From Methanofollis aquaemaris (GTDB taxonomy: Archaea; Halobacteriota; Methanomicrobia; Methanomicrobiales; Methanofollaceae), in NCBI RefSeq assembly GCF_017357525.1, contig NZ_CP036172.1, forward strand, positions 1,462,561 through 1,526,560: 64,000 nucleotides of DNA, read 5' to 3'. Below are positions 1 through 64,000 of the stretch, one piece after another. Under the pieces are notes generated by a model. It made no database searches. It was not told the DNA's origin and worked only from the letters and a program-made list of their open reading frames with translations. Made by a program: the position numbers and the translations under genes. How positions within the stretch are numbered: the first letter of the stretch is position 1; every line of letters starts with the position of its first letter.

Positions 1-8
1 CTGAGGGG

Positions 9-671
9 ATGACTGAGGAGTTCACGCATGAGCGCCACCAGATGGTGGAGCGCCAGATCAGGGCGCGGGGAGTATCGGACACCCGGGTTCTCTCTGCCAT
101 GCGCGACCTCCCGCGTCACCTCTTCGTCCCCCCCGGCCTGAGAGCGGCGTCCTACGGAGACCATCCTCTCCCGATCGGGAGCGGGCAGACGATCTCCCAG
201 CCCTACATCGTCGCCGTGATGACCGAACTCCTCGAAGTGGAGCCTGAAGATCGGGTGCTCGAGATCGGGAGCGGGAGCGGGTACCAGGCGGCCATCCTTG
301 GGAAACTGGCACACGAGGTCTGGAGCATCGAACGCCTCCCCGAAATTGCCGACATGGCGCGCCAGAACCTGGCAACGGTCGGTGCGGAGAATGTCCATGT
401 GGTCGCGGCGAACGGGACGCTGGGCCTCCCCGAACATGCCCCCTTCGATGCCATCATCATCACCGCCGGCACCCCGTCGGTCCCGCAGCCGCTCTTCGAC
501 CAACTCGCCGACGGCGGACGGCTCGTCGCCCCGGTCGGCGGGCGCGAACTCCAGTTCCTGGTCGTGTACACCCGGCAGGGCGACGAGATCATCCACCGTT
601 CCTGGGGGGCGGTATGTTTCGTTCCGCTCATCGGGAGACATGGGTGGGAGGAGGGAGACCTTGTTCTATGA
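9..671 (+). CDS. pcm: protein-L-isoaspartate O-methyltransferase
   Basis: Repairs damaged proteins by methylating isoaspartyl residues with S-adenosylmethionine, in the cytosol. The 220-residue product has the usual length of the family. The SAM-binding motif VLEIGSGSGYQAA lies near residues 77-89, preceded by the family signature SGQTISQPYIVAVMTELL near residues 57-75, and GGRLVAPVG lies near residues 168-176. An ATG at 9 follows a GAGGGG ribosome site. Its 3' end overlaps the next gene, so the two are probably co-translated. Identification is firm. Confidence 0.95.
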   Translation: MTEEFTHERHQMVERQIRARGVSDTRVLSAMRDLPRHLFVPPGLRAASYGDHPLPIGSGQTISQPYIVAVMTELLEVEPEDRVLEIGSGSGYQAAILGKLAHEVWSIERLPEIADMARQNLATVGAENVHVVAANGTLGLPEHAPFDAIIITAGTPSVPQPLFDQLADGGRLVAPVGGRELQFLVVYTRQGDEIIHRSWGAVCFVPLIGRHGWEEGDLVL

Positions 672-1266
672 CATCACCCGCGCCCTCACCGAAGAGATCC
701 TCATCTTTCCGGGTGACCCGGCGCCGGTCTTCAGACAGGAGGATCACGGGGAGTATCTCCTCTCCCTCCTCTCCCTCTCGACGCACACCGGCACCCACAT
801 CGACGCCCCCTCCCACTATCTAAAAAACAACCGGACCGTCGACCTGATCGACCCGGCCAGACTGATCGGCCGGTGCCGCGTCCTCGACCTCGGCGAGCGG
901 ACGGCCATCACACGGGCCGACCTGGAGGGACGGGTCGGCGGGACCGGACGTATCCTCCTCAGGACCTGGTTCTCCGGGGAAACAGCGTTCAACCCGGAAT
1001 TTCCCCACCTCACCCAGGACGCTGCATCATTCCTCGTCGAGCAGGGGATCTCCTGCGTCGGGATCGACTCCCCCTCCATCGAGGCCTATGACGGGGACGG
1101 CTCGGTCCACCGCACCCTCCTGCAGAGAGAGATAGCCATAATCGAACTCCTCGACCTCTCGGGCGTGCCCAAAGGTGACTATTATATGGCCGCACTCCCA
1201 CTCCGGCTCGAAGGGCTCGACGGGTCACCGGCACGGGTGATCCTCTCCGACCAACCCATTTCATGA
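661..1266 (+). CDS. cyclase family protein (kynurenine-formamidase-like metal hydrolase)
   Basis: About 201 residues. The motif HTGTHIDAPSHY near residue 41 is the metal-binding HxGTHxDxPxH signature of the cyclase/formamidase (KynB-like) family, which hydrolyses amide or cyclic bonds in small metabolites. The open frame extends far upstream inside pcm, but homology begins at FYDITRAL. The TTG at 661, just after a GGAGGGAG ribosome site inside the end of pcm, fits as the start and gives a 4-codon overlap. No tryptophan-catabolism neighbours are visible, so the substrate is unknown. The family call is firm and the substrate open. Confidence 0.85.
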   Translation: MFYDITRALTEEILIFPGDPAPVFRQEDHGEYLLSLLSLSTHTGTHIDAPSHYLKNNRTVDLIDPARLIGRCRVLDLGERTAITRADLEGRVGGTGRILLRTWFSGETAFNPEFPHLTQDAASFLVEQGISCVGIDSPSIEAYDGDGSVHRTLLQREIAIIELLDLSGVPKGDYYMAALPLRLEGLDGSPARVILSDQPIS

Positions 1267-1273
1267 GGTGAAT

Positions 1274-1879
1274 ATGAATCTGATCGCATCTGCTGTTGCC
1301 GAACTCAAAGAACAGATCAAAGACTCGGGGTGCGAGGACGGTGTCGTCGCCCTCGCCCGGAACGCAACCAGACCTCTCTGCCAGTACCCGCGGGGGATGT
1401 GTGTGGAGGCCCGTTTCGGTGACCGCACCGGGCATGTCGTCACCACCGACCCCATCGAGGTCGCGACCCGCATCTCCTTCATGTACGGGGCCCCGCTCAA
1501 GAGTCCGGTCGAACGGACCGCGGCCTGCGCGATCCTCAACGCCGTCACCGGGTTCTTCTGTATCAACCGGAAGATGAACGCCTGCGACCGGGCGCACCAT
1601 GCCCCGTGCCTCGCCGAACTCGCCGCAACACTCGAAGGCAAACAGGTCTGTCTCGTCGGCGAAGCGGAGGGGGTCGCCGCGGTGCTCGGAGCGTCGGTCA
1701 CCGCAACACCGGAGGAGGCCGATGTCCTCCTGGTCACCGGCCCCGGACTCATCTCAGACGAGGGACTTGCCGCGGTCGAAAAGGCCCTCGGGGAAAAACA
1801 GGTGATCTTTCTCGGCCCTTCGACCGCAGGGGTGGCCACTGTTCTCGGGATAGAACACTGGTGCCCTTACGGGAACTGA
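1274..1879 (+). CDS. uncharacterised archaeal protein, DUF364-like C-terminal half
   Basis: About 201 residues, not recognised with confidence. The N-terminal half contains several cysteines (CEDG, CQYPRGMC, AACAIL, FFCINRKMNACD) and a stretch resembling the RxxAxAxxNAxxG pattern of DUF364 proteins. The C-terminal half looks like a small Rossmann-type domain (KQVCLVGEAEGVAAVLG, then DVLLVTGPGLISDEG, then VIFLGPSTAGV), which also recalls DUF364 (putative metal chelation). A GTG at 1268 is possible, but GAGGTGA at 1265-1271 is better placed for the ATG at 1274. The gene directly follows the cyclase gene and ends just before a dispersed repeat. Confidence 0.7.
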   Translation: MNLIASAVAELKEQIKDSGCEDGVVALARNATRPLCQYPRGMCVEARFGDRTGHVVTTDPIEVATRISFMYGAPLKSPVERTAACAILNAVTGFFCINRKMNACDRAHHAPCLAELAATLEGKQVCLVGEAEGVAAVLGASVTATPEEADVLLVTGPGLISDEGLAAVEKALGEKQVIFLGPSTAGVATVLGIEHWCPYGN

Positions 1880-1893
1880 ATCCCTTCTTTTTT

Positions 1894-2226
1894 GGACCCT
1901 GTAGAATTTGACATACACCCCGGGCTCAAGCATCCGTGATGAAAATTTCTCGTTGCAGTTCTCCCGAATGCGGAGGGATACTTGATTCCTCTCCTCGCAA
2001 CAGGGCACCTGAAGGATACTGTTCAATTGCCGCCCCTCGGCCATCTTCATCCATGGGGGGTCCGGGGGCAACGCCCCCCGGCGCAAGAAGGCGGTGAAGA
2101 ATCTTTGGTCGGGGCAGCGATTGAGAGAGTTCAAGGATCCTTCCACACTCCAAAACGCTGCTCAGAACAATGTTCATACGACATGCCTGAGGCATGCTCC
2201 CGACTCATGCCCGATTCTACACAACC
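1894..2226. repeat. dispersed modular repeat, copy 1 (both ends present)
   Basis: A non-coding 333-bp block between the preceding gene and glmM. The left end reads GGACCCTGTAGAATTTGACA and the right end, read in reverse, GGTTGTGTAGAATCGGGCAT, so the ends are imperfect inverted repeats; similarity continues inward (GGCTCAAGCATCCGTGATGAA versus a related stretch). The middle holds a GC-rich hairpin around 2055-2085 (GGGGGTCCGGGGG... CCCCCCGGCG). The left end is shared with copies at 28381, 30806 (reverse) and 53218; the right end is shared with 58804 for over 100 bp. The structure resembles a MITE or a structured-RNA repeat. Confidence 0.8.
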
Positions 2227-2299
2227 ACAAAGCCCCTTCTTTTCCCGGGCGGCGCGCCCGATCCGAAACCTCATATTCTGTGACAGACCATTACCACGC

Positions 2300-3559
2300 A
2301 TGCTTTTCGGCTCTTCAGGGATCAGAAGAAGATACTCAGGAGCATTTCCCGGGCTGGCCGCCAAGGTCGGGGTTGCCGTCGGAAAGAACGGCCTGAGCGC
2401 AGCCGTCGGCAGGGACACCAGGGTGACCGGACAACTCATAGCCGACGCCGTCACCTCCGGCATACTCTCGGCCGGCGCCGATGTCTATGACTGCGGGATT
2501 GCCCCCACACCGACCATCGCCTGCGCCGCCCGCGGCCACGCCCTCGGGGTGATGGTCACCGCCTCGCACAACCCGGAAGAGTACAACGGGATCAAACTCC
2601 TCAATCCTGACGGTTCCTCCTTCACCTCGGTCCAGCAACAGGAGACCGAGGAGGCACTTCAAGCCGATCACCTGACCGGGTGGGAGGAGCAGGGGCGGGT
2701 CCGGCCCCTCGACGCCGTCTCGATCCACATAAAGGCGATCCTCGATCAGGTTAATGTCCCTGAAGAACTGAACGCCGTCGTCGACTGCGGCAACGGAGCG
2801 GGGAGCGTGATCACCCCCCGCCTCCTCGCGGACGGGGGCGTCCATGTCCTGGCCCTTAACGCCAACCCCGAGGGCCGGTTTGTCAGGCCCTCCGAACCCC
2901 TGGAAGAGCACCTCCCGTACATGCCCGCCATGATCAGAAAACAGAACGCCGCCTGCGGGATCATTCATGACGGCGACGCAGACCGAATGATGGCCTTCGA
3001 CGGGTCGGGCAGGTACATCGGCGGCGACCACCTCATGATGCTCTTCGCCGAGTACCTCGGAGCAAAACAGGTCGTCACCACCGCCGATGCCTCGATGGCC
3101 ATTGAAGAGATCGCCGAGGTGCGGCGGACCCCGGTCGGGGACACCTACGTCTCAGAAGAACTTCTGAAATGGGGAGATTTCGGAGGCGAAGCGTCAGGGG
3201 CCTGGATATTCCCGAAAAATTCTCTCTGCCCGGACGGGATCTATGCGGGCGCGCTCCTCTGCGAGATCGCAGGCGAGTGGAACCTCGCAGAGACCGTCGC
3301 CGCCATGCCCAGTTACCCGATCCTGCGCGACTCGGTCAGACTCGACGACGCCCGCGAGGTGATGACCGCAATGGGCGCCGCCGTCCCGACCGACGGGATC
3401 AGGATCGAGGAGGAGGACGGGTGGTGTCTTGTCCGGGCGAGCGGGACCGAGCCGAAGGTGCGGTTCACCGCCGAGGGCAGGGATCTGGCCGCGGCAAAAC
3501 GGATGATGGAGACCGGGAAAGAACGACTGAGAACCGCACATCAGGGGAGGGACATCTGA
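2300..3559 (+). CDS. glmM: phosphoglucosamine mutase / phosphohexomutase
   Basis: Interconverts hexosamine-6-phosphate and hexosamine-1-phosphate; GlcN-1-P is inferred because glmU- and glmS-like genes follow. The 419-residue protein carries the phosphoserine loop VTASHNPEEYNG, the metal site DGDADRM, the substrate loop GGEASGAW and the phosphate loop RASGTEPKVR, in the family order. The open frame extends upstream into the repeat, but the family start FGSSGIRR matches the ATG at 2300. It is slightly shorter than the usual 445-455 residues. The stop overlaps the start of the next gene (TGATG). Phosphomannomutase activity cannot be excluded. Confidence 0.88.
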   Translation: MLFGSSGIRRRYSGAFPGLAAKVGVAVGKNGLSAAVGRDTRVTGQLIADAVTSGILSAGADVYDCGIAPTPTIACAARGHALGVMVTASHNPEEYNGIKLLNPDGSSFTSVQQQETEEALQADHLTGWEEQGRVRPLDAVSIHIKAILDQVNVPEELNAVVDCGNGAGSVITPRLLADGGVHVLALNANPEGRFVRPSEPLEEHLPYMPAMIRKQNAACGIIHDGDADRMMAFDGSGRYIGGDHLMMLFAEYLGAKQVVTTADASMAIEEIAEVRRTPVGDTYVSEELLKWGDFGGEASGAWIFPKNSLCPDGIYAGALLCEIAGEWNLAETVAAMPSYPILRDSVRLDDAREVMTAMGAAVPTDGIRIEEEDGWCLVRASGTEPKVRFTAEGRDLAAAKRMMETGKERLRTAHQGRDI

Positions 3560-4758
3560 TGGAGTGCGTCATCCTCGCCGCCGGCGAAGGCACCAGGATG
3601 CGTCCGCTCACCGCCGACCGCCCGAAGGTGATGCTTCCTCTCGTCAACCGCCCGATGCTCGAACACCTTGTCTGCGCCGTCAGGGACGCCGGGATCACCA
3701 CCATGATACTTGTCGTCGGCTACGGCGAACGGGAAGTGCGGGAGTGGTTCGGCGACGGGAGCCGTTTCGGAGTCTCGATACGGTACGTCACCCAGCGCCA
3801 TCAACTCGGTACGGGCGACGCCCTCATGGCTACGAAGGGCCTGACCACCGGCAGGTTCCTGATGCTCAACGGGGACATGATCGTCGAGAGCGGCGACCTT
3901 ACCGCCCTCTGCCGGATGGGCGCCCCCTGCATGGGAGTGCATGAGTCAGATCACCCCCAGGACTACGGTGTCGTCACCCTGGAAGGCGACCAGATCACCG
4001 GGCTCGAGGAGAAGTCAAAGCATCCCAGGAGCACCTGGATCAATGCCGGGGTCTACCTCTTCGACCAGGAGATCTATGCGAGGACCGAAGGCATCTCCCT
4101 CTCAGGACGCGGCGAGTACGAACTCACCGACGCCCTCGAAGGATACATCCGCGAAGGCAGTCTCAGGACCTATCCCCTCGGCACCTGGATGGACGTCGGG
4201 GCGCCATGGGATCTCCTCGACGCCAACGCCACGCTCCTCGCCGGGATGGACACATCCTGCGAGGGCACCGTCGAGGAGGGCGTCGTCGTCCACGGCAAAC
4301 TCATCGTGGGCAAAAACTCGGTCGTCAAGGCCGGAACCTACATCGAGGGAGACTGCATCATCGGCGAAGAATGCACCGTGGGGCCGCACGCCTACCTCCG
4401 GGGTTCGACCACCATTGGCGACCGCTGTCACATAGGCCATTCGGTCGAGGTGAAAAACTCGATCATCTTCGCGGAGACCAAGATCCCGCACTTCAACTAC
4501 ATCGGAGACTCGGTCATCGGAGGCCACTGCAACTTCGGTGCAGGGACGAAAGTGGCAAACCTCAGGCACGACCACGGCATCATCAAGGTCAACGGCCGTT
4601 CAACAGGGAGAAAGAAGTTCGGGGCCATCATCGGCGACCATGTCCTCTTCGGGATCAACTGTTCGGTGAATGTGGGCAGCGTCATCGGGAGTTACTCACT
4701 CATCGGACCGCACAGTCTCGTTGAAGGGACACTGCAGGACCGGACCGTGATCAGGTAG
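3559..4758 (+). CDS. glmU: bifunctional sugar-1-phosphate nucleotidylyltransferase/acetyltransferase (GlmU-type)
   Basis: About 399 residues. The N-terminal nucleotidyltransferase starts with the signature ILAAGEGTRMRPLTADRPK and has the metal-binding LNGDM near residue 103. The C-terminal third is a left-handed beta-helix of hexapeptide repeats with HFNYIGDSVIGG and GAGTKVANLRHD, motifs of the archaeal GlcN-1-P acetyltransferase half. It would acetylate GlcN-1-P and transfer UMP to give UDP-GlcNAc. The ATG at 3559 overlaps the glmM stop. This is the more complete of the two GlmU-like genes here. Confidence 0.88.
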   Translation: MECVILAAGEGTRMRPLTADRPKVMLPLVNRPMLEHLVCAVRDAGITTMILVVGYGEREVREWFGDGSRFGVSIRYVTQRHQLGTGDALMATKGLTTGRFLMLNGDMIVESGDLTALCRMGAPCMGVHESDHPQDYGVVTLEGDQITGLEEKSKHPRSTWINAGVYLFDQEIYARTEGISLSGRGEYELTDALEGYIREGSLRTYPLGTWMDVGAPWDLLDANATLLAGMDTSCEGTVEEGVVVHGKLIVGKNSVVKAGTYIEGDCIIGEECTVGPHAYLRGSTTIGDRCHIGHSVEVKNSIIFAETKIPHFNYIGDSVIGGHCNFGAGTKVANLRHDHGIIKVNGRSTGRKKFGAIIGDHVLFGINCSVNVGSVIGSYSLIGPHSLVEGTLQDRTVIR

Positions 4759-4768
4759 GTGAATGAAG

Positions 4769-5920
4769 ATGCAGGCAGTCATTCTTGCAGCAGGAGAGGG
4801 CAAACGTCTCCGCCCCCTCACCCATGCGGTGCCTAAGGCGATGGTACCGGTGGCCAACCGCCCGATCATCGAGTACATCGTGCGGGCACTGGAGAAGAAC
4901 GGGATCAGAGATATCATCGTCGTTGTCGGATACCAGAAAGAGCGGGTGATCAGGTATCTCAACAGCCTTGATCTCCCGGTGAGGGTCGTCGTCCAGGAAC
5001 GGCAACTCGGCACCGCCCATGCCCTGCAGTGCGCCGCCCAGTTCATCAAGGAGGACTTCCTCCTCCTGCCAGGGGACAACTACATCGACACGGCATCGAT
5101 CGCACGGATCATGCAGCAGAAAAACGCCGTCCTGACCTGGGAACACCCCTACCCCTCCAACTTCGGAGTGCTCACGATCAAAGACGGTCTTGTCAGGCAG
5201 GTCATCGAGAAACCGGACGAAGCCCCCGGGTTCACCGTCTCGACCGGGATCTTCTCCCTCGAACCAGGCTTCCTCGATTATCTCGAGAGCACCGAGATCC
5301 CGGACGCCATCAATGCCATGATCGCAGCCGACACGCCGCTCAAGGCGGTCAGGGCCGCAGACTGGCAGGACGCCATCTACCCCTGGGACCTTCTGCGGCT
5401 GAACGCCGCCCTTCTCCGGGACGTCACCCAGGAAAGGGGCGGGAAGATCGGATCGAACGTGGTGATCAGAGGCCCGGTCTCCATCGGGCGGGGGACCACC
5501 ATCGGCCCGAACACCACCATCCTCGGACCGGTGGTGATCGGCGAGGACTGTGCGATCGGTCCCAACTGTGTTGTCCTCCCTGAGACCAGCATCGGTGCCA
5601 GAACCGAGATCGAACCCTTCACGATGATCGGGCGGTCCCTCATCCTTGACGATGTCAGGATCGGTTCGCACGCCCGGATCACCGATGCCGTCATCGGGAC
5701 CGGGTCGCACCTTGGCGACCACATGACCACCGTGCCGCACAAGACCATTTTCTCCATCGAGGGCGAGTTGATCAGGGCGAAGTTCGGCGCCATTGTCGGC
5801 GACAACGTCAGAACCGCTCCATTTTGCGTGCTCAAAAATTGCATCATCGGCAATGGTGCAGAGGTGGAAGATGGAAAAACGATCTATGGCGATGTCCCGG
5901 ATGGAGCAAGAATTATATAA
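4769..5920 (+). CDS. second sugar-1-phosphate nucleotidylyltransferase with C-terminal beta-helix
   Basis: About 383 residues, paralogous to the preceding gene. It starts AVILAAGEGKRLRPLTHAVPKAM, has LLPGDNYID at the metal site, and a hexapeptide-repeat helix from about residue 225. The acetyltransferase motif HFNYIGD/GAGTKVANL of the first copy is replaced by TVPHKTIFSIEGELIRAKFGAIVGDN, so it may be a pure uridylyl- or thymidylyltransferase, or accept another sugar. An ATG at 4763 lies only a base or two after GGTGA, so the ATG at 4769 is preferred. It sits between glmU and glmS, co-directional. Confidence 0.82.
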   Translation: MQAVILAAGEGKRLRPLTHAVPKAMVPVANRPIIEYIVRALEKNGIRDIIVVVGYQKERVIRYLNSLDLPVRVVVQERQLGTAHALQCAAQFIKEDFLLLPGDNYIDTASIARIMQQKNAVLTWEHPYPSNFGVLTIKDGLVRQVIEKPDEAPGFTVSTGIFSLEPGFLDYLESTEIPDAINAMIAADTPLKAVRAADWQDAIYPWDLLRLNAALLRDVTQERGGKIGSNVVIRGPVSIGRGTTIGPNTTILGPVVIGEDCAIGPNCVVLPETSIGARTEIEPFTMIGRSLILDDVRIGSHARITDAVIGTGSHLGDHMTTVPHKTIFSIEGELIRAKFGAIVGDNVRTAPFCVLKNCIIGNGAEVEDGKTIYGDVPDGARII

Positions 5921-5929
5921 AATATAAAA
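5913..5929 (+). promoter_or_regulatory. TATA-box region upstream of glmS
   Basis: An A/T-only run (TTATATAAAATATAAAA) overlaps the end of the preceding gene and lies 35-50 bp before the glmS start. It matches the archaeal BRE/TATA layout and would give a short leader, so glmS may have its own promoter inside the cluster. Confidence 0.55.
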
Positions 5930-5963
5930 AAATAGGCAGAAGGACAACAGAGAGTGATGCTGT

Positions 5964-7703
5964 TTGTGCGGGATTGTGGGATACATCGGATGGCGAGACG
6001 CTGCCCCCCTCGTTATCGAAGGCCTGAAAAGGCTTGAGTACCGGGGTTACGACTCTTTCGGAGTCGCCACCGAAAACGGCCAGATCAGGGTCGTGAAAAA
6101 AAGCGGGAGGATCTCAGAGAACGGCGCAGATCTCACATCTCTCACCGGGCAGATCGGAATCGGCCACACGCGCTGGGCGACCCACGGGGTGCCAAACGAC
6201 ACCAACGCCCACCCTCACACCGACTGTACCGGCCGGATCGCCGTGGTCCACAACGGGATCATCGAGAACTACGCGCTCCTCAAGAGGAAACTCATCGAGA
6301 GGGGGCACCGGTTCAAGAGCGAGACCGACACCGAGGTGATCGCTCACCTGATCGAGGAATACTACAAGGGCGACCTCCTGACCGCAGTCGGCGAAACGCT
6401 CCGCCACCTCGAGGGCTCGTACGCCGTTCTGGCCATCGCCGAGAACGATCCCAGGATCATCGTCGCCAGGAAGAGCAGTCCCCTCGTCCTCGGGATAGGA
6501 GACGGCGAGATGCTCTGCGCCTCAGACATCACCCCGCTCCTCGAACACACCGAGCGCGCAGTCTTCCTTAAAGACGGGGACATCGCCGCCCTCACCCCCT
6601 CGCGCATCGACATCTATCATGACGGCGTCCCGGTCGAGCGGTCGGTCGACCACATTACCTGGAGCCTTGACGACGCCCGCAAAGGTGGGTTCGAACATTA
6701 TATGCTCAAGGAGATCTACGAGCAGCCAAAGGTCTTCTTCGACACCGTCAAGTCGACCGAGAACGACAGCCGCCTGCCAATGCTCAGGATCCCGGCCGAG
6801 GTGACGGTGGTCGCCTGCGGCACGTCGTACCATGCGGCCCTCATCTTCCGCTACCTCGCAGAGGAGTACAGCCACAAACGAGTGAGTGTGGAATTTGCCT
6901 CAGAGTTCAAATATTACACCCCGCCGATCAGAGACATGGTCATCGCAGTGACCCAGTCGGGAGAGACTGCAGACACGCTCGCTGCGATCGAACGGGCAAA
7001 ATCCAGAAACTGCTCGACCCTTGCGATCACCAATGTCCTGGGAAGTTCGATCACCAGAATCGCCGACTGGACTCTCTTCATGTGTGCGGGACCGGAGATC
7101 TCGGTCGCCGCGACCAAGTCCTTCACCGCACAACTGGCGGTCTTTATGGCGATTCTCAACGAGATGTGCGACGGGAGGTTCACCGACACCCTTGCCCGCG
7201 CCCATTGCTCTGTCGAGCGGGTGCTCTCGTACGAACTCGAAGACGCGGTCGCGATCATCAAAAATGCCTCGGAGATGTTCTATGTCGGCCGCGGGGTCTT
7301 CTACCCGGTGGCGCTCGAAGGGGCACTGAAGATGAAGGAGATCTCATACATCCATGCCGAGGGATACGCAGCCGGCGAACTGAAACACGGCCCCTTCGCC
7401 CTCCTCTCCGAGGAGACGCCGGTGGTCGCGATCTGCACCCCCTCGCCGACCTATGGTGTAATGCTCTCCAACATCAAGGAGATGAAGGCGCGCGGCGCCC
7501 CGGTCATCGGCATCGGGGCCGAAGGAGACACCGAAGCCCAGAGTATCGTCGATGTCTTCATCCCGGTCCCCGAAGACCACCAGATCGTCCAGGCGCTCAC
7601 GGTCTCGGTGGTCCTCCAGCTCCTCGCGTACCATACCGCCATAGCCTTAAACCGGGATATCGATAAACCTAGAAACCTAGCTAAGAGTGTGACCGTCGAA
7701 TGA
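5964..7703 (+). CDS. glmS: glutamine--fructose-6-phosphate aminotransferase (isomerizing)
   Basis: Makes glucosamine-6-phosphate from fructose-6-phosphate and glutamine, the entry step for UDP-GlcNAc. The 579-residue protein begins CGIVGYIGWRDAAPLVIEGL; Cys2 is the glutaminase nucleophile, so the start must be the TTG at 5964, preceded by GAGAGTGATG. The glutaminase domain (residues 1-220, with HTRWATHG and ENDTEV-like SETDTEV motifs) is followed by two SIS domains (VACGTSYHA, TQSGETADTL, YVGRGVFYPVALEGALKMKEISYIHAE) and the C-terminal KPRNLAKSVTVE. It overlaps the next gene by four bases. Confidence 0.96.
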   Translation: MCGIVGYIGWRDAAPLVIEGLKRLEYRGYDSFGVATENGQIRVVKKSGRISENGADLTSLTGQIGIGHTRWATHGVPNDTNAHPHTDCTGRIAVVHNGIIENYALLKRKLIERGHRFKSETDTEVIAHLIEEYYKGDLLTAVGETLRHLEGSYAVLAIAENDPRIIVARKSSPLVLGIGDGEMLCASDITPLLEHTERAVFLKDGDIAALTPSRIDIYHDGVPVERSVDHITWSLDDARKGGFEHYMLKEIYEQPKVFFDTVKSTENDSRLPMLRIPAEVTVVACGTSYHAALIFRYLAEEYSHKRVSVEFASEFKYYTPPIRDMVIAVTQSGETADTLAAIERAKSRNCSTLAITNVLGSSITRIADWTLFMCAGPEISVAATKSFTAQLAVFMAILNEMCDGRFTDTLARAHCSVERVLSYELEDAVAIIKNASEMFYVGRGVFYPVALEGALKMKEISYIHAEGYAAGELKHGPFALLSEETPVVAICTPSPTYGVMLSNIKEMKARGAPVIGIGAEGDTEAQSIVDVFIPVPEDHQIVQALTVSVVLQLLAYHTAIALNRDIDKPRNLAKSVTVE

Positions 7704-8293
7704 TCGAATACGGCAGGAACAGAGTAGGAGAGGGTGCACGCATCTTTGATCCGGTCACCCTCGGATTCCCCTCACGAGACCGGATGGGGAATGAGGACTA
7801 TCTCGGAACCATTATCGGGAGAGATGCAGTCCTCAGGTCGGGGACCGTGATCTACTGCGATGTAGAGATCGGCGACGGGTTCTCGACCGGGCATAACGTA
7901 ATGATCAGGGAGCGGACCAAGATCGGGAACCATGTGGCTGTCGGCACCGCAACGGTGATCGAGGGCGACAGTGTCATCGGCGACCATGTCTCCCTCCAGA
8001 GCATGGTCTACATCCCGACAAACACCTCCATCGGCGACCGCGTCTTCATCGGGCCGAACGCCGTCCTCACCAACGATCGCTACCCGCCTCGGGGGCAGGC
8101 CCCTCTCCAGGGCCCGGCGATCAGGGACGGGGTCTCGATCGGAGCCGGCGCGGTGCTCCTCCCCGGGATCACCATCGGCGAAGGGGCGCTCGTAGCCGCA
8201 GGTTCGATCGTCACCCACGACGTCCCCGAGCAGATGATGGCCATCGGTTCACCGGCGCGCTTCGTCGACCTCCCTCAGGGGATGCGTGACTGA
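7700..8293 (+). CDS. wbpD: N-acetyltransferase, left-handed beta-helix (WbpD-like)
   Basis: A 197-residue hexapeptide-repeat acyltransferase, nearly all of it isoleucine-rich repeat (SGTVIYCDVEIGDG, GTATVIEGDSVIGDHVSLQS), with the family ending GSIVTHDVPEQMMAIGSPAR. By context it is the WbpD homologue that N-acetylates the 3-amino group of UDP-GlcNAc3NA to give UDP-2,3-diacetamido-uronic acid: aminotransferase, oxidoreductase and 6-dehydrogenase genes follow directly. The ATGA overlap with glmS implies translational coupling. The beta-helix is clear; the substrate is inferred. Confidence 0.85.
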   Translation: MIEYGRNRVGEGARIFDPVTLGFPSRDRMGNEDYLGTIIGRDAVLRSGTVIYCDVEIGDGFSTGHNVMIRERTKIGNHVAVGTATVIEGDSVIGDHVSLQSMVYIPTNTSIGDRVFIGPNAVLTNDRYPPRGQAPLQGPAIRDGVSIGAGAVLLPGITIGEGALVAAGSIVTHDVPEQMMAIGSPARFVDLPQGMRD

Positions 8294-8294
8294 G

Positions 8295-9380
8295 ATGGGT
8301 GTCCCGATCGCTCGTCCCCTCCTGGGGACAGAAGAAGCGGACGCGGTCTCAGCCGTCCTTGCCTCCGGGATGGTAGCCCAGGGTGAACAGACTGCGAGGT
8401 TTGAGGAAGAGTTCGCTGGTTTCTGCGGCGCATCACATGCCGTGGCGACGAATTCAGGGACGTCCGCCCTCCACGCAGCGCTGCTCGCCGCAGGCGTGGA
8501 GCCCGGCGACGAGGTGATCGTTCCGGCTTTCTCCTTCATCGCCACGGCGACGGCGGTCTCGATGTGCGGGGCGACCCCGGCCTTTGCCGATGTCGAAGAG
8601 GCGACGGCGACCATCGACCCCGAGTCGGCCGCGACACTGGTGACGCCCAGGACAAAGGCCGTCATCGGCGTCCACCTCTACGGTCAACCCTGCGATGCAG
8701 GGGCCATCAATGATCTCTGTGCCGATAGGAATCTCATCTTCATCGAAGACGCCGCCCAGGCCCACGGCGCAGAATATCACGGCAAAAAGACCGGATCACT
8801 CGGAGACCTCGCCTGTTTCTCGTTCTATGCCACCAAGAACATGACCACCGGGGAGGGCGGGATGGTCACGACCGGAGACGATGAGTATGCCACTCATCTC
8901 AGGAGGATCATCAACCATGGCCAGGCCGAGAAATACCTCCACACCGAACTCGGCTACAACTACCGGATGACCGATATCGCCGCAGCCGTCGGGCGGGTGC
9001 AACTCGAAAAACTCCCGGCATTCAACCAGCGCCGCCGGGAGACGGCCACCTATTATACCAGACACATCCGCGTCGGCGGGCTGCTGACCCCGGTCGTCAC
9101 CCCTGACCGGAGTCATGTCTGGCACCAGTATGTCATGCGGGCCACCCCGGCATGTCCGTTGAGTCGGGATGACCTGATGGCACGACTGAGAAAGAAGGGG
9201 ATCGGGACGGCCGTCCACTATCCTGTTCCCATCAACAAACAGCCGCTCTATCAGGCGAAATTTTCGTCCTGCCCGGTCTCCGAGCGTCTCGCCGCCTCGG
9301 TCTTCTCCATTCCGGTTCACCCCGCCGTCAACGACGAGGAACGGGCATATATTGCCGCAACGATCAACGAGGTGGTCTGA
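8295..9380 (+). CDS. wbpE: PLP-dependent 3-aminotransferase (DegT/DnrJ/EryC1/StrS family, WbpE-like)
   Basis: About 361 residues. It begins VPIARPLLGTEEADAV, typical of the family. EDAAQAHGAEY carries the pyridine-interacting Asp near residue 156, and the PLP-binding lysine lies in FSFYATKNMTTGEGG. It would aminate the 3-keto group of UDP-2-acetamido-3-keto-glucuronate. A GTG at 8286 is an alternative start; the ATG at 8295 fits the homologous N-terminus better. It is followed within two bases by the oxidoreductase that would supply its keto substrate. Confidence 0.87.
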   Translation: MGVPIARPLLGTEEADAVSAVLASGMVAQGEQTARFEEEFAGFCGASHAVATNSGTSALHAALLAAGVEPGDEVIVPAFSFIATATAVSMCGATPAFADVEEATATIDPESAATLVTPRTKAVIGVHLYGQPCDAGAINDLCADRNLIFIEDAAQAHGAEYHGKKTGSLGDLACFSFYATKNMTTGEGGMVTTGDDEYATHLRRIINHGQAEKYLHTELGYNYRMTDIAAAVGRVQLEKLPAFNQRRRETATYYTRHIRVGGLLTPVVTPDRSHVWHQYVMRATPACPLSRDDLMARLRKKGIGTAVHYPVPINKQPLYQAKFSSCPVSERLAASVFSIPVHPAVNDEERAYIAATINEVV

Positions 9381-9381
9381 G

Positions 9382-10293
9382 ATGGATGCAGGCGTCATCG
9401 GGACCGGGGTGATGGGCAGAAACCACGTCAGGGTCTACTCCGAACTCAAGGAGGTCGAAACCACCTATGTCTACGACCTCGACACCGCGGCCGCAGAACA
9501 GGTCGCGGCGACGACCGGTGCGGAGGTCTGTACCTCGATGGACGAACTCCTCAGGAAGGCCGAGTGCGTCTCGGTCTGTGTCCCGACCCCCTATCACTTC
9601 TCGACCGCACGCCAGGTCATCAACGCCGGGGTCAACACCCTCATCGAGAAACCGATCTGCCTCACCGCAGAAGAGGGCGAACAACTCCTCGCCGAGATCC
9701 CTGACGACATCACCGTCGGCGTCGGACACATTGAACGCTTCAACCCCATCGTCGAGGAGATCAAAGGCCTGGTCACCAATCCGCTCTATGTCCAGGTCTC
9801 CAGGCACAACCCGACCTCCGCCAGGGTCACCGGTTCCTCGGTCGTCGAGGATCTGATGATCCACGACATCGACGTCGTCCTCAACGCCCTCTTCTCGGGA
9901 TCGCACACCCTCACCAGCACCGGCACCCAGGACATCGCCTCGGCCCTCTTCACCTTCGGTACCACCCCGGTCTACCTCTCGGCCTCAAGGAAGGCCTCCA
10001 AGAAGGTACGGACGATCTATATCGAGGAGGAGGAGGCGACGATCGAGGGCGACTTCATGACCCAGGAGGTCTATGTCTACCGCAAGCCGGGGGCGTACGG
10101 TCTGGAGGACGGCCATTACCGGCAGGAGAACATCATCGAGAAAGTACTCGTCAACAAGGTCGAGCCCCTCAAGACCGAACTCCAGGCCTTTGTCCGCGCA
10201 GCGCGGGACGGGACGCCCTTCCCGGTCACACCGGCACAGGGACTTGCAAACCTCAGGGTCTGCGAAGAGATCAAGAAAGGGCTCCTCGCCTGA
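9382..10293 (+). CDS. wbpB: Gfo/Idh/MocA-family oxidoreductase (WbpB-like)
   Basis: About 303 residues. The N-terminal Rossmann fold shows VIGTGVMGRNHVRVYSEL, and the family signature EKPICLTAEEGEQL lies near residue 90. As a WbpB homologue it would oxidise the 3-hydroxyl of UDP-GlcNAc-uronate to the 3-keto sugar used by the aminotransferase. The open frame extends ten codons upstream, but GAGGTGGTC ahead of the ATG at 9382 and the family N-terminus support this start. Context is the main support for the substrate. Confidence 0.85.
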   Translation: MDAGVIGTGVMGRNHVRVYSELKEVETTYVYDLDTAAAEQVAATTGAEVCTSMDELLRKAECVSVCVPTPYHFSTARQVINAGVNTLIEKPICLTAEEGEQLLAEIPDDITVGVGHIERFNPIVEEIKGLVTNPLYVQVSRHNPTSARVTGSSVVEDLMIHDIDVVLNALFSGSHTLTSTGTQDIASALFTFGTTPVYLSASRKASKKVRTIYIEEEEATIEGDFMTQEVYVYRKPGAYGLEDGHYRQENIIEKVLVNKVEPLKTELQAFVRAARDGTPFPVTPAQGLANLRVCEEIKKGLLA

Positions 10294-10312
10294 GTGAGAG
10301 AGAAGGCACACC

Positions 10313-11746
10313 ATGACAGACACACTCAGCGAACTGATCAAAGCACGGGGGCCGATCCGACGGATCGGGGTTGTCGGGATGGGCTATGTCGGCACCCCGG
10401 CCGCCGCCCTCTTCGCCGACTTACCAGAAATCAAAGAAGTTATTGGTTTTGAACGCGGCTCTCCCGTCTCGGAGGAGAAAGTCGCCACCCTCAACCGCGG
10501 CGAGTGTCCGCTGAAAGGAGAGGAACCAGGGCTTGCCGAACTGATCAAAAAGGTCGTGGCGGCCGGCACCTTCAGGGCCACCGGCGACTATGCCCCGGTC
10601 ACCGACCTGGACGCCGTGACCATCTCGGTCCAGACACCGTTCAGGAACAAAAAAGACCTGATCCCCGACTACACCCCCCTTAAAAGCGCACTCCGTTCGG
10701 TCGGCGAGCACCTAACCGAAGGGACGCTTGTCGTCGTCGAGTCGACGGTCACCCCCGGCACCACCGTCGGCATGGCCAGGGAGATTCTGGAGGAGGCCTC
10801 CGGCCTCGTTGCCGGGGAGGGCTTTGCCCTGGCGCACGCCCCCGAGCGGGTGATGGTCGGGCGGTTGCTCAAAAACATCAAGGAACACGACCGGTGCGTC
10901 GGCGGGATCGACGAGGCGAGCACCGCCCGCGCCGTCGAACTCTACGCCCCGCTCCTCACCGCCGGCCATGTCATCCCGATGACCGCCACCGCCGCCGAGG
11001 TCACCAAGACCGCCGAGAACACCTTCCGAGACCTCCAGATCGCCGCCGCAAACCAGCTCGCCCTGTACTGCGAGGCGATGGGCGTCAACTTCTACGAGGT
11101 CCGCACCGGTATCGCCTCGCTCAAGGGCGAGGGGATCACTCGCGCCATCCTCTGGCCCGGGGCTGGCGTCGGCGGCCACTGTCTCACCAAGGACACCTAT
11201 CACCTGGAGCGGGGAGTGCGGGCCCCCGGAGCAGGGGCCCTCGACTTCCCGGCGGACCGCGAGTCCCTGTACACCCTCGCACGAGGGATCAACGACTTCA
11301 TGCCCCATCACATGCTCACCCTGACCGGATCTGCACTTGAACAGGCCGACAAGGATCTGGACGGCGCAAAGATCGCCCTCCTCGGATGGGCCTTCATCGC
11401 AGACTCAGACGATGCCCGCGAGAGTCCTTCCGAGACCTATTACGAGGCCGCAACCGCCGCCGGGGCAGAGGTCAGGGTCCACGACCCGTGGGTCAGGCAT
11501 GCCGACGAAGCGGAGATCTCAGACGATCTCGAAGCGGTGCTCTCAGGCGCCGACGCCGTCGCCCTTTTTACCGCCCACCGTGAATACCGCAGCCTCGATC
11601 CCGAGAGGGTGAAGACCCTCTGCGGATGCGAACACCCGGCCGTCATCGACGGAAGGAACCTCATCGCACCCGACCCCTGGATCGAGGCCGGGTTCTCATA
11701 CCGCGGCATCGGGAGAGGCGACAGAAACACCCACACCCTCCGGTGA
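10313..11746 (+). CDS. wbpA: nucleotide sugar 6-dehydrogenase (UDP-GlcNAc dehydrogenase type, WbpA-like)
   Basis: 477 residues of the UDP-glucose/GDP-mannose dehydrogenase family. The N-terminal NAD-binding motif is IGVVGMGYVGTPAAALFA. The central domain has ESTVTPGTT, HAPERVMVGR and EVTKTAENTFRDLQIAAANQLA, and the catalytic cysteine is in GAGVGGHCLTKD. The C-terminal UDP-binding domain has LLGWAFIADSDDARESPS. It oxidises C6 of an N-acetylhexosamine nucleotide in two steps to a uronic acid. The neighbours favour UDP-GlcNAc; UDP-ManNAc is the alternative. Confidence 0.87.
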   Translation: MTDTLSELIKARGPIRRIGVVGMGYVGTPAAALFADLPEIKEVIGFERGSPVSEEKVATLNRGECPLKGEEPGLAELIKKVVAAGTFRATGDYAPVTDLDAVTISVQTPFRNKKDLIPDYTPLKSALRSVGEHLTEGTLVVVESTVTPGTTVGMAREILEEASGLVAGEGFALAHAPERVMVGRLLKNIKEHDRCVGGIDEASTARAVELYAPLLTAGHVIPMTATAAEVTKTAENTFRDLQIAAANQLALYCEAMGVNFYEVRTGIASLKGEGITRAILWPGAGVGGHCLTKDTYHLERGVRAPGAGALDFPADRESLYTLARGINDFMPHHMLTLTGSALEQADKDLDGAKIALLGWAFIADSDDARESPSETYYEAATAAGAEVRVHDPWVRHADEAEISDDLEAVLSGADAVALFTAHREYRSLDPERVKTLCGCEHPAVIDGRNLIAPDPWIEAGFSYRGIGRGDRNTHTLR

Positions 11747-11752
11747 TCACCC

Positions 11753-12901
11753 ATGAAAATTCTGCTCGTTTCAACCCAGGACTACATCCACCACCCGGTC
11801 CCGTCACGCCACCACTACATCTTCGAGGAACTCGCCACCAGACATGAGGTGCATGTCCCTCATTTCCATGTGAGCAACGGGCCCGAGCGGCCCACCCGCC
11901 TCCATGTCCACGAGGCGACCCTCTTCCCCTTCAAGAGTCCGGTTCTCCATTACACGACAAACGCCCCCTATCATGCGGCGGTGATGAACCGGATCATCAA
12001 GGAAAATGAGATCGACGTGGTGGTCGCAGGCCACCTCCTCGCAGGAACCGCAGTGATCAGGGCCGCACAGAAGAGAGAGATCCCTGTCGTCTTCGACCTG
12101 AAAGACTGGCTCCCTGACTCTGCAGCGGCCTATTATCATAACCCCCTCCTGAAGGATACCATCTACAAGACTGTCTGGGCAATCACCAGATACAATCTCG
12201 ACCACAGCACGGCGATCACAACCGTATCTCCGTCACTGGTCGATCGGCTCAAAGAGCATGGTTATTCTTCTCAGTTGATCACAAACGGGGTGAATACTGA
12301 TTATTTCAAACCGATGGACGACTCGGCAAAGAGAGAAGTCCTCGGAATACCTGAAGATACCTTTGTAGTTGGGTTCTCCGGCAGTATTGAACGGTTTTTC
12401 GACCTTGAATGGGTTATAAAATCCTTCAAAAAAGTTCTTGCCTTCCATGAAAATTCGGTTCTCCTGATCGTCGGCGGTTCACTCTTCACGACTTATGACC
12501 AGGAACTCAAGATCCTAGCAGAACGCCTTGGACTGAAAGACAAAATCATCTTCACCGGAACCGTCCCTTACCCGGAGATGCCTGAATATGTCGCCTGCAT
12601 GGACGTATGTCTTATTCCATTCTCATCTGCGACCTGGGACAATATCGCCCTCCCGAACAAGTTCTTCGAGTACTCAGCCTGCGGCAAACCGATCCTCTCT
12701 ACTCCAGTCCCTGATGTGATGAAGATCGCACAGGAGAACTACATTGTCTACCGCTCGGAAGAAGAATTCCTGGAACAAATAAAGGACTTGATCCAGACAC
12801 CGCGCCGGTATGACCTTGATCTCTCTGATTACAGCTGGAAGGTGAAGGCACAGGAGTTCGAGGATCTCTTCACCAGACTTCTCCGGAATGGTCGATCATA
12901 A
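11753..12901 (+). CDS. glycosyltransferase, GT4/GT-B type
   Basis: About 382 residues with a GT-B fold. The N-terminal acceptor domain contains HHPVPSRHHYIFEEL; the C-terminal domain has VVGFSGSIERFFDLEWVIKSF, LLIVGG, IIFTGTVPYPEMPEYV and the donor-binding PNKFFEYSACGKPILST. No membrane segment is obvious. It starts six bases after the dehydrogenase stop behind GGTGATC. Placed between sugar-nucleotide genes and aglB, it probably adds a sugar to the dolichol-linked N-glycan. Codon use in its second half looks somewhat less GC-biased than its neighbours. Confidence 0.85.
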   Translation: MKILLVSTQDYIHHPVPSRHHYIFEELATRHEVHVPHFHVSNGPERPTRLHVHEATLFPFKSPVLHYTTNAPYHAAVMNRIIKENEIDVVVAGHLLAGTAVIRAAQKREIPVVFDLKDWLPDSAAAYYHNPLLKDTIYKTVWAITRYNLDHSTAITTVSPSLVDRLKEHGYSSQLITNGVNTDYFKPMDDSAKREVLGIPEDTFVVGFSGSIERFFDLEWVIKSFKKVLAFHENSVLLIVGGSLFTTYDQELKILAERLGLKDKIIFTGTVPYPEMPEYVACMDVCLIPFSSATWDNIALPNKFFEYSACGKPILSTPVPDVMKIAQENYIVYRSEEEFLEQIKDLIQTPRRYDLDLSDYSWKVKAQEFEDLFTRLLRNGRS

Positions 12902-12912
12902 TTATAATTACA
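12899..12912 (+). promoter_or_regulatory. TATA-like region upstream of aglB
   Basis: The only clearly AT-rich gap in the cluster (12900-12960) contains TTATAATTA about 60 bp before the aglB start. This suggests a separate promoter for the oligosaccharyltransferase. Confidence 0.4.
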
Positions 12913-12973
12913 AGAAATTAAATCATCAGATCACAAAGATCGTTGCAATATCAAAGAAATGCAGAGGTATCAT

Positions 12974-15580
12974 ATGGATTTAACAGCGCTTTCAAAGAAG
13001 CGGAACTACATCGTCATCGGCCTGGTCGCCCTCTTCACCGTGCTTGCACTCTGGGTCAGACTTATCCCGATGGCCGGCCTTACCGCATCAGGGGAGGTGA
13101 ACCTCCTCGGCAACGACGCCTGGTATAACTTCAGGCAGGTCGAATTACTTGTCGCAAACGGGCTTGCATATGCCTGGTTCGACCCGATGACCCTCTACCC
13201 CACCGGCGACACCATCCACTGGGGGCCGCTCTTCACCACCATCGCGGCGGTCTTCACCATCCTCACCGGGGCATCCACCCCGCCAGAGATGGCCGTCGCC
13301 GCTTCAATGATCCCGGCCTTTATGGGCGCGGCGATGGTCCCGCTCGTCTATCTCATCGGCAGGAGACTTGCCGACTGGAAGAGCGGGCTCTTTGCCGCTG
13401 CGTTCATGGCTTTTGTCGGGGGTGCGTATTTTTACCGTTCCATCTTCGGCTTTCTCGACCACCATATCGCAGAGACCCTCTTTGCGACTATCTTTGCCCT
13501 CGCCTATATTGTCGCGATCTCAAAGGGACGCGAGCAGAGCGTGGATCTCAGGTCGGTCGAGACATTGAAACGGCCGGCCATTCTCGGTGCGGTCGCGGGC
13601 GTCGCCTATCTTCTCGGGCTCTTCGTGATGCCGACGATGATCCTCTTCGCCCTGATCGTGGCCATTTACACCCTATTCCAGTTCATCTTCGACGCCTGGC
13701 AGGGACGGGAGAGTGCCGACCTCCTGGTGATCAACACCGTGCTCTTCGCGGTGGCGACCGTCGGGCTCCTCATCTTCGGGCTCAAGCACGAGGGCTTCGG
13801 CTTCGCCAGGTATTCACTCGGGCACGTACTCTCGTACCTGCTGATCATCGCCGGCACCTGGGCACTCTATCTCCTGGCCAGAGTTACAAAGGAACGTCCA
13901 AAATACATATATCCCCTCTCGCTTCTGGGGATCAGTGTCTTCGGCCTCATCGGCATGATGATCGTCGCACCAGACATCTATGCAATCTTTGTCAGTAACT
14001 TCCTCGGTTTCTTTGGCCAATCAGCCCAGATCCTCACTGTCATGGAGGCAGCTCCCTGGAGCTTCGAGAAGGCCTGGTATGCCTTCGGATACGGCCTGGT
14101 CCTGATGGCCGGGGGCCTCGCCGTCCTGGGCTATGGAGCGGTTGCGAAGCGGCGGCCAGAACACCTCTTTGTTCTTGTCTGGTCGGCCCTCCTCCTCATC
14201 TCCACCTGGCGGCACCTCAGGTATGAGTATTACCTCGCCGTCAATGTCGCCCTCCTCGCCGGGCTCTGTGCCGGCACGGTCTTTGACTGGGGATGGAAGG
14301 GGCTTGCAACATCCAGAACGCGCGTTCAACCACAGAAAGAAGAGACGAATACCGGCAAGGGGAAGAAGAAAAACACCCCGAAAAAGTCGGAAAAGAAAGC
14401 CTCCGGGCCGGACCCGATGCAGATCCTCGGCATGATCATAACAGGGATCCTCTCCATCGCCTTCATCTTCACCTCGGCCCAGGCAAACATCGGTTTTTCA
14501 GAGAGCATGGGGTTGTACGGCGGGATGAACCACCCCGACGACCAGCAGTGGCAGGAGGCGCTTTTCTGGATGAATGAGCACACGCCAGACCCGGGCGTCG
14601 ACTACTACCAGATCTATGAGAAGGAAGGCTTCCAGTACCCGCCCGAGTCGTACGGCGTGATGTCCTGGTGGGACTATGGCCACTTTATCACCACCATCGC
14701 CCACCGGATCCCGAACGCCAACCCCTTCCAGCACGGGGTTGTCGGCCCGAACGGCGTTGCAGCCTTCTTCGTGACCGGGGACGAGGACGAAGCGGTAAGG
14801 ATCATGGAGGCCGACGGCACGAAGTACATCATGACCGACTATAAGATGGATAATACCGCGGTATTTGACGCAATGGCGACCTGGGACGATCCTGTGAATA
14901 AATCAGCACCATACAAACCGTATTTCCTCTTCCAGGATCCCGGGAATCCAGGTACATTCCAGACGGCCCAGATGTATGGGCCGGCCTATTTCGAGTCCAT
15001 GACTTCGAAGCTCCACAACTTCGACGGTTCGATGGTCGAACCCTCACAGGTACTCTACGTCGAATATGCCGAAGCAGGGGCGTCCGGGTATTCCATGCCG
15101 GTGATCACCAATGCCGGGATGATGAATGCCACAGAGGCTGAGGCAAAGGTCGGGGCCTTCAATGCCAACGCAAAGTCGGGGATGAAGGCTGCCATCTACG
15201 GGACAGGGAGCCGGGTCGACCTCCCGCCGGAGAAGGTGCCGGCCCTCCATCACTTCAGACTGGTCTTCGAGTCAAGCGGAAGTATACTAAGCGCACTGTA
15301 TCCAGGCACGCCCGACATCAAGAATGTCAAGGTCTTCGAGTACGTTCAGGGCGCGCGGATCAAAGGCGAGGGAACGATCGAGGTTGACCTCGTCACCAAC
15401 ACCGGACGGGCCTTCACCTATCGGCAGGAGAGCGTGAACGGCGAATTCGTGGTGCCGTACTCCACCACCGGGACATCGTACGACGTAAAAGCGACCGGAC
15501 CGTACCGGATCGTCGGGACCGGGACGACCGTCGACGTCCCGGAGAACGCCGTGATGCAGGGGTTGGTCGTCGGGGCATGA
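12974..15580 (+). CDS. aglB: dolichyl-phosphooligosaccharide-protein glycotransferase (STT3 family)
   Basis: Transfers the lipid-linked glycan to asparagine in N-X-S/T sequons on the outside of the membrane. It has about 868 residues, with a dozen or so predicted membrane segments in the first 450, a charged lysine-rich linker near residues 460-485 and a soluble C-terminal domain. The catalytic-domain motif WWDYG occurs in MSWWDYGHFITTIAHR, and an early loop has NDAWYNFRQVE. The ATG at 12974 follows GAGGT and is preferred over one at 12959. It ends the glycan cluster and overlaps the next gene by four bases. Confidence 0.95.
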   Translation: MDLTALSKKRNYIVIGLVALFTVLALWVRLIPMAGLTASGEVNLLGNDAWYNFRQVELLVANGLAYAWFDPMTLYPTGDTIHWGPLFTTIAAVFTILTGASTPPEMAVAASMIPAFMGAAMVPLVYLIGRRLADWKSGLFAAAFMAFVGGAYFYRSIFGFLDHHIAETLFATIFALAYIVAISKGREQSVDLRSVETLKRPAILGAVAGVAYLLGLFVMPTMILFALIVAIYTLFQFIFDAWQGRESADLLVINTVLFAVATVGLLIFGLKHEGFGFARYSLGHVLSYLLIIAGTWALYLLARVTKERPKYIYPLSLLGISVFGLIGMMIVAPDIYAIFVSNFLGFFGQSAQILTVMEAAPWSFEKAWYAFGYGLVLMAGGLAVLGYGAVAKRRPEHLFVLVWSALLLISTWRHLRYEYYLAVNVALLAGLCAGTVFDWGWKGLATSRTRVQPQKEETNTGKGKKKNTPKKSEKKASGPDPMQILGMIITGILSIAFIFTSAQANIGFSESMGLYGGMNHPDDQQWQEALFWMNEHTPDPGVDYYQIYEKEGFQYPPESYGVMSWWDYGHFITTIAHRIPNANPFQHGVVGPNGVAAFFVTGDEDEAVRIMEADGTKYIMTDYKMDNTAVFDAMATWDDPVNKSAPYKPYFLFQDPGNPGTFQTAQMYGPAYFESMTSKLHNFDGSMVEPSQVLYVEYAEAGASGYSMPVITNAGMMNATEAEAKVGAFNANAKSGMKAAIYGTGSRVDLPPEKVPALHHFRLVFESSGSILSALYPGTPDIKNVKVFEYVQGARIKGEGTIEVDLVTNTGRAFTYRQESVNGEFVVPYSTTGTSYDVKATGPYRIVGTGTTVDVPENAVMQGLVVGA

Positions 15581-16560
15581 GGTGTGCTGCGGTCACCGGG
15601 AAGGTGTTTGCCAGGCACGACATGGAGGCCTATCCGGGCACCTCCCATGCCGAGACCGGGGCGCGCCTGCGGGAGGTGCTCACCGGCCTCCCGCCTGATG
15701 TCCCGGTCCGCCCCCCGGTGGCCGCCGACCAGGCGGCGATCGAACGTGTCCATGATCCGGCCTATGTCAGATGGGTCTTCGAGATGGCCCGCGGCGGGCG
15801 ATTTCTGGACGCAAACACCTATATCTCGCCGCAGGGCGTCCAGACGGCAATGATGGCGGCGGGGTCCGCTCATGCCGCCGTCGAGAGGGCCCTGGACGGC
15901 GAGAACTCTTTTGCGCTTGTCCGCCCTCCGGGCCATCATGCCGAACCCGACCGGCAGATGGGCTTCTGCATCTTCAACAACGTGGCCGTGGCCGCGGCAG
16001 AGATCCTGGAGGAGGTGGGCCGGGTGGCGATCCTTGACTGGGATCTGCACCACGGCAATGGGACACAGAAGATCTTTTATTCATCGGAGAACGTGCTCTT
16101 CTGCTCGGTCCATCAACGGGAAAGTTTTCCCGGGACCGGATGGCCCGAGGAGATCGGGACCGGCCGGGGAAAGGGCTGCTCGCTCAACGCCCCGCTGGCG
16201 CCGGGGTCCGGGCTCGCGGATTATCTCCACATCTTCTCGGAGGTCTTTCTCCCGGCGATCCGCGCACACCGTCCCGACGTGGTCATCGTCTCGGCCGGGC
16301 AGGACGGACTCGCCGACGACCCGCACGGTTCGATGCGGCTTGCACCCCGCGACTACGGGGACCTGACCGCACAACTCCTCTCCCTGGACCTCCCGCTGGC
16401 CCTGGTCCTCGAGGGGGGCTACGGCCCCTCGCACGGGCAGGCCGTGGCCTCGATCTTTGCAGCCCTGAAGGGGGGAATCTCTGTTCCTGAAGAGTCAGGG
16501 GTGCCGGGGCGTTCGACGACAGCCCTCGCAGAAAAATTGAAGAGATTGATCTATTACTGA
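15577..16560 (+). CDS. histone deacetylase / acetylpolyamine amidohydrolase family protein
   Basis: 327 residues of the arginase/deacetylase fold. Signatures are RPPGHHAEP, GFCIFNNVAVAA, zinc ligands in DWDLHHGNGTQ, SAGQDGLADDP (usually SAGFDAHxxDP) and LEGGY. It removes acetyl groups from lysines or polyamines; which substrate applies here is unknown. Its ATG overlaps the aglB stop. Its stop overlaps by seven bases the end of the convergent YcaO gene. Confidence 0.9.
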   Translation: MRCAAVTGKVFARHDMEAYPGTSHAETGARLREVLTGLPPDVPVRPPVAADQAAIERVHDPAYVRWVFEMARGGRFLDANTYISPQGVQTAMMAAGSAHAAVERALDGENSFALVRPPGHHAEPDRQMGFCIFNNVAVAAAEILEEVGRVAILDWDLHHGNGTQKIFYSSENVLFCSVHQRESFPGTGWPEEIGTGRGKGCSLNAPLAPGSGLADYLHIFSEVFLPAIRAHRPDVVIVSAGQDGLADDPHGSMRLAPRDYGDLTAQLLSLDLPLALVLEGGYGPSHGQAVASIFAALKGGISVPEESGVPGRSTTALAEKLKRLIYY

Positions 16561-17732
16561 GGCCGCTTTCCCGGGATGCGGTCCTTGTTCATATGGGAGA
16601 CCTCGAAGCCGGGGACGATCACCCGCACCACCGGGACGCAGGTTCTCGTGAGGTCGCAGACCAGGACGTGTTCTGCCACCTTCCCGACCTCGTCGAGGGC
16701 CACCCCGATATCTTCGTCAAAATAGTCGGTGGCAAGGTTCGGGAGAGACTCGATCGGGACATCCTCTGCCTCCCTGAACCACTCTCTGTTGATCCGCTTC
16801 ATCCGGTCATACCCGATCCGCTCCAGGAACTCCTGCCTGCCCGGGTTGACCCGGCCTCCCTGGAGTTGGCTGGCGCGGCTCTGCGCCACCTCGGTGAGCG
16901 CCCTGAGCGCTGCGATCTCCGGGTCGAGATGCGTGCCCGCACCCATCACCAGGAGGGAGGGATCCTTCGTGACCGTGTCATCGGCAGCCGCGGCAACCGT
17001 TGGGATCCCGGTCTTCCCTTCGAGGAGCCAGAGATGGATCGCGATGCCGTTCTCCTCAAAGATCTCAAGGAGATCACGCACCGGCCCGGACGCGCCGACC
17101 GCTATCCTGGTACCCATATTGTGCCGGCGTTCAGCGCTCGATAGGCAATCTCGTTCGATCACCTCAAGAAGAGCATGGAGGACCGCCTCCTCCATTACAT
17201 TGCCCGAGGCAAGCCCGTTGGTATCGGAGATGAAGAGAGGAACGGTCATCCCCAGACAGTCATAGGGATGGAAGACCGCGTTGCTCGGGACCAGGAGTTC
17301 CTCCTCGTTGAGAAGATCCCAACCAGGGGTCCAGTGAAGTTTCTCGTTTTTCTCAAGGGCTCTTGGGAGGATGATTTCCTCGGGATCGAGAGCACGGCGG
17401 TGACCGAGTTCCTCGAAACTCGCATACTCCATATGATCGCCATGATACTCGCCCGAATATCGTTCGACCGCCTCCATCATCGCAGAGACCTTCGCCTGGA
17501 GCGGGCCCTTTCCCTTGCCTGCATGATACTTCGACGCACCGAGTGCGGCGCCAGGGCGGTATGCCGAGAAACACGGGATCCGGAGTCGATCCGATTCGGT
17601 CATCTCCTCGACCGAGACCACACCGATCTCCTCCATGAGGGGCTCGATAACCTTCAGGGTTTCTTCCGGGGATCTCGTACGATGGGTGCCATCGTAAAAC
17701 TGTTTTTCGATGTGGGTGAAGGTGAGGGACAT
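16554..17732 (-). CDS. ycaO: YcaO-domain protein, McrA-glycine thioamidation type
   Basis: 392 residues. YcaO proteins activate backbone amides with ATP; in methanogens a YcaO converts a glycine of methyl-CoM reductase McrA to thioglycine, with TfuA as helper. Visible family features are GASKYHAGKGKGPLQAKVSAMMEAVERYSGEY (ATP site), NGLASGNVMEEAVLHALLEVIERD and EIAALRALTEVAQSRASQLQGGR. No tfuA gene lies in the window. A TATA box about 25 bases upstream of the ATG suggests a leaderless transcript. The methanogen context supports the McrA role, which remains an inference. Confidence 0.85.
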   Translation of the reverse strand: MSLTFTHIEKQFYDGTHRTRSPEETLKVIEPLMEEIGVVSVEEMTESDRLRIPCFSAYRPGAALGASKYHAGKGKGPLQAKVSAMMEAVERYSGEYHGDHMEYASFEELGHRRALDPEEIILPRALEKNEKLHWTPGWDLLNEEELLVPSNAVFHPYDCLGMTVPLFISDTNGLASGNVMEEAVLHALLEVIERDCLSSAERRHNMGTRIAVGASGPVRDLLEIFEENGIAIHLWLLEGKTGIPTVAAAADDTVTKDPSLLVMGAGTHLDPEIAALRALTEVAQSRASQLQGGRVNPGRQEFLERIGYDRMKRINREWFREAEDVPIESLPNLATDYFDEDIGVALDEVGKVAEHVLVCDLTRTCVPVVRVIVPGFEVSHMNKDRIPGKRPQ

Positions 17733-17785
17733 TATAAAGGAATTAGTGGGGTTCTATTTTATACCTTCACGCTCCACAATCCTTC
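17733..17785. promoter_or_regulatory. divergent promoter between ycaO and the DUF2098 gene
   Basis: The 53-bp gap has a TATA-like box for each side: GGTATAAAATAG on the minus strand near 17755-17766, placed to start transcription at about the ycaO ATG, and ATTATAAAGG on the plus strand near 17732-17741. The boxes are so close that the two genes may be regulated together. Confidence 0.6.
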
Positions 17786-18073
17786 ATGGACGCCACTGAG
17801 GTCGCTGTGGGGATGGCAGTTCGCTACCCCAGGACCGGCACGGCCGGGAATGTGGCCAGGATCGAGGTGATCGAGGACGAGACCTTTGCCGCACTCGATT
17901 CCACCGGGCTCCTGTACCGCGTCGATACCCTTGAGCCTGCCGCCCATCCGACCCGCCATCACGCCAAGAAAAGCAGAGATCTTGAGAGCCTTGTCAGGAA
18001 GGAGGCCGAGTTCGGCAAAGACATCAGCGATGCCTGGCAGAACATCGACAACGCCTGCGAGGGCGGAGGTTAA
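17786..18073 (+). CDS. DUF2098 family protein
   Basis: A 95-residue small methanogen protein. The first 55 residues look like a beta-barrel ([44 protein letters not shown]), followed by a charged helical tail. It matches the pattern of DUF2098, whose function is not established to my knowledge. It is divergently transcribed from ycaO with a shared promoter gap and overlaps the end of nikR by four bases on the opposite strand. Confidence 0.75.
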
Positions 18074-18507
18074 TCCACCTCTTCCTCGTTCCCGAGCGGA
18101 ATTGTTGTCAGCTTCACTGACTCCACCCCTTTCTGCGACATGAGCCGCTCTGCGATCTTTTTTAGTTCGGTACCGTCGCCGCGCAGGAGGATCACCTCAA
18201 GGCACTGGTCGTGGCTGAGGTGGGCATGCATCGAGGCCTGGATGGTCTTGATATATTCGTGCTGGATGTCGGTGATCGTCTGGAGGAGACCGCGCTGATC
18301 ATGATCATAGACCATCGTGATCACACCCTGCCGTTCACCCTTGACATCAGACATCCACTGATAATAGGTGATGTAACTCCTTATCGCGTCCCGTATACCC
18401 TCCGACCGGGAAGAGTAACCCCTGGCACCGATGATCCCATCGAACTTGTCAAGGAGATTCTTTGGAAGAGAGATCCCGATCCTGGAGAGTTCGCTGTCAT
18501 GCTGCAT
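18070..18507 (-). CDS. nikR: nickel-responsive transcriptional regulator NikR
   Basis: 145 residues. A ribbon-helix-helix DNA-binding domain ([38 protein letters not shown]) is followed by an ACT-like nickel domain whose ligands are visible in [23 protein letters not shown] (His, His-x-His, Cys). It controls nickel uptake, relevant to the nickel enzymes of methanogenesis. The frame extends 17 codons upstream, but the ATG at 18507 gives the family N-terminus. A TATA box near 18531-18540 is compatible with a very short leader. No nickel transporter gene is adjacent. Confidence 0.93.
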
Positions 18508-18698
18508 GATATGGTATAGTACGCACGACAATATAAAGAATGCAGGTTGGGGTAACAATAAATCAGTACTTCGACCGGACGAGAGGCATACGTAGTGTGT
18601 GTGCCATCCTGAAACAAACCAGAAATCGGACCTCTGCCACCGGCACCGATTTATCTATAAAGACTGCGATATATATGGGAAGGGAGGTTTGAAGCAGT
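18508..18698. promoter_or_regulatory. divergent promoter region of nikR and aIF2-gamma
   Basis: The minus strand carries CTTTATATTG near 18531-18540, upstream of nikR. The plus strand carries TTTATCTATAAAG at 18650-18662 and then GGGAGGTTTGA, upstream of the aIF2-gamma gene. A near-palindromic GTGCGTAC stretch lies between the nikR TATA box and its ATG and could be an operator; this is not proven. Confidence 0.5.
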
Positions 18699-19934
18699 TT
18701 GCATGACGTAACGGTACCAAACGTCAATATCGGGCTCGTCGGCCACGTGGACCATGGCAAGACGACGCTCGTCTCAGGGTTAACCGGGGCCTGGACCGAC
18801 CGGCACAGCGAGGAGATGAAACGGGGCATCTCGATCAGGCTTGGATATGCCGACGCCACCTTTTACCAGTGTGAGAAACACGAGGGCAGCGAGGCATTCT
18901 CAACGCAGTCGACATGCCCGATCTGTGGCGGACCATGTGAGCCGTTCAGGACAGTCTCGTTCGTCGACGCTCCGGGTCACGAGACCCTGATGGCGACGAT
19001 GCTTTCGGGTTCTGCTCTGATGGACGGGGCGATGCTTGTCATCGCCGCCAACGAGCCCTGCCCGCAGCCACAGACAAAGGAACACCTGATGGCCCTGGAA
19101 CTGGTGGGAATCAAGAATATCGTCATCGTTCAGAACAAGATCGATGTCGTCTCACAGGCCGAAGCCGTCAAACATTACCAGCAGATCAAGCAGTTCGTGA
19201 AGGGGACCATCGCTGAGAACGCACCCATCATCCCGGTTTCTGCACAGAAAGGGATCAATATCGGTGCCCTCATCGAGGCGCTCAACGAGTACATCCCCTC
19301 GCCCGAACGTGACCCCGAGGCCAGAGCCCAGATGCTCATCGCACGGTCCTTTGATATCAACAAACCAGGCTCGCACTGGCGCGAGATGAAGGGCGGAGTC
19401 ATCGGGGGATCTCTGGTCAACGGTGTCATCAAGGACGGCGACGAGATCGAGATCCGGCCGGGTATCAGGACCGAGGTGGAGAACAAAACCGTCTGGGAAC
19501 CGATCCAGACAAAGGTCGTCTCGATCCACACCGGAACGACAAAAGTCGCTGAAGCGACACCAGGCGGGCTGATGGCTCTCGGGACAAAACTCGATCCGGC
19601 GATCACCAAGAGCGATACGCTGGTCGGGCAGGTCGCGGGACATATCGGCGAGCTTCCGCCGGTCAGGGATCAACTCGTCTTCGAGGTGAAACTGATGGAC
19701 CGTGTCGTCGGTTCGGGCAGCGAACTTGATATCGCCCCGCTGAAACACCGCGAGCCATTGATGCTCTCGGTGGGCACGGCCGTCACTGTCGGCGTCGTGA
19801 CCAACACCAAGAAGGATCTGGCCGAGGTGGTCCTGAAACGCCCGGTCTGTGCTGAAGTCGGGGCACGGATCGCAATCAGCCGACAGGTCGAAGGGAGATG
19901 GCGGCTGATCGGGATGGGCACCCTCACCGAGTGA
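18699..19934 (+). CDS. eif2g: translation initiation factor IF-2 subunit gamma
   Basis: The GTPase subunit of aIF2, which delivers initiator Met-tRNA to the small ribosomal subunit. It has 411 residues; the G1 motif is [10 protein letters not shown], followed by switch I with ISIRLGYAD, a zinc-knuckle (C-x2-C pairs in FYQCEKH...CPICGGPC), DAPGHE and QNKIDVV. The start is a TTG at 18699 with GGAGG eleven bases upstream; no in-frame ATG is available. It is the first gene of an information-processing run through Spt4 and dephospho-CoA kinase. Confidence 0.96.
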
Positions 19935-20311
19935 AGGTGCTCCTCGACACAAACGCCCTCATGATGCCGGTGCAGTTCCGGATCGATCTCTTCGACGAAC
20001 TCCGGTCCCTGCTGGGGGGGTACGAGCCGCTGGTGCTCAGAGACGTCGTCGGGGAACTGAACGGACTGGCAAGAGGAGGGGGGAACGATGCCGCAGCGGC
20101 ACGGGCCGGCCTCCTCTTTGCAGAACGCTGCAGAACAGTCGAGGGTAAGAGTACAGCCCCGTCGGTCGACGAACGAGTGGCTGCATATGCACAGACCGAA
20201 GGGTGCATGGTGGTGACAAATGACCGCCGTCTGCGGGAAGACCTGCTTGCAGCGGGTGTCCCTGTCATCTCCCTGAGAAAACAGAAGAAATTGGAACTAC
20301 TGAGGAGTTAG
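19931..20311 (+). CDS. PIN-domain nuclease-like protein
   Basis: About 126 residues. The PIN fold is shown by [13 protein letters not shown] at the N-terminus, a central acidic position after VLRDVVGEL, and [14 protein letters not shown] near the C-terminus, which supply the acidic metal-binding residues. A GTG at 19931 overlaps the aIF2-gamma stop (GTGA). A PIN gene next to aIF2-gamma is common in archaea, which points to a housekeeping RNA-processing role rather than a toxin; no antitoxin gene is adjacent. The RNA target is unknown. Confidence 0.85.
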
Positions 20312-20312
20312 C

Positions 20313-20873
20313 ATGTATTATCGTGTGACGCTCCAGGACAAGGTCAGGGTGCCCCCGCACCGCCTTGGTGAGGACCTGGAGATTGTGATCCTGGACGAGC
20401 TCCAGAAGCAGCTCGAAGGGAGCATTGACAAAGAGATCGGGATCTTCATCGCCGTGACCACGATCGACGAGATCGGCGAGGGCGAGATCGTCCCCGGCGA
20501 TGGGGCGGTATACTATGACGTGGCCTTCGAGGCGCTGGTGCTCAGGCTTGTCCTCCAGGAAGTGGTCGAGGGCGAGGTCGTCGAGACGACCGGCTTTGGA
20601 GCATTTATCTCGCTTGGCCCCATCGATGCCATGCTCCACGTGAGCCAGATCTCAGACGAATTCATCACCTACGACGAGAAGAACAACACCCTCAACTGCC
20701 AGGAGTCCGGGCGCTCGATCCAGGTGGGCGACGCGATCCGCTGCCGGGTGGTCACTCTGAGTCTCAACGAGCGTGAGCCCAGGGAGAGCAAGATCGGTCT
20801 GACGATGCGGCAGGCCGGCCTGGGAACCGAGAAGTGGCTGGACGAGGAACGCGAACAGGAGAAGAGTGAGTAA
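20313..20873 (+). CDS. rpo7: DNA-directed RNA polymerase subunit Rpo7 (E')
   Basis: 186 residues, stalk subunit of the archaeal RNA polymerase, equivalent to eukaryotic Rpb7. The N-terminal RNP-like domain (YYRVTLQDKVRVPPHRLGEDLE) is followed by an S1-type OB domain (VEGEVVETTGFGAFISLGPIDAMLHVSQISDEF) and the conserved KIGLTMRQAGLG near the end. It starts two bases after the PIN gene behind GAGGAG and is followed by spt4, as usual in archaea. Confidence 0.95.
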   Translation: MYYRVTLQDKVRVPPHRLGEDLEIVILDELQKQLEGSIDKEIGIFIAVTTIDEIGEGEIVPGDGAVYYDVAFEALVLRLVLQEVVEGEVVETTGFGAFISLGPIDAMLHVSQISDEFITYDEKNNTLNCQESGRSIQVGDAIRCRVVTLSLNEREPRESKIGLTMRQAGLGTEKWLDEEREQEKSE

Positions 20874-20875
20874 AA

Positions 20876-21082
20876 ATGGCGACGGCGCGGAAGAAGAAAC
20901 TGCTGAAGGTCTGCAGGGACTGCCACAAGGTGGTGGAGGGCGAGGTCTGCGTGACCTGCGGGTCCAGCAATCTGACTGAAGATTGGGCGGGCTACCTGGT
21001 CATCGTCGATCCAAACCGTTCCGAGATAGCGAAGCGGATGAATCTCGAGATGCCCGGAAGATACGCTCTGAAGGTTCGCTGA
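20876..21082 (+). CDS. spt4: transcription elongation factor Spt4 (RpoE2)
   Basis: A 68-residue zinc protein that pairs with Spt5 to keep RNA polymerase processive. Cysteine pairs are CRDC and CVTCG, followed by the family ending WAGYLVIVDPNRSEIAKRMNLEMPGRYALKVR-type helix and strand. It is three bases from rpo7 and overlaps the next gene by one base. Length and motifs are typical. Confidence 0.95.
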   Translation: MATARKKKLLKVCRDCHKVVEGEVCVTCGSSNLTEDWAGYLVIVDPNRSEIAKRMNLEMPGRYALKVR

Positions 21083-21567
21083 TGTTGCTCCTGCCCGAAG
21101 AGCACAGAAAACATTTCAAAGAACCTTTCGGAGAACTCTTCCCCGAACTGGAAGATGCCCTCCCGACAATTGAAGGGAAGACCATCTACACCGTCGGAGA
21201 TGTAGTGACGCACAACTTCCTTGCGGCCGGAGGGACGCCGGCGATCGCAGTGATCGACGGCTATACGATGCGTTCTCCATGTGGAAGGACTCCTCTCCTC
21301 CTCTTCAAACGGGTGCAGGTACAAAACCCGGCAGGCGCCCTGACCGATGAACTCATCGAGGCACTGGAGGAGGCGGTCAGGAACCCGCCGACCCTGATCA
21401 TGGTTGAGGGAGAGGAGGACCTTGCGGTGATCCCTCTCGCGCTCATCGCACCGGAGGGTTCGGTCATTCTCTACGGTCAGCCCGGCGAAGGGGTCGTTGT
21501 CTGCAGGGTGACCGCAGATCTTAAAATAGCCGCAAAAGACCTCCTTTCTCTTTTTGTCCCCGCATAG
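21082..21567 (+). CDS. GTP-dependent dephospho-CoA kinase (DUF359 family)
   Basis: 161 residues. It catalyses the last step of archaeal coenzyme A synthesis, phosphorylating dephospho-CoA with GTP. Family signatures are IYTVGDVVTHNFL, AVIDGYTMRSP, NPAGALTDELIEAL, VEGEEDLAVIPL and VILYGQPGEGVVV. The ATG overlaps the spt4 stop. Placement directly after spt4 is a common archaeal arrangement. Confidence 0.93.
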   Translation: MLLLPEEHRKHFKEPFGELFPELEDALPTIEGKTIYTVGDVVTHNFLAAGGTPAIAVIDGYTMRSPCGRTPLLLFKRVQVQNPAGALTDELIEALEEAVRNPPTLIMVEGEEDLAVIPLALIAPEGSVILYGQPGEGVVVCRVTADLKIAAKDLLSLFVPA

Positions 21568-21587
21568 GCCTGGCCCGGGCACCAGGC
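21568..21587 (+). terminator. possible hairpin terminator after the dephospho-CoA kinase gene
   Basis: Stem GCCTGG / CCAGGC with an 8-base loop directly after the stop codon, with only a short T run some bases later. This is moderate evidence for a transcript end before the S24e promoter. Confidence 0.35.
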
Positions 21588-21592
21588 ACCAT

Positions 21593-21605
21593 GTTTTAAA
21601 TAACC
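21593..21605 (+). promoter_or_regulatory. TATA box for the S24e-S27ae-Kae1 transcript
   Basis: GTTTTAAATAACC lies about 30 bases upstream of the S24e ATG, placed for a short leader that still contains GAGGGAT before the start. Confidence 0.6.
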
Positions 21606-21631
21606 ATGTCGACAATATTTGAGGGATATCG

Positions 21632-21928
21632 ATGGAATTTAAGATCACCCGTGACTACCGGAACGAACTCCTGAGCCGGAGGGAACTCTACTTCACTCTC
21701 TCATATGAGGGTGCTACCCCCTCCCGGGCCGAGATCCTCGGGAAGCTGGGCGCAATGTTCGACGCCAAGAGAGAACTGATGGTGCTTGACTCGATGAAGA
21801 AGCAGTTTGGCAAAATGGAGCTCGAGGGTGTCGCCAGGATCTATGACACCGCAGACGACCTCGCAAAGACCGAGCGCGAATACCTTGTCAAGCGCAGCGC
21901 CGAGGTAAAGGCCGAGGAGGCCGAGTAA
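21632..21928 (+). CDS. rps24e: 30S ribosomal protein S24e
   Basis: A 98-residue archaeal/eukaryotic small-subunit protein. The start [21 protein letters not shown], the conserved GATPSRAEI and the later [14 protein letters not shown] are typical. It is two bases from the S27ae gene, with which it is usually paired in archaea. Confidence 0.95.
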
Positions 21929-21930
21929 CT

Positions 21931-22119
21931 ATGGCGGCAAAGAAAAAGGCAGCGGCACCCGCGGCAGCGGTTAAGCGGAGCGCATTCTTCAAGGTCGAGG
22001 GCGAGACGGCTGTGCCGCAGCGGAAGTACTGTCCCCGCTGTGGGCCCGGTGTCTTCCTGGCCCAGCACAAGGACCGCCTTGCCTGTGGGAAGTGCGGCTA
22101 TACCGAGTTCACCAAATAA
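21931..22119 (+). CDS. rps27ae: 30S ribosomal protein S27ae
   Basis: 62 residues: an alanine/lysine-rich basic N-terminus and a C4 zinc finger ([24 protein letters not shown]). It carries no ubiquitin part, as expected for archaea. It lies between S24e and the Kae1-Bud32 gene, a conserved archaeal order. Confidence 0.95.
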
Positions 22120-22124
22120 GCGGA

Positions 22125-23684
22125 ATGCAGAAGGGCGATAAGGTACTGGGGATCGAAGGGACAGCCTGGAACCTCAGTGCCGCTGTTTTTGGTGACGGCC
22201 TCATCTCCCTCTACTCAAAGCCGTATCAGCCGGTAAGTGGGGGGATTCATCCGCGAGAGGCGGCCCAGCACCATGCCTCCGAGATGCGGGAGGTCATTGC
22301 CAGGGTGCTCACCGCACCTGAGGAGATCGAGGCTGTGGCCTTCTCGCAGGGGCCGGGGCTCGGGCCATGCTTACGAACGGTGGCAACGGCAGCGAGAGCG
22401 CTCGCCCTCGCCCTGGACGTGCCCCTGGTCGGCGTGAACCATTGCGTCGCCCATGTGGAGATCGGTCGCTGGGCGACAGGGTGTGTGGATCCCATTACGC
22501 TGTACACCTCGGGGGCGAACACCCAGGTGTTCGGGTACCTGAACGGGCGGTACCGGATCTTCGGGGAGACGCTGGACATCGGGCTTGGAAACGGGCTCGA
22601 CAAGTTCGCACGGAGCAAGAACCTCCCCCATCCGGGTGGGCCGAAGATCGAGGCGCTCGCACGAGGAGGGAACTATATCGATCTTCCCTACACCGTGAAA
22701 GGGATGGACCTCGCGTTTTCCGGGTTGATCTCCGCGGCACAGGAGAGCACGGCCCCGATCGAGGATGTCTGCCATTCTCTCCAGGAGACAGCCTTCGCCA
22801 TGTGCGTCGAGGTGACCGAGCGGGCCCTGGCCCAGGCGGGCAAGGACGAGGTGCTGCTCGTCGGCGGGGTCGCCGCCAACACCCGTCTGCGCGAGATGCT
22901 CCGGACGATGTGCGAGGAGCGGGGGGCCAGGCTCTTCGTACCTGAACCGCAGTTCTGCGGGGACAACGGAGCGATGATCGCCTACACCGGCAAGGTCATG
23001 TTCGAGGCCGGGGCGACATTGCCGGTCGAGGCCTCCAGGGCGAACTCCCATTACCGGGCCGACGAGGTCGAGGTGGTCTGGCGGCATGACGACGAGACCG
23101 AGGTGCCCGAGGTCGGTCCTCGCCGGGGGGCCGAGGCGCTCGTCACCATCGGCGAGGAGACCGTGATCAAGAGGCGGGTCTCGAAGTCGTACCGGGTGGA
23201 GGCTCTCGACAGCAGACTGATCGCCGAACGGACGCGGGCAGAGGCGCGGCTCATCGCCGCCGCACGGAAGGCAGGGGTGGCGACCCCGATCATCGTCGAT
23301 GTCTCGGGAGACACGATCACGATGGAGCGGGTGGAGGGCCCCCTGCTCAGGGACGCGCCGACGCCTGAGAATCTGGAACTCGCAGGTGTCGCGGTCGGCC
23401 GCCTTCACGGCGCGGGGATCATGCACGGCGACCTGACCACCTCGAACATGATCGAGCGCGATGGCCGGTGCGTGCTCATCGACTTCGGACTGGCCCATGC
23501 ATCCGCGGAGGTCGAGGACCAGGGGGTGGACCTCCATGTCCTCTTCCAGATCCTGGAGAGCACGACCGAGAACCCCACAGACCTGAAGGAGAGTTTTATG
23601 CGGGGGTACGCCTCGGCCTTCCCCGGCGCGGCGGTGGCCGCAAAGCGGGAGCATGAGGTCGAACTGAGGGGGCGTTACCTCTGA
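22125..23684 (+). CDS. kae1-bud32: fused tRNA threonylcarbamoyladenosine synthase Kae1 and kinase Bud32
   Basis: 519 residues in two parts. Residues 1-325 are Kae1/TsaD (GIEGTAWNLSAAVF, metal-binding HPREAAQHHA, VNHCVAHVEIG, GVAANTRLREML), which installs threonylcarbamoyl on A37 of tRNAs. Residues 335-519 are the small kinase/ATPase Bud32 (MHGDLTTSNMI and LIDFGLA). Both belong to the KEOPS complex. The fusion is known from several methanogens. The ATG at 22125 follows the S27ae stop by five bases; an upstream in-frame start lies inside the S27ae gene. Confidence 0.96.
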   Translation: MQKGDKVLGIEGTAWNLSAAVFGDGLISLYSKPYQPVSGGIHPREAAQHHASEMREVIARVLTAPEEIEAVAFSQGPGLGPCLRTVATAARALALALDVPLVGVNHCVAHVEIGRWATGCVDPITLYTSGANTQVFGYLNGRYRIFGETLDIGLGNGLDKFARSKNLPHPGGPKIEALARGGNYIDLPYTVKGMDLAFSGLISAAQESTAPIEDVCHSLQETAFAMCVEVTERALAQAGKDEVLLVGGVAANTRLREMLRTMCEERGARLFVPEPQFCGDNGAMIAYTGKVMFEAGATLPVEASRANSHYRADEVEVVWRHDDETEVPEVGPRRGAEALVTIGEETVIKRRVSKSYRVEALDSRLIAERTRAEARLIAAARKAGVATPIIVDVSGDTITMERVEGPLLRDAPTPENLELAGVAVGRLHGAGIMHGDLTTSNMIERDGRCVLIDFGLAHASAEVEDQGVDLHVLFQILESTTENPTDLKESFMRGYASAFPGAAVAAKREHEVELRGRYL

Positions 23685-24229
23685 GGCGGATCGCGGTGGT
23701 GACCTCCAACCCCCACAAGGTCGAGGAGGTGGCCAGTTTCTTCGCCGGGGTGGCAGAGGTCGAGCATGTCAGGATGGAGATCCCGGAGTACCGGGATGAC
23801 GACGTGAGAGTCATCGCGCGGGAGAAGGCGCGGTATGCCTACTCCCAACTTGGCCAGGCGCTCATCGTGGACGATACGGCCTTCTCCATCGATGCGCTGA
23901 AGGGGTTCCCGGGCCCGTACGCGGCATATGTGCAGGACCGGATCGGAAACGACGGGATCCTGAAGTTGATGGAGGGCGTCACCGACCGGCGGGCGCACTT
24001 CGAGACGGCGATCGCCTACGCGGACGGCGAGGGCGAGGTGCATATCTTCTCGGGCGTGGTCGAAGGAGAGGTCACCGGAGAGGCGCGGGGCGAGGAGGGC
24101 TTCGGGTACGACCCGATCTTCGCCGTCGGAAGACGTACCTTTGCCGAGATCCCCCTCGGAGAGAAGAGCAAAATGTCCCATCGGGCGCGGGCGCTCGCGT
24201 CCTTCAGGGCCTGGCTTGAGGATCAATAA
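23681..24229 (+). CDS. XTP/dITP pyrophosphatase (RdgB/HAM1 family), apparent CTG start
   Basis: Hydrolyses non-canonical purine nucleoside triphosphates. Motifs are VTSNPHKVEEVASFF, DDTAFSIDALKGFPGPYAAYV, GYDPIF and EKSKMSHRARAL. The first canonical start is a GTG at 23696, which would leave MVTSNPHK and remove the first beta strand seen in all homologues. The reading frame extends to a CTG at 23681 that overlaps the Kae1-Bud32 stop and has GAGGGGG about nine bases upstream, giving RRIAVVTSNPHK. I therefore favour the CTG start; the GTG at 23696 or 23699 is the alternative. Confidence 0.88.
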   Translation: MRRIAVVTSNPHKVEEVASFFAGVAEVEHVRMEIPEYRDDDVRVIAREKARYAYSQLGQALIVDDTAFSIDALKGFPGPYAAYVQDRIGNDGILKLMEGVTDRRAHFETAIAYADGEGEVHIFSGVVEGEVTGEARGEEGFGYDPIFAVGRRTFAEIPLGEKSKMSHRARALASFRAWLEDQ

Positions 24230-24285
24230 ACCTTAAGTCGGCGAACATCATTGTACTTAGAACTGATTGCGTGGTGAGATAAGAT

Positions 24286-24432
24286 ATGGCACGGTTCCCC
24301 GAAGCTGAAGCACGGCTGCTCAATGTCAAGATCTGCATGCGTTGCAACGCACGGAACGCGGTACGGGCAACACAGTGTCGCAAGTGCGGCTACAAGCACC
24401 TGCGCCCAAAGAACAAGGACCGCAAGGCCTGA
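24286..24432 (+). CDS. rpl40e: 50S ribosomal protein L40e
   Basis: A 48-residue gene. The product begins [20 protein letters not shown] and has a C4 zinc motif (CMRCNARN ... [16 protein letters not shown]), diagnostic for archaeal L40e. GGTGAGAT about six bases before the ATG is a good ribosome site. A TTAAG/AT-rich stretch at 24229-24260 may hold its promoter. Confidence 0.95.
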
Positions 24433-24511
24433 TCACGGGAAGAACAGAGGGGGACTTGTGCCGGCAGGGGGGCCGGCGAGCCCTCACCATTCTTTTGTGT
24501 ATTCGTTTTGC

Positions 24512-24531
24512 TGAGCCGTAGGTTCGGCTCA
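24512..24531. terminator. bidirectional hairpin between L40e and the DUF1917-like gene
   Basis: A perfect 7-bp stem TGAGCCG / CGGCTCA with a 6-base loop, flanked by T-rich sequence on the plus-strand left side (TTCGTTTTG), which reads as an A-run for the plus transcript and a T/A mix for the minus one. It overlaps the stop of the minus-strand gene. It probably separates two convergent transcripts. Confidence 0.5.
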
Positions 24532-25179
24532 CACACTGTAATAGGTGACTTTCTTTCCTTTCTCAGAGTATTCGCCGGCAAAGGTTTCGAGGTTGCGCTT
24601 GTACCCGATCCGATCGACGACGCCGAGTGCACGCAGATGTTCCCGCACCTGCATCACGTCCGCTTCGTCGCTCCAGTCGCGGGTGTAGACATAGACCACT
24701 TTGCGGTCGTCGCGTGAGTCGGGGTTCGGTCTGGCAGTGCTCACCTTCGCGGAGATGCCGAGGTCGCCGGCAAGGGTGGCGTCACGAATTTTCTTCCAGA
24801 GGGCGTCGACTCCTGAGATATCGGAGAAGATGAGCCATTTTCCGGCCTGTTCATCGTTGGGGCTGAGATCCTGGACCGCGGGGTTGTCGACGGTGATCCA
24901 GTACATCTGCGTGGTTCTGGTGGGGACGACCCCCTCGCCGGCCATGACCATCCGGTAGACTGCTTCGGTACTCCCAAAGCGCGTGAGGAGGGCGTCGGCG
25001 AGGGGGGGGTAGTCCCTGGAGAATCCGGCAAAGATCGCATCGAAGTCATTGAAAAAGTCGATCCCTGCTTCGACGCGGGAGAAGAGGGGGGCGCCGCGTG
25101 CTTCGAGCCCTCTGCTCAGCAGGATCTCAAAGATGCCGTAGGCGGCATCGGCAAGGGTATCGAAATCGACCTCATCCAT
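24529..25179 (-). CDS. DUF1917-like (phosphothreonine-lyase-domain-like) protein
   Basis: 216 residues. The stretch TTQMYWITVDNPAVQDLSPNDEQAGKWLIFSD and the following VDALWKKIRDATLAGDLGISAKVSTARPNP resemble the DUF1917/Bles03 family, sometimes annotated as putative phosphothreonine lyase; a later VVYVYTRDWSDEADVMQVREHLRALGV also fits. The N-terminal 80 residues are helical and unrecognised. The function in archaea is not known. It lies 68 bp downstream of thi4 on the same strand. Confidence 0.65.
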   Translation of the reverse strand: MDEVDFDTLADAAYGIFEILLSRGLEARGAPLFSRVEAGIDFFNDFDAIFAGFSRDYPPLADALLTRFGSTEAVYRMVMAGEGVVPTRTTQMYWITVDNPAVQDLSPNDEQAGKWLIFSDISGVDALWKKIRDATLAGDLGISAKVSTARPNPDSRDDRKVVYVYTRDWSDEADVMQVREHLRALGVVDRIGYKRNLETFAGEYSEKGKKVTYYSV

Positions 25180-25247
25180 GATTCATTTCTTGGAGAGAGG
25201 ATGAAAAAAGGTTGTCATCCGGGCCGCGCCCGGTATCACGGGATAGG

Positions 25248-26012
25248 TCAGGCTCTGAGGGCGTCGGCCACGAGGGTCGCGGCCCGTTCGCCGGAGAGGA
25301 GCATGCCGCCAAAGATGGGACCCATCCGGCACTCGCCCGCGACGGCGTTGGCGGCCATGCCGCAGACCCAGAGGCCGGGGAAGACTTCTCTGGTGTGGTC
25401 GACAATCCTGGTCTCGGCCCGCTCGGCCCACATGTAGCCCTCGCCTTTGATCGCGAGGTCGGCACCCTTGCGGGCGACCATGTGGGAGATGGTGGCGTCG
25501 TGACCGGTGGCGTCGACGACGGCGCGGCACCTGATGGTGAGGGGGTCGACGTGGAGGCCGGCCATCTCGACCGGGCTCCAGTTGATGACCAGGCCGGAGA
25601 CGCGGCCGTCGCCCTTGACGACGACGTCTTCGACGGCGATGAGGTTAAAGAACTCGGCGCCGGCGGTGCAGGCGCCGGCAGTGAGTTTGGAGACGGCCTC
25701 CACCGACTTCGCGACATGGTAGCCCGACTCGAACTCGGCCGAGACGATGCCAAAGTGATCGAGGAGGTGTTTTGCGCTGTCCTGGACGACGATCCTGGGG
25801 AACATCATCCCGCCGCCCCACATGCCCCCGCCGATGGAGAGTTTCTTCTCAATGAGCGCTACCTTGAGGCCGTTCTCGGCAAGAAGCGCGGCGCAGGCGA
25901 TCCCCGAGGGTCCGCCGCCGACGACCGCGACGTCGAGGTCGAGGTACTCGGTCATTGTCTCCATCTGGGTGGCCAGGATCGCCCTGCTGATTGTCACTTC
26001 ATCGAGTTCCAT
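25248..26012 (-). CDS. thi4: sulfide-dependent adenosine diphosphate thiazole synthase
   Basis: Builds the thiazole moiety of thiamine from NAD, glycine and sulfide. About 254 residues with an FAD/NAD-type dinucleotide fold: VAVVGGGPSGIACAALLAENGLKVALIEK at the N-terminus, GGGMWGGGMMFPRIVV, DATGHDATISHM, and GPIFGGMLLSGERAA at the end. No suicide cysteine is visible at the yeast Thi4 position, consistent with the catalytic, sulfide-using archaeal type. The ATG at 26012 (MELDEVTISRAI) is preferred to upstream in-frame starts. Confidence 0.9.
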   Translation of the reverse strand: MELDEVTISRAILATQMETMTEYLDLDVAVVGGGPSGIACAALLAENGLKVALIEKKLSIGGGMWGGGMMFPRIVVQDSAKHLLDHFGIVSAEFESGYHVAKSVEAVSKLTAGACTAGAEFFNLIAVEDVVVKGDGRVSGLVINWSPVEMAGLHVDPLTIRCRAVVDATGHDATISHMVARKGADLAIKGEGYMWAERAETRIVDHTREVFPGLWVCGMAANAVAGECRMGPIFGGMLLSGERAATLVADALRA

Positions 26013-26126
26013 CGCTTCCACTTCGCAGAACAGATAGGGCATCACCCTACAAATAGCCACTCTCCGGCAGGGGTAAAGACAGAGGTATTATGAAGAGGGA
26101 AGGTACAGTGAATATCTGATAGTAAT

Positions 26127-27011
26127 ATGAAATGGAAGCGTGATCTGGGGCTCACGATGAGACAGATTATGACCTGGGCACTCCTGCTCCTGGTCTATCT
26201 GGTCTTTCTCACGATCCTCGGAACTTTGTTCGGTGTCGGGCCGTGGACGCTCATCGGTATCGCCTTCGTGATAGCGTTCGCTCAGTATTTCTTCTCGGAC
26301 AAACTGGTGCTGATGAGCACCGGGGCCCGCGAGGTGTCGCCCGAGGAGTATCCCGTGCTCCACGACGTGGTGGAGAAACTGGCCGCCGAGGCCGGGATCC
26401 CCAAGCCGCGGGTCGCGGTGATGCCCACCCCGGTCCCGAACGCCTTTGCGACGGGGCGGAGCCCGAGCCATGCGGTGGTCGCGGCGACCGATTCGATCCT
26501 GCGTCTGCTCACCCGCGATGAACTCGAAGCGGTGCTTGCCCATGAGATTGCCCATGTGAAGAACCGAGACGTGATGACTCTCACCATTGCGAGTTTCCTT
26601 GCGATGGTGGCGGCGATCATCATGCAGAACGCCTGGCTCTTCTCCATCGCGGACCGCCGGGAAGGGGGCGCATGGATGGCCGCATGGGCCGTCTCCATCG
26701 TCGTCTGGATCGTCTCCACGCTGTTGATCAGATCGCTCTCCCGGTACCGGGAGTTCGCGGCGGACCGCGGCAGCGCATACATCACGGGGAACCCGAAGGC
26801 GCTCGTCTCCGCGCTCTACAAGATCAGCGGACGGATGGACATGGTGCCTGCCGAGAAGAGGAGAGAGGTCGAGGGGGCAAACGCCTTCTTCATCCTCCCG
26901 GCCATCTCGGGCAACACCCTGATGGAGCTCTTCTCCACCCACCCGACCCTGGAGAAGCGGGTGGAGGCGCTTGAGGCGCTCGAAGAAGAAGTCCGGTATA
27001 TGCCGAGGTAA
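26127..27011 (+). CDS. htpX: zinc metalloprotease HtpX
   Basis: 294 residues, M48-family membrane protease of protein quality control. Two N-terminal membrane segments span about residues 15-55; the zinc motif HEIAH is in LEAVLAHEIAHVKNRDVMTL near residue 138; two more hydrophobic segments follow, then REFAADRGSAYITGNP with the third zinc ligand, and a C-terminal FSTHPTLEKRVEALEAL. The 5' region is AT-richer and holds a plausible promoter around 26085-26125. Confidence 0.93.
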   Translation: MKWKRDLGLTMRQIMTWALLLLVYLVFLTILGTLFGVGPWTLIGIAFVIAFAQYFFSDKLVLMSTGAREVSPEEYPVLHDVVEKLAAEAGIPKPRVAVMPTPVPNAFATGRSPSHAVVAATDSILRLLTRDELEAVLAHEIAHVKNRDVMTLTIASFLAMVAAIIMQNAWLFSIADRREGGAWMAAWAVSIVVWIVSTLLIRSLSRYREFAADRGSAYITGNPKALVSALYKISGRMDMVPAEKRREVEGANAFFILPAISGNTLMELFSTHPTLEKRVEALEALEEEVRYMPR

Positions 27012-27079
27012 CCCCTCGGGCAATACCATTTTATCTTCAGGGCGCGAATATTGTAAGGTATTCCCATACGGAATGCAAC

Positions 27080-27150
27080 GCATCGATGGTCTAGTGGTAT
27101 GACTTTGGCCTTCCAAGCCAATAGCCCGGGTTCAATTCCCGGTCGATGCA
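27080..27150 (+). tRNA. tRNA-Gly (TCC)
   Basis: A 71-nt cloverleaf. The acceptor stem GCATCGA pairs with TCGATGC, the anticodon stem TTGGC/GCCAA encloses the loop CTTCCAA with anticodon TCC, and the T-arm has GGTTCAATTCC. No intron is seen and CCA is not encoded. Confidence 0.95.
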
Positions 27151-27290
27151 TCGCTTTTGAAAAGATTGTTCTGAGCAGAGGAGCGCAGGCTTGTGCGCGG
27201 TTTCCGGTTCGTGCACGGAGCGAGGTGGTTGGCGGCACGGCGCCGGGAAGAAGATTTATTACCGCCCTGCACCTACCTATATAAGGACAC

Positions 27291-27364
27291 GGGCTCGTGG
27301 TCTAGCTGGTTATGACGTCGCCTTCACACGGCGGAGGTCCTGAGTTCGAATCTCAGCGGGCCCA
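27291..27364 (+). tRNA. tRNA-Val (CAC)
   Basis: A 74-nt cloverleaf. The acceptor stem GGGCTCG pairs with CGGGCCC (with G-T pairs), the anticodon stem TCGCC/GGCGG encloses the loop TTCACAC with anticodon CAC, and the T-arm has AGTTCGAATCT. A TATA-like CTATATAAG sits at 27278-27286 just upstream. Confidence 0.95.
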
Positions 27365-27646
27365 CTTATCTTGCCATTTTTACAGATTTAGACCGATTCC
27401 ACCATTACATTTGTTTGAAGATCGTACGTAGCGTTATCGGCCAATTGTCCAGTTCTTGGAGATCTATATTCTGGAACAAGTAATTCTCCGATTACATTGG
27501 GGCATGCCTCCGTTTCTGAACTCTATAGATTACAGCCGTTTTCGCTTTTTCCTCCTCGTTTCATATCTCTCATGTCCCCGATAGATCAATGAATATATCA
27601 GAGATGGCATCTACGCTGTACAACATATCCTGGCGGTGGAACAGCG
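27365..27646. other. AT-rich non-coding gap downstream of tRNA-Val
   Basis: No convincing gene is seen. The base composition drops sharply compared with the upstream 27 kb, which marks the edge of an accessory region. I found no second copy of the tRNA 3' end to act as an attachment site. Confidence 0.5.
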
Positions 27647-28345
27647 ATGGGGACCGACATAAACCTCTGTGTTGAGATCAAAGGAAGAAATGATGACGAG
27701 TGGAGACCGATCCTGGTTCCCAATCCCTACTATGACAAGGCCAACCTGGAATCAAAGCCTTACTCCCCGTCCAGAATGTACAATATACGAAACTCCGATC
27801 TGTTCGCGATATTGGCTGGCTTGGGAAACAGGACAATCAGTCCCAGTGGCGACAAATACGACAAGTTTACCATAATCTCCGAGCCGCGAGGTCTGCCTCC
27901 CGACGTTTCGCAGGAAGTCAGGGAAGAGCACGAGACGCTTTTGAAGGGTTACGATGGATGGGATGAGGAGGACTTCTATACATCGTGGCTTACGATCGGT
28001 GAGATCCTTGCTTTCGACTGGGACCAGTTTGTGACAATCAAGATCAACGTCAGTGAAAAAAACTATCTGAATATCATGAACGATAGGCCATTGGTTTATG
28101 ATGGTGATCTAGACCTGCATAAAATCAGGAATATCTCTCGATCCGAGATGGACCGGATCATCAAGGGAGAAATTCCCAGGGAGGAGGGCACTTTTTACTA
28201 CTCACTTATTGAAAAAGATATAACCTACCGCGAGCGCGTCGGCCCATTTCTAGAATTTTGCGAATACCTCGACTTCCAATTCAGTACTGGCAGCAATGCT
28301 GAGCGGGGCTCGAACGTCAGGCTCGTTTTCTGGTTTGATTTCTGA
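27647..28345 (+). CDS. uncharacterised protein of a phage/mobile-element-associated type
   Basis: 232 residues. The start MGTDINLCVEIK, then YNIRNSDLFAILAGLGN, PRGLPPDVSQEV and SWLTIGEILAFDW recall a family of uncharacterised proteins found in bacteriophages and bacterial genomes (MGTDIH... SRNYDLFAILA... PRGLP...SWL). No membrane segment or catalytic motif is recognised. The gene is AT-richer than the genome and lies just after tRNA genes, consistent with horizontal transfer. Function unknown. Confidence 0.7.
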   Translation: MGTDINLCVEIKGRNDDEWRPILVPNPYYDKANLESKPYSPSRMYNIRNSDLFAILAGLGNRTISPSGDKYDKFTIISEPRGLPPDVSQEVREEHETLLKGYDGWDEEDFYTSWLTIGEILAFDWDQFVTIKINVSEKNYLNIMNDRPLVYDGDLDLHKIRNISRSEMDRIIKGEIPREEGTFYYSLIEKDITYRERVGPFLEFCEYLDFQFSTGSNAERGSNVRLVFWFDF

Positions 28346-28380
28346 ACGCATCGATAATGATAGTAAAAAAACCATTTTTT

Positions 28381-28600
28381 GGCTCTGTAGAATTAGGCAT
28401 GAACGTGGGGTTCGAGCATACGTGATGAAAATTTCTCGTCACTTGCTCTCTCTCTCTTTTCAAGACAGGAGAATCGGTGGGGATCGTATTCCATCGCCGC
28501 CCCCACCATCTTCGGTCCGTGGGGGGTCTCGGGGGGTGAAACCCCCTCGGCGCGAGATGGCAGGGAAATCTCGACGATGGGGGGCGGCTGATCCATGAGA
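28381..28600 (+). repeat. dispersed modular repeat, copy 2 (left end and hairpin module)
   Basis: Starts GGCTCTGTAGAATTAGGCAT right after a T run and continues with GAGCATACGTGATGAAAATT, a CT-rich stretch, then the GC-rich hairpin near 28505-28550 and GCGCGAGATGGCAGGG. It aligns over about 200 bp with the reverse complement of copy 3 (30806 downward). No matching right end is visible; the boundary near 28600 is approximate. Confidence 0.75.
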
Positions 28601-29080
28601 AGAATTTTCTATCCTCTGTGTATTGGCTTCAACGTGATATGACGAGTTCAAACTCTTATGCAAACCTGAAGAGAGGATCTTCGGGATCATTTTTCCATGA
28701 AAACCCCATTGAAATCAGAAATAGAATTCAATGTGTCGGTTTTCATTGGTTCAACTTGAGGCTCTTGCCTCATGCTGTTTCATGGTAAACCCTCATTTTT
28801 TTGGTTCGAGTATGATTCAACCTCCTTCCTCTATCTTCACACCCCCCGGCGAAGAGAATGATCGAGAGGATTTTTACAAAACCTTAGGAACCTTATTCAC
28901 TGATGTTCTCGATATCTCGAATGTTTAAATGAGTCTTTAAATAAATAATAACCAGAAATTGGGAAAAAATTCATAAGGGTTTAATATGTACATATATTCC
29001 CCAGGCATATTATAAAATAAAGGATTTTAATGACATTCAAAAGAGAATTCGTGCAAGATGATCACGTCGGAGGCCGTACT
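28601..29080. other. AT-rich gap before hflX
   Basis: No supported gene; a 65-codon open frame at 28731 has no recognisable features. The last 120 bases are strongly AT-rich (TTTAAATAAATAATAACC around 28930-28960, TATTATAAAATAAAGG near 29008), suitable as promoter for hflX. Confidence 0.5.
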
Positions 29081-30328
29081 ATGAAAAAAACTATTGTTGT
29101 CCAGCGAAATGATCCAGATACCGATGCTGCTACCAATTCGCGGAAGCTGGCAGAACTCAAGGAGTTAGCACATGCTGCGGATTATGTGGTTGTTGGCACA
29201 TTTGTGCAATCAATATATCCTAACAGGAAATACCAGATAGGTCCCGGGAAAGTGGATGACCTTGCAGGGCTTGTGGAATCTCTGGATGCTGAAAAAGTAA
29301 TTTTTAACAACCAGCTGTCAATGACGCAGATCTACAATATCTCTGAGACGTGCAAATGTGAAGTAATGGACAGGTTCCAGCTTATTCTTGAGATATTTGC
29401 TGCAAGAGCCACTACAAGACGTGCAAAACTACAGGTAGAACTTGCGAAATTACGATATGAACATCCTAAAGCAAGATCTATTGTTTCCCTGCAGAAGAAG
29501 GATGAAAGGCAGGGCTTTATGGGTCTTGGAAGTTATGAGGATTCTTATGAGCAGGATATTAAGAAAAAGATCGTAAGAATCAGGACCGAACTTCTTCAGC
29601 ATGGAAATGGGAGCGAGTCACTTCGCAGTTTCAGGCATGAAAGAGGATTTTCCCTTGTAGCTCTGGCAGGTTATACGAATGCGGGAAAAAGTACTCTTTT
29701 CCAGTCACTTGTAGAGGAAGAGACAGTAGTCAAGGACATGCTCTTTACGACACTATCTCCTACCACACGTTCTCTCATGGTTAATAACAGAAAAATGCTT
29801 CTGACCGATACTGTGGGATTTATCGAAGACCTCCCACACTTGATGGTGGATGCGTTCAAGTCAACGCTTGATGAGATATTCCTGGCCGATATCATTCTTC
29901 TTGTGGTGGATATGAGTGATCCGGTGGATATTATCAGACAAAAACTGGCTGTCAGTCATGATATCTTCGGGGAGAGAGCAGACGGTGTTGTGATCGTTAC
30001 TGCTCTTAACAAGGCCGATCTTCTTTCTGATGAAGAACTGCAGGAAAAAATGGAAGTGATCAGTGATCTTGCTCCTGCTCCTGTCATGATATCTGCAAGA
30101 TCAGGAGAAGGTCTTGACGAACTTAAACGGGTTCTCTATGAGAACCTTCCTGAATGGGAACATTGCAGGATATCTGTCCCGATGTCCGAAGAGGGTATAT
30201 CCATGGTATCGTGGCTTTATGATGAAGGCATTGTGCACACGATCGAGTATGGGGATGCTATTCGCATGGAAATAGAAGCAAGGGATGAAATAATTCAAAA
30301 AGTGAAGCCTTTCGCCATGTATTCTTAA
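29081..30328 (+). CDS. hflX: GTPase HflX
   Basis: About 415 residues. A ribosome-associated GTPase; the N-terminal HflX domain has YQIGPGKVDDLAGLVE and FNNQLSMTQ, followed by a coiled segment (RAKLQVELAKLRYE) and the G domain with ALAGYTNAGKSTLF, LLTDTVGFIEDLP and ALNKADLL. The ATG at 29081 follows GGAGG with normal spacing; an upstream in-frame ATG at 29030 lacks such a site. Its codon use is much AT-richer than the surrounding genome and resembles Methanosarcinales, suggesting recent transfer from such a donor. Confidence 0.93.
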   Translation: MKKTIVVQRNDPDTDAATNSRKLAELKELAHAADYVVVGTFVQSIYPNRKYQIGPGKVDDLAGLVESLDAEKVIFNNQLSMTQIYNISETCKCEVMDRFQLILEIFAARATTRRAKLQVELAKLRYEHPKARSIVSLQKKDERQGFMGLGSYEDSYEQDIKKKIVRIRTELLQHGNGSESLRSFRHERGFSLVALAGYTNAGKSTLFQSLVEEETVVKDMLFTTLSPTTRSLMVNNRKMLLTDTVGFIEDLPHLMVDAFKSTLDEIFLADIILLVVDMSDPVDIIRQKLAVSHDIFGERADGVVIVTALNKADLLSDEELQEKMEVISDLAPAPVMISARSGEGLDELKRVLYENLPEWEHCRISVPMSEEGISMVSWLYDEGIVHTIEYGDAIRMEIEARDEIIQKVKPFAMYS

Positions 30329-30434
30329 TAATGTTCACAGAAAATTCATCGATTGCCAGATGAGTGAGATAAAGCAGGTTTTGCACTACTTCAGAGCACT
30401 CTGCCAGACTATCCCTGCGTATGCCGATCATCCT

Positions 30435-30806
30435 GAACACCGGTTTGACGGTGGGGCTCGCCGCCCCCCGATCCCCTGGCGTCACGATAGGTCGTGGACT
30501 GCAACGCACCCGTCATGGTCATCCATTCTGCCTTCCCGATCCTATCTTGATCCAGGGGCCCGGTGGCCGCGCCCCCGGTGAAAGGGTAAGGGAAGGCGTG
30601 ATGATCAAAACGTGCCGCCCTCAATCGTTAAATCTTCACCGCCGTCTCGCGCCGGGGACAAGTGCCCCCACGACGATGATAAGTGGGGCAGCGATGGAAC
30701 AAGATCCCCATCGGTTCTTCAGTCTTGAAAAGAGAGATCAAGCGACGAAAAATGTTCATCAGGTATGCTTGAGGCACCCTCTCACTTCATGCCCAATTCT
30801 ACAAAG
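30435..30806 (-). repeat. dispersed modular repeat, copy 3 (reverse orientation)
   Basis: Read on the minus strand from 30806: CTTTGTAGAATTGGGCATGA, then GCATACCTGATGAACATTT, a CT-rich stretch as in copy 2, the hairpin GGGGGCACTTGTCCCC followed by GGCGCGAGACGGCGG, then GGGCGGCAC...GATCATCACGCCTTCCC and a second hairpin ending GATAGGATCGGGAAGGC. The latter part matches copy 5 at 53446-53545. The far border near 30435 is approximate. Confidence 0.75.
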
Positions 30807-30839
30807 TAAATTCATCAAAATCCTTCTCCCTTTTGTATT

Positions 30840-31283
30840 TTGATAAATACGAATCCCGCTGTGGGTTCAAATGAAGCCGGATATCGCTGGCTGAAAAATT
30901 TCCTGGGTGACGCCTTCAATGTAATTCGTGTGCCACTGGTGCCTGAGATTCTCCATCTTGACTGTGTGCTTTCGGTTCCCAGAACGGGTCTTGCAATCCT
31001 ATGTCCTGAAGCGTTTGCAGAAGGCATCCCGAAAGTGCTTGAAGACTTTGATACAATATCGGTTTCTCTGGAAGATGCCTCAAGGCTGGCTGTCAATGGT
31101 CTGCCCGTTGATGAAAGTCATTACATCATGTCCTTCAACGATCACAACGACAATGAATATATCAGGGAAGAATTGGAAAAACGGGGAATTTCTGTTTATC
31201 CGGTGTATTTCGGGGTTCACAACGGACAGGGCGGAAGTCTGCGGTGTGCAACCCAGGCACTGATTCGCAGGCGTGAACAATAA
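30840..31283 (+). pseudogene. truncated amidinotransferase/dimethylargininase-family gene (C-terminal half)
   Basis: 147 residues match the C-terminal half of the guanidino-group-modifying superfamily: a catalytic-type histidine in EILHLDCVLSV, then NGLPVDESHYIMS, IREELEKRGISVY and the catalytic cysteine region GGSLRCATQAL. The N-terminal half with the substrate-binding Asp/Arg residues is absent. The coding sequence begins about 30 bases from the end of repeat copy 3, so the 5' part was probably lost with or near the insertion. The region is AT-richer than the genome. Confidence 0.75.
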
Positions 31284-31475
31284 TCAGTGATGAGGGAAGT
31301 CTTCGTACGGCAAAGAACAGGATCGCGAAGCCATGACCGAAACCAACTCCTCCGGGGTTTACGAAAATTGTGCGGATCCTCGTCTTATTACTTGCCGGAC
31401 GTCTTCGATCGACCTACAACTCAATACACGATACAGGACTTCGAACAGAGGTTGTGGGAATACGGGATCCCCCCA

Positions 31476-31976
31476 TCACACCACTTCGAGCACTTTCCCG
31501 ACCACGGACTCAAGATCCTCACCCGAAGACGCAACGGTGAGATCGGCATACCTCTCGTAGAGCGGGACCCGCCAGTCGTACATCTCGCGGAGACTCTGGC
31601 CCGGGAGGAGGAGTAAACCCCGGGTCGTGATGTTCTTGAGCCTCTTTGCCATCTCGTCATACGAGATCTCGAGGTACACAACTACCCCTCCGGCCTTCAG
31701 GTGCGCCATCGCATCTTCGCTGCACACCACGCTGCCGCCCGTCGCGATCACCGCATGGCCGGGGTGAAGGGAGAGGATCGTCTCCTCCTCGATCCGCCCG
31801 AACGCATCCGGCCCGTCCTCGTCGAGGATCTCCTGCAGCATCCTTCCGGTCCGTTCCTGGATCAGGATATCGGTATCGATGAACTGGATGCCGAGGGATT
31901 TTGCAAGGATGACGCCCACGGTGCTCTTCCCCGCACCGGGCATGCCGATGAGGACGATGTTTTTGTGATAATGCAT
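31476..31976 (-). CDS. aroK: shikimate kinase, AroK/P-loop type
   Basis: 166 residues. P-loop GMPGAGKSTVG near residue 11, shikimate-binding FIDTDILIQERTG with the key Asp, GRIEEETIL (Arg position), ATGGSVV, and a lid region before RVPLYERYADLTV. This is the bacterial nucleoside-monophosphate-kinase fold, whereas most archaea use a GHMP-type shikimate kinase. No other aromatic-pathway gene is adjacent. It might act on another small substrate; the family call is secure. Confidence 0.82.
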   Translation of the reverse strand: MHYHKNIVLIGMPGAGKSTVGVILAKSLGIQFIDTDILIQERTGRMLQEILDEDGPDAFGRIEEETILSLHPGHAVIATGGSVVCSEDAMAHLKAGGVVVYLEISYDEMAKRLKNITTRGLLLLPGQSLREMYDWRVPLYERYADLTVASSGEDLESVVGKVLEVV

Positions 31977-32270
31977 ACGGCTCTCCCGGGACCCGGTGGA
32001 CTCAAGGCCCCTCTATTGGTACCCGGGATGGGATCCTGGGGGGGATGAAGGTTTTGTCCCGGAAAATGAGTGCGTCCTGCAGGGATACCTGTACAGGAGG
32101 GCAGAAGAGGGAGACGGCTCTCCGTCGTGTATCGCATGCAGGGGAGGGGGCGCCCGGTCCCATTTTTACACATCTCTGGTGCATGGTCAGTGCTCAGGGG
32201 TGCAGATCCGCCATCGTCGCCGGGCGGGTCAGTGGGGGTATGCCCCCGGGTATCGGGAAGAAAAACATCT
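31977..32270. other. gap with GC-rich hairpin upstream of the flavin reductase gene
   Basis: No supported gene. The stretch is open in the frame of the following gene but lacks homology. A short hairpin GGGGG-TATG-CCCCC sits at 32234-32247, about 25 bases before the presumed start, where it could affect translation. Confidence 0.4.
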
Positions 32271-33110
32271 ATGTATGAGACATCCCTCTCCTCCTCCATG
32301 GAAAACCGACCCCTGAAAGTTCTCGTCATTATGGGCAGCCCCCGCAGGGCAAATACCTACCACGCAGCCGAACGGATCCGCGAGATCCTCCAGGAGAACG
32401 CACCGGTGGACTGGGAATATGTCATGCTGCGGGACGTCAGCCTGGAGCAGTGCCGCGGGTGCTATACCTGCTTCGAGCGGGGGGAGGAGCACTGCCCGAT
32501 CAAGGACGACGCAGCCCTTCTTGAGCGGAAGATGCACGACGCGGACGGAGTAATCTTTGCCACCCCGGTATATGGTTTCCAGGTCTCGGGATTGATGAAG
32601 GTCTTCATCGACCGCCATTCCTATATCTTTCACCGGCCCCGGTTCTTCCGGCAGAAGGCGCTTCTCCTCACCAGCGCCGGAGTGATGGGGAACAAAGACG
32701 TGCTGGAGTACCTCAACGCCGTGGCCCGCATATGGGGCTTTGAGGTTGCCGGCCGGGCGGGGATCACCTCCCACGCGACCATGGGCCCCCTCCCTGCCTA
32801 CCGGCTGTGGGAGAACGAAGAGAAGTTGCAGGCGGCGGCAGGGGCCTTTCTCGCCGCACTCCGGAGGGGAACGCGCTCAAAACCGGGATTCTTCGACGTG
32901 ATGGCGTTCCATATCGGGAGAGCCCCCTGCGATGAGTTAGGCGAACGGTCTCCTGCGGATCACGCCTACTGGACCGACCGGAGGTGGCTCCAGAAGGGAA
33001 GACGCTATTATGTGGATGTGCCGGTCAATCCTGTCTACCATGCACTCGGCACGCTCGCGGAATGGTACATGCGGCGGCAGATACGAAAGGATCTGAGGGA
33101 AATCGGTTGA
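32271..33110 (+). CDS. flavodoxin-fold NADPH-dependent FMN reductase family protein
   Basis: About 279 residues. The first 180 are the flavodoxin-like fold with LVIMGSPRRANTYHAAERI (FMN phosphate loop), CRGCYTCFERGEEHCPIKDD (the Cys motif of iron-sulfur flavoproteins and related reductases) and FATPVYGFQVSGLMKVFIDR. About 90 residues after the fold are unrecognised, with aromatic-rich HAYWTDRRWLQKGRRYYVD. Start choice is uncertain: ATG at 32271 or ATG at 32298. It probably handles electron transfer or quinone/flavin reduction; the partner is unknown. Confidence 0.83.
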   Translation: MYETSLSSSMENRPLKVLVIMGSPRRANTYHAAERIREILQENAPVDWEYVMLRDVSLEQCRGCYTCFERGEEHCPIKDDAALLERKMHDADGVIFATPVYGFQVSGLMKVFIDRHSYIFHRPRFFRQKALLLTSAGVMGNKDVLEYLNAVARIWGFEVAGRAGITSHATMGPLPAYRLWENEEKLQAAAGAFLAALRRGTRSKPGFFDVMAFHIGRAPCDELGERSPADHAYWTDRRWLQKGRRYYVDVPVNPVYHALGTLAEWYMRRQIRKDLREIG

Positions 33111-33284
33111 ACCGGGGCAGATGCAGAAGATGAGAAGGGCTTGCTATGATCACTACGGAATGAGGCGTGGTATGAGTCATGGAACTCCTCGAAGAGGCGG
33201 GCTTTGTTCCATCGCGGACTTCAATTCTTAACGAGAATCAAATCGGCATTAAGACTAATTCAAATAGCAAACACAAAAGGAGTT

Positions 33285-33986
33285 ATGGAAAAGAAATACT
33301 TTCAAATTCATGGGATTCCAGCAATTCTCTGGGGTTCCCGCTCAAATAAATTATATCTATACATACACGGACAGGCCGGGCGTAAAGAAGAAGCTGAAGC
33401 GTTTGCTCATATAGCCTGTCATTATGCGTGGCAAGTTTTGAGTATCGACTTGCCCGAACATGGAGAACGCACAAGAGAAACAAATTCATTTGACCCGTGG
33501 CACGTCGTGCCAGAACTATTGTCTGTTATGGAATATATCAAAGGCCGGTGGACACACATTTCTCTATTTGCGAACAGCATTGGTGCATGGTTCAGTATAT
33601 TGAGTTTTGAAAACGAACAGCTGGAAAAAAGCCTTTTTGTTTCCCCTATTCTTGATATGAAACAACTTATTTCCAATATGATGCTCCGGGCAAATGTATC
33701 GGAAACAGAGCTTGAGCGTGAACGTATTATCACCACTTCCTCTGGACAAACTCTTTCGTGGGAATATCTCCTCTATGCTCAAAATCACCCGATTACACAA
33801 TGGGAGGTTCCAACAGCAATATTGTATGGCGAGCATGACGAACTTACCGATCATACTGTTGTAGAAAAATTTGTGCAACATTTTCATTGCAATCTAACTA
33901 TTATGAAAAACGGGGAACACTGGTTTCATACCTCAGAACAATTGGAGGTCTTAAATTATTGGATCAAAACGTGCCTTCGAGAATAA
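33285..33986 (+). CDS. alpha/beta hydrolase
   Basis: About 233 residues. LYLYIHGQAGRKEEA carries the oxyanion-type HG motif, LFANSIGAWF holds the nucleophile Ser in a variant GxSxG (N-S-I-G), ILYGEHDELTD gives the acid and NGEHWFH the catalytic His. The ATG at 33285 has a strong AAAGGAG site; the frame extends upstream without homology. It is markedly AT-rich and looks bacterial, so it is probably acquired. The substrate is unknown. Confidence 0.83.
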   Translation: MEKKYFQIHGIPAILWGSRSNKLYLYIHGQAGRKEEAEAFAHIACHYAWQVLSIDLPEHGERTRETNSFDPWHVVPELLSVMEYIKGRWTHISLFANSIGAWFSILSFENEQLEKSLFVSPILDMKQLISNMMLRANVSETELERERIITTSSGQTLSWEYLLYAQNHPITQWEVPTAILYGEHDELTDHTVVEKFVQHFHCNLTIMKNGEHWFHTSEQLEVLNYWIKTCLRE

Positions 33987-33990
33987 ACTA

Positions 33991-34482
33991 TCAAAACCCC
34001 TCCCCCTTCCTCAATTTGACAGAGATCCCCTGCACAACGATCCTGCTCATGATCTCTTCCCGCAACCGCTCAGGGAGCCTTCCCGACTGCCAATCCCGCT
34101 CCCCGGCAACATCACCCCCGACCGCCGCGACAACTTTCAGGGCATAGTACGCCGCCCCGTAGGCGTGCTGCGGGACATGCGCAGTCGCCACCGCCTGGCC
34201 TGCGGCACGCGCCGCAAAACAGGCCGCGTCATTCTCTTTCGCCTCGCGGGCGGCGGCATGAGCGGCAAGAGAAGCGCCGCGGATCTCGGCCATCCTGAAC
34301 ACGCCCGTACGGACCCATCTCCGACACGTTTCGATGGCATGACGCGGCCGTTCGTCTCCCGGATATGCACGCTCAAAATATGGAAGCACCCGCTCTGCGC
34401 AGTCCGCGGCCCAGGTCGCCATCGAGATCTGATCTTCCCTGCGGTATTTTTTCACAAACAATTTTTGGGCTTTGTAAATCAT
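33991..34482 (-). CDS. putative immunity protein (Imm5-like)
   Basis: About 163 residues, all-helical and alanine/histidine rich. ATWAADCAERVLPYFERAYPGDERPRHAIETCRRW, LAAHAAAREAKENDAACFAARAAGQAVATAHVPQHAYGAAYYALKV matches the pattern of the Imm5 immunity-protein family predicted to neutralise polymorphic toxins. No toxin gene is visible nearby. The ATG at 34482 is taken as start because the first 34 residues of the longer frame are low in conserved features. It runs convergently with the AT-rich hydrolase gene, five bases apart. Confidence 0.75.
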   Translation of the reverse strand: MIYKAQKLFVKKYRREDQISMATWAADCAERVLPYFERAYPGDERPRHAIETCRRWVRTGVFRMAEIRGASLAAHAAAREAKENDAACFAARAAGQAVATAHVPQHAYGAAYYALKVVAAVGGDVAGERDWQSGRLPERLREEIMSRIVVQGISVKLRKGEGF

Positions 34483-34551
34483 TGTGATGGTTCTCTTCGA
34501 CGGGAGGAAGACGGACGTCCGGATCGACGACGACGATCCCGACCCTTTCAC

Positions 34552-34833
34552 CTTCGCGCCCGGTTTACACCCCGCGGGTGGCAACGTGACGACCGAGGGA
34601 AAAAGCCGATCATGACCTGGATCTGTGTACAGAGTACATAGAGAGAAGTGTGTACAGGTACCCCTGATAATTTACACACGATCCGGAGAACACCCGGCAC
34701 CGGTGAGAAGGATAGGTCCCCGGTCGTGATCCGGGCGCGAGTGAAAACGACCGTGAGTACGCCGCATGCATGCTCAGATCGTCGAACGACGGTTGGCCGG
34801 CGAGAGATCTCCGGGTGTAAACCGGGCGCGAAG
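34552..34833. repeat. segment bounded by a 21-bp perfect inverted repeat
   Basis: CTTCGCGCCCGGTTTACACC(C) at 34552-34572 recurs as its exact reverse complement at 34813-34833, bounding 282 bp. Inside are two TGTGTACAG direct repeats (near 34623 and 34648) and no gene. It may be a small mobile or rearranged unit and ends 20 bp before the next repeat. Confidence 0.6.
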
Positions 34834-34853
34834 AAGAAAAATAGATCTCTAGA

Positions 34854-34900
34854 TCTGTAGAATCAGGCATGAACCCGAAGATCATGCCGAATTCTCCAGA
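34854..34900. repeat. 47-bp mini-derivative of the dispersed repeat (two ends only)
   Basis: TCTGTAGAATCAGGCATGA at 34854-34872 faces an inverted copy (16 of 19 bases identical) at 34882-34900 with nine bases between. The sequence matches the left end of the large repeat copies, so it looks like an internal-deletion derivative or a solo end pair. Confidence 0.7.
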
Positions 34901-34951
34901 ACCGAATAAACCGGTTGGAGCCGGGATTCGTTCTCCCGGCCCCTTCCGATC

Positions 34952-36424
34952 CTAACCCGTCGGATCGAACTTTATGGCCCGGTCGTACACGATCTCGTTG
35001 TAGGACGGCCCGGTTTTCGTAGCATTCTCCAGGTAACTCCTCCAGATAATGTAGAGCGGCTGGTCAGGCTCGATGCCGTAACTTCCTATACCGGAGGGAA
35101 CCTCGAAGCAGTGCGGGTCACCCTCGCAATCCCTCGCGATCGTGTAGACATACAGGTACTTCGCATTGGGATTGTCAGGGAGGTACTCCTCGGCAGTCCC
35201 GCTGAAGTCCGCGTCGGTGATCGATCCGACGCCGTTCCACACATCCGCTCCATATAAGGAGAAGCTCGAGTACGTCGCCTTGCCCGTGGCTACGTGGTTG
35301 ACCCCGTAGACGATGATGAACTCATTCGTATCATTGCCGAGGGTGAGCGGCGGGTTTCGCAGGAAGTCGTAGTACTGCGTGGTGTCGAAGAAGGGCGGCG
35401 TCGGCGAATTGACAGTCTGGTTCGCGCTCCATAAATACGCGGCATCGTTGCTCGGCCCCACTCCATCGATCCCCCGCTGGATAGCATCATTCCCCATCGG
35501 GAAGCCGATACTCGTCGGAAGCTCCGTGGCAGTCAGGTTGCCGTGTTTCTCAAGAATCGCGTTCCTGAGATCTTCGAGATCGTCGGTAAGGTCAAGTTCC
35601 GTCTTCCCGGTTCCCCGGACTCTCAGTTCCGGGTACCCGTACGGATCGAGTTCTGTCGTGTTTTTCGGCGTCACGCGGAAGACAGTCGCAGGAGTGTTGT
35701 TGATGTACTCAGCACCGGCCTCCTTGTCGGCGAAAAGGGCCGGGCGGATAAATAGGCCGAACGTATCTGAGTCGTTTTCGAGGCCCAGGTTCAGGACGGA
35801 TGAGGGAAACACCTGGGTGTTCATCATGCCGTCCGAATATCCTGCCGATCGAGCGGCGGCACGGACGCGCTCGTCAATGCCCCTGTCGGCCGTGGCGACG
35901 ATCATCGTCGTCCGGTTGAACGGATCTCCCGACCCTCCGTTCGTGTTGATGACCTTGTTGTTCAGCGAATCGGCGATGTTGGAAAAGATCCACCTGGTCT
36001 CGGTTCCATACGTCCTGCTCATGAGATAATTATCGTACCCGAAGTACCTGCACTCCGGCGGCGTCTGTCCTACGAAAACAACGGCTTCGTTGGGACCGAG
36101 ATTCCAGAAGGAAGATGTGTTCCCGCTCATTCCAAGCGTTTTCGCAATTTCTGCTATCCGCTCGTCGACCGGATAGCCGGGTGCCGGTGGAACGAAATAC
36201 GCCAGATACTTTGTGGCGGGATTGTTTCCATATGCAGAAGGCATCACCCCTGAATCATAGAGTTTGATGAGATCGAAATACCCGATCTCGCCTTCCTGCA
36301 CGATGAACCCGTCCTCTTCTAACGCTTTCTGGAACGCGTCCACGTCACCTGTTTCTCCAGTCTGTGCAAGGCCATGCCCTACCAGCATGGCCACGAGTAC
36401 TGCAAAGAGGATGTACCGTCTCAA
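34952..36424 (-). CDS. exported, sequon-rich protein of unknown function
   Basis: 490 residues. A signal peptide is clear (MRRYILFAVLVAMLVGHGLAQ), and there is no further membrane anchor, so the product is secreted or loosely cell-bound. At least nine N-X-S/T sequons (for example NTSS, NRTT, NDSD, NLTA, NQTV, NDTN, NATK) make it a likely AglB substrate. The mature part has no motif I recognise; cysteines are few (CRYFGY, DCEGDPHC). Its context, beside deaminase and repeats, gives no functional hint. Confidence 0.75.
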   Translation of the reverse strand: MRRYILFAVLVAMLVGHGLAQTGETGDVDAFQKALEEDGFIVQEGEIGYFDLIKLYDSGVMPSAYGNNPATKYLAYFVPPAPGYPVDERIAEIAKTLGMSGNTSSFWNLGPNEAVVFVGQTPPECRYFGYDNYLMSRTYGTETRWIFSNIADSLNNKVINTNGGSGDPFNRTTMIVATADRGIDERVRAAARSAGYSDGMMNTQVFPSSVLNLGLENDSDTFGLFIRPALFADKEAGAEYINNTPATVFRVTPKNTTELDPYGYPELRVRGTGKTELDLTDDLEDLRNAILEKHGNLTATELPTSIGFPMGNDAIQRGIDGVGPSNDAAYLWSANQTVNSPTPPFFDTTQYYDFLRNPPLTLGNDTNEFIIVYGVNHVATGKATYSSFSLYGADVWNGVGSITDADFSGTAEEYLPDNPNAKYLYVYTIARDCEGDPHCFEVPSGIGSYGIEPDQPLYIIWRSYLENATKTGPSYNEIVYDRAIKFDPTG

Positions 36425-36569
36425 ACTCTTCCCCCCTCTGCGGGTGGAATACCATCCGGATGAGAAAAAGTTTTGGTTGTTTCCCGGCCCGACCGCTCGA
36501 CCCCCTCAATTTCGGCGACCGGAATGTTCATGGGCCGCCACGCACTCTCTCTATCCGGGTGTCGCTTCA

Positions 36570-37010
36570 ATGGATGAATTCATGCAGGCCGCCATCGAAG
36601 AAGCCAGAAAGGGACTGAACGAAGGCGGGATCCCCATCGGCTCGGTGCTGGTGATCGACGGTACGATCGTCGGTCGGGGACACAATCGCAGGGTGCAGAA
36701 GGGCAGCGCCATTTTACACGCCGAGATGGACTGCCTGGAAAACGCGGGCCGGCTCAAGCCCGGCGATTACCGTCGGGCGGCGCTGTACTCGACGCTTTCC
36801 CCCTGCGATATGTGCAGCGGTGCAGTCCTCCTCTACAAAATACCTCGGGTCGTGATCGGCGAAAACCGGACATTCCAGGGACCGGAGGAGTATCTCCGTT
36901 CGCGGGGCGTCGAAGTGGTCGTCCTGGACGATGAGGAGTGCGTGCGGATGATGTCGGAGTTCATTGCCGAGAATCCGGAGGTGTGGGACGAGGATATTGG
37001 GGAGGAGTAG
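36570..37010 (+). CDS. cytosine deaminase, yeast FCY1-like
   Basis: 146 residues of the zinc-dependent cytidine/cytosine deaminase superfamily: HAEMDC with the zinc His and catalytic Glu, and SPCDMCSG with the two zinc cysteines. The pattern EGGIPIGSVLV...GRGHNRRVQKGSAILHAE...LYSTLSPCDMCSGAVLLYKIPRVVIGEN and the ending WDEDIGE strongly recall yeast cytosine deaminase. The ATG at 36570 is used; the longer frame upstream overlaps the exported-protein gene on the other strand. A paralogue lies at 41201-41638. Confidence 0.87.
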   Translation: MDEFMQAAIEEARKGLNEGGIPIGSVLVIDGTIVGRGHNRRVQKGSAILHAEMDCLENAGRLKPGDYRRAALYSTLSPCDMCSGAVLLYKIPRVVIGENRTFQGPEEYLRSRGVEVVVLDDEECVRMMSEFIAENPEVWDEDIGEE

Positions 37011-37091
37011 AGAGATCATACCTTTTCGGGAGGAGGACGCCCCCGATAATCGAAGATACGAATCGAACTTTTCAGTGGGAAGTGCCCTGAA

Positions 37092-37529
37092 TCATATCTC
37101 GACGAAACCAGCGAGAAGAAACAGAAGTGCAACGGTTGACTTCACAATCGGACAGAGTTTCATCGCGAGAATGGGGGTTCTGGCGCCGGTGAGGAAGGTC
37201 CACATCGCCAGCACGATGAGAATGACGGCGGAGGACCGGAGTACGATCACGGAAACAGGATTCTCCACTCCCGCCGAAAAAGCGACGAGAGCGGCAAGGG
37301 CACCGATGAAAATGAGTGTCAATCCCTCTGCAACCCATTCCATCGTGATGATCCTCCGGTTATCCTCAGATATCGGCCCAAAACCGGCAACCACCGACTT
37401 CACCGGCGCAATATGTGCCGCACCCCAGAGTATGCTTATCAGGGAACCGACGTAGACGAGGAGATCCGCACTCACCAGGCCATCCACGGCGACGGGTATG
37501 CAGGGAACGATTATTATGTGTATCGGCAC
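37092..37529 (-). CDS. small membrane protein, four predicted helices
   Basis: 145 residues, nearly all hydrophobic: helices at about 22-45 (LLVYVGSLISILWGAAHI), 65-85 (WVAEGLTLIFIGALAAL), 93-112 (VIVLRSSAVILIVLAMW) and 125-143. Charged short loops separate them. I recognise no family or function. The start is uncertain because several GTG codons lie within the first 20 codons. Confidence 0.6.
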   Translation of the reverse strand: MPIHIIIVPCIPVAVDGLVSADLLVYVGSLISILWGAAHIAPVKSVVAGFGPISEDNRRIITMEWVAEGLTLIFIGALAALVAFSAGVENPVSVIVLRSSAVILIVLAMWTFLTGARTPILAMKLCPIVKSTVALLFLLAGFVEI

Positions 37530-38001
37530 TTTCCGTCCGGTATAGTCGAGGGCAAACGGCCGCCCAGCGACGCGCTGTTCTCTTCGTCACGATGGATTGT
37601 CTGCGTGGCCGGCAAGCGCCTCCTTAACCCCGGCACCCTACGAGAGAGAGTCCCGGCACGAGCATGAGAGAGCAAGGGATCATCTGTCTCTTCCGCCGGA
37701 CTGGCAACGGGTGTTATGACGGGAGGGCAGATCATCCAATCTACAATCCGTGGAATAGTTGCGTGGATAACTATCCCCTCTGTTGTCAGGCTATATGTCG
37801 AACGAAATGTTTCCGTTTCGGAAACAAAACATTTCTGATCCGGGAACAATGTCGGACGCGCCAGCCCAATACTTCATCACATCGCCCAGATCTTTTGATC
37901 ACACCATTCGGTTCAAAAACAGATCAAACCTCAACACCCAAGAAAAAGAGAAACCCCACCCACCCCGAAAAAAATAGTATCGGGAAGATTATCCTGAGAC
38001 C
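37530..38001. other. intergenic gap with an imperfect hairpin
   Basis: No gene supported. At 37804-37835 GAAAT-GTTTCCG-TTT-CGGAAAC-AAAAC-ATTTC forms a 7-bp perfect stem with outer arms; it could be an operator or terminator. The stretch near 37960-37980 is A-rich, next to the glnA 3' end. Confidence 0.4.
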
Positions 38002-39507
38002 TTACGCAACGTGCATGAAGCGGTCGACCAGTTCGCCAATCGCTTCTTTGTCGCCGTACAACTTCTCGCTGAGACCCTTGTCCTCATAGGCCTTGAGCGA
38101 CGCCACCCTGCTGTCGATCATGCCGGCGGGGAAGATCCCGTTCTCCTCGAAGATCGCACGCTTGGCGGCGAGGGCGTCGGCCGACTCCCAGCACGATGCC
38201 GGGAGCTGTTCGAGCTGGTCCAGACGCTCGCGGTACTCGGGCTTGAAGATGTTCACGTCGACGTAGAGCTTCTTTGCCAGTTCGAGAGCGTCGGGCATGT
38301 TGATGCCGCGCAGCGAGGTGACGATGAGACCGGCGATCATCAGGTAGGGATCAGCCGAGCCGTCGGGCACCCTGAACTCGATCGTCTGCTTGGACGGGCG
38401 CTCCGTCGTGAGACCGCGGTCGTACGGGTTGGCGTCCTGGGTCATGTGGTGGGCACCGGTCCAGCCCAGGGGCACGCGGACCACGACCGAGCGGTTGCGG
38501 TCGCCCCAGCAGACGTTGGTGGGCGCCTCCTGGTGCGGCACGAGCCTGAGGTACGAGGTCGGGATGGTGTCGCCAAAGGCGGTCAGGGCGTCGGCGGCAT
38601 CGAGGATACCGGCGATCATCTTCCTGGCGAGCGGGCTCAACTTCCCTCCCTCGACCATCAGGTTCTGACCATCCTTCTCGACGAGCATGTGGAAGTGCAT
38701 CCCGCTCCCCGCCTTGCCGACGGTGATCTTGGGGGCAAAGCTGATCTCGACACCGTATTGGTACCCGAGCATCCGCAGAATCCACTTCGCGATGATCAAC
38801 TGCTCCGCGGCCTCCTCGACCGGCATGGGCAGGAACTCGATCTCGTGCTGCTCGAAGTACTGATCTTCAGTGCTGAAGCAGCCGACCTCGGAGTGGCCGT
38901 ACTTGATCTTGCCGCCGGCCTTTGCGATCAACCGCAGCGCCTCGGTCCGCAGATCCTCGAACTTGGCGAAGGGTGCGGCGGTGTGGTAGCCCTTCTGGTC
39001 GAGGCCGGGGTAGAGATCCTCACGCTCGCTGATCACATAGTATTCCAGCTCGCCGAGGGTCTTGAAGACGCCGCCGGTCTGTCTGGTGAACTCTTCGTTG
39101 GCCTTGCGCAGGACATACCCCGGAGCGCTCTCCAGGGGCTTGCCCTCGTAGTCATAGTACGAACAGAGGATCTCGAGCGTCGGCACCTCGGTAAACGGAT
39201 TGACAAAAGCGGTCCGATAGCGCGGGATCACATACAGGTCGCTGCTCCCCGCTTCGATGAACGAGAAGATGTTGCTCCCGTCGACCCGCTCACCATCGGA
39301 GAGGATGGCGTCGAGGTGTTCCTTCGAAGAGATGATAAAGTTGAGCGTCTTGAGCTTGCCGTCCTCTGCAGCATAGCGGAAATTCACCATCTCGATACCA
39401 TTTTCATAGCAAAAACGAATAATATCGTCTTTGGTAAATTCTGACGACGGCTTCTTGAGGAAGCGGACGAGGTCGTTTGGATTCATCAAGATCTCAGAGT
39501 CTTTCAT
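38002..39507 (-). CDS. glutamine synthetase family protein
   Basis: 501 residues, somewhat longer than typical archaeal GlnA (about 440-480). The catalytic domain shows HEIEFLPM, the ATP/metal loop GSGMHFHM, NRSVVVRVP and IEFRVPDGSADPYLMIAGL. The beta-grasp N-terminus is present (MVNFRYAAEDGKLKTLNFII). The usual adenylylation-site tyrosine region is not obvious, and the N-terminal 20 residues are extra. It makes glutamine from glutamate and ammonia, or a related gamma-glutamyl amide; the divergent features leave room for the latter. Confidence 0.85.
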   Translation of the reverse strand: MKDSEILMNPNDLVRFLKKPSSEFTKDDIIRFCYENGIEMVNFRYAAEDGKLKTLNFIISSKEHLDAILSDGERVDGSNIFSFIEAGSSDLYVIPRYRTAFVNPFTEVPTLEILCSYYDYEGKPLESAPGYVLRKANEEFTRQTGGVFKTLGELEYYVISEREDLYPGLDQKGYHTAAPFAKFEDLRTEALRLIAKAGGKIKYGHSEVGCFSTEDQYFEQHEIEFLPMPVEEAAEQLIIAKWILRMLGYQYGVEISFAPKITVGKAGSGMHFHMLVEKDGQNLMVEGGKLSPLARKMIAGILDAADALTAFGDTIPTSYLRLVPHQEAPTNVCWGDRNRSVVVRVPLGWTGAHHMTQDANPYDRGLTTERPSKQTIEFRVPDGSADPYLMIAGLIVTSLRGINMPDALELAKKLYVDVNIFKPEYRERLDQLEQLPASCWESADALAAKRAIFEENGIFPAGMIDSRVASLKAYEDKGLSEKLYGDKEAIGELVDRFMHVA

Positions 39508-40101
39508 GAGGTTCGGGGTACGTTACGACCGTATGGTTAATCATCTTTTCCTGCACGCTATGTCATGATCGAAGGGCGCCTCTCCCCCAAAACAATTGCA
39601 TCGCATGATTTTAATAAAAATATACTGGTTATGATATACCCATTCCTGAAGATATCAAAAATCTGGGACAGGTTTCACACCGTCGGTCTGCCCTCTCACG
39701 CACCCGCCCAGGGGTGGCGAGGAGTCATTTCAAGATGGAAATATCCTCATAATTCAGGGAGAGAGGGGAAACGCCCCAGCGGAACGCGGCAGGTCCCGGC
39801 GGCGAACATTCCCAGTTCAATATACAAGATAGGGCCACGTAGAAATCCCCATACTCTTTACAGACCACTCTGATCCCACACCATCCCACATCAATCGCGC
39901 CCGGCGGGGCATGACCATACGATTGGCAGGAAGAGAGTGTGTGCCGCCCCCCACCTATTCTCGTCATGGAGGGATCGGGGGAGGAGCACCTTAGCATTCC
40001 TCGTCCTCCCGGTGGAGTGGCCCGTCGATCACGTCGGTGCCGGTCGGAGTCATCCCTGATTCACACTCCAGAAGAGGATTTCTGGAGAGCCAAAAAAAAA
40101 T
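39508..40101. other. intergenic gap with promoter and degenerate repeat pieces
   Basis: No gene supported. The first 130 bases are AT-rich and include TTAATAAAAATATACTGG near 39611-39628. Around 39758-39960 GC-rich pieces (GGGAAACGCCCC; CACATCAATCGCGCCCGGCGG) resemble fragments of the dispersed repeat modules, notably a stretch of copy 5 near 53476. Confidence 0.5.
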
Positions 40102-40575
40102 TTATCCCTGGCAGCCGGCAGGGCCTTCATCATCCTGTGTCGGACCGAAAACGACCTCAAGGACGCCGTTCCGGTAAGTCATCCACTCCACTTCAAGATC
40201 AAAGGAAGGGAGATCGACCTGCTTGCTGTACTGCCTCCCATGGTTCGCCGCGTCGATGTGCAGCACCGAACCCTCCTGCCAGACTCTGATCTCCTCCTCC
40301 TGCATCCCGGGGATCTCGGCGGTCACCAGATATTGTCGCTCGGTCTCCTGGACCTCGACCCAGGGCTCGTTCTGGTTCTCGTCATCTTCGACCACGTCCC
40401 CGCCGCTTATCTGGGACCAGACCGGTGGCAGGACATGACACCGCCCCCCCTGGATCATCAGGTCGACCCTGAACGCGATCGACCGGCCAGTGCCTTCCGC
40501 CATCGCCCGGCAGACCATCCGCCTGATATATTCATTGAGTTGCTGGAAATCTTCGTCTGGAATTTCAGAGTACAT
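40102..40575 (-). CDS. Hsp20/alpha-crystallin-domain protein
   Basis: 157 residues. An alpha-crystallin-like core from about residue 65: WVEVQETERQYLVTAEIPGMQEEEIRVWQEGSVLHIDAANHGRQYSKQVDLPSFDLEVEWMTYRNGVLEVVF, with the typical A-x-x-x-n-GVL strand motif. The N-terminus is acidic and contains QLNEYIRRMVCRAMAEG. It acts as a small holdase chaperone. The ATG at 40575 replaces a longer frame whose first 34 codons overlap the upstream intergenic region. Confidence 0.83.
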   Translation of the reverse strand: MYSEIPDEDFQQLNEYIRRMVCRAMAEGTGRSIAFRVDLMIQGGRCHVLPPVWSQISGGDVVEDDENQNEPWVEVQETERQYLVTAEIPGMQEEEIRVWQEGSVLHIDAANHGRQYSKQVDLPSFDLEVEWMTYRNGVLEVVFGPTQDDEGPAGCQG

Positions 40576-40676
40576 ACTGATTGTGCCCCCCTTGTGGGTC
40601 CGTCGCCCGCAGGCTTGTCCACAAAAATATACTGGCCGCGGGATAATAGGAGTTTGGATGAGGGCACCCACGACCA

Positions 40677-41156
40677 TTATTTGTGGTACGGCTCTCCCCG
40701 CAGGATTCTGAACGCACGGTAGACTTGCTCAAGAAGGATAACTCTGACCAGGGTATGGAGGAAGGTCATCCTCGAAAGCGAGAGGCGGAGATCAGAACGG
40801 ACATAAACCGCATCGGAAAGACCCAGGGGTCCGCCGATCAGAAACGAAACATCCCGCACCCCCTCGATCTCCCACCGGCCAAAGTGCTCGGCGAGTTCTT
40901 CGCTCGACCATGCCACACCCGCGGGGTCGAGCGCGACGACCAGGGCACCGTCAGGGACTGCGGCAAGCAACCGTTCCCCCTCCCGCTCCTTGACCTGCAC
41001 CTCCTCGGCCGGAGAGGCGTTCTTCGGGATCCGCTCGTCCCGCACCTCGACGACCTTCGCCCCCCCGTATGGACCCAGACGTTTCTCGTACTCTGCGATC
41101 CCCTCGGCAATGTAGCGCTCCTTCGCCTTCCCGACGGCGACGACACTGATCCGCAT
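40677..41156 (-). CDS. rlmH: 23S rRNA (pseudouridine1915-N3)-methyltransferase RlmH
   Basis: 159 residues of the SPOUT superfamily. MRISVVAVGKAKERYIAEGIAEYEKRLGPY at the start, ALDPAGVAWSSEELAEHF, the knot region FLIGGPLGLSDAV and LSLSRMTFLHTLVRVILLEQVYRAFRILRGEPYHK at the end are diagnostic. It methylates the pseudouridine at helix 69 of large-subunit rRNA using SAM. Confidence 0.95.
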   Translation of the reverse strand: MRISVVAVGKAKERYIAEGIAEYEKRLGPYGGAKVVEVRDERIPKNASPAEEVQVKEREGERLLAAVPDGALVVALDPAGVAWSSEELAEHFGRWEIEGVRDVSFLIGGPLGLSDAVYVRSDLRLSLSRMTFLHTLVRVILLEQVYRAFRILRGEPYHK

Positions 41157-41200
41157 ATCTGTCCCTCCCTTATTCCTCTATCAGGAGGATATTTACCCGC

Positions 41201-41638
41201 TCACTCCAGCGCCCCGATGTCCTCGTCCCAGAGTGTCGGGCGATCCAGAATAAACCGGTGCATCATCTCACGGCATGCGAGCAGGTCGAGGTCGACCACC
41301 TCGACCCCGTGCTCCTCCAGAAAGTCCCGGGCCCCGGCAAAGTTCGCCGACTCCCCGACGACCACCCGCGGGATCCCGAACTGGACCACCGCCCCGGCAC
41401 AGAGATAGCAGGGCATCAGGGTGGAGTACAGGACACAGTCCCCATACCTCCCGACCCGCCCGGCATTCCGGAGACAATCGATCTCGGCATGGAGAATGGG
41501 ATCGTCCTCCTGCACCCGGCGGTTGTGCCCGCGGCCGATCACCGCACCGTCCCGCACCAGCACCGCACCGATCGGGATACCCCCCTCGGCAAGGGAGGCC
41601 CGCGCCTCCCGCGCCGCCTCTCCCATGAACCGATCCAT
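41201..41638 (-). CDS. cytosine deaminase-like protein (second paralogue)
   Basis: 145 residues, clearly paralogous to the gene at 36570: HAEIDC and MPCYLCAG carry the zinc and catalytic residues, EGGIPIGAVLV, GRGHNRRVQ and the ending WDEDIGALE are shared. The second cysteine motif differs (PCYLC versus PCDMC), so specificity may differ. The ATG at 41638 lies just after GTGAGACTG; a GTG at 41647 is the alternative. Confidence 0.85.
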   Translation of the reverse strand: MDRFMGEAAREARASLAEGGIPIGAVLVRDGAVIGRGHNRRVQEDDPILHAEIDCLRNAGRVGRYGDCVLYSTLMPCYLCAGAVVQFGIPRVVVGESANFAGARDFLEEHGVEVVDLDLLACREMMHRFILDRPTLWDEDIGALE

Positions 41639-41750
41639 CAGTCTCACGATCGTACCTGCGTGTCATCAGATATAGAGTCTCCCAACCGGGCCTGCTCCAC
41701 GGACAGAAAAATCTCTAAATAATAAAGATAACTGGATGAGTGGTGATAGC

Positions 41751-42668
41751 ATGCAGAGAAAATACACCATTTTCCTTGTCGCCGTGCTTTTTGCTGGAAT
41801 GATCGCCATTGCCAGCGCAGCAACCAGCGACGAAGGTCTGATCGGCGGGGACAAAGGCTACTTCGCCGTACACTGTAATGTCGACGGGGCGAAGGTCTAC
41901 TTTGACGACGACCTGAAGGGCGAGATCAAGGACGGCCGCCTCCTGGTCGAAGTCTACACCACCGCAACGCCGTACAAGACGATCAGCGTCGAGGCGGACG
42001 GGTACCAGACGCACACCGCACCGATCCTCGAGTACCCGGCAAAAGACCAGACCGTGGACCTGACGGTGACCCTGGAGCAGGCACCCATCGGCGGGGACAA
42101 GGGGGCATACCTGGTGAAGTGCAATGTCGACGGAGCAAAGGTCTACTTTGACAACGACTTCAAGGGCGAGGTCAAAGACGGAGAACTCCTTGTCGAGATC
42201 TACACCACCGGCACCCCGTACAAGATGATCAGCGTCGAGGCAGACGGTTATGAGACCTACACCGCACCGATCGAGACCTACCCGGCAAAGGGTGAGAGCG
42301 TCGAACTCGACGTCACCCTCGAGCAGGCACCCATCGGTGGGGACAAGGGGGCATATCTGGTGAAGTGCAACGTCGAGGGTGCGGCGGTCTTCTTTGACGG
42401 CGACCTGAAGGGCGAGATCAAGGACGGAAAACTCCTTGTCGAGATCTTCACCACCGGCACGCCGTATAAGACGATCACCGTCGAGGCGCCCGGCTACCAG
42501 TCCTCGACCGTGCAGATCCAGCAGCACCCGGCAAAGGGTGAGACCGTCGAGGTCGACGTCACCCTCACGCCTGAGCCAACGCAGACCCAGACGCCTCTCT
42601 CCCTCTTCCCTGTACTCGGGGCGCTCGGGCTCTGCAGCGCACTCTTCCTGTTCTACAGGAAAAACTAA
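41751..42668 (+). CDS. exported PEGA-repeat protein with C-terminal anchor
   Basis: 305 residues: a signal peptide (KYTIFLVAVLFAGMIAIASA), three 82-residue PEGA-type repeats, a proline/threonine stretch (PEPTQTQTP) and a C-terminal hydrophobic segment plus basic end (FPVLGALGLCSALFLFYRKN). The last part looks like a sorting or membrane anchor, leaving the repeats outside the cell. PEGA domains often occur in surface proteins. The ATG at 41751 is favoured by GGTGAT at 41742 over the ATG at 41736. Function is structural or adhesive by inference. Confidence 0.85.
   Translation: MQRKYTIFLVAVLFAGMIAIASAATSDEGLIGGDKGYFAVHCNVDGAKVYFDDDLKGEIKDGRLLVEVYTTATPYKTISVEADGYQTHTAPILEYPAKDQTVDLTVTLEQAPIGGDKGAYLVKCNVDGAKVYFDNDFKGEVKDGELLVEIYTTGTPYKMISVEADGYETYTAPIETYPAKGESVELDVTLEQAPIGGDKGAYLVKCNVEGAAVFFDGDLKGEIKDGKLLVEIFTTGTPYKTITVEAPGYQSSTVQIQQHPAKGETVEVDVTLTPEPTQTQTPLSLFPVLGALGLCSALFLFYRKN
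41841..42578 (+). repeat. three in-frame 246-bp tandem repeats within the PEGA gene
   Basis: Units start at 41841, 42087 and 42333 with ATCGGYGGGGACAA and are exactly 246 bp (82 codons) each. High nucleotide similarity suggests recent duplication or gene conversion and a copy number that may vary. Confidence 0.8.
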
Positions 42669-43186
42669 CTCTTTTTTCCAGAGAGGCGCTCGAAGAAGGG
42701 GCGTTTCAGTTGACCGATCTCATAGTCGAAGTAGTCCACCCACTCGGCAACGAGCGAGGACTTCTTCTCTCCGGCGGCGAGGCGTGCCTCCAGCGCGGCG
42801 ATCTCGGCCGCGAGTTCCCGGCGCTGCCGGTCCAGTTCTGCCCTGAGGCCTTCGATCTCCAGGGCCTGCCTGGCAACCTGGCCCTTGAGATCGCGGGCCT
42901 CCAGATAGGCGAGGGTGACCGGGGACGGCTCGGACTCTCCCTCATCTCCGTCACCCGCGGGTGCCACGGCAACCACAACCGGCCTCTGTTCCCCTCCACC
43001 CGCGGCCTCCTCGGCCAGACGTTTCACTGTCTCGACGGCGGCAGGGGCATACAGACGGACCGGCCCGATGCTCCGGCCGCGGAAGAGGTCGGGATAAGTA
43101 TGGAGATACTCCCGCACCTCGTCCTCCGGGAGGCCGGCAAGGTCGGCGATCTCGGCAGGCTTCAGATAGACCATTCCTGTCTTCAT
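42665..43186 (-). CDS. putative MerR-like DNA-binding protein with coiled coil
   Basis: About 173 residues. The first 60 resemble a winged-helix domain (LKPAEIADLAGLPEDEVREYLHTYPDLFRGRSIGPVRLYAPAAVETVKRL). An acidic linker and a heptad-rich coiled coil (LKGQVARQALEIEGLRAELDRQRRELAAEIAALEARLAA) follow. No ligand domain is visible. The end overlaps the PEGA gene stop by four bases, convergently. The start could also be the ATG at 43201. The role is probably transcriptional, but this is inference. Confidence 0.65.
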   Translation of the reverse strand: MKTGMVYLKPAEIADLAGLPEDEVREYLHTYPDLFRGRSIGPVRLYAPAAVETVKRLAEEAAGGGEQRPVVVAVAPAGDGDEGESEPSPVTLAYLEARDLKGQVARQALEIEGLRAELDRQRRELAAEIAALEARLAAGEKKSSLVAEWVDYFDYEIGQLKRPFFERLSGKKS

Positions 43187-43296
43187 GACTGAGCAGATCA
43201 TCCCCCCGACACCGGAAAAAGTCTCCCATTTCGCACGACATGCGGTCTACACATCCCGGAGCAGGGGAAATAGGCGCACCCCACGCATCCAAGAGA

Positions 43297-43305
43297 TTAT
43301 ATAAT
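43297..43305 (+). promoter_or_regulatory. TATA box for the DUF5654 gene
   Basis: TTATATAAT centred about 25 bases upstream of the ATG at 43326; this spacing predicts a leaderless mRNA. Confidence 0.6.
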
Positions 43306-43325
43306 GTGCAGATCATCTCCCGCCC

Positions 43326-43565
43326 ATGACCCTCTATGCGGAAGTACTGGACAAGATCGCGGCCCTGCTCACCGCCGCCTTCGGGCTGGTCGCCGCACTG
43401 GCATGGAACGGGGCGATCCAGGAACTCTTCAAGGAAGTCTTCGGGACGGCGGAGAACCTGACCGCACAGACCATCTATGCCGTCGTGGTGACGCTCATCG
43501 CCGTGCTGGTCACCATCCTGATCGCACGGGCGGCCGCCAGAGCAAAAGAAGAGACAAAGACGTGA
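43326..43565 (+). CDS. DUF5654 family small membrane protein
   Basis: 79 residues with two hydrophobic helices, about 10-28 (IAALLTAAFGLVAALAWNG) and 48-68 (TIYAVVVTLIAVLVTILIARA), joined by an amphipathic loop containing LFKEVFG. This matches the DUF5654 pattern common in methanogens and other archaea; function unknown. Basic C-terminal tail (RAKEETKT). Confidence 0.8.
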   Translation: MTLYAEVLDKIAALLTAAFGLVAALAWNGAIQELFKEVFGTAENLTAQTIYAVVVTLIAVLVTILIARAAARAKEETKT

Positions 43566-43578
43566 AGGGGAAGACCCT

Positions 43579-44412
43579 TCACGGGATAAGCCATCCGAAG
43601 AGACCCTGGGCATCGGTCTCGTTCTGCACGAGAGCGGAGAGCCTGGCCTGGTCTTCTTCCATCACGGCGAGTTGATTCATCAGGAGTGTCCTGGTCTGGT
43701 TGTCGCAGGTGCAGTTCTCGACGAGCCGCTGCATCTCACGGATCTGCTCGGAGGTCTGATTGAGGTTCTGGCACAGGGCCGCCACCGCCTCCTGATCGCC
43801 GCCGAAGAGGAGACGGGTCAACCCCTGTCTCTCCTGGATCTGCTGCTCAGCCATCATCCTGGTCTGGACCGAGTTGTTGAACTCTCTGGCGATCGCCGAG
43901 ATGTTCCCCCCGATCCCACCGTCCATCTCGCCCGCGGCAAGGAGGGTGTGAACCGCTGTCCGGACCTGGTTCTGGTTCTTCCAGGTCGAGGGCGGCCAGG
44001 TGAAATTTTCGGAGAGGTCAACGGTACCGTTCGTGCCGTTCACCGTGGAGGGGAGACGCTTCGCAAGTCCCGGAGGGAGAGGCTTCGTCGCATTCTCATC
44101 CTGGGGCAGGCGCTTGGCAATGCCGGGCGGGATCTTCTTGGTGGGTTTGACCACAGGCACCTGGTCGCTCTCGTTTCCAGCGATCTCAGGGACGTCTTCT
44201 GTTTCGTTCTCAGCGACGTCCGGAATGTCGTCGGTCTCGTTCCCGGCAAGAGGTGCGATCGACGTCATCACATCGCCCTGGGAAGGGCCAGCGTTTTTTT
44301 CCCATCCCTTCTCATGGACGTTGCCCTTCTCTCCGGGGACCGCAAGGGCAGGGGCGGCAAGGAGGAGGAGGGCGATCATCAGTACGGCTGCTCGATATTT
44401 CACAGGAATCAC
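43579..44412 (-). CDS. exported sequon-rich protein of unknown function
   Basis: About 277 residues from a GTG at 44412. A signal peptide (YRAAVLMIALLLLAAPALA) is followed by three similar acidic sequon blocks (NETDDIP, NETEDVP, NESDQVP) and two PPG-A-KRLP repeats, then a helical domain with many glutamines. I count about a dozen N-X-S/T sequons, so it is a likely AglB substrate. GTG codons at 44418 and 44403 are alternative starts; a TATA-like box lies near 44430. No family recognised. Confidence 0.65.
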   Translation of the reverse strand: MIPVKYRAAVLMIALLLLAAPALAVPGEKGNVHEKGWEKNAGPSQGDVMTSIAPLAGNETDDIPDVAENETEDVPEIAGNESDQVPVVKPTKKIPPGIAKRLPQDENATKPLPPGLAKRLPSTVNGTNGTVDLSENFTWPPSTWKNQNQVRTAVHTLLAAGEMDGGIGGNISAIAREFNNSVQTRMMAEQQIQERQGLTRLLFGGDQEAVAALCQNLNQTSEQIREMQRLVENCTCDNQTRTLLMNQLAVMEEDQARLSALVQNETDAQGLFGWLIP

Positions 44413-44482
44413 CGACACGATCTCTGCCGACCACACTATATGAGAATTCTGAACTTCTGAGTTGGATAAAAAAGGAGGAGGT

Positions 44483-45163
44483 TCAGACCGCAGGGGCGTA
44501 CCGTTTCCAGAGGAGGACGATCCCGCCGAGCAGGGCGACGACCGCCAGGAGGGCCCCGCACCCCAGGAACACACTCTCCCTGAAGAGGGAGAGAAGGGCG
44601 GTGGTTCCGAGGGCGATCCCGAAACTGCTGATGACGCTCCCGGTCAGCACGCACCCCACCACGACTGCGGGGGTCAGTCCCATGATCCGTCCGAGGATGG
44701 TGGCATTCATCCCGCCGGAACCCTGGAACGGAACGATCACAAAGATGGTCAGTCCGACGGTGGAGAGGCGCCCGAGCCAGGGGTGGGCCTCGATGTACGA
44801 ATGGCCACCCTCCATCACCCGTCCGATCCATGGGCCGACGAACGGGATCTTCAGGGTCAGGTCGAGGTTGAGGGCGACAAAGAGCGAGGTGCTCAGATCG
44901 ATGACGACGATGATCATCGCCAGGAGCCACCAGGGTTCTCCAAGCCCTATCCCCACCGGGATCACCGATTCTTTCCCGGCCGGCGGGACGATGTACGCCG
45001 CAAGCAGTCCCGCGAGGGTCAGGTAGTCCTCGTGAGGCGTGGTCAGGAAAAGAGAAATGAGTAGAGCGGCGACGAGTCCGAAGGGGAGGGCCAGTTTTAC
45101 CGCCCGATCGACCACGGGGTTGGGGTGGAATGAGACCTCCTTGGTGAGCAGCATCCCTGTCAT
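44483..45163 (-). CDS. small multi-drug export family membrane protein, copy 2
   Basis: 226 residues with about six membrane segments. It shares the pattern YIVPPAGKESVIPVGIGLGEPWWLL, LNLDLTLKIPFVGPWIGR and FQGSGGMNATILGRIMGL with the upstream copy, matching the small multi-drug export (PF06695) family. Transport substrate unknown. Its ATG overlaps the stop of the upstream paralogue, so the two are translated together. Confidence 0.8.
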   Translation of the reverse strand: MTGMLLTKEVSFHPNPVVDRAVKLALPFGLVAALLISLFLTTPHEDYLTLAGLLAAYIVPPAGKESVIPVGIGLGEPWWLLAMIIVVIDLSTSLFVALNLDLTLKIPFVGPWIGRVMEGGHSYIEAHPWLGRLSTVGLTIFVIVPFQGSGGMNATILGRIMGLTPAVVVGCVLTGSVISSFGIALGTTALLSLFRESVFLGCGALLAVVALLGGIVLLWKRYAPAV

Positions 45164-45843
45164 CTCTCTCTGTAGGTTGGTGTCGGCCCCTTATCAAGGA
45201 GAGCCACGCGGCGAAGCATATACCCCGCGGCGACGAGAACGAGGAGAAGAACGATCCCCAAAATAAGTCCCCCGCCCGCAAGAGAGAGGGCTGTCTCGGC
45301 CCCGAGGGCAAGGAGGGTCGACCCGACTGCTGCTCCGAGAGTGACACCACAGATCACCCAGCGTTCGCCAAGGCCCAGGAGCCGGCCCACCACCGCTCCG
45401 CCGACCCCGCCCGAACCCTCCATCGGCAGGGAGGTGAAGAGAACGAGCCCCGCGTACGAGAGGCCCAGGAGCCAGGGCCTCCGTTCGAGAACGGTCCTGC
45501 CGGTCTCGACCACACCGGCCAGCCACGGCCCGACATAGGGGAGGGAGAGAACGAGATCAAAGTTGAGGGCGACGACGAGGCAGCCGACGACGTCCACATA
45601 GGTGCAGGTGAGCGCGGTCAGCCACCAGGGTTGGCCGAGGGCCGCGGCCAGCGGGATGAGCGCCTCACGCCCGACCGGCGGGACGACATAGGCCGCCATC
45701 AGGCCCGTATAGAAGACCGCCTCATCGGGGAAGACGAGAAAGAGAAAAAGAACGTAGAGGGGGTAGAGGAGAAGAGGGAGGACCAGCCTCCCGAAACGCC
45801 CACGCAGGTCTGCATATGAAAGTACCCGCCCTCCTCCGGCCAT
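45160..45843 (-). CDS. small multi-drug export family membrane protein, copy 1
   Basis: 227 residues, paralogous to the downstream gene: YVVPPVGREALIPLAAALGQPWWLT, LNFDLVLSLPYVGPWLAG and MEGSGGVGGAVVGRLLGLG. Six or so membrane helices. The ATG at 45843 is preceded by GTGGTGAC; nine upstream codons are also open. As a tandem pair the two proteins could form a heterodimeric carrier. Confidence 0.8.
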   Translation of the reverse strand: MAGGGRVLSYADLRGRFGRLVLPLLLYPLYVLFLFLVFPDEAVFYTGLMAAYVVPPVGREALIPLAAALGQPWWLTALTCTYVDVVGCLVVALNFDLVLSLPYVGPWLAGVVETGRTVLERRPWLLGLSYAGLVLFTSLPMEGSGGVGGAVVGRLLGLGERWVICGVTLGAAVGSTLLALGAETALSLAGGGLILGIVLLLVLVAAGYMLRRVALLDKGPTPTYRER

Positions 45844-45905
45844 GTCACCACGATCTCTTCGCCCCCACATAAAATGGTGGCGACCGGGGCCATGCGGAAC
45901 AAGAA

Positions 45906-46328
45906 TCAGCGCCGGGTTCGCTCTTCGAGGATCCGCCCGACGATCTGGGACGAACTGGCAAGCGGCCCTTCGTATCGTCCGATCCTCGCCACGTCGGCCC
46001 GCAGCCCCCGCTCCTGTAAGGCCCTCTTCAGATCGTCCTCTTTGAAGAACTGGTTGAAACCGAGGGTGATCACGTCGGGATCGATCTCTCTGATCGGGTC
46101 GAAGATGTCGCCCTCCACCCCGAGCCGCGCGTGGTCGACCGGCTTGAGGGCCCGAACCATCGCGAGGCGCTGCTCCTGCGGGATGATCGGCTGCGGTTTG
46201 TGGCGGACATTGACGTCCCGTGCGACGATCACCCAGAGCTCGTCGCCGAGCTTCTTCGACTCCTCCAGATAGAAGAGGTGGCCGGGGTGGAGGAGGTCAA
46301 AGGTGCCGGTGGCGACGACCCGCCTCAC
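45906..46328 (-). CDS. ribL: FAD synthase RibL (archaeal nucleotidyltransferase)
   Basis: 140 residues. Adenylylates FMN to FAD; the cytidylyltransferase-like fold shows VVATGTFDLLHPGHLFYLEESKKLG with the HxGH motif and DVITLGFNQFFKEDDL. The start is a GTG at 46328 directly behind a perfect GGAGGTGAT ribosome site that lies in the last codons of the upstream gene; the two overlap by four bases. Upstream in-frame codons lack homology. Confidence 0.92.
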   Translation of the reverse strand: MRRVVATGTFDLLHPGHLFYLEESKKLGDELWVIVARDVNVRHKPQPIIPQEQRLAMVRALKPVDHARLGVEGDIFDPIREIDPDVITLGFNQFFKEDDLKRALQERGLRADVARIGRYEGPLASSSQIVGRILEERTRR

Positions 46329-46696
46329 CGGATCACCTCCAGGTCGTAGGGCTGGCCGCTGGCGGTGAAGCACCGCCAGTCGTCAGGGCCGTACGGCCAC
46401 CCGATGATGAGGTGGTAGCGCCCGGTCCTGGGGAAAAAACCGAGGTCCGCGTCGGAAGGACGGATGACCCCGTTCGGATGGGAGTGCGCGCTCCCCGCGG
46501 TGTGGGTGTCGAGGGGAAGCATATCCAGAAAGACGCTGGCGCTTTCCTCATTGCTCGTCGTCCCGGGTACGAGGTTGAGTTCGCTGATGACGCCGTCGGT
46601 CTCCCTGAGTATCGCGGCAAACTCGTTCGGATGGTTTTCCGCCCCGAGCCTGAGGAGGAGGTCAAGAAGGTCGGCAGAGATGCCTCTGATCTTCAT
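46325..46696 (-). CDS. JAMM/MPN-domain protein (putative metallo-isopeptidase)
   Basis: 123 residues, a minimal MPN domain: an upstream Glu in HPNEFAAIL and the JAMM zinc motif HSHPNGVIRPSDAD. Such archaeal proteins may cleave ubiquitin-like modifiers (SAMP) or release sulfur-carrier conjugates. It is coupled to ribL by a four-base overlap and follows the DHPS-like gene by about 50 bases. The start is uncertain (ATG at 46696, or 46720/46726). Confidence 0.83.
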   Translation of the reverse strand: MKIRGISADLLDLLLRLGAENHPNEFAAILRETDGVISELNLVPGTTSNEESASVFLDMLPLDTHTAGSAHSHPNGVIRPSDADLGFFPRTGRYHLIIGWPYGPDDWRCFTASGQPYDLEVIR

Positions 46697-46750
46697 AGGT
46701 CTATGGGTGTTGGGTGCCATGCCCAATGAATGATTGGATCAGGGCCTGAA

Positions 46751-48160
46751 TCAGAACGGTCCGTCCTGGACATAACTCCTGCCCAGGGCGAGGGCCAGTT
46801 CGGCCCGTGCCAGTTCCCGGCCCAGATAGGCGGCATGGTCGAGGCGGGTGACGCATCCGTCTCCGATGAGAGCAGCGGTCAGGTCGGCGGCGGTGCGGCC
46901 GCGATAGAGCCGCCCCTTCTGAGCGGCGAGGATCATTCCGCCGTCAACGGCGATCCTGATGTTCCCGGCAGGGTCGGGGACGAACTCCTCAGGTGCGGGG
47001 GACACGTCGACGACCTCTCCCTCAGGAAGCGGTTCCTGCCGGCGGCGTTTCTCCTTGAGGACGAGGAGGTCGATCCCGAGATCCTTGGGGTACGGGTGCT
47101 CGCCGAGGGCGGCCATCATCTCGGTCGCCCGACGCATCTCGGCCACCGACCCCCTCGTCTTGTCCGAGTGTTCGCTGGTGAAGATCACGGCGGCCCCGAC
47201 CTCATGGGCACACGCGGCCAGGAGGGCGTTGGCCCCGACCGAGTCGGCGTCGATGAGTTCGACAACATTGCCCGCCCCAAAGAAGAGGGGGCACCCAATG
47301 TCCGCGAAGTTCCCGAGCGAGTCCACCAACCCCGATCCCGCTGGCTGGAGGAGGGGGTCGGCGATGAGGGCACCGATCCCGGCCCCCCTCGCGGCGGCGA
47401 GATTCGCGTCAAGCCCGGTCTCGCCGGGGACGACGACTGCCGCCGCCCCGGCCGCGGCCACAGCAGCCCCCACCGCCGGGATGTTTCCTTCATGGAGGGA
47501 GAGGATCAGGTCCGCCCTCGGGAGCGCCGCCAGGATCAGGGTCGGGTCCTGGGTGTCGGCGGCGAGGGGACCGTCGATCCCTTCCAGTGCCGCGAAACAT
47601 CGTTCGACATCGGCGGGCGCGGCATCGAACCCGAAACCCAGGTCGACGATGTCGGCGCCCCGCGCGAAGAAGTCCTCCACCGCCGCACGGAGGTCGGGGT
47701 GACGGTGGGCATCCATGATCTCGGCGAGCACCTTCATCCGCGATCCGCCGCCGATCTTGACCTCCCTGATCATGATCTCAGGCTCGGCCGCCGCCTCGGC
47801 CGCGGCGATCCGCCGGTATGCCGCCTCACGTCGTTCGGCTGCGAAGAGTTCGTCGGCCGGGACCGTCCGTGAAAGGACCACCCTCCCGATACGCGAGAGG
47901 ACCATTCCCAGGTCGGCCGCATGGCGCGGCCCCAGATAGATCGGGACGCCGGTCTCCTCCTCGACCGCTGCAAAGGAGGCCGTCGACATTCCTGAGACCA
48001 TCACCAGGTCATACTCGCCCCGAACGATGATCTCCCGCAACTGGCCGGGGGTGAGGAACGCGGCGATCTCGCCGGTGACCACCACCTCCGCGTCAAAACC
48101 GGCGGCGACCTTCCGAACGACCGCGGCGGTCGCCTCGCCGGTAGGGAGCAGGATCCGCAT
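46751..48160 (-). CDS. dihydropteroate synthase-like protein (methanopterin pathway)
   Basis: 469 residues. The first 140 are a Rossmann-like domain (MRILLPTGEATAAVVRKVAAGFDAEVVVTGEIAAFL, DUF6513 type). The next 250 are a DHPS-like TIM barrel (GADIVDLGFGFDA, DLILSLHEGN, GETGLDANLAAARGAGI). A C-terminal extension follows. The M. jannaschii relative MJ0107 is linked to tetrahydromethanopterin synthesis. AAGGA before the ATG at 48160 supports the start; upstream codons are in frame but unmatched. Alanine-rich and complete. Confidence 0.83.
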   Translation of the reverse strand: MRILLPTGEATAAVVRKVAAGFDAEVVVTGEIAAFLTPGQLREIIVRGEYDLVMVSGMSTASFAAVEEETGVPIYLGPRHAADLGMVLSRIGRVVLSRTVPADELFAAERREAAYRRIAAAEAAAEPEIMIREVKIGGGSRMKVLAEIMDAHRHPDLRAAVEDFFARGADIVDLGFGFDAAPADVERCFAALEGIDGPLAADTQDPTLILAALPRADLILSLHEGNIPAVGAAVAAAGAAAVVVPGETGLDANLAAARGAGIGALIADPLLQPAGSGLVDSLGNFADIGCPLFFGAGNVVELIDADSVGANALLAACAHEVGAAVIFTSEHSDKTRGSVAEMRRATEMMAALGEHPYPKDLGIDLLVLKEKRRRQEPLPEGEVVDVSPAPEEFVPDPAGNIRIAVDGGMILAAQKGRLYRGRTAADLTAALIGDGCVTRLDHAAYLGRELARAELALALGRSYVQDGPF

Positions 48161-48202
48161 ACCATTCCTTAATAGTCGGGAGGGGAAAAATGGTATGATC
48201 TT

Positions 48203-48868
48203 ATGCTGAGATGCGACCTGCATGTCCACTCACGCTATTCACGCGACGGTGAGAGCAGTATCGAGGAGATCCTCAGACGGGCCGAGGCCGTTGGGCTCGA
48301 CGCCGTGGCGATCACCGACCACGACACCGTCGAGGGCGCGCTCGCTGCGCTCTCGTACAAAAGTCCGGTCATTGTCATTCCCGGAACCGAGATCTCGACA
48401 AAACAGGGGCACCTCCTGGCGCTCGGCGTCTCCGAGGCCTTCCCGAAAGGCATGGACTTCTTCGAAGCCGTCCACCGCGCTCGGGAGGCGGGGGCCGTCC
48501 TCATCCTTCCCCACCCGTACCATATGTGGCGCCACGGCGTCGGACAGAAACTGAAGGCCGGGCCGTCCCTGGTGGACGCCATCGAGGTCTTCAACAGCCG
48601 CTACATCACAGGCACCGCGAACCGGAAGGCAGCCATGGTCGCCCGATCCCTCGGCAAACCCTGCGTCGGCGGGAGCGACGCCCACCAGGCAAGGTTTGTC
48701 GGCTACGGCTACACCCTCGTCGACGCCGAACCCGACCTGGCCTCCATCCTCGAAGCCATCCGGGCCGGGCGGACCGCGGCGGGGGGGCGGATGACCCCCC
48801 TCAAGTCGTACACCAGGCAGTCCCTGAAGAGTTCGTGGAAGAAGATCAAGGCCAGGATACCCAAATGA
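48203..48868 (+). CDS. PHP-domain metal-dependent phosphoesterase
   Basis: 221 residues. The PHP signatures are CDLHVHSRYSRDGESS at the N-terminus, AITDHDTVEGA, PGTEIS, HPYH and GSDAHQA. The family includes phosphatases and the PHP parts of polymerases; this short form is probably a nucleotide- or sugar-phosphate phosphatase. The C-terminus is basic (KSSWKKIKARIPK). It is divergent from the DHPS-like gene with only 42 bases between, and overlaps truA by four bases. Confidence 0.87.
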   Translation: MLRCDLHVHSRYSRDGESSIEEILRRAEAVGLDAVAITDHDTVEGALAALSYKSPVIVIPGTEISTKQGHLLALGVSEAFPKGMDFFEAVHRAREAGAVLILPHPYHMWRHGVGQKLKAGPSLVDAIEVFNSRYITGTANRKAAMVARSLGKPCVGGSDAHQARFVGYGYTLVDAEPDLASILEAIRAGRTAAGGRMTPLKSYTRQSLKSSWKKIKARIPK

Positions 48869-49707
48869 GGCTTGCCTTCAGGATCGGCTACTGGGGCGAT
48901 GAGTTCTTCGGCTCCCAGGTGCAGCCCGAGGTCAGGACCGTCGAAGGGGACGTGGCCGAGGTCTGCAGGAGACTCGGACTCTTCGACGATCCACGGGAGG
49001 CGCGCTTCTCCTTTGCCGGGAGGACCGACCGCGGTGTCCATGCCGCCGGGCAGGTCTGTGCCTTCACCACCGCCGAGCCCGAACGAGCGGTCGCCGCCCT
49101 GCGGTACGAACTCCCGGCAGACATCTGGACCACCGGATGGGCCGAGGTCGATGACTGGTTCAGCCCGAGAAAGGAGGCGACCGCCCGGACATACCGCTAC
49201 TTTTTCGACGAGCACCCTGGCGACACCGCCCTGATGGACCTGGCGGCAGAGGCGTTTCTCGGCGAGCACGACTTCACCCTCCTCTCCAGACGGAGCGAAC
49301 GCAACCCGGTGCGCCGGGTGCATGCCGCCAGGGTCTTTGATGAGGACGACTTCTGTGTCTTCGAGGTGACCGCGGAGAGTTTTCTCTGGAACATGGTGCG
49401 GTGCATGGCCTCGGCCCTCGCCGCGGTCGGGCGGGGAGACGAGAACCCCGGATGGATCGAGGAGATCCTCAGGGGAGAGGGGGAGAGACGTCTCCCTGCC
49501 GCACCGTCGGGCGGTCTGATCCTCGCGGACGTCGCATATCCCTTCCCCTTCACTCCCCTCCCTCCATCACCGAAGGCAGAACGGGCTCTTATCAGGCGAG
49601 AAAGAGAGTTCACGTTGAAAAAAAGAGTGAGTGCAACCCTACATGGGCTGAGCCTGGATCTCCCGGGGGAGGAGCAGGTTGATGATGAACTCAGGGATCT
49701 GCCGTGA
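48865..49707 (+). CDS. truA: tRNA pseudouridine(38-40) synthase TruA
   Basis: About 280 residues. Catalytic Asp in AGRTDRGVHAAGQV; also LPADIWTTGWAEV, HDFTLLS and FLWNMVRCMASAL. It isomerises uridines in the anticodon stem-loop. Compared with the family it has about 40 extra C-terminal residues (RALIRREREFTLKKRVSATLHG) after the core. The ATG at 48865 overlaps the PHP stop. Its last 69 bases overlap the end of the convergent gene. Confidence 0.93.
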   Translation: MRLAFRIGYWGDEFFGSQVQPEVRTVEGDVAEVCRRLGLFDDPREARFSFAGRTDRGVHAAGQVCAFTTAEPERAVAALRYELPADIWTTGWAEVDDWFSPRKEATARTYRYFFDEHPGDTALMDLAAEAFLGEHDFTLLSRRSERNPVRRVHAARVFDEDDFCVFEVTAESFLWNMVRCMASALAAVGRGDENPGWIEEILRGEGERRLPAAPSGGLILADVAYPFPFTPLPPSPKAERALIRREREFTLKKRVSATLHGLSLDLPGEEQVDDELRDLP

Positions 49708-50238
49708 GGTCTTGACCGTGAGGAAGAAATTCGCTTTTCCCTCAACAAGCCCTTGATACTTCATGAGCATCTTGAAGTCGGTGGACAGAAGGGTGACGCC
49801 AAAGATCTTCATGCCGGCATGGTGCTCTGCCACTTCACTCTCCTGGCCGACAACGATTTTTTCCCTGTTGCCATTGACATCGAGAATCAGTTCATCCCCA
49901 TAACTGAGCACCATCATCTTGACGTTCCCGACTGTGACAGGTTCGCCGTCAGGGAACCAGACATTGTAGGTCACCGTGTACGGGTAGGTGGAACCCGGTG
50001 TCGGATCCCCGAACTCAACCTGGAGGGTGAAGGCGGCCGCAACGGCAAGGAGCAGGAGCAGCCCGAAGACCCCGAGAACAGCCTTCTTCTTCCCGCTCAT
50101 TTTTTTCTGCTCAGGGGCCGGGGGAGACGGAGGAGATGTTGTTGGCTGCTCAACCGGCTCTGACCGGTCCGGCTGGATAGAGTCAGCCGGGGGGACGATG
50201 CCGTCCGCCGCGTCATTGTAGGTATGTTCTTCGGTCAT
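49639..50238 (-). CDS. membrane-anchored protein with one N-terminal helix
   Basis: 199 residues. An acidic/proline-rich cytosolic segment (about 1-45), a single membrane helix (AVLGVFGLLLLLAVAAAFTL) and an external beta-rich domain of about 120 residues; LEA14-like features (TYNVWFPDGEPVTVG, LLSTDFKMLMKYQGLVEG) are suggestive only. No enzymatic motif. The 3' end overlaps truA by 69 bases. The ATG at 50238 gives the most compact N-terminus. Confidence 0.65.
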   Translation of the reverse strand: MTEEHTYNDAADGIVPPADSIQPDRSEPVEQPTTSPPSPPAPEQKKMSGKKKAVLGVFGLLLLLAVAAAFTLQVEFGDPTPGSTYPYTVTYNVWFPDGEPVTVGNVKMMVLSYGDELILDVNGNREKIVVGQESEVAEHHAGMKIFGVTLLSTDFKMLMKYQGLVEGKANFFLTVKTSRQIPEFIINLLLPREIQAQPM

Positions 50239-50422
50239 GGTGTCTCGCGGGAGAGTGAGTCTCTGCACCATTTATGCGTGCTGGATTATGCCGGAAAGGA
50301 GGGAGGGCCGGACCAACAAACCCAAGTCAGCGCGCACCCAATCTATGTGCATCCACAGCAATCTACAAGAACACACCGACAAATGTAATGATCAATAATG
50401 AGCATCTATCACTGGTGAGGAG

Positions 50423-51313
50423 TTGAGTACGATTTCTGAGATTCCAAAGGAGGAGTACATCACGACCTGCACCGCGGCCTGTGCCGGATGTAGTTCGTCG
50501 CTGTCCCTCCGTTATGTCCTGAAGGCGGCCGGGCCAGACACGGTCCTGGTCGTCCCGGCATGTTGCACGAGTGTCATCCAGGGGATGTATCCGAACACCT
50601 CCTTCAATGTACCGGTGTACAACATCGCCTTTGCAGCGGCTGCAGCCTGTGCCTCAGGTATGAGCAAGGCGTTCAAGAGTGCAGGGAAGAAGACCAACGT
50701 CATCGTCTATGCCGGAGACGGCGGGACGGTCGACATCGGGATACAGGCGCTTTCGGGCGCATTCGAACGCGGCACCAATTTCCTGTACATCTGCTATGAC
50801 AACGAGGCCTACGGGAACACCGGGATGCAGCGTTCCGGTGCGACGCCGCTTGGCGCCCTGACCACCACCACACCGGCCGGGAAGACCGAGACGAAAAAAG
50901 ATCTCGACCAGATCGTGGCCGCCCACAATCCCCCGTACATGGCGACCGCGTGCAGCGCCTATCCGCTTGACCTGTACAAGAAGGTCAAGAAGGCACTCTC
51001 GATCGAAGGGCCGAAGTTCATCCACATCCTGGCGCCCTGTCCGCCGGGGTGGCGGTACAACTCCGACAAGACGATCGAGATCGGGAAACTCGCCGTCAAG
51101 ACCGGGTCGTGGGTGCTGTACGAGCGCGAGTACGGCAAACTCACCGTCTCCGGTCCGTCCAGGACGGCGCTGAAAAAGCCGCACCCGATCGAGGAGTATA
51201 TCCGCGCCCAGGGCCGGTTCAAGAAGGCCACGCCTGAGATCGTCGCCGAGCTCCAGCAGAGCATCGAGAAGAATCTTGCACGGATCAAGAAGGAGGAGGA
51301 AGGCATATGTTGA
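50423..51313 (+). CDS. porB: pyruvate:ferredoxin oxidoreductase, beta subunit
   Basis: 296 residues, the thiamine-diphosphate subunit. Cysteines of the proximal cluster are in CTAACAGC; the TPP motif begins GDGGTVDIGIQAL and ends at YDNEAYGNTG. It reduces ferredoxin while converting pyruvate to acetyl-CoA, or runs in reverse for carbon fixation. A TTG at 50423 is the start, behind GGTGAGG. The gene order here is beta, alpha, gamma, delta rather than the common gamma-delta-alpha-beta. Another 2-oxoacid is possible, though the alpha subunit looks pyruvate-like. Confidence 0.88.
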   Translation: MSTISEIPKEEYITTCTAACAGCSSSLSLRYVLKAAGPDTVLVVPACCTSVIQGMYPNTSFNVPVYNIAFAAAAACASGMSKAFKSAGKKTNVIVYAGDGGTVDIGIQALSGAFERGTNFLYICYDNEAYGNTGMQRSGATPLGALTTTTPAGKTETKKDLDQIVAAHNPPYMATACSAYPLDLYKKVKKALSIEGPKFIHILAPCPPGWRYNSDKTIEIGKLAVKTGSWVLYEREYGKLTVSGPSRTALKKPHPIEEYIRAQGRFKKATPEIVAELQQSIEKNLARIKKEEEGIC

Positions 51314-52413
51314 TGATCTCAACCGGCAACAAGGCCATCGCAGCGGCGGTCAAGCAGGCCCGGCCGTCGGTCGTCGCCGCCTATCCGATCACCCCGCAGA
51401 CCGAGATCATCGAGCAGATCGCCTCCTATGTCGCGAACGGCGAGGTCGAGACCGAGTATATCCCGGTCGAGAGCGAGCACTCGGCGATGGCGGCATGCAT
51501 CGGGGCCTCGGTCACGGGCGTGCGGACTTTCACGGCAACGAGTTCGCACGGGTTGCTGTACATGCACGAGATGCTCCACTGGGCTGCGGGCGCACGTCTG
51601 CCCATCGTGATGGCAAACGTGAACCGCGCGGTGGGGCCGGGGTGGAACACCTGGGCCGAGCACACCGACGCCTTCTCCCAGCGCGACACCGGGTGGCTCC
51701 AGGTCTTCGTGGGCACCGTGCAGGAGGCCTATGACGCCACGCTCATGGCCTTCAGGATCGCAGAGGACGAGCGGGTGCTCCTGCCGGTGATGGTCAACCT
51801 CGACGGCTTCACCCTCTCGCATATCATGCAGTCCCTGGAGACCGTCGACCTCGGCGACTTCATCCCGCCGACCAGACTCCCGTACGCGATCGACGTGAAG
51901 AACCCGATGGGCTACGGGCCGATGACCGGGCCTGACGACTATTTCAGGTTCAGGTGGGATATCGAGCGCTCGATGCGGGACGCCCGCGACGTGATCCGCG
52001 AGACCGAGGAGGAGTTTGCCAGGCGTTTCGGCAGGAAGTACGGTCCGGCCGAGGAATACCTGTGCGAGGATGCCGAGGTCGTCGTCGTCTCGATGGGCAC
52101 CCTCGGCAAGGAGGCCGAAGTGGCCGTCGACCTTCTCCGCAAGGAAGGGGTCAAGGCCGGTTCGATGCGCCTGCGCTGGTTCAGACCTTTCCCCGACCTC
52201 GACCTGAAGGGACGGGAGGTCGTGGTCATCGACCGCGATTACTCGTTCGGCTTCGGCGGGGTCGTGGCGGCTTCGCTCAAGGCGAAGACCGGGATCGAGT
52301 GCTACAATGTGATCGCCGGCCTCGGCGGGCAGGAGGTCACGTACGACGATATCGCCGACTTCGTGCGGAACCGTCGGATCGGTGAAGAGATGTGGTTCGG
52401 GGTGAGCGAGTAA
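51307..52413 (+). CDS. porA: pyruvate:ferredoxin oxidoreductase, alpha subunit
   Basis: 368 residues. The substrate-binding/pyrimidine domain has AAYPITPQTEIIEQIASYV, ESEHSAMAACIGAS, TATSSHGLLYMHEML and NRAVGPGWNTWAEHTDAFSQRDTGW, the PorA-type loop. The C-terminal transketolase-like domain ends with DRDYSFGFGGVV. GGAGG seven bases before the ATG at 51307 sets the start inside the end of porB. The TAA overlaps the next ATG by one base. Confidence 0.88.
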   Translation: MLMISTGNKAIAAAVKQARPSVVAAYPITPQTEIIEQIASYVANGEVETEYIPVESEHSAMAACIGASVTGVRTFTATSSHGLLYMHEMLHWAAGARLPIVMANVNRAVGPGWNTWAEHTDAFSQRDTGWLQVFVGTVQEAYDATLMAFRIAEDERVLLPVMVNLDGFTLSHIMQSLETVDLGDFIPPTRLPYAIDVKNPMGYGPMTGPDDYFRFRWDIERSMRDARDVIRETEEEFARRFGRKYGPAEEYLCEDAEVVVVSMGTLGKEAEVAVDLLRKEGVKAGSMRLRWFRPFPDLDLKGREVVVIDRDYSFGFGGVVAASLKAKTGIECYNVIAGLGGQEVTYDDIADFVRNRRIGEEMWFGVSE

Positions 52414-52940
52414 TGTACGAGATTCGGATACATTCCCGCGGCGGACAGGGCGGCGTGACCGCGGCCCGTCTCCTTGCCCTTGCGGCCTTCAGGGACGGGA
52501 AACACGCGACCGCATGTCCCTTCTACGGCGCCGAGCGCCGGGGCGCACCGGTCGTCTCCTTCGTGCGGATCGACGATGCGCCGATCAAGATCTACTCGCA
52601 GATCCGCAACCCCGACATGGTGGTCGTCCTGGACGCCTCGGTCATGGAGACCGTGGACGTCCTCCACGGCCTCAAGGAGGGCGGCAAGGTCGTGGTCAAC
52701 AGCGAGCACCCCCAGGAGTTCCCGGGCTTTGCCTCCTATCATGTCGACCTGACCGGGATCGCCCTGGCCCAGGATCTCGCCATCGCGGGGACGCCCATCG
52801 TCAACACCCCCTTCCTGGGTGCGGCGGCTAAACTCGGGATCGTCTCCGTCGAGTCGGTCAGGCAGGCGATCCGGGAGATGTTCGCGGACGAACGGAACGT
52901 GAAGGTGGCTGAGGCCGCCTACGAGGAGTTGGTCATATGA
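52413..52940 (+). CDS. porC: 2-oxoacid (pyruvate):ferredoxin oxidoreductase, gamma subunit
   Basis: 175 residues. Typical gamma fold: EIRIHSRGGQGGVTAARLLALAAF at the start, YGAERRGAPVVSFVRI, and NPDMVVVLD. It binds CoA-side elements in the complex. GGGTGAGCG precedes the ATG at 52413; seven upstream codons are open but unmatched. It overlaps the delta gene by four bases. Confidence 0.9.
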   Translation: MYEIRIHSRGGQGGVTAARLLALAAFRDGKHATACPFYGAERRGAPVVSFVRIDDAPIKIYSQIRNPDMVVVLDASVMETVDVLHGLKEGGKVVVNSEHPQEFPGFASYHVDLTGIALAQDLAIAGTPIVNTPFLGAAAKLGIVSVESVRQAIREMFADERNVKVAEAAYEELVI

Positions 52941-53182
52941 GAGAACGGCTTGCACTGAGCAGACCGAAGAAGGGCGCATGCGGGCTCACCGGGTCGTGGC
53001 GGGTCTTCCGCCCGGTCGTGGACAGGGAGAAGTGCAACCAGTGCGGTATCTGCGAGATCCACTGCCCCGACGCGGTCATCGACGAGGAACTGAACATCGA
53101 CCTGGACTTCTGCAAGGGCTGCGGGATCTGCGCGGATGTCTGCCCGAAGAAGGCCATCACGATGGTCAGGGAAGAGAAGTAA
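52937..53182 (+). CDS. porD: 2-oxoacid (pyruvate):ferredoxin oxidoreductase, delta subunit
   Basis: 81 residues, an 8Fe ferredoxin: CNQCGICEIHCPDA and CKGCGICADVCPKKA. It passes electrons from the catalytic subunits to free ferredoxin. It is the last gene of the por operon, followed within ten bases by a terminator. Confidence 0.93.
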   Translation: MRERLALSRPKKGACGLTGSWRVFRPVVDREKCNQCGICEIHCPDAVIDEELNIDLDFCKGCGICADVCPKKAITMVREEK

Positions 53183-53191
53183 CTGCATTCG

Positions 53192-53216
53192 GGGGCGTCG
53201 GCCCCTTTTCTTTTTT
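53192..53216 (+). terminator. hairpin terminator of the por operon
   Basis: GGGGC-GTCG-GCCCC directly followed by TTTTCTTTTTT. It ends two bases before the left end of repeat copy 5. Confidence 0.75.
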
Positions 53217-53217
53217 C

Positions 53218-53740
53218 GGCTCTGTAGAATCGGGCATGAACCGAGCGCCCGCTTCAAGCATACCGGATGAAAATCTATATCGCAGTCCCCCAGGGTGCGG
53301 AAGGATCAATCCATGATCCCCCGTCCTTGAGACAGGGCAACGGTCAGAAATCTCTCGGCCTTGCCGCTCCCGCCTATCCTCTGTCCGTGGGGGGCCCGAG
53401 GGGCACCCGCCCCCCGGCGCGAGACATCTGGAAAATATCTGTAATGGGGGCGGCACATCCGATCATCACGCCTTCCCACATCAATCGCGCCGGGGGCGCT
53501 GCCCCCGGACCCCCGGGATGAAGATAGGGTCGGGAAGGCATCATAGATGCTCCTGAAGGTGGGGTTGTCGCCCCGGTCCTATCAGTCAGGCGGGGGGAGC
53601 GGGGGCGGCCAGAAATTGATCGCCCTGCCGCCCCCATCCTGTCTTCGTCCTGGGGCCGGGGGGCAAGGCCCCCCGGCGCGAGACAGCGATGAAGATTCTT
53701 CGAGGGGGCGGCCCCCTCAATCCCCCGGAGTCCCCACGTC
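53218..53740 (+). repeat. dispersed modular repeat, copy 5 (left end, several hairpin modules)
   Basis: Starts GGCTCTGTAGAATCGGGCAT right after the por terminator. Then come GCATACCGGATGAAAATC, a hairpin near 53390-53420 ending GGCGCGAGAC, GGGGGCGGCAC...GATCATCACGCCTTCCC (53446-53476), a second hairpin (CCGGGGGCGCTGCCCCCGG near 53489) with GATAGGGTCGGGAAGGC, and a third GC-rich hairpin around 53650-53680 followed again by GGCGCGAGACAGCG. The internal module GGCGCGAGAC occurs twice, so this copy is extended or tandem. No gene seen; the right border is approximate. Confidence 0.75.
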
Positions 53741-53787
53741 ACCCGTGCATACCCTTTTGACTCAGGCAGAGAGACCAGAGAGATACG

Positions 53788-54978
53788 ATGATCCGGGCAA
53801 ACAGCACGCGGCGGGAGGTCGCTCTCGTCCACTGCCGTCGATATGACGAAGAGGAGGTCTTTCGGTCCGTCGAAAGAGCCGTCGATCTCATCGGCGGGAT
53901 CGGGAGATATATCAAACCGGGAAGCCGGGTGCTCCTCAAGCCCAACCTCCTGATGGGAGCGGGGCCTGAGCGTGCAGTCACCACCCACCCGGCAGTGGTC
54001 TGCGCGGTCGCCCGCCTCCTCTCGGCCCATGGATGTACGGTGATCATCGCCGATTCTCCGGGGGCCGGGACGCGCTATACGAGACGCAACCTGGAACATG
54101 CCTACGAGACGGCCGGGTTCACCGCGGCCGCGGCGTATCCGGGGGTGAGCCTGAGCACCGACACCTCGTCTCAGGAAGTTTCCTGTCCAGAGGGGAAGGT
54201 GATGAAGCGCTTCTCGATCATCGACGAGGCACTCAACGCCGACGCCATCGTTGTCGTCTCCAAGGCGAAGACCCACCTCTTCACCACCTACTCCGGCGCC
54301 GTCAAGAACCTCTTCGGCGTCGTCCCCGGCCTTGAGAAACCGGTTTTTCATGCACGGTTCAGGCAGACGGAACATTTCGCCGAGATGCTCCTCGACCTCA
54401 ACACCTGTGTCGTCCCGGTCCTCCATGTGATGGACGCCGTCATCGGGATGGAGGGCGACGGCCCGATGTCGGGATCGCCAAGACCGATCGGTGCCGTCCT
54501 CGCCTCTCCCGATCCCACGGCCGTCGACATCGTCACGGCGCGATTGATGGGAATGGACCCGGCCACACTCCCGACGATCAACGCAGCGGTCGGCCGGGGA
54601 TGGGTGAGCCCAAACTTCGATGAGATCAAGGTGGTCGGCGACGACGAGGCGGCGGTGGCCGTCCCTGACTTCAGGCACCCCTCCACCCACCCGGCAGCCC
54701 CTGCCGTCTCCTTCCTCAACAGGCAGGTGCTCCGCTTCATGCAGGGACGCGGGACGCTCACCAGGCCCCTGCCTCTCCCCGACCCTGCACGCTGCACCGG
54801 GTGCGGGCGGTGCGTCCTCACCTGCCCGGTGAATGCCATCGCCCTTGAGAACGGAAGGGCCGTGGTTGAGGAGGAGAGATGCATCCGATGCTATTGCTGC
54901 CACGAGATGTGTGAGGAAGGGGCGATCGATCTGAAGCAGGGCCCCCTATCCAGGTTCGTCTCAAGGTTCCTGCCATGA
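53788..54978 (+). CDS. DUF362 protein with C-terminal 2[4Fe-4S] domain
   Basis: 396 residues. The DUF362 core (VLLKPNLLMGAGPERAVTTHPAVV, IIADSPGAG, VSKAKTHLFTTYSGAVKNLFG, MDAVIGMEGDGPMSG) is followed by a ferredoxin-like tail CTGCGRCVLTCPVNAI and CIRCYCCHEMCEEGAI, enough for two 4Fe-4S clusters (one cysteine spacing irregular, CIRCYCCHEMC). Function is unknown; an electron-transfer or cofactor role is inferred. It lies after the por operon with the repeat between. Confidence 0.87.
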   Translation: MIRANSTRREVALVHCRRYDEEEVFRSVERAVDLIGGIGRYIKPGSRVLLKPNLLMGAGPERAVTTHPAVVCAVARLLSAHGCTVIIADSPGAGTRYTRRNLEHAYETAGFTAAAAYPGVSLSTDTSSQEVSCPEGKVMKRFSIIDEALNADAIVVVSKAKTHLFTTYSGAVKNLFGVVPGLEKPVFHARFRQTEHFAEMLLDLNTCVVPVLHVMDAVIGMEGDGPMSGSPRPIGAVLASPDPTAVDIVTARLMGMDPATLPTINAAVGRGWVSPNFDEIKVVGDDEAAVAVPDFRHPSTHPAAPAVSFLNRQVLRFMQGRGTLTRPLPLPDPARCTGCGRCVLTCPVNAIALENGRAVVEEERCIRCYCCHEMCEEGAIDLKQGPLSRFVSRFLP

Positions 54979-55345
54979 TCCTTTATCCCCGCGAAAATAT
55001 CCCCCAAATCAATTTTTAGCCAAAATATAGGCACATAATTCAGAAAAACTATTTTTTAAATTCTCTTTCGCCATACCGGGCACCCAAAAGACCCAGAATT
55101 CCACCATGAGAGGAAGAATGCAGAAATTATTCATTTAAAATGATATAATAATCCCGTAACACCAGTAGATCAAATAGAATAGAATATATATCATTGCATG
55201 GAGATGATCATCCACCCAGGACCTACACCCGGGCACAGAGGAAGAACCTCTCACCCATGGTCTCGGCACCCAGGGGCGGCAATCCATGGGACCTGACAGA
55301 GAGCGACCGGCCGCACTCCCCCCACACACCAGACAGGAGACGACC
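54979..55345. other. AT-rich gap before the chemoreceptor gene, with promoter-like elements
   Basis: No gene supported. The first 220 bases are strongly AT-rich; ATATATA near 55184-55190 followed by an unusually long GC-richer leader of about 130 bases up to the ATG suggests a promoter with a regulated 5' leader. Confidence 0.45.
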
Positions 55346-57478
55346 ATGCCAGATCACGAAAACATTATTGAAAGGTCTCAGGACGAGGCCACCATAACCA
55401 GGGTGATCCTGAAAGGGATGGACCAGGCCCCCGCACCCATCCAGGTCATTGACCCCGAGTACCGTATCCTCTACCTTAACCAGGCCGCAGCCGACCTGAT
55501 CGGAGTACGGGCAGAAGACTGCATCGGGAAACCCTGCCATGCCATCTTCAGGAACAACCTCTGCAACTCTGAAGCATGTCCCTGCAGAAATGCCATGAAG
55601 AGCGGGCAGACCGAGACTGCGAGGACAGAACTCACCGGCGGATGCTGGATCGATTGCAGTGGAGCACCGCTGAAAGACGAGTCCGGACAGATCATCGGAG
55701 CCGTCGAATTCATCCAGGACGTCACGACACAGGTCAGAGCGGCCAGAAACCTCCTTGAGGTCGGCGAAGAGGCACAACAGGGCAACCTCTCGGTCAGGGC
55801 AAGCCTCGATGCCGAAGGCGACTTCCTCGAGATCGCGGAGAATGTCAATACTCTCCTCGATGCTGTCACCGAACCCTTCCAGATCGCCGCAACCGTCATC
55901 CAGGAGATCGGAAGAGGTAAGATCCCGGAGAGAATCAACGGTGAATACGAGGGCGACTTCAAAATCCTCATCGACGACATCAATCGCTGCATCGATGAGC
56001 TCTCAGCCCTTTCCAGCGCCAATGCCGTGCTGAAGCGGATGACCCTGAACGACTACACCCAGCGGGTCGAGGGGGACTTCAACGGCATCTACGCCGACAT
56101 CGCCGCAGAGATCAACACCGTCATCGACCGCCTCCTCGTCGTGCAGAATGTAAGCGCTCACATCGCCGAAGGCAACCTCTCAGACCTCGACGCCCTCAAG
56201 AAAGTCGGCAAACGGTCAGAGAATGATCAGATTCTGCCGGCACTCATCACCATGGAGGAGAGCCTCACCGCTCTTGTCGAGGATACCGAGCGGCTCGCAG
56301 AAGCCGGAGCAGCAGGGAACCTCTCGGTCAGGGCCGACGTCACGCGCCACAAGGGCTCCTTTGCCGAAGCCGTGAGCGGGGTCAACCGTCTTTTCGACGT
56401 CGTCGTCCAGCCGCTCGACGAAGGGATGAATATCGCCGCCGCCCTTGCAGAGGGAGATTATACCAGGCCGTTCTCTGAGGACATCCGGGTTTCAGGCGAC
56501 TTCAAGCGCTTCAAAGATTCACTCAATCAGATCATCGTCAAAGGGAACGCCGTCTTCAGGAAAGTCCAGGAAGCAGCAGAACAGGTCCAGTACGGCACCC
56601 TTGAGGCGAGCAAGGGCGGGGACCAGATCGCCAAGGCCGCCGAACAGGTGGCAAACACCAGCCAGCAGTGCGCCGACCTGAACAAGACGACCCTCACCAA
56701 GATGGAGGATGTCAGCCGGCGGATCAGCGATCTCTCCGCCTCCAACGAGGAAGTTGCAAGCACCTCCCAGGAGATCCTCAGCCGCGCCGATCTGGTGGCC
56801 CAGAAAGGGCGCGACACCCAGGAACTCGGAAGGGAGGCCAACGAGAAGATCGGAGTCGTCGAAAAGATTGCTCACGAGAGCGTGGAGGACATCACCCAGC
56901 TCAACAACGAGATGCACGAGATCGATAAGATCGTCAAGTTGATCACCGACATCTCCAACCAGACCAACCTGCTGGCCCTCAACGCCGCGATCGAGGCGGC
57001 ACGGGCAGGAGAACACGGCCGCGGCTTTGCCGTCGTTGCAGGGGAGGTGAGAAACCTCGCCGGCGAGTCGAAGAAGGCTACCAACGACATCGAGAACCTC
57101 ATCTCATCCATCCAGGCGAAGAGCGAGAAGACGGCCACGGCGATCAGCTCGGCAAACAACGAGATCACCGCAAGCGTCCAGAGCGTGAACAACGCCATCC
57201 TCGCCCTCAACGAGATCGTGGAGGGCGCAGTCGCCGTGACCCATGACATGGGCGAGATCGCCCGGGCTATCGAGGACCAGGCAAACACCACCAACACCGT
57301 CGTCCAGATCGTCGAGGACGGGACGGCGATGACGCGGGAGAGCCTTAATCAGGTCGAAGATCTTGCCGCCCTCGCTGAAGAGACAAGCGCCTCCACCGAG
57401 GAGATCGGGAGCGCGGTCCACGAGCTCAACAGGCTGGCAAGTGATCTGGCTGATGAGATGAAGAAGTTCAAGGTCTGA
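55346..57478 (+). CDS. soluble methyl-accepting chemotaxis protein with Cys-rich PAS domain
   Basis: 710 residues, no membrane segment. A PAS domain (about 25-130) contains a cysteine cluster ([10 protein letters not shown]...CNSEACPC, then CWIDC). HAMP-like repeats occupy about 135-400. The signalling hairpin has [10 protein letters not shown] and the tip [33 protein letters not shown], followed by methylation helices. GGAGACG precedes the ATG at 55346. It signals to CheA through CheW, encoded next door. The PAS cysteines suggest sensing of redox, heme or iron-sulfur state inside the cell. Confidence 0.9.
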
Positions 57479-57495
57479 TAAAGGAGGTGAATGGC

Positions 57496-57963
57496 ATGGG
57501 AGAGACCATCGATATCGTGGCATTTGAACTCGGGGGCACACGGTATGCCCTCGACATCCTCCTTGCCCGTGAGATCGTGGAGATGCTGCCGGTCACCCCG
57601 GTGCCTCGGGCACCATCCCACATCTCCGGGGTGATCAACCTCAGGGGCGAGGTTACCAATATCATCGACCTCGGCACCCTCCTCCAGATCCCTGAACACC
57701 AGACTGTCCAGAACAAGAAGATCATCGTCCTCGTCCCCGATGTCACCGGCGGGTCCAACATCGGAATGATCGTCGATGATGTCCACTCGGTGATGCAGGT
57801 TGCAGAGAAAGACATCGAGGCGATGGATTCCTCGCTCTGCCGCGAGGCCTATGTGAAGGGGATCATAAGGGCCGGCACGACGACAGACGAAGGAGGGGTC
57901 GGAGGCGACCTCATCATCTGGATAGATATAAAGAAGGCCCTCGAAGACCTCGAATGCTTCTGA
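57496..57963 (+). CDS. cheW: chemotaxis protein CheW
   Basis: 155 residues, SH3-like adaptor that links receptors to CheA. VAFELGGTRYALDILLAREIVEMLPVTPVPRAPSHISGVINLRGEV and DLGTLL match the family. A perfect AAGGAGGTGA at 57481-57490 sets the ATG at 57496; an in-frame GTG at 57487 lies inside that site. It is 17 bases from the receptor gene and clearly in the same transcript. No other che gene is in the window. Confidence 0.95.
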   Translation: MGETIDIVAFELGGTRYALDILLAREIVEMLPVTPVPRAPSHISGVINLRGEVTNIIDLGTLLQIPEHQTVQNKKIIVLVPDVTGGSNIGMIVDDVHSVMQVAEKDIEAMDSSLCREAYVKGIIRAGTTTDEGGVGGDLIIWIDIKKALEDLECF

Positions 57964-58057
57964 ACGACCGGCACCAGCACGCACCACAATCTCAGATCTA
58001 CCGGACCCCGGAAAACCATATATACCGTACCGACAGTCTCTCAACCGGGGGAGACGT

Positions 58058-58375
58058 ATGGACACCTTTGAGGAGAAAGTCCGGGCGATGAAGAATATGG
58101 CCCCTGAAGAAGTTCAGGCGGCGGTTGAGAAGTTGAAATCGATGTGCGTCTGCCAGGGATGTCCGTCGTACAACCGGTGTGCTAAGGAGGGAAACGAGTC
58201 CCTCTTCTGCAGTTCCGGAAAAAGTTTCATGTGCATCAGCGATGAGAAGAGTTGCATCTGTCCCACCTGCCCGGTCCCAAAGGAGATGGGGCTGAAGTAC
58301 ACCTTCTTCTGCACCCGCGGGGCCGAGAAGGCGCAGCGGTACGAGCACACCGTCTGGGGGACGAAGATGGTCTGA
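58058..58375 (+). CDS. DUF2769 family cysteine-rich protein
   Basis: 105 residues with ten or so cysteines, including CVCQGCPSYNRC, LFCSSG, CICPTCPVPKEMGL and FFCTRG, likely binding metal or clusters. It matches the DUF2769 pattern common in methanogens; function unknown. A TATA box (CATATATACC near 58016) and GGGGGAGACGT support an independent transcript. The stop codon lies in the loop of its terminator. Confidence 0.82.
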   Translation: MDTFEEKVRAMKNMAPEEVQAAVEKLKSMCVCQGCPSYNRCAKEGNESLFCSSGKSFMCISDEKSCICPTCPVPKEMGLKYTFFCTRGAEKAQRYEHTVWGTKMV

Positions 58376-58397
58376 AAGACCATCTTCCTGATTTTTT
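58363..58397 (+). terminator. strong hairpin terminator embedded in the end of the DUF2769 gene
   Basis: An 11-bp perfect stem GAAGATGGTCT / AGACCATCTTC with a 3-base loop (GAA), followed a few bases later by seven T. The TGA stop codon straddles the stem-loop junction, so coding and termination overlap. Confidence 0.8.
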
Positions 58398-58479
58398 TCT
58401 CAAAAAAAGTTGGCTCCTCACTGTTTCTTGTGAGTGAAATCTCTGTTAAACCCTTCCGGATTGATCTCGTTGCGGGAGT

Positions 58480-58804
58480 GGCCGGCCCCCCGATTCCCCG
58501 CACGGACCGGGGGGGCAGAGAACAAGAACACCCTCTGAACGGTCACCCCAATCTTCATCCCTGGAGTCCGGGGACAGCGCCCCCGGCACGATTCGTGCGG
58601 GAAGGCACGTCGATCAGAAGGGCCGCCCCAAAAGACCGATCTGAACCTGCCGCCTCTCGCCGGGAGGCGGCGGTTAAGTGGTGCCCTTCTCGCCTTCTTT
58701 GCTGAGAGAGGGATCAAGGATCCTCCACACCTCGAAACACTACTCAAAACAATGTTCAATCGCGTATGCTTGAGGCCGGGGTTCATGTCTGATTCAACAG
58801 AGCC
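58480..58804 (-). repeat. dispersed modular repeat, copy 6 (reverse orientation)
   Basis: Read on the minus strand from 58804: GGCTCTGTTGAATCAGACAT, then GCATACGCGATTGAACATTG and a stretch ending GGATCCTTGATCCCTCTCTC that aligns with the right end of copy 1 (2226 downward). Further on are CGTGCCTTCCC, a hairpin GGGGGCGCTGTCCCC (near 58575-58590) and GATGAAGATTGGGG, as in copies 3 and 5. The far border is approximate. Confidence 0.75.
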
Positions 58805-58817
58805 ATATTTTCAGTCT

Positions 58818-59756
58818 TCAGATCCGGTGCCGCCGACCTGCCTCCTGCTCCCCGGTCTGGCAGAAGGAGGAGCAGGCCGAGCACTGTCGGGCACAGGGCT
58901 CGACCCGGATCGTCACGTTCGCACCGGGGAACGCACACCTGATGTCGGCCTCGATATGTTTCACAAGGTCGAAGGCCATCTGGAGACTGTCGTCCTGTGA
59001 GACGACAAGGTGGAGATCGATGAAACGCTCTGATCCGGCACGCCGAGTTCTGAGTGCGTGGAAATCGACGATATCTGAGGAGTGGTCACAGATGATCCGC
59101 CTGATTCTCTCCTCTTCCTCAAGCGGGAGAGCATGGTCGGTGAGATCAGAGAAGGCCCGGCCGGTCAGGTCACAGGCCGCCTTCATGATCATCACCGCAA
59201 CGCCGAGAGCGAAAACAGCGTCGAGGACGACGAGGCCGGTGAGCCTGATAGCCACGAGCCCGGCAAACATGGCAAGGGAAGAGTACACATCGGTTCGCAG
59301 GTGCCAGGCATCGCTTTCGAGCGCGATCGACCCGGTCTCCTTCGCCACCCGCATCAGGCGGGAGGATACATACCAGTTCACGCCGGCAGAGAGGAGCATC
59401 ACAGCCATGCCGAACCCGAGGGCCTCCATGGCAAGCCCCCCGCCACCGGCGATGAGGGTGCCCGCCGCTTCCCTGATGATCATAAGGGCCGCCACAAAGA
59501 TGAGGATCGCCTCGATAAACCCTGAAAAGTCCTCAAATTTGCCGTGACCGAAACGGTGACAGGCGTCGGCAGGCTCCGACGCTTTTTTCACCGACAAAAA
59601 GGCGATACCCGAGGCTACAAGGTCGATCCCCGAATGAATCGCCTCGGAGATGATGCTGACCGATCCGATCGCACACCCAACGGCGAGTTTCATCGCCACG
59701 AGAAGGGTATTCGAGATTACCGAGAGACGTGCAGTCTTCTGCTTCACCAGATCCAC
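58818..59756 (-). CDS. cation diffusion facilitator (CDF) transporter
   Basis: 312 residues. Six membrane helices and a C-terminal cytosolic domain; the transport site is indicated by SEAIHSGIDLVAS (an H-x-x-x-D helix) and ALESDAWHLRTDVYSSLAMF. The last 30 residues add CARQCSACSSFCQTGEQE, a small cysteine cluster that could bind metal. It exports divalent metal (zinc, iron or manganese). The HSGID variant replaces the commoner HSLTD/HSLVD; specificity is unknown. It lies 120 bases downstream of a P-type ATPase gene on the same strand. Confidence 0.88.
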   Translation of the reverse strand: MDLVKQKTARLSVISNTLLVAMKLAVGCAIGSVSIISEAIHSGIDLVASGIAFLSVKKASEPADACHRFGHGKFEDFSGFIEAILIFVAALMIIREAAGTLIAGGGGLAMEALGFGMAVMLLSAGVNWYVSSRLMRVAKETGSIALESDAWHLRTDVYSSLAMFAGLVAIRLTGLVVLDAVFALGVAVMIMKAACDLTGRAFSDLTDHALPLEEEERIRRIICDHSSDIVDFHALRTRRAGSERFIDLHLVVSQDDSLQMAFDLVKHIEADIRCAFPGANVTIRVEPCARQCSACSSFCQTGEQEAGRRHRI

Positions 59757-59875
59757 AGAACCCGTATCTTCCCGAATGATATCACCATGAAGGGCGGAAG
59801 ATCACCCATCGATAACTTTTATGATTTGCGCTTGAGCGGGATAGGGGTTGTGATCGCCATCCCGCGTGGCCGGGC

Positions 59876-62536
59876 TCACCATCTCCTCCAGTGCTTGTAG
59901 CCCTCCATCACCAGGACAAGGGATACGGCGACGGCAAGCAGGGAGAGCCAGATCGAGAGGGAGACCGGCGCGACGCCGAGGACACTTTGCATGAAGGGCG
60001 TCTGCATCGCAAGGAGGTGTATGCCCTGCGCCGCGACCACGCCGACGACCAGGAGGGGGTTTGCAGTGAGAGGCACCCGCAAGATCGACCGGCGCTCAGA
60101 ACGGCAGTTGAAGGCGTGGGCGTTCTCCATGAAAACCATAAAGAGGAGGAGAACATTTCGTGCGGCCTCGTCCGTCCACCCTGCCGAGAGCAGCCAGGCC
60201 CAGAGGAGGAAGGCTGTCACCCCGATATATCCCCCCGAGACCAGGGTCTGTTCCACCATCTGGCGGTTGAAGATCCCCTCTTCAGGCGGCCTGGGCCTCC
60301 GTCCCATCACGTCTGGTTCCCCCGCCTCGAAGGCGAGGGCGACGTCCTGAATCCCGTTCGTCACCAGGTTAAGCCAGAGGAGTTGCACCGCGAGGAGCGG
60401 GATGGAGAGGCCGGCAAGGAGAGCGAGCGTAAAGAGGAGCACCTCGGCGGCGCCGGTCGAGATGAGGAGATAGGTGACCTTTCTGATATTGTCATAGGTG
60501 CCACGACCCCCCTCGATCCCGGTCACGATCGAGGAGAAGGCGTCGTCGGTGATGATGATCGAAGCGGTGTCCTTTGCCAGGTCGGTGCCTGACCCCATCG
60601 CCACCCCGATGTTCGCACGCCTCAGGGCCGGGGCGTCGTTCGCACCATCGCCAGTCACCGCGACGAAGTGCCCGGCCCCCTGGAGGGCGGCCACGATCTC
60701 GGACTTCTGGAGTGGGGCGACCCGCGAGAAGACCTGTCCGATCCTGACCAGGTCACGGTAGTGATCGCCATCAGGTTCTCCGGCCTCGTCGAGATCCTCA
60801 CCGGTGACGAGGTCCGCCTCCGAGGAGGCGATGCCGAGGTTTCGGGCGATCGCCAGAGCCGTCGCCGGGTGGTCGCCGGTGACCATGATCACCCGGATCC
60901 CGGCCTGCCGGGAGGTCTTCACCGCCGCCGCGGCGTCGTGCCTGAGCGGGTCGATAAAACAGGCGAGGCCGAGGAAGGTGAGAGGCGGGATGTCCTCCTC
61001 GTCAAAGGGAGTGTCCACACCCCCGGTGATCTCGCCGTTCGCCACACCGATGACCCGGTACCCTGCGGCAGCCAGGTGGGCCGCCACTTCCGCCGCATCC
61101 CCGGGGGCCGACGGGCACCTCGGGATCACCACCTCGGGCGCACCCTTGAAGGCGACCCTGACCGAGCCGTCTTCCCGATAGAAGGTCGCCGCATACCGGC
61201 GCTCGGGCTCGAAAGGAATCTCGGCGAGGAGCGACACCTCGCCCTGCACCGTCTCGGGGGAGAGACCAAGTTTGTAGCCGCAGGCAAGGAATGCCACATC
61301 GATGGAGTCTCCGTAGTGCGCCCACTCACCGCCTTTTCGCTCCAGCACTGCCTCGTTGCAGAGCATCGCAGCCCCGACCATCTCCTGCAGACGCAAGAAT
61401 TCTTTTTCTTCCGGCGGCAGACCGTCGGCGTCGGTCACCCTCCCCTCCCCGCGGTACCCCTCACCGAGGACCGTGTACCGGCCCTCGTCAGGGAGCACGA
61501 TGAGAGTCAGGGTCTGCTCGTTGACAGTGAGCGTCCCGGTCTTGTCGCTTGCGATGCAGGTGCAACTCCCAAGCCCCTCGACCGCAGCGAGATTCCTGAC
61601 CACGACATTTCGCCTGGCGATCCTGCTGACCCCCAGGGAGAGAGCGACAGTGATCGCCACCGGCAGACCCTCTGGAATCGCCGAGACGGCGAGGGCGACG
61701 GCCATGAAGAAGACCTCGACCGCCGGGATACCCCGGAGGAGGGCGGCCACTGCGAGGAACGCACTCGCTCCGACGACGAGCACTCCCACCCATCTGGAGA
61801 ACTCCTCTATCCTGATGAGGAGGGGGGGCTTTGTCACCTCCATCGCCGAGATGCTTGTTGCGATCTTCCCGACCTCGGTCCCTCTGCCGGTGGCGATCAC
61901 CACCCCGCACCCCCGGCCCGAGATGACGGTGGACCCTGCATAGGCCATGTTTTTGCGGCCCATCAGGGGCGTATCGGCATCGACCGTACCGGTGACCTTC
62001 CCGGCAGGGACTGATTCCCCGCTGAGGAGGGACTCGTCTATCGAGAGGGTGTTCTCCCGAAAGATCCTGAGATCGGCAGGGACGCGGCTCCCTGGTTCCA
62101 GGAGGACGATGTCACCCGGCACCACCTCTTCGGCCGGCACCCCCATCTCCGCCCCGTCCCGCCTGACACGGGCGGCGATCCTGAGGAGTGCCCTGAGTGC
62201 CGCCGCACTCTGTTCCGCCTTCCACTCCTGCACCATTCCGAGGATAGCATTGAGGAAAATGACCGCGAAGATAAAGAGAGCATCGGTAGACTCCCCGATC
62301 AGCAGGGAGAGGACGCCGGCCACGATCAGGATGAAGATGAGCGGACTCTTGAACTGACGGAGAAAGACCTGGAAGACTGACGGTGGTTTTCGCGTGGGGA
62401 GAGCGTTTTTTCCATAGACCGAGAGGCGTGCCGCGGCCTCGGCGGCGGTGAGACCCGGAGGTGACGAACCGATCGCAGCAAGCACCTCCTCGTCCGGCAG
62501 GGCGTGCCAGAGAGGCTCGGCCCCGTCCGCAGGCAT
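59876..62536 (-). CDS. cation-translocating P-type ATPase (type II)
   Basis: About 886 residues. N-terminal cation ATPase domain (LWHALPDEEVLAAIG...LTAAEAAARL), A-domain loop SGESVPAG (TGES equivalent), TM4 IPEGLPVAI, phosphorylation site SDKTGTLT, hinge GDGANDAPALRRANIG and ten predicted helices. The TM6 region reads LWLNLVTNGIQDVALAFE; the Asp found in SERCA's NxxTDG is Asn here, so calcium specificity is doubtful. It could move Na+, K+ or another cation. The ATG at 62536 is preferred over a TTG at 62572. Confidence 0.88.
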   Translation of the reverse strand: MPADGAEPLWHALPDEEVLAAIGSSPPGLTAAEAAARLSVYGKNALPTRKPPSVFQVFLRQFKSPLIFILIVAGVLSLLIGESTDALFIFAVIFLNAILGMVQEWKAEQSAAALRALLRIAARVRRDGAEMGVPAEEVVPGDIVLLEPGSRVPADLRIFRENTLSIDESLLSGESVPAGKVTGTVDADTPLMGRKNMAYAGSTVISGRGCGVVIATGRGTEVGKIATSISAMEVTKPPLLIRIEEFSRWVGVLVVGASAFLAVAALLRGIPAVEVFFMAVALAVSAIPEGLPVAITVALSLGVSRIARRNVVVRNLAAVEGLGSCTCIASDKTGTLTVNEQTLTLIVLPDEGRYTVLGEGYRGEGRVTDADGLPPEEKEFLRLQEMVGAAMLCNEAVLERKGGEWAHYGDSIDVAFLACGYKLGLSPETVQGEVSLLAEIPFEPERRYAATFYREDGSVRVAFKGAPEVVIPRCPSAPGDAAEVAAHLAAAGYRVIGVANGEITGGVDTPFDEEDIPPLTFLGLACFIDPLRHDAAAAVKTSRQAGIRVIMVTGDHPATALAIARNLGIASSEADLVTGEDLDEAGEPDGDHYRDLVRIGQVFSRVAPLQKSEIVAALQGAGHFVAVTGDGANDAPALRRANIGVAMGSGTDLAKDTASIIITDDAFSSIVTGIEGGRGTYDNIRKVTYLLISTGAAEVLLFTLALLAGLSIPLLAVQLLWLNLVTNGIQDVALAFEAGEPDVMGRRPRPPEEGIFNRQMVEQTLVSGGYIGVTAFLLWAWLLSAGWTDEAARNVLLLFMVFMENAHAFNCRSERRSILRVPLTANPLLVVGVVAAQGIHLLAMQTPFMQSVLGVAPVSLSIWLSLLAVAVSLVLVMEGYKHWRRW

Positions 62537-62664
62537 TGCCGTCCACCCCCGCGCCGAGTATCGGTCGGTCAACTATATCGCCCTTGCGGGAATGCAGGGC
62601 CATTCAACAGATCCGAACTCCATTGCCCGGAGAAAAGAGGGGGCAGGATACCCCTGAACACCAA

Positions 62665-63534
62665 TTATTCGGTGATCATCGTCCCGACGCCGGCGTCGGT
62701 GAAGAGTTCGAGGAGGATGCTGTGCGTCTTGTTGCCGTTGACCACATGGGCATACGGCACCCCGCCCTTCACGGCCCTCACGCAGGACTCGATCTTGGGG
62801 ATCATCCCGCCCGAGATGGTCCCGTCGGCCATCAGTTCCTCGGTCTCCACGGCCCGCAGACGGCGGAAGACCTGGGTCCGCTCCCGGTCCATCACGCCGT
62901 CGACATCGGTGAGGTTGACGAGTTTGAAGGCGCCGAGCGCGACGGCGATCTCCCCTGCCGCCGTATCGGCGTTGATGTTCAGGTTCCGACCGGCCCGGTC
63001 GATCGCGATCGGGGCCATGACCGTGATGTATCCGGTCTCCAGGAGGGTGGTGAGCAGCGCCGGGTTGATCCCCTCGATCTCCCCGACATAGCCGAGATCG
63101 ACCTCACGCTCCTCATCACCGATCCGCACCATCTGGGCGCTGATCTTTCTGGCGAGAATTATGTTGCCGTCGTTGCCCGAGATCCCGACGGCCCGATCCC
63201 CCTCGCGGGCGATGAGCGAGACGATACCCTTGTTGATCTTGCCGACCAGGACCATCTGGGCGATCTCAAGGGTCTCGGCATCGGTGATCCGCAGGCCCCC
63301 GACAAACTCGGGTTCCTTGCCCATGGCCCGCATCTTCTCGGTGATCTCGGGGCCACCGCCATGCACGACGACGACCTTCATCCCCACATAGTGGAGGAGG
63401 ACGATGTCGCGGATCGCGTTCTCCAGGGTATCAGGATCGACCATGGCATGCCCGCCGAGTTTGATCACGATGGTCCTGCCATGAAACTGCTGGATATAGG
63501 GCAGGGCCTCCATCAGGACTTCTTCACGCCTCAT
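62665..63534 (-). CDS. argB: acetylglutamate kinase
   Basis: 289 residues, second step of arginine synthesis: phosphorylates N-acetylglutamate. VIKLGGHAM near residue 23, [41 protein letters not shown] and [12 protein letters not shown] are typical. The ATG at 63534 overlaps the argJ stop; an 18-codon upstream extension is in frame with no homology. It is followed by a gap of about 130 bases to the P-type ATPase gene. Confidence 0.95.
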
Positions 63535-64000
63535 GTTGTATACTTCCCGTTGATCTCGACATAGTTCTCGGTCAGGTCGCACCCCCACGCGACTGCCGAA
63601 CCCTCGCCGGCCGCAAGGTCGAGGGAGAAGACGACCCGCTTCCCGTGCATCGCCTCCTTGGCACGCACCAGGTCGGAGACGATCGTCCCGTCCCTGACAA
63701 GTTCGGTCAGCGTCGGTCCCTCGCCGATGGTGAGGGAGACGAGGTCGGGGTCGAACCCGACGCCGGCCCGCCCGGCCGCCGCGATCACCCGGCCCCAGTT
63801 CGGATCCTCACCGTACACCGCCGTCTTGACAAGCGGCGAGGCCACGACCGTCCTGGCCACCGCCTCTGCCGCCGCCTCGTCGGGGGCGCCGACGACCTGC
63901 ACCTCAAGAAGTTTGGTCGCGCCCTCGCCGTCCGCGGCGATCTGTTTGGCCAGGGAGATGCAGCACGCCTCAAGCGCCGCGTCGAACGCCGCCCGCGGCA
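63531..64000 (-). CDS. argJ: glutamate N-acetyltransferase / ornithine acetyltransferase, C-terminal part
   Basis: Partial: the reading frame runs off the window at 64000, so the N-terminal half and the autocleavage threonine are not seen. The visible about 155 residues show [44 protein letters not shown] and [16 protein letters not shown] at the end, diagnostic for ArgJ. Its stop overlaps the argB start (ATGA). Whether it is mono- or bifunctional cannot be judged here. Confidence 0.93.

Follow-up and report, generated by a model that had tools for sequence, protein, structure and literature searches.

A 53-bp palindrome in Methanofollis aquaemaris as the probable footprint of a MITE-like element

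A short palindrome in the genome of Methanofollis aquaemaris is, on balance, probably the footprint that an old MITE-like element left on losing its interior in situ. It lies at positions 34851–34903 of the 64,000-nucleotide stretch analyzed here (the window) and consists of two facing repeat ends with nine bases between them. The solo is most likely a decay product of an ordinary kind from an abundant group of MITE-like elements. The repeat belongs to an archaeal MITE-like group of Methanofollis that is defined by a terminal core (GGCTCTGTWGAAW), a target duplication, and its end types, and open-access literature searches did not bring up a description of this group.

The palindrome and its family of ends

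The geometry described in an earlier note on this DNA, a 19-bp end and an inverted copy nine bases apart at 34854–34900, was confirmed: the arm at 34854–34872 (TCTGTAGAATCAGGCATGA) is identical at 16 of 19 positions to the reverse complement of 34882–34900. The full unit, which encloses these 47 bp, measures 53 bp (34851–34903) once the four outer bases of the family ends are added on each side. In the window, these outer bases read AGAT...AACC and depart on both sides from the family pattern GGCT...AGCC. The left outer arm, CTGTAGAATCAGGCATGA (34855–34872, plus strand), matches the 18-bp L-end motif without mismatches, and the right outer arm, CTGGAGAATTCGGCATGA on the minus strand (34882–34899), matches it with one mismatch; the spacer between them is ACCCGAAGA (34873–34881). 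The 53 bp fold at −22.6 kcal/mol (z −4.2), and none of 200 shuffled sequences folded as well. The flanks of the window solo agree at only two of eight positions, so no target duplication is seen around it.

The L-end motif is common in this organism and its relatives. With up to three mismatches it occurs 8 times in the window, against a mean of 0.18 and a maximum of 2 in 100 shuffles. The single-contig genome of 2,746,416 bp has it at 200 places, against 5 for the pattern read backwards. Among eleven other genomes of the genus, searched with up to two mismatches, nine have the motif in at least five places, one has it in one place, and one has none. Viral contigs gave no exact match to the L end. 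Pairing of the L-end places in the genome covered 191 of them, those among the matches listed, and missed some; many L ends look single in part because the partner is often an end of another type, termed R here.

The motif scan also places L ends elsewhere in the window. Two (1899–1916, plus strand, with three mismatches, and 2205–2222, minus strand) are the left and right ends of a likely element at about 1895–2226. Two others, at 53222–53239 (plus strand) and 58783–58800 (minus strand), are each followed by an inner arm of the family type. A further two, at 28385–28402 (plus strand) and 30787–30804 (minus strand), face each other 2.4 kb apart (28381–30806) around a gene for an hflX-like GTPase (29030–30328; Pfam GTP-bdg_N, E 1.9e-26). 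G+C content is 42–47% in this stretch versus 59–62% at 26000–27000 and 31500–33000, and it is also low at 33000–34000. The collinear stretch of the Methanofollis genome G005 has no nucleotide match to the hflX-like gene, and 28381–30806 may be a pair of ends that carried a cargo gene.

A complete L end has two arms. The outer arm (GGCTCTGTWGAATYNGGCATGA) is followed, usually after 9 or 14 nt, by an inverted and related inner arm (TCAAGCATACGNGATGAAAAT). The four bases outside the motif are commonly GGCT, as judged from 58 L ends read with their flanks; among the 69 ends with a spacer of 9, the G, G, C, and T were found in 62, 58, 54, and 63 cases, respectively. In 1.2 Mb from the genomes G000, G005, and G009, an outer arm lay upstream of 50 of 56 inner arms and was absent from 6, while under the same loose rule 117 of 4000 random 47-bp windows held an outer arm. 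The spacers of these 50 L ends were 9 (25 ends), 14 (17 ends), or another value from 10 to 15 (8 ends), so 42 of the 50 fall in the two main classes. A set of 162 distinct L-end sequences, which includes a few from another genus, divides into 69 of the 9 class, 44 of the 14 class, 16 with other spacers, and 33 unclassed, the arms of solos being among the last. In many of 38 listed pairs of cores, the opposite end or both ends belong to the R type (GGCTCTGTAGAAAYC and similar). The 19-bp end of the earlier note is of the L type, and at least one further type, R, shares its core.

The same architecture is found in another genus of the order (G163, G164, G167, G176, and G192; loci L191–L195, L204, L206, and L211–L218), with ends of the form GGCTCTGTWGAAACRGGCATGA and inner arms resembling TTCACACCCGAAC..ATGAAAAT. 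Perfect 8-bp duplications flank two of these loci, L192 and L194. In a further genus, locus L182 (genome G081, about 1420–1522) has an L end with a tandem duplication of the 38-bp unit of outer arm, spacer, and inner arm.

The immediate surroundings of the palindrome are also rich in repeats. A dispersed repeat of about 350 bp, called B here (34507–34863, plus strand), runs with its right edge into the left arm and is also present elsewhere in this and related genomes, with several places in G000, G005, G003, G009, and others. It contains 27-bp inverted stretches (34546–34572 and 34813–34839) that are 93% identical. At least eight further copies in G000 and G005, among the matches listed, continue into CTGTAGAAT of an element end, indicating a recurrent junction. 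On the other side of repeat B, a degenerate terminal core, GGCTTTGTAAAT (34468–34479, plus strand; GGCTTTGTAGAAAT in G001), looks by eye as if it could mark one end of a further element of the group. The protein encoded at 33991–34584 on the minus strand, which adjoins the repeats, matches the Pfam family Imm5_like of putative immunity proteins (E 1.2e-41). An Rfam scan of 27000–37000 found two tRNAs that reach the gathering score and one further match below it.

Transposition of the family and candidate enzymes

The evidence that the family has transposed is strong and comes from 8-bp target duplications together with 8-bp gaps between back-to-back elements. Inward-facing terminal cores (GGCTCTGTWGAAW, up to two mismatches) lying 45–2600 bp apart were paired in the fetched DNA, giving 105 distinct pairs. 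Perfect 8-bp duplications flank 24 of them, compared with 0.33 expected from shuffles, and duplications matching at 7 or more of 8 positions flank 37, compared with a mean of 1.26 and a maximum of 5 in 1000 shuffles. Of these 37 pairs, 31 are from Methanofollis and 6 are from other genera of the order. The mean flank match across all 105 pairs at a width of 8 is 4.46 versus 2.54 in shuffled data. Width 9 also exceeds the shuffles (3.10 versus 2.57), widths 6, 7, and 10 do so slightly, and width 5 does not; a match with no more than one mismatch was found for 37 pairs at width 8, compared with 0 to 5 at the other widths. In 7 of 26 cases, neighboring elements placed back to back leave a gap of exactly 8 bp between them, and in three 400-kb regions there were 4 gaps of 7–9 bp between adjacent elements where 0.29 were expected. 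Empty sites obtained by comparing 400 kb of G000, G005, and G009 were for the most part ragged and did not define a boundary cleanly; the pairing test did so.

The 37 elements with a duplication at 7 or more positions are 207–1260 bp long, and the longest stop-free frame in the 38 listed pairs spans 65–189 codons, as measured by frame length alone. The family thus shows the features of MITEs: it is short, has terminal inverted repeats with the core GGCTCTGTWGAAW on both sides, duplicates 8 bp of target, and has no transposase gene found inside. The proposal of the earlier note that the ends rather than the hairpins define the mobile unit is supported, since the 8-bp duplications abut the core; the 19-bp end that it had in mind is just one of the end types involved.

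The search for the mobilizing enzyme covered two transposase families. For IS6, no match to the transposase (PF13610) was found in 12 Methanofollis genomes, and at 13 IS6-type loci from other genera of the order no facing pair was shown to be their ends. Two of these 13 loci have a single match to GGTTCTGTTAACTTG nearby, and one of the two, L255, also has a single match to TGCTCTGTAGAAA. Derivation from an IS6/IS26 element was rejected on these grounds, with no transposase of that family in the genus and no paired ends at the 13 loci. For IS1595, no match to the transposase (PF12762) was found in the same number of Methanofollis genomes, and none of 30 loci had a facing pair of GGCTCTGTWGAAW-type cores with a duplication above 4 of 8, so IS1595 was likewise rejected as the mobilizing family. 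Ends were detectable at 5 of the 30 loci and begin GGTGATT, GGTAATT, or GGCGATT. Five IS1595-family insertion sequences of the order (L270, L277, L278, L283, and L289) have GGTGATT-like ends and perfect 8-bp target duplications and measure 895–1059 bp. A search of the fetched DNA for a coding element with the ends of the present family and an 8-bp duplication gave no candidates.

The orthologous site and the origin of the palindrome

The orthologous site could be compared among the window and the genomes G001, G005, G008, G009, and G010, in which both flanks are traceable; the comparison leaves aside G002, G003, G004, G006, G007, and G011, where the search did not show the two flanks joined. 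The right outer arm is recognizable in all six loci. The window and G009 each have a solo of 53 bp. In G005, the site holds 447 bp (439 between the outer edges of the arms) with an L outer arm on each side; its left end is canonical, with an inner arm matching at 20 of 21 positions and a spacer of 9, and its right inner arm is nonstandard (11 of 21). G008 and G010 have 205 and 204 bp, respectively, with a right L outer arm accompanied by an inner arm matching at 18 of 21 positions at a spacer of 5, and a left end that looks R-like by eye and has no L-type inner arm (11 of 21). In G001, no left end was found, and the right L end has an inner arm of 18 of 21 at a spacer of 9. Apart from G008 and G010 with each other, the interiors in G005, G008/G010, and G001 share at most one 12-bp match (E 0.006), and several elements or swapped interiors may have been present at the site. 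The flanks agree at 2 of 8 positions in the window, 1 of 8 in G005, and 1 of 8 in G008, indicating no target duplication in any of them.

The window and G005 align in two BLAST pieces that overlap by exactly 8 bp at CATGAACC. In the window (34868–34875, plus strand), this sequence takes in the final five bases of the left arm and the initial three of the spacer, and compared with the longer copy the window copy is joined at this direct repeat; in G005, it lies on the margin of the left outer arm and recurs in the right inner arm. The window loop, ACCCGAAGA, matches the right loop of G005 (ACCCAAAGA) at 8 of 9 positions and its left loop (ACCTAACGC) at 5 of 9. Both observations fit a deletion that ran from the left outer arm to the right inner arm. 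The junction resembles that of nearly precise excision in falling at a short direct repeat that both ends of the longer element at this site contain.

Such a deletion can be pictured from the architecture of the ends. Because the two arms of each L end are in inverted order, an element bounded by two L ends has short direct repeats in its left outer and right inner arms. Slippage or misalignment between these arms during replication, favored by pairing of the inverted ends, could delete the interior between the repeats. The left outer arm, the right loop, and the right outer arm would remain and form a palindrome whose loop, of 9 or 14 nt, is that of an end. We infer that the longer state came first and that its interior was removed by replication slippage or a similar process. 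Full ends appear to be the simpler ancestral state because the left end in G005 (20 of 21) and the right end in G001 (18 of 21) are near canonical at a spacer of 9. Two details count against deletion: the right inner arm in G005, which the deletion would have used, matches at just 11 of 21 positions, and the inner arm in G008/G010 stands at a spacer of 5 rather than 9 or 14. The suggestion of the earlier note that the palindrome is an extreme internal-deletion derivative is thus retained as the most likely reading, in light of the longer orthologs in G005, G008, and G010 and the junction at an 8-bp repeat, with the direction of change resting on the comparison of species.

The order of events could also be reversed, with the solo palindrome being older and the longer elements having inserted into its loop or grown from it, such that the repeat of CATGAACC in G005 is a target duplication. 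The repeat in G005 is exactly 8 bp, as the family duplicates on insertion, the interiors in G005, G008/G010, and G001 are unlike one another, and the two lineages with the solo do not group as sisters in the right-flank tree. This history is nonetheless unlikely, given that CATGAACC is largely part of the conserved end, that ends of the family type with a spacer of 9 in G005 (left) and G001 (right) would not be expected from insertion at a random point, and that inner arms seldom travel alone, 50 of 56 having an outer arm in place.

A third route to a palindrome is template switching at one end, with inverted copying of the right outer arm instead of a deletion between ends. Positions 4 and 10 of the left arm in G009 equal its own right arm and differ from the left arms of the window and G005, a pattern of quasipalindrome correction, and in G008/G010, where the left end is R-like, an L arm at that position could be secondary. 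The left arms of the window and G005, however, are identical and depart from the respective right arms at three positions, and the left L end in G005 is complete and canonical, inner arm included. Template switching is therefore quite improbable as the source of the palindrome.

The distribution of the solo state bears on how often the favored deletion would have occurred. On the right-flank tree, the window and G005 are sisters (95/94), as are G008 and G010 (97/96), and G009 is weakly placed elsewhere; neither the left-flank tree nor the repeat B tree resolves the window, G005, and G009. The scattered solo state on the right-flank tree implies either two deletions or exchange between species. 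Exchange is plausible because the window (30851–37020) and contig C1 of G009 (375689–381859) are 89.6% identical over 6.2 kb, compared with an average of about 77% for pieces longer than 1 kb in a 400-kb region. From this identity, the 6.2-kb stretch is likely to reflect exchange between species.

The palindrome might instead persist because it works as a hairpin, either as an operator or as an RNA 3′-end signal for a 490-aa gene whose minus-strand coding sequence ends at 34952 (closest named relative of the protein 92% identical, from Methanofollis sp. STE_20). The sequence folds well, as noted above, it lies about 50 bp past the stop codon of that gene, and the G009 solo folds at −20.7 kcal/mol versus −17.4 for a 45-bp form of the window palindrome. 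A terminator scan, on the other hand, placed no site in the palindrome and gave a single hit at 34911–34924 (plus strand), a number no greater than shuffled sequences can give (one against a mean of 0.5). In the arms of 113 L ends (69 with a spacer of nine and 44 of fourteen), compensatory change beyond shuffles was found at one of 20 pairs tested, the pair 19–32 of the 14 class, and selection for the hairpin has no support other than the good fold; an A-A mismatch is present in 60 of the 69 ends of the 9 class. The finding of a solo at this site in G009 fits in part with conservation of the 47 bp in relatives as a terminator or operator, which the earlier note had named as refuting its reading, but the five other genomes show four different states at the site. 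The palindrome accordingly does not look like a conserved operator, and a working hairpin is a highly unlikely explanation.

Solo palindromes elsewhere in the genus help to distinguish a footprint from a mobile unit. An open search of 12 genomes for facing arms with spacers of 5 to 20 found six solo places in three genomes, where a reversed control found 0. In the genome of the window, solos are few compared with the hundreds of related repeat ends. Five of the six have a spacer of 9 and one has a spacer of 14, as predicted if a deletion leaves one end's loop of 9 or 14 nt. When the ends were relaxed, 11 facing pairs of 45–70 bp were found; 8 of them measure 53 or 58 bp, as spacers of 9 and 14 would give, and the other three are 56, 60, and 63 bp. 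A looser scan of three regions gave 17 facing pairs, many of which do not resemble real ends, with a spacer of 9 in five, 14 in one, and other values in the rest. At the site of one G005 solo (1041764), G003 and G001 have L ends and G000 has nothing; at that of another (524756), G000 is empty and G003 has other elements.

The 53-bp palindrome might itself be the minimal mobile unit and transpose as such, since both outer arms are present and several solos occur in G000 and G005. Target duplications of 6 or more of 8 were found at none of 10 solos (values 2–5), as opposed to 47 of the 105 end pairs (six of the 105 are short), and the listed solos differ in arms and loops and are not copies of one another. 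Transposition of the 53 bp is hardly credible in view of these findings, and the idea of the earlier note that the 47 bp are a mobile or mobilizable unit is not borne out. Because no duplication was found, the solos do not appear to be products of a transposing 53-bp unit, and the 53 bp look like a footprint.

A more active role for the palindrome can be imagined in which the 53- or 58-bp form is the basic building block of the family. Every L end would be a solo whose inner arm became fixed as a separate conserved site, elements would be pairs of such units, and a dedicated enzyme would restore solos by recombining left outer and right inner arms in an end-resolution reaction. Such an enzyme would account for the open search having found only spacers of 9 and 14. 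We regard this proposal as very doubtful.

Comparison with known systems

The ends of the family resemble those of IS6/IS26 elements. The end consensus of bacterial IS6/IS26 is GGCTCTGTTGCAAA, close to the GGCTCTGTTGAAW of the family, and a target duplication of 8 bp is general for IS6. Ends of the IS6/IS26 type likewise start with GG and have a G at position 7, and an 8-bp duplication is mentioned for IS6 (PMC6807381). In contrast to IS6/IS26, the family described here is found without an IS6-type transposase in 12 Methanofollis genomes. The IS1595 family also has an 8-bp target duplication in common with it, and its detected ends begin with GGTGATT, GGTAATT, or GGCGATT.

As a group, the elements are most readily compared with prokaryotic MITEs (PMC10969869), which are likewise short, with terminal inverted repeats, target duplications, high copy number, and no transposase gene found inside. 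The present group differs from these in that a single core carries two or more types of end (L and R) and that no parent insertion sequence was found for it with the two transposase families tried. Seen together, these loci offer a natural record, from the species of one methanogen genus, of the possible decay of miniature elements into palindromic footprints. This suggests that short intergenic palindromes in such genomes should be checked for an origin as footprints before they are called operators or terminators.

The nearest known process is the nearly precise excision of Tn10. There, the interior is lost between short direct repeats in the ends, and a remnant of two ends of about 50 bp is left behind. 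On the deletion reading, the palindrome would share with it the loss of an interior between direct repeats located in the ends and the two-end remnant. It differs in that the process in Methanofollis is deduced from the comparison of species alone and in that the element and the organism are unrelated. Nearly precise excision has been described as copy-choice recombination between short direct repeats (PMC12524634).
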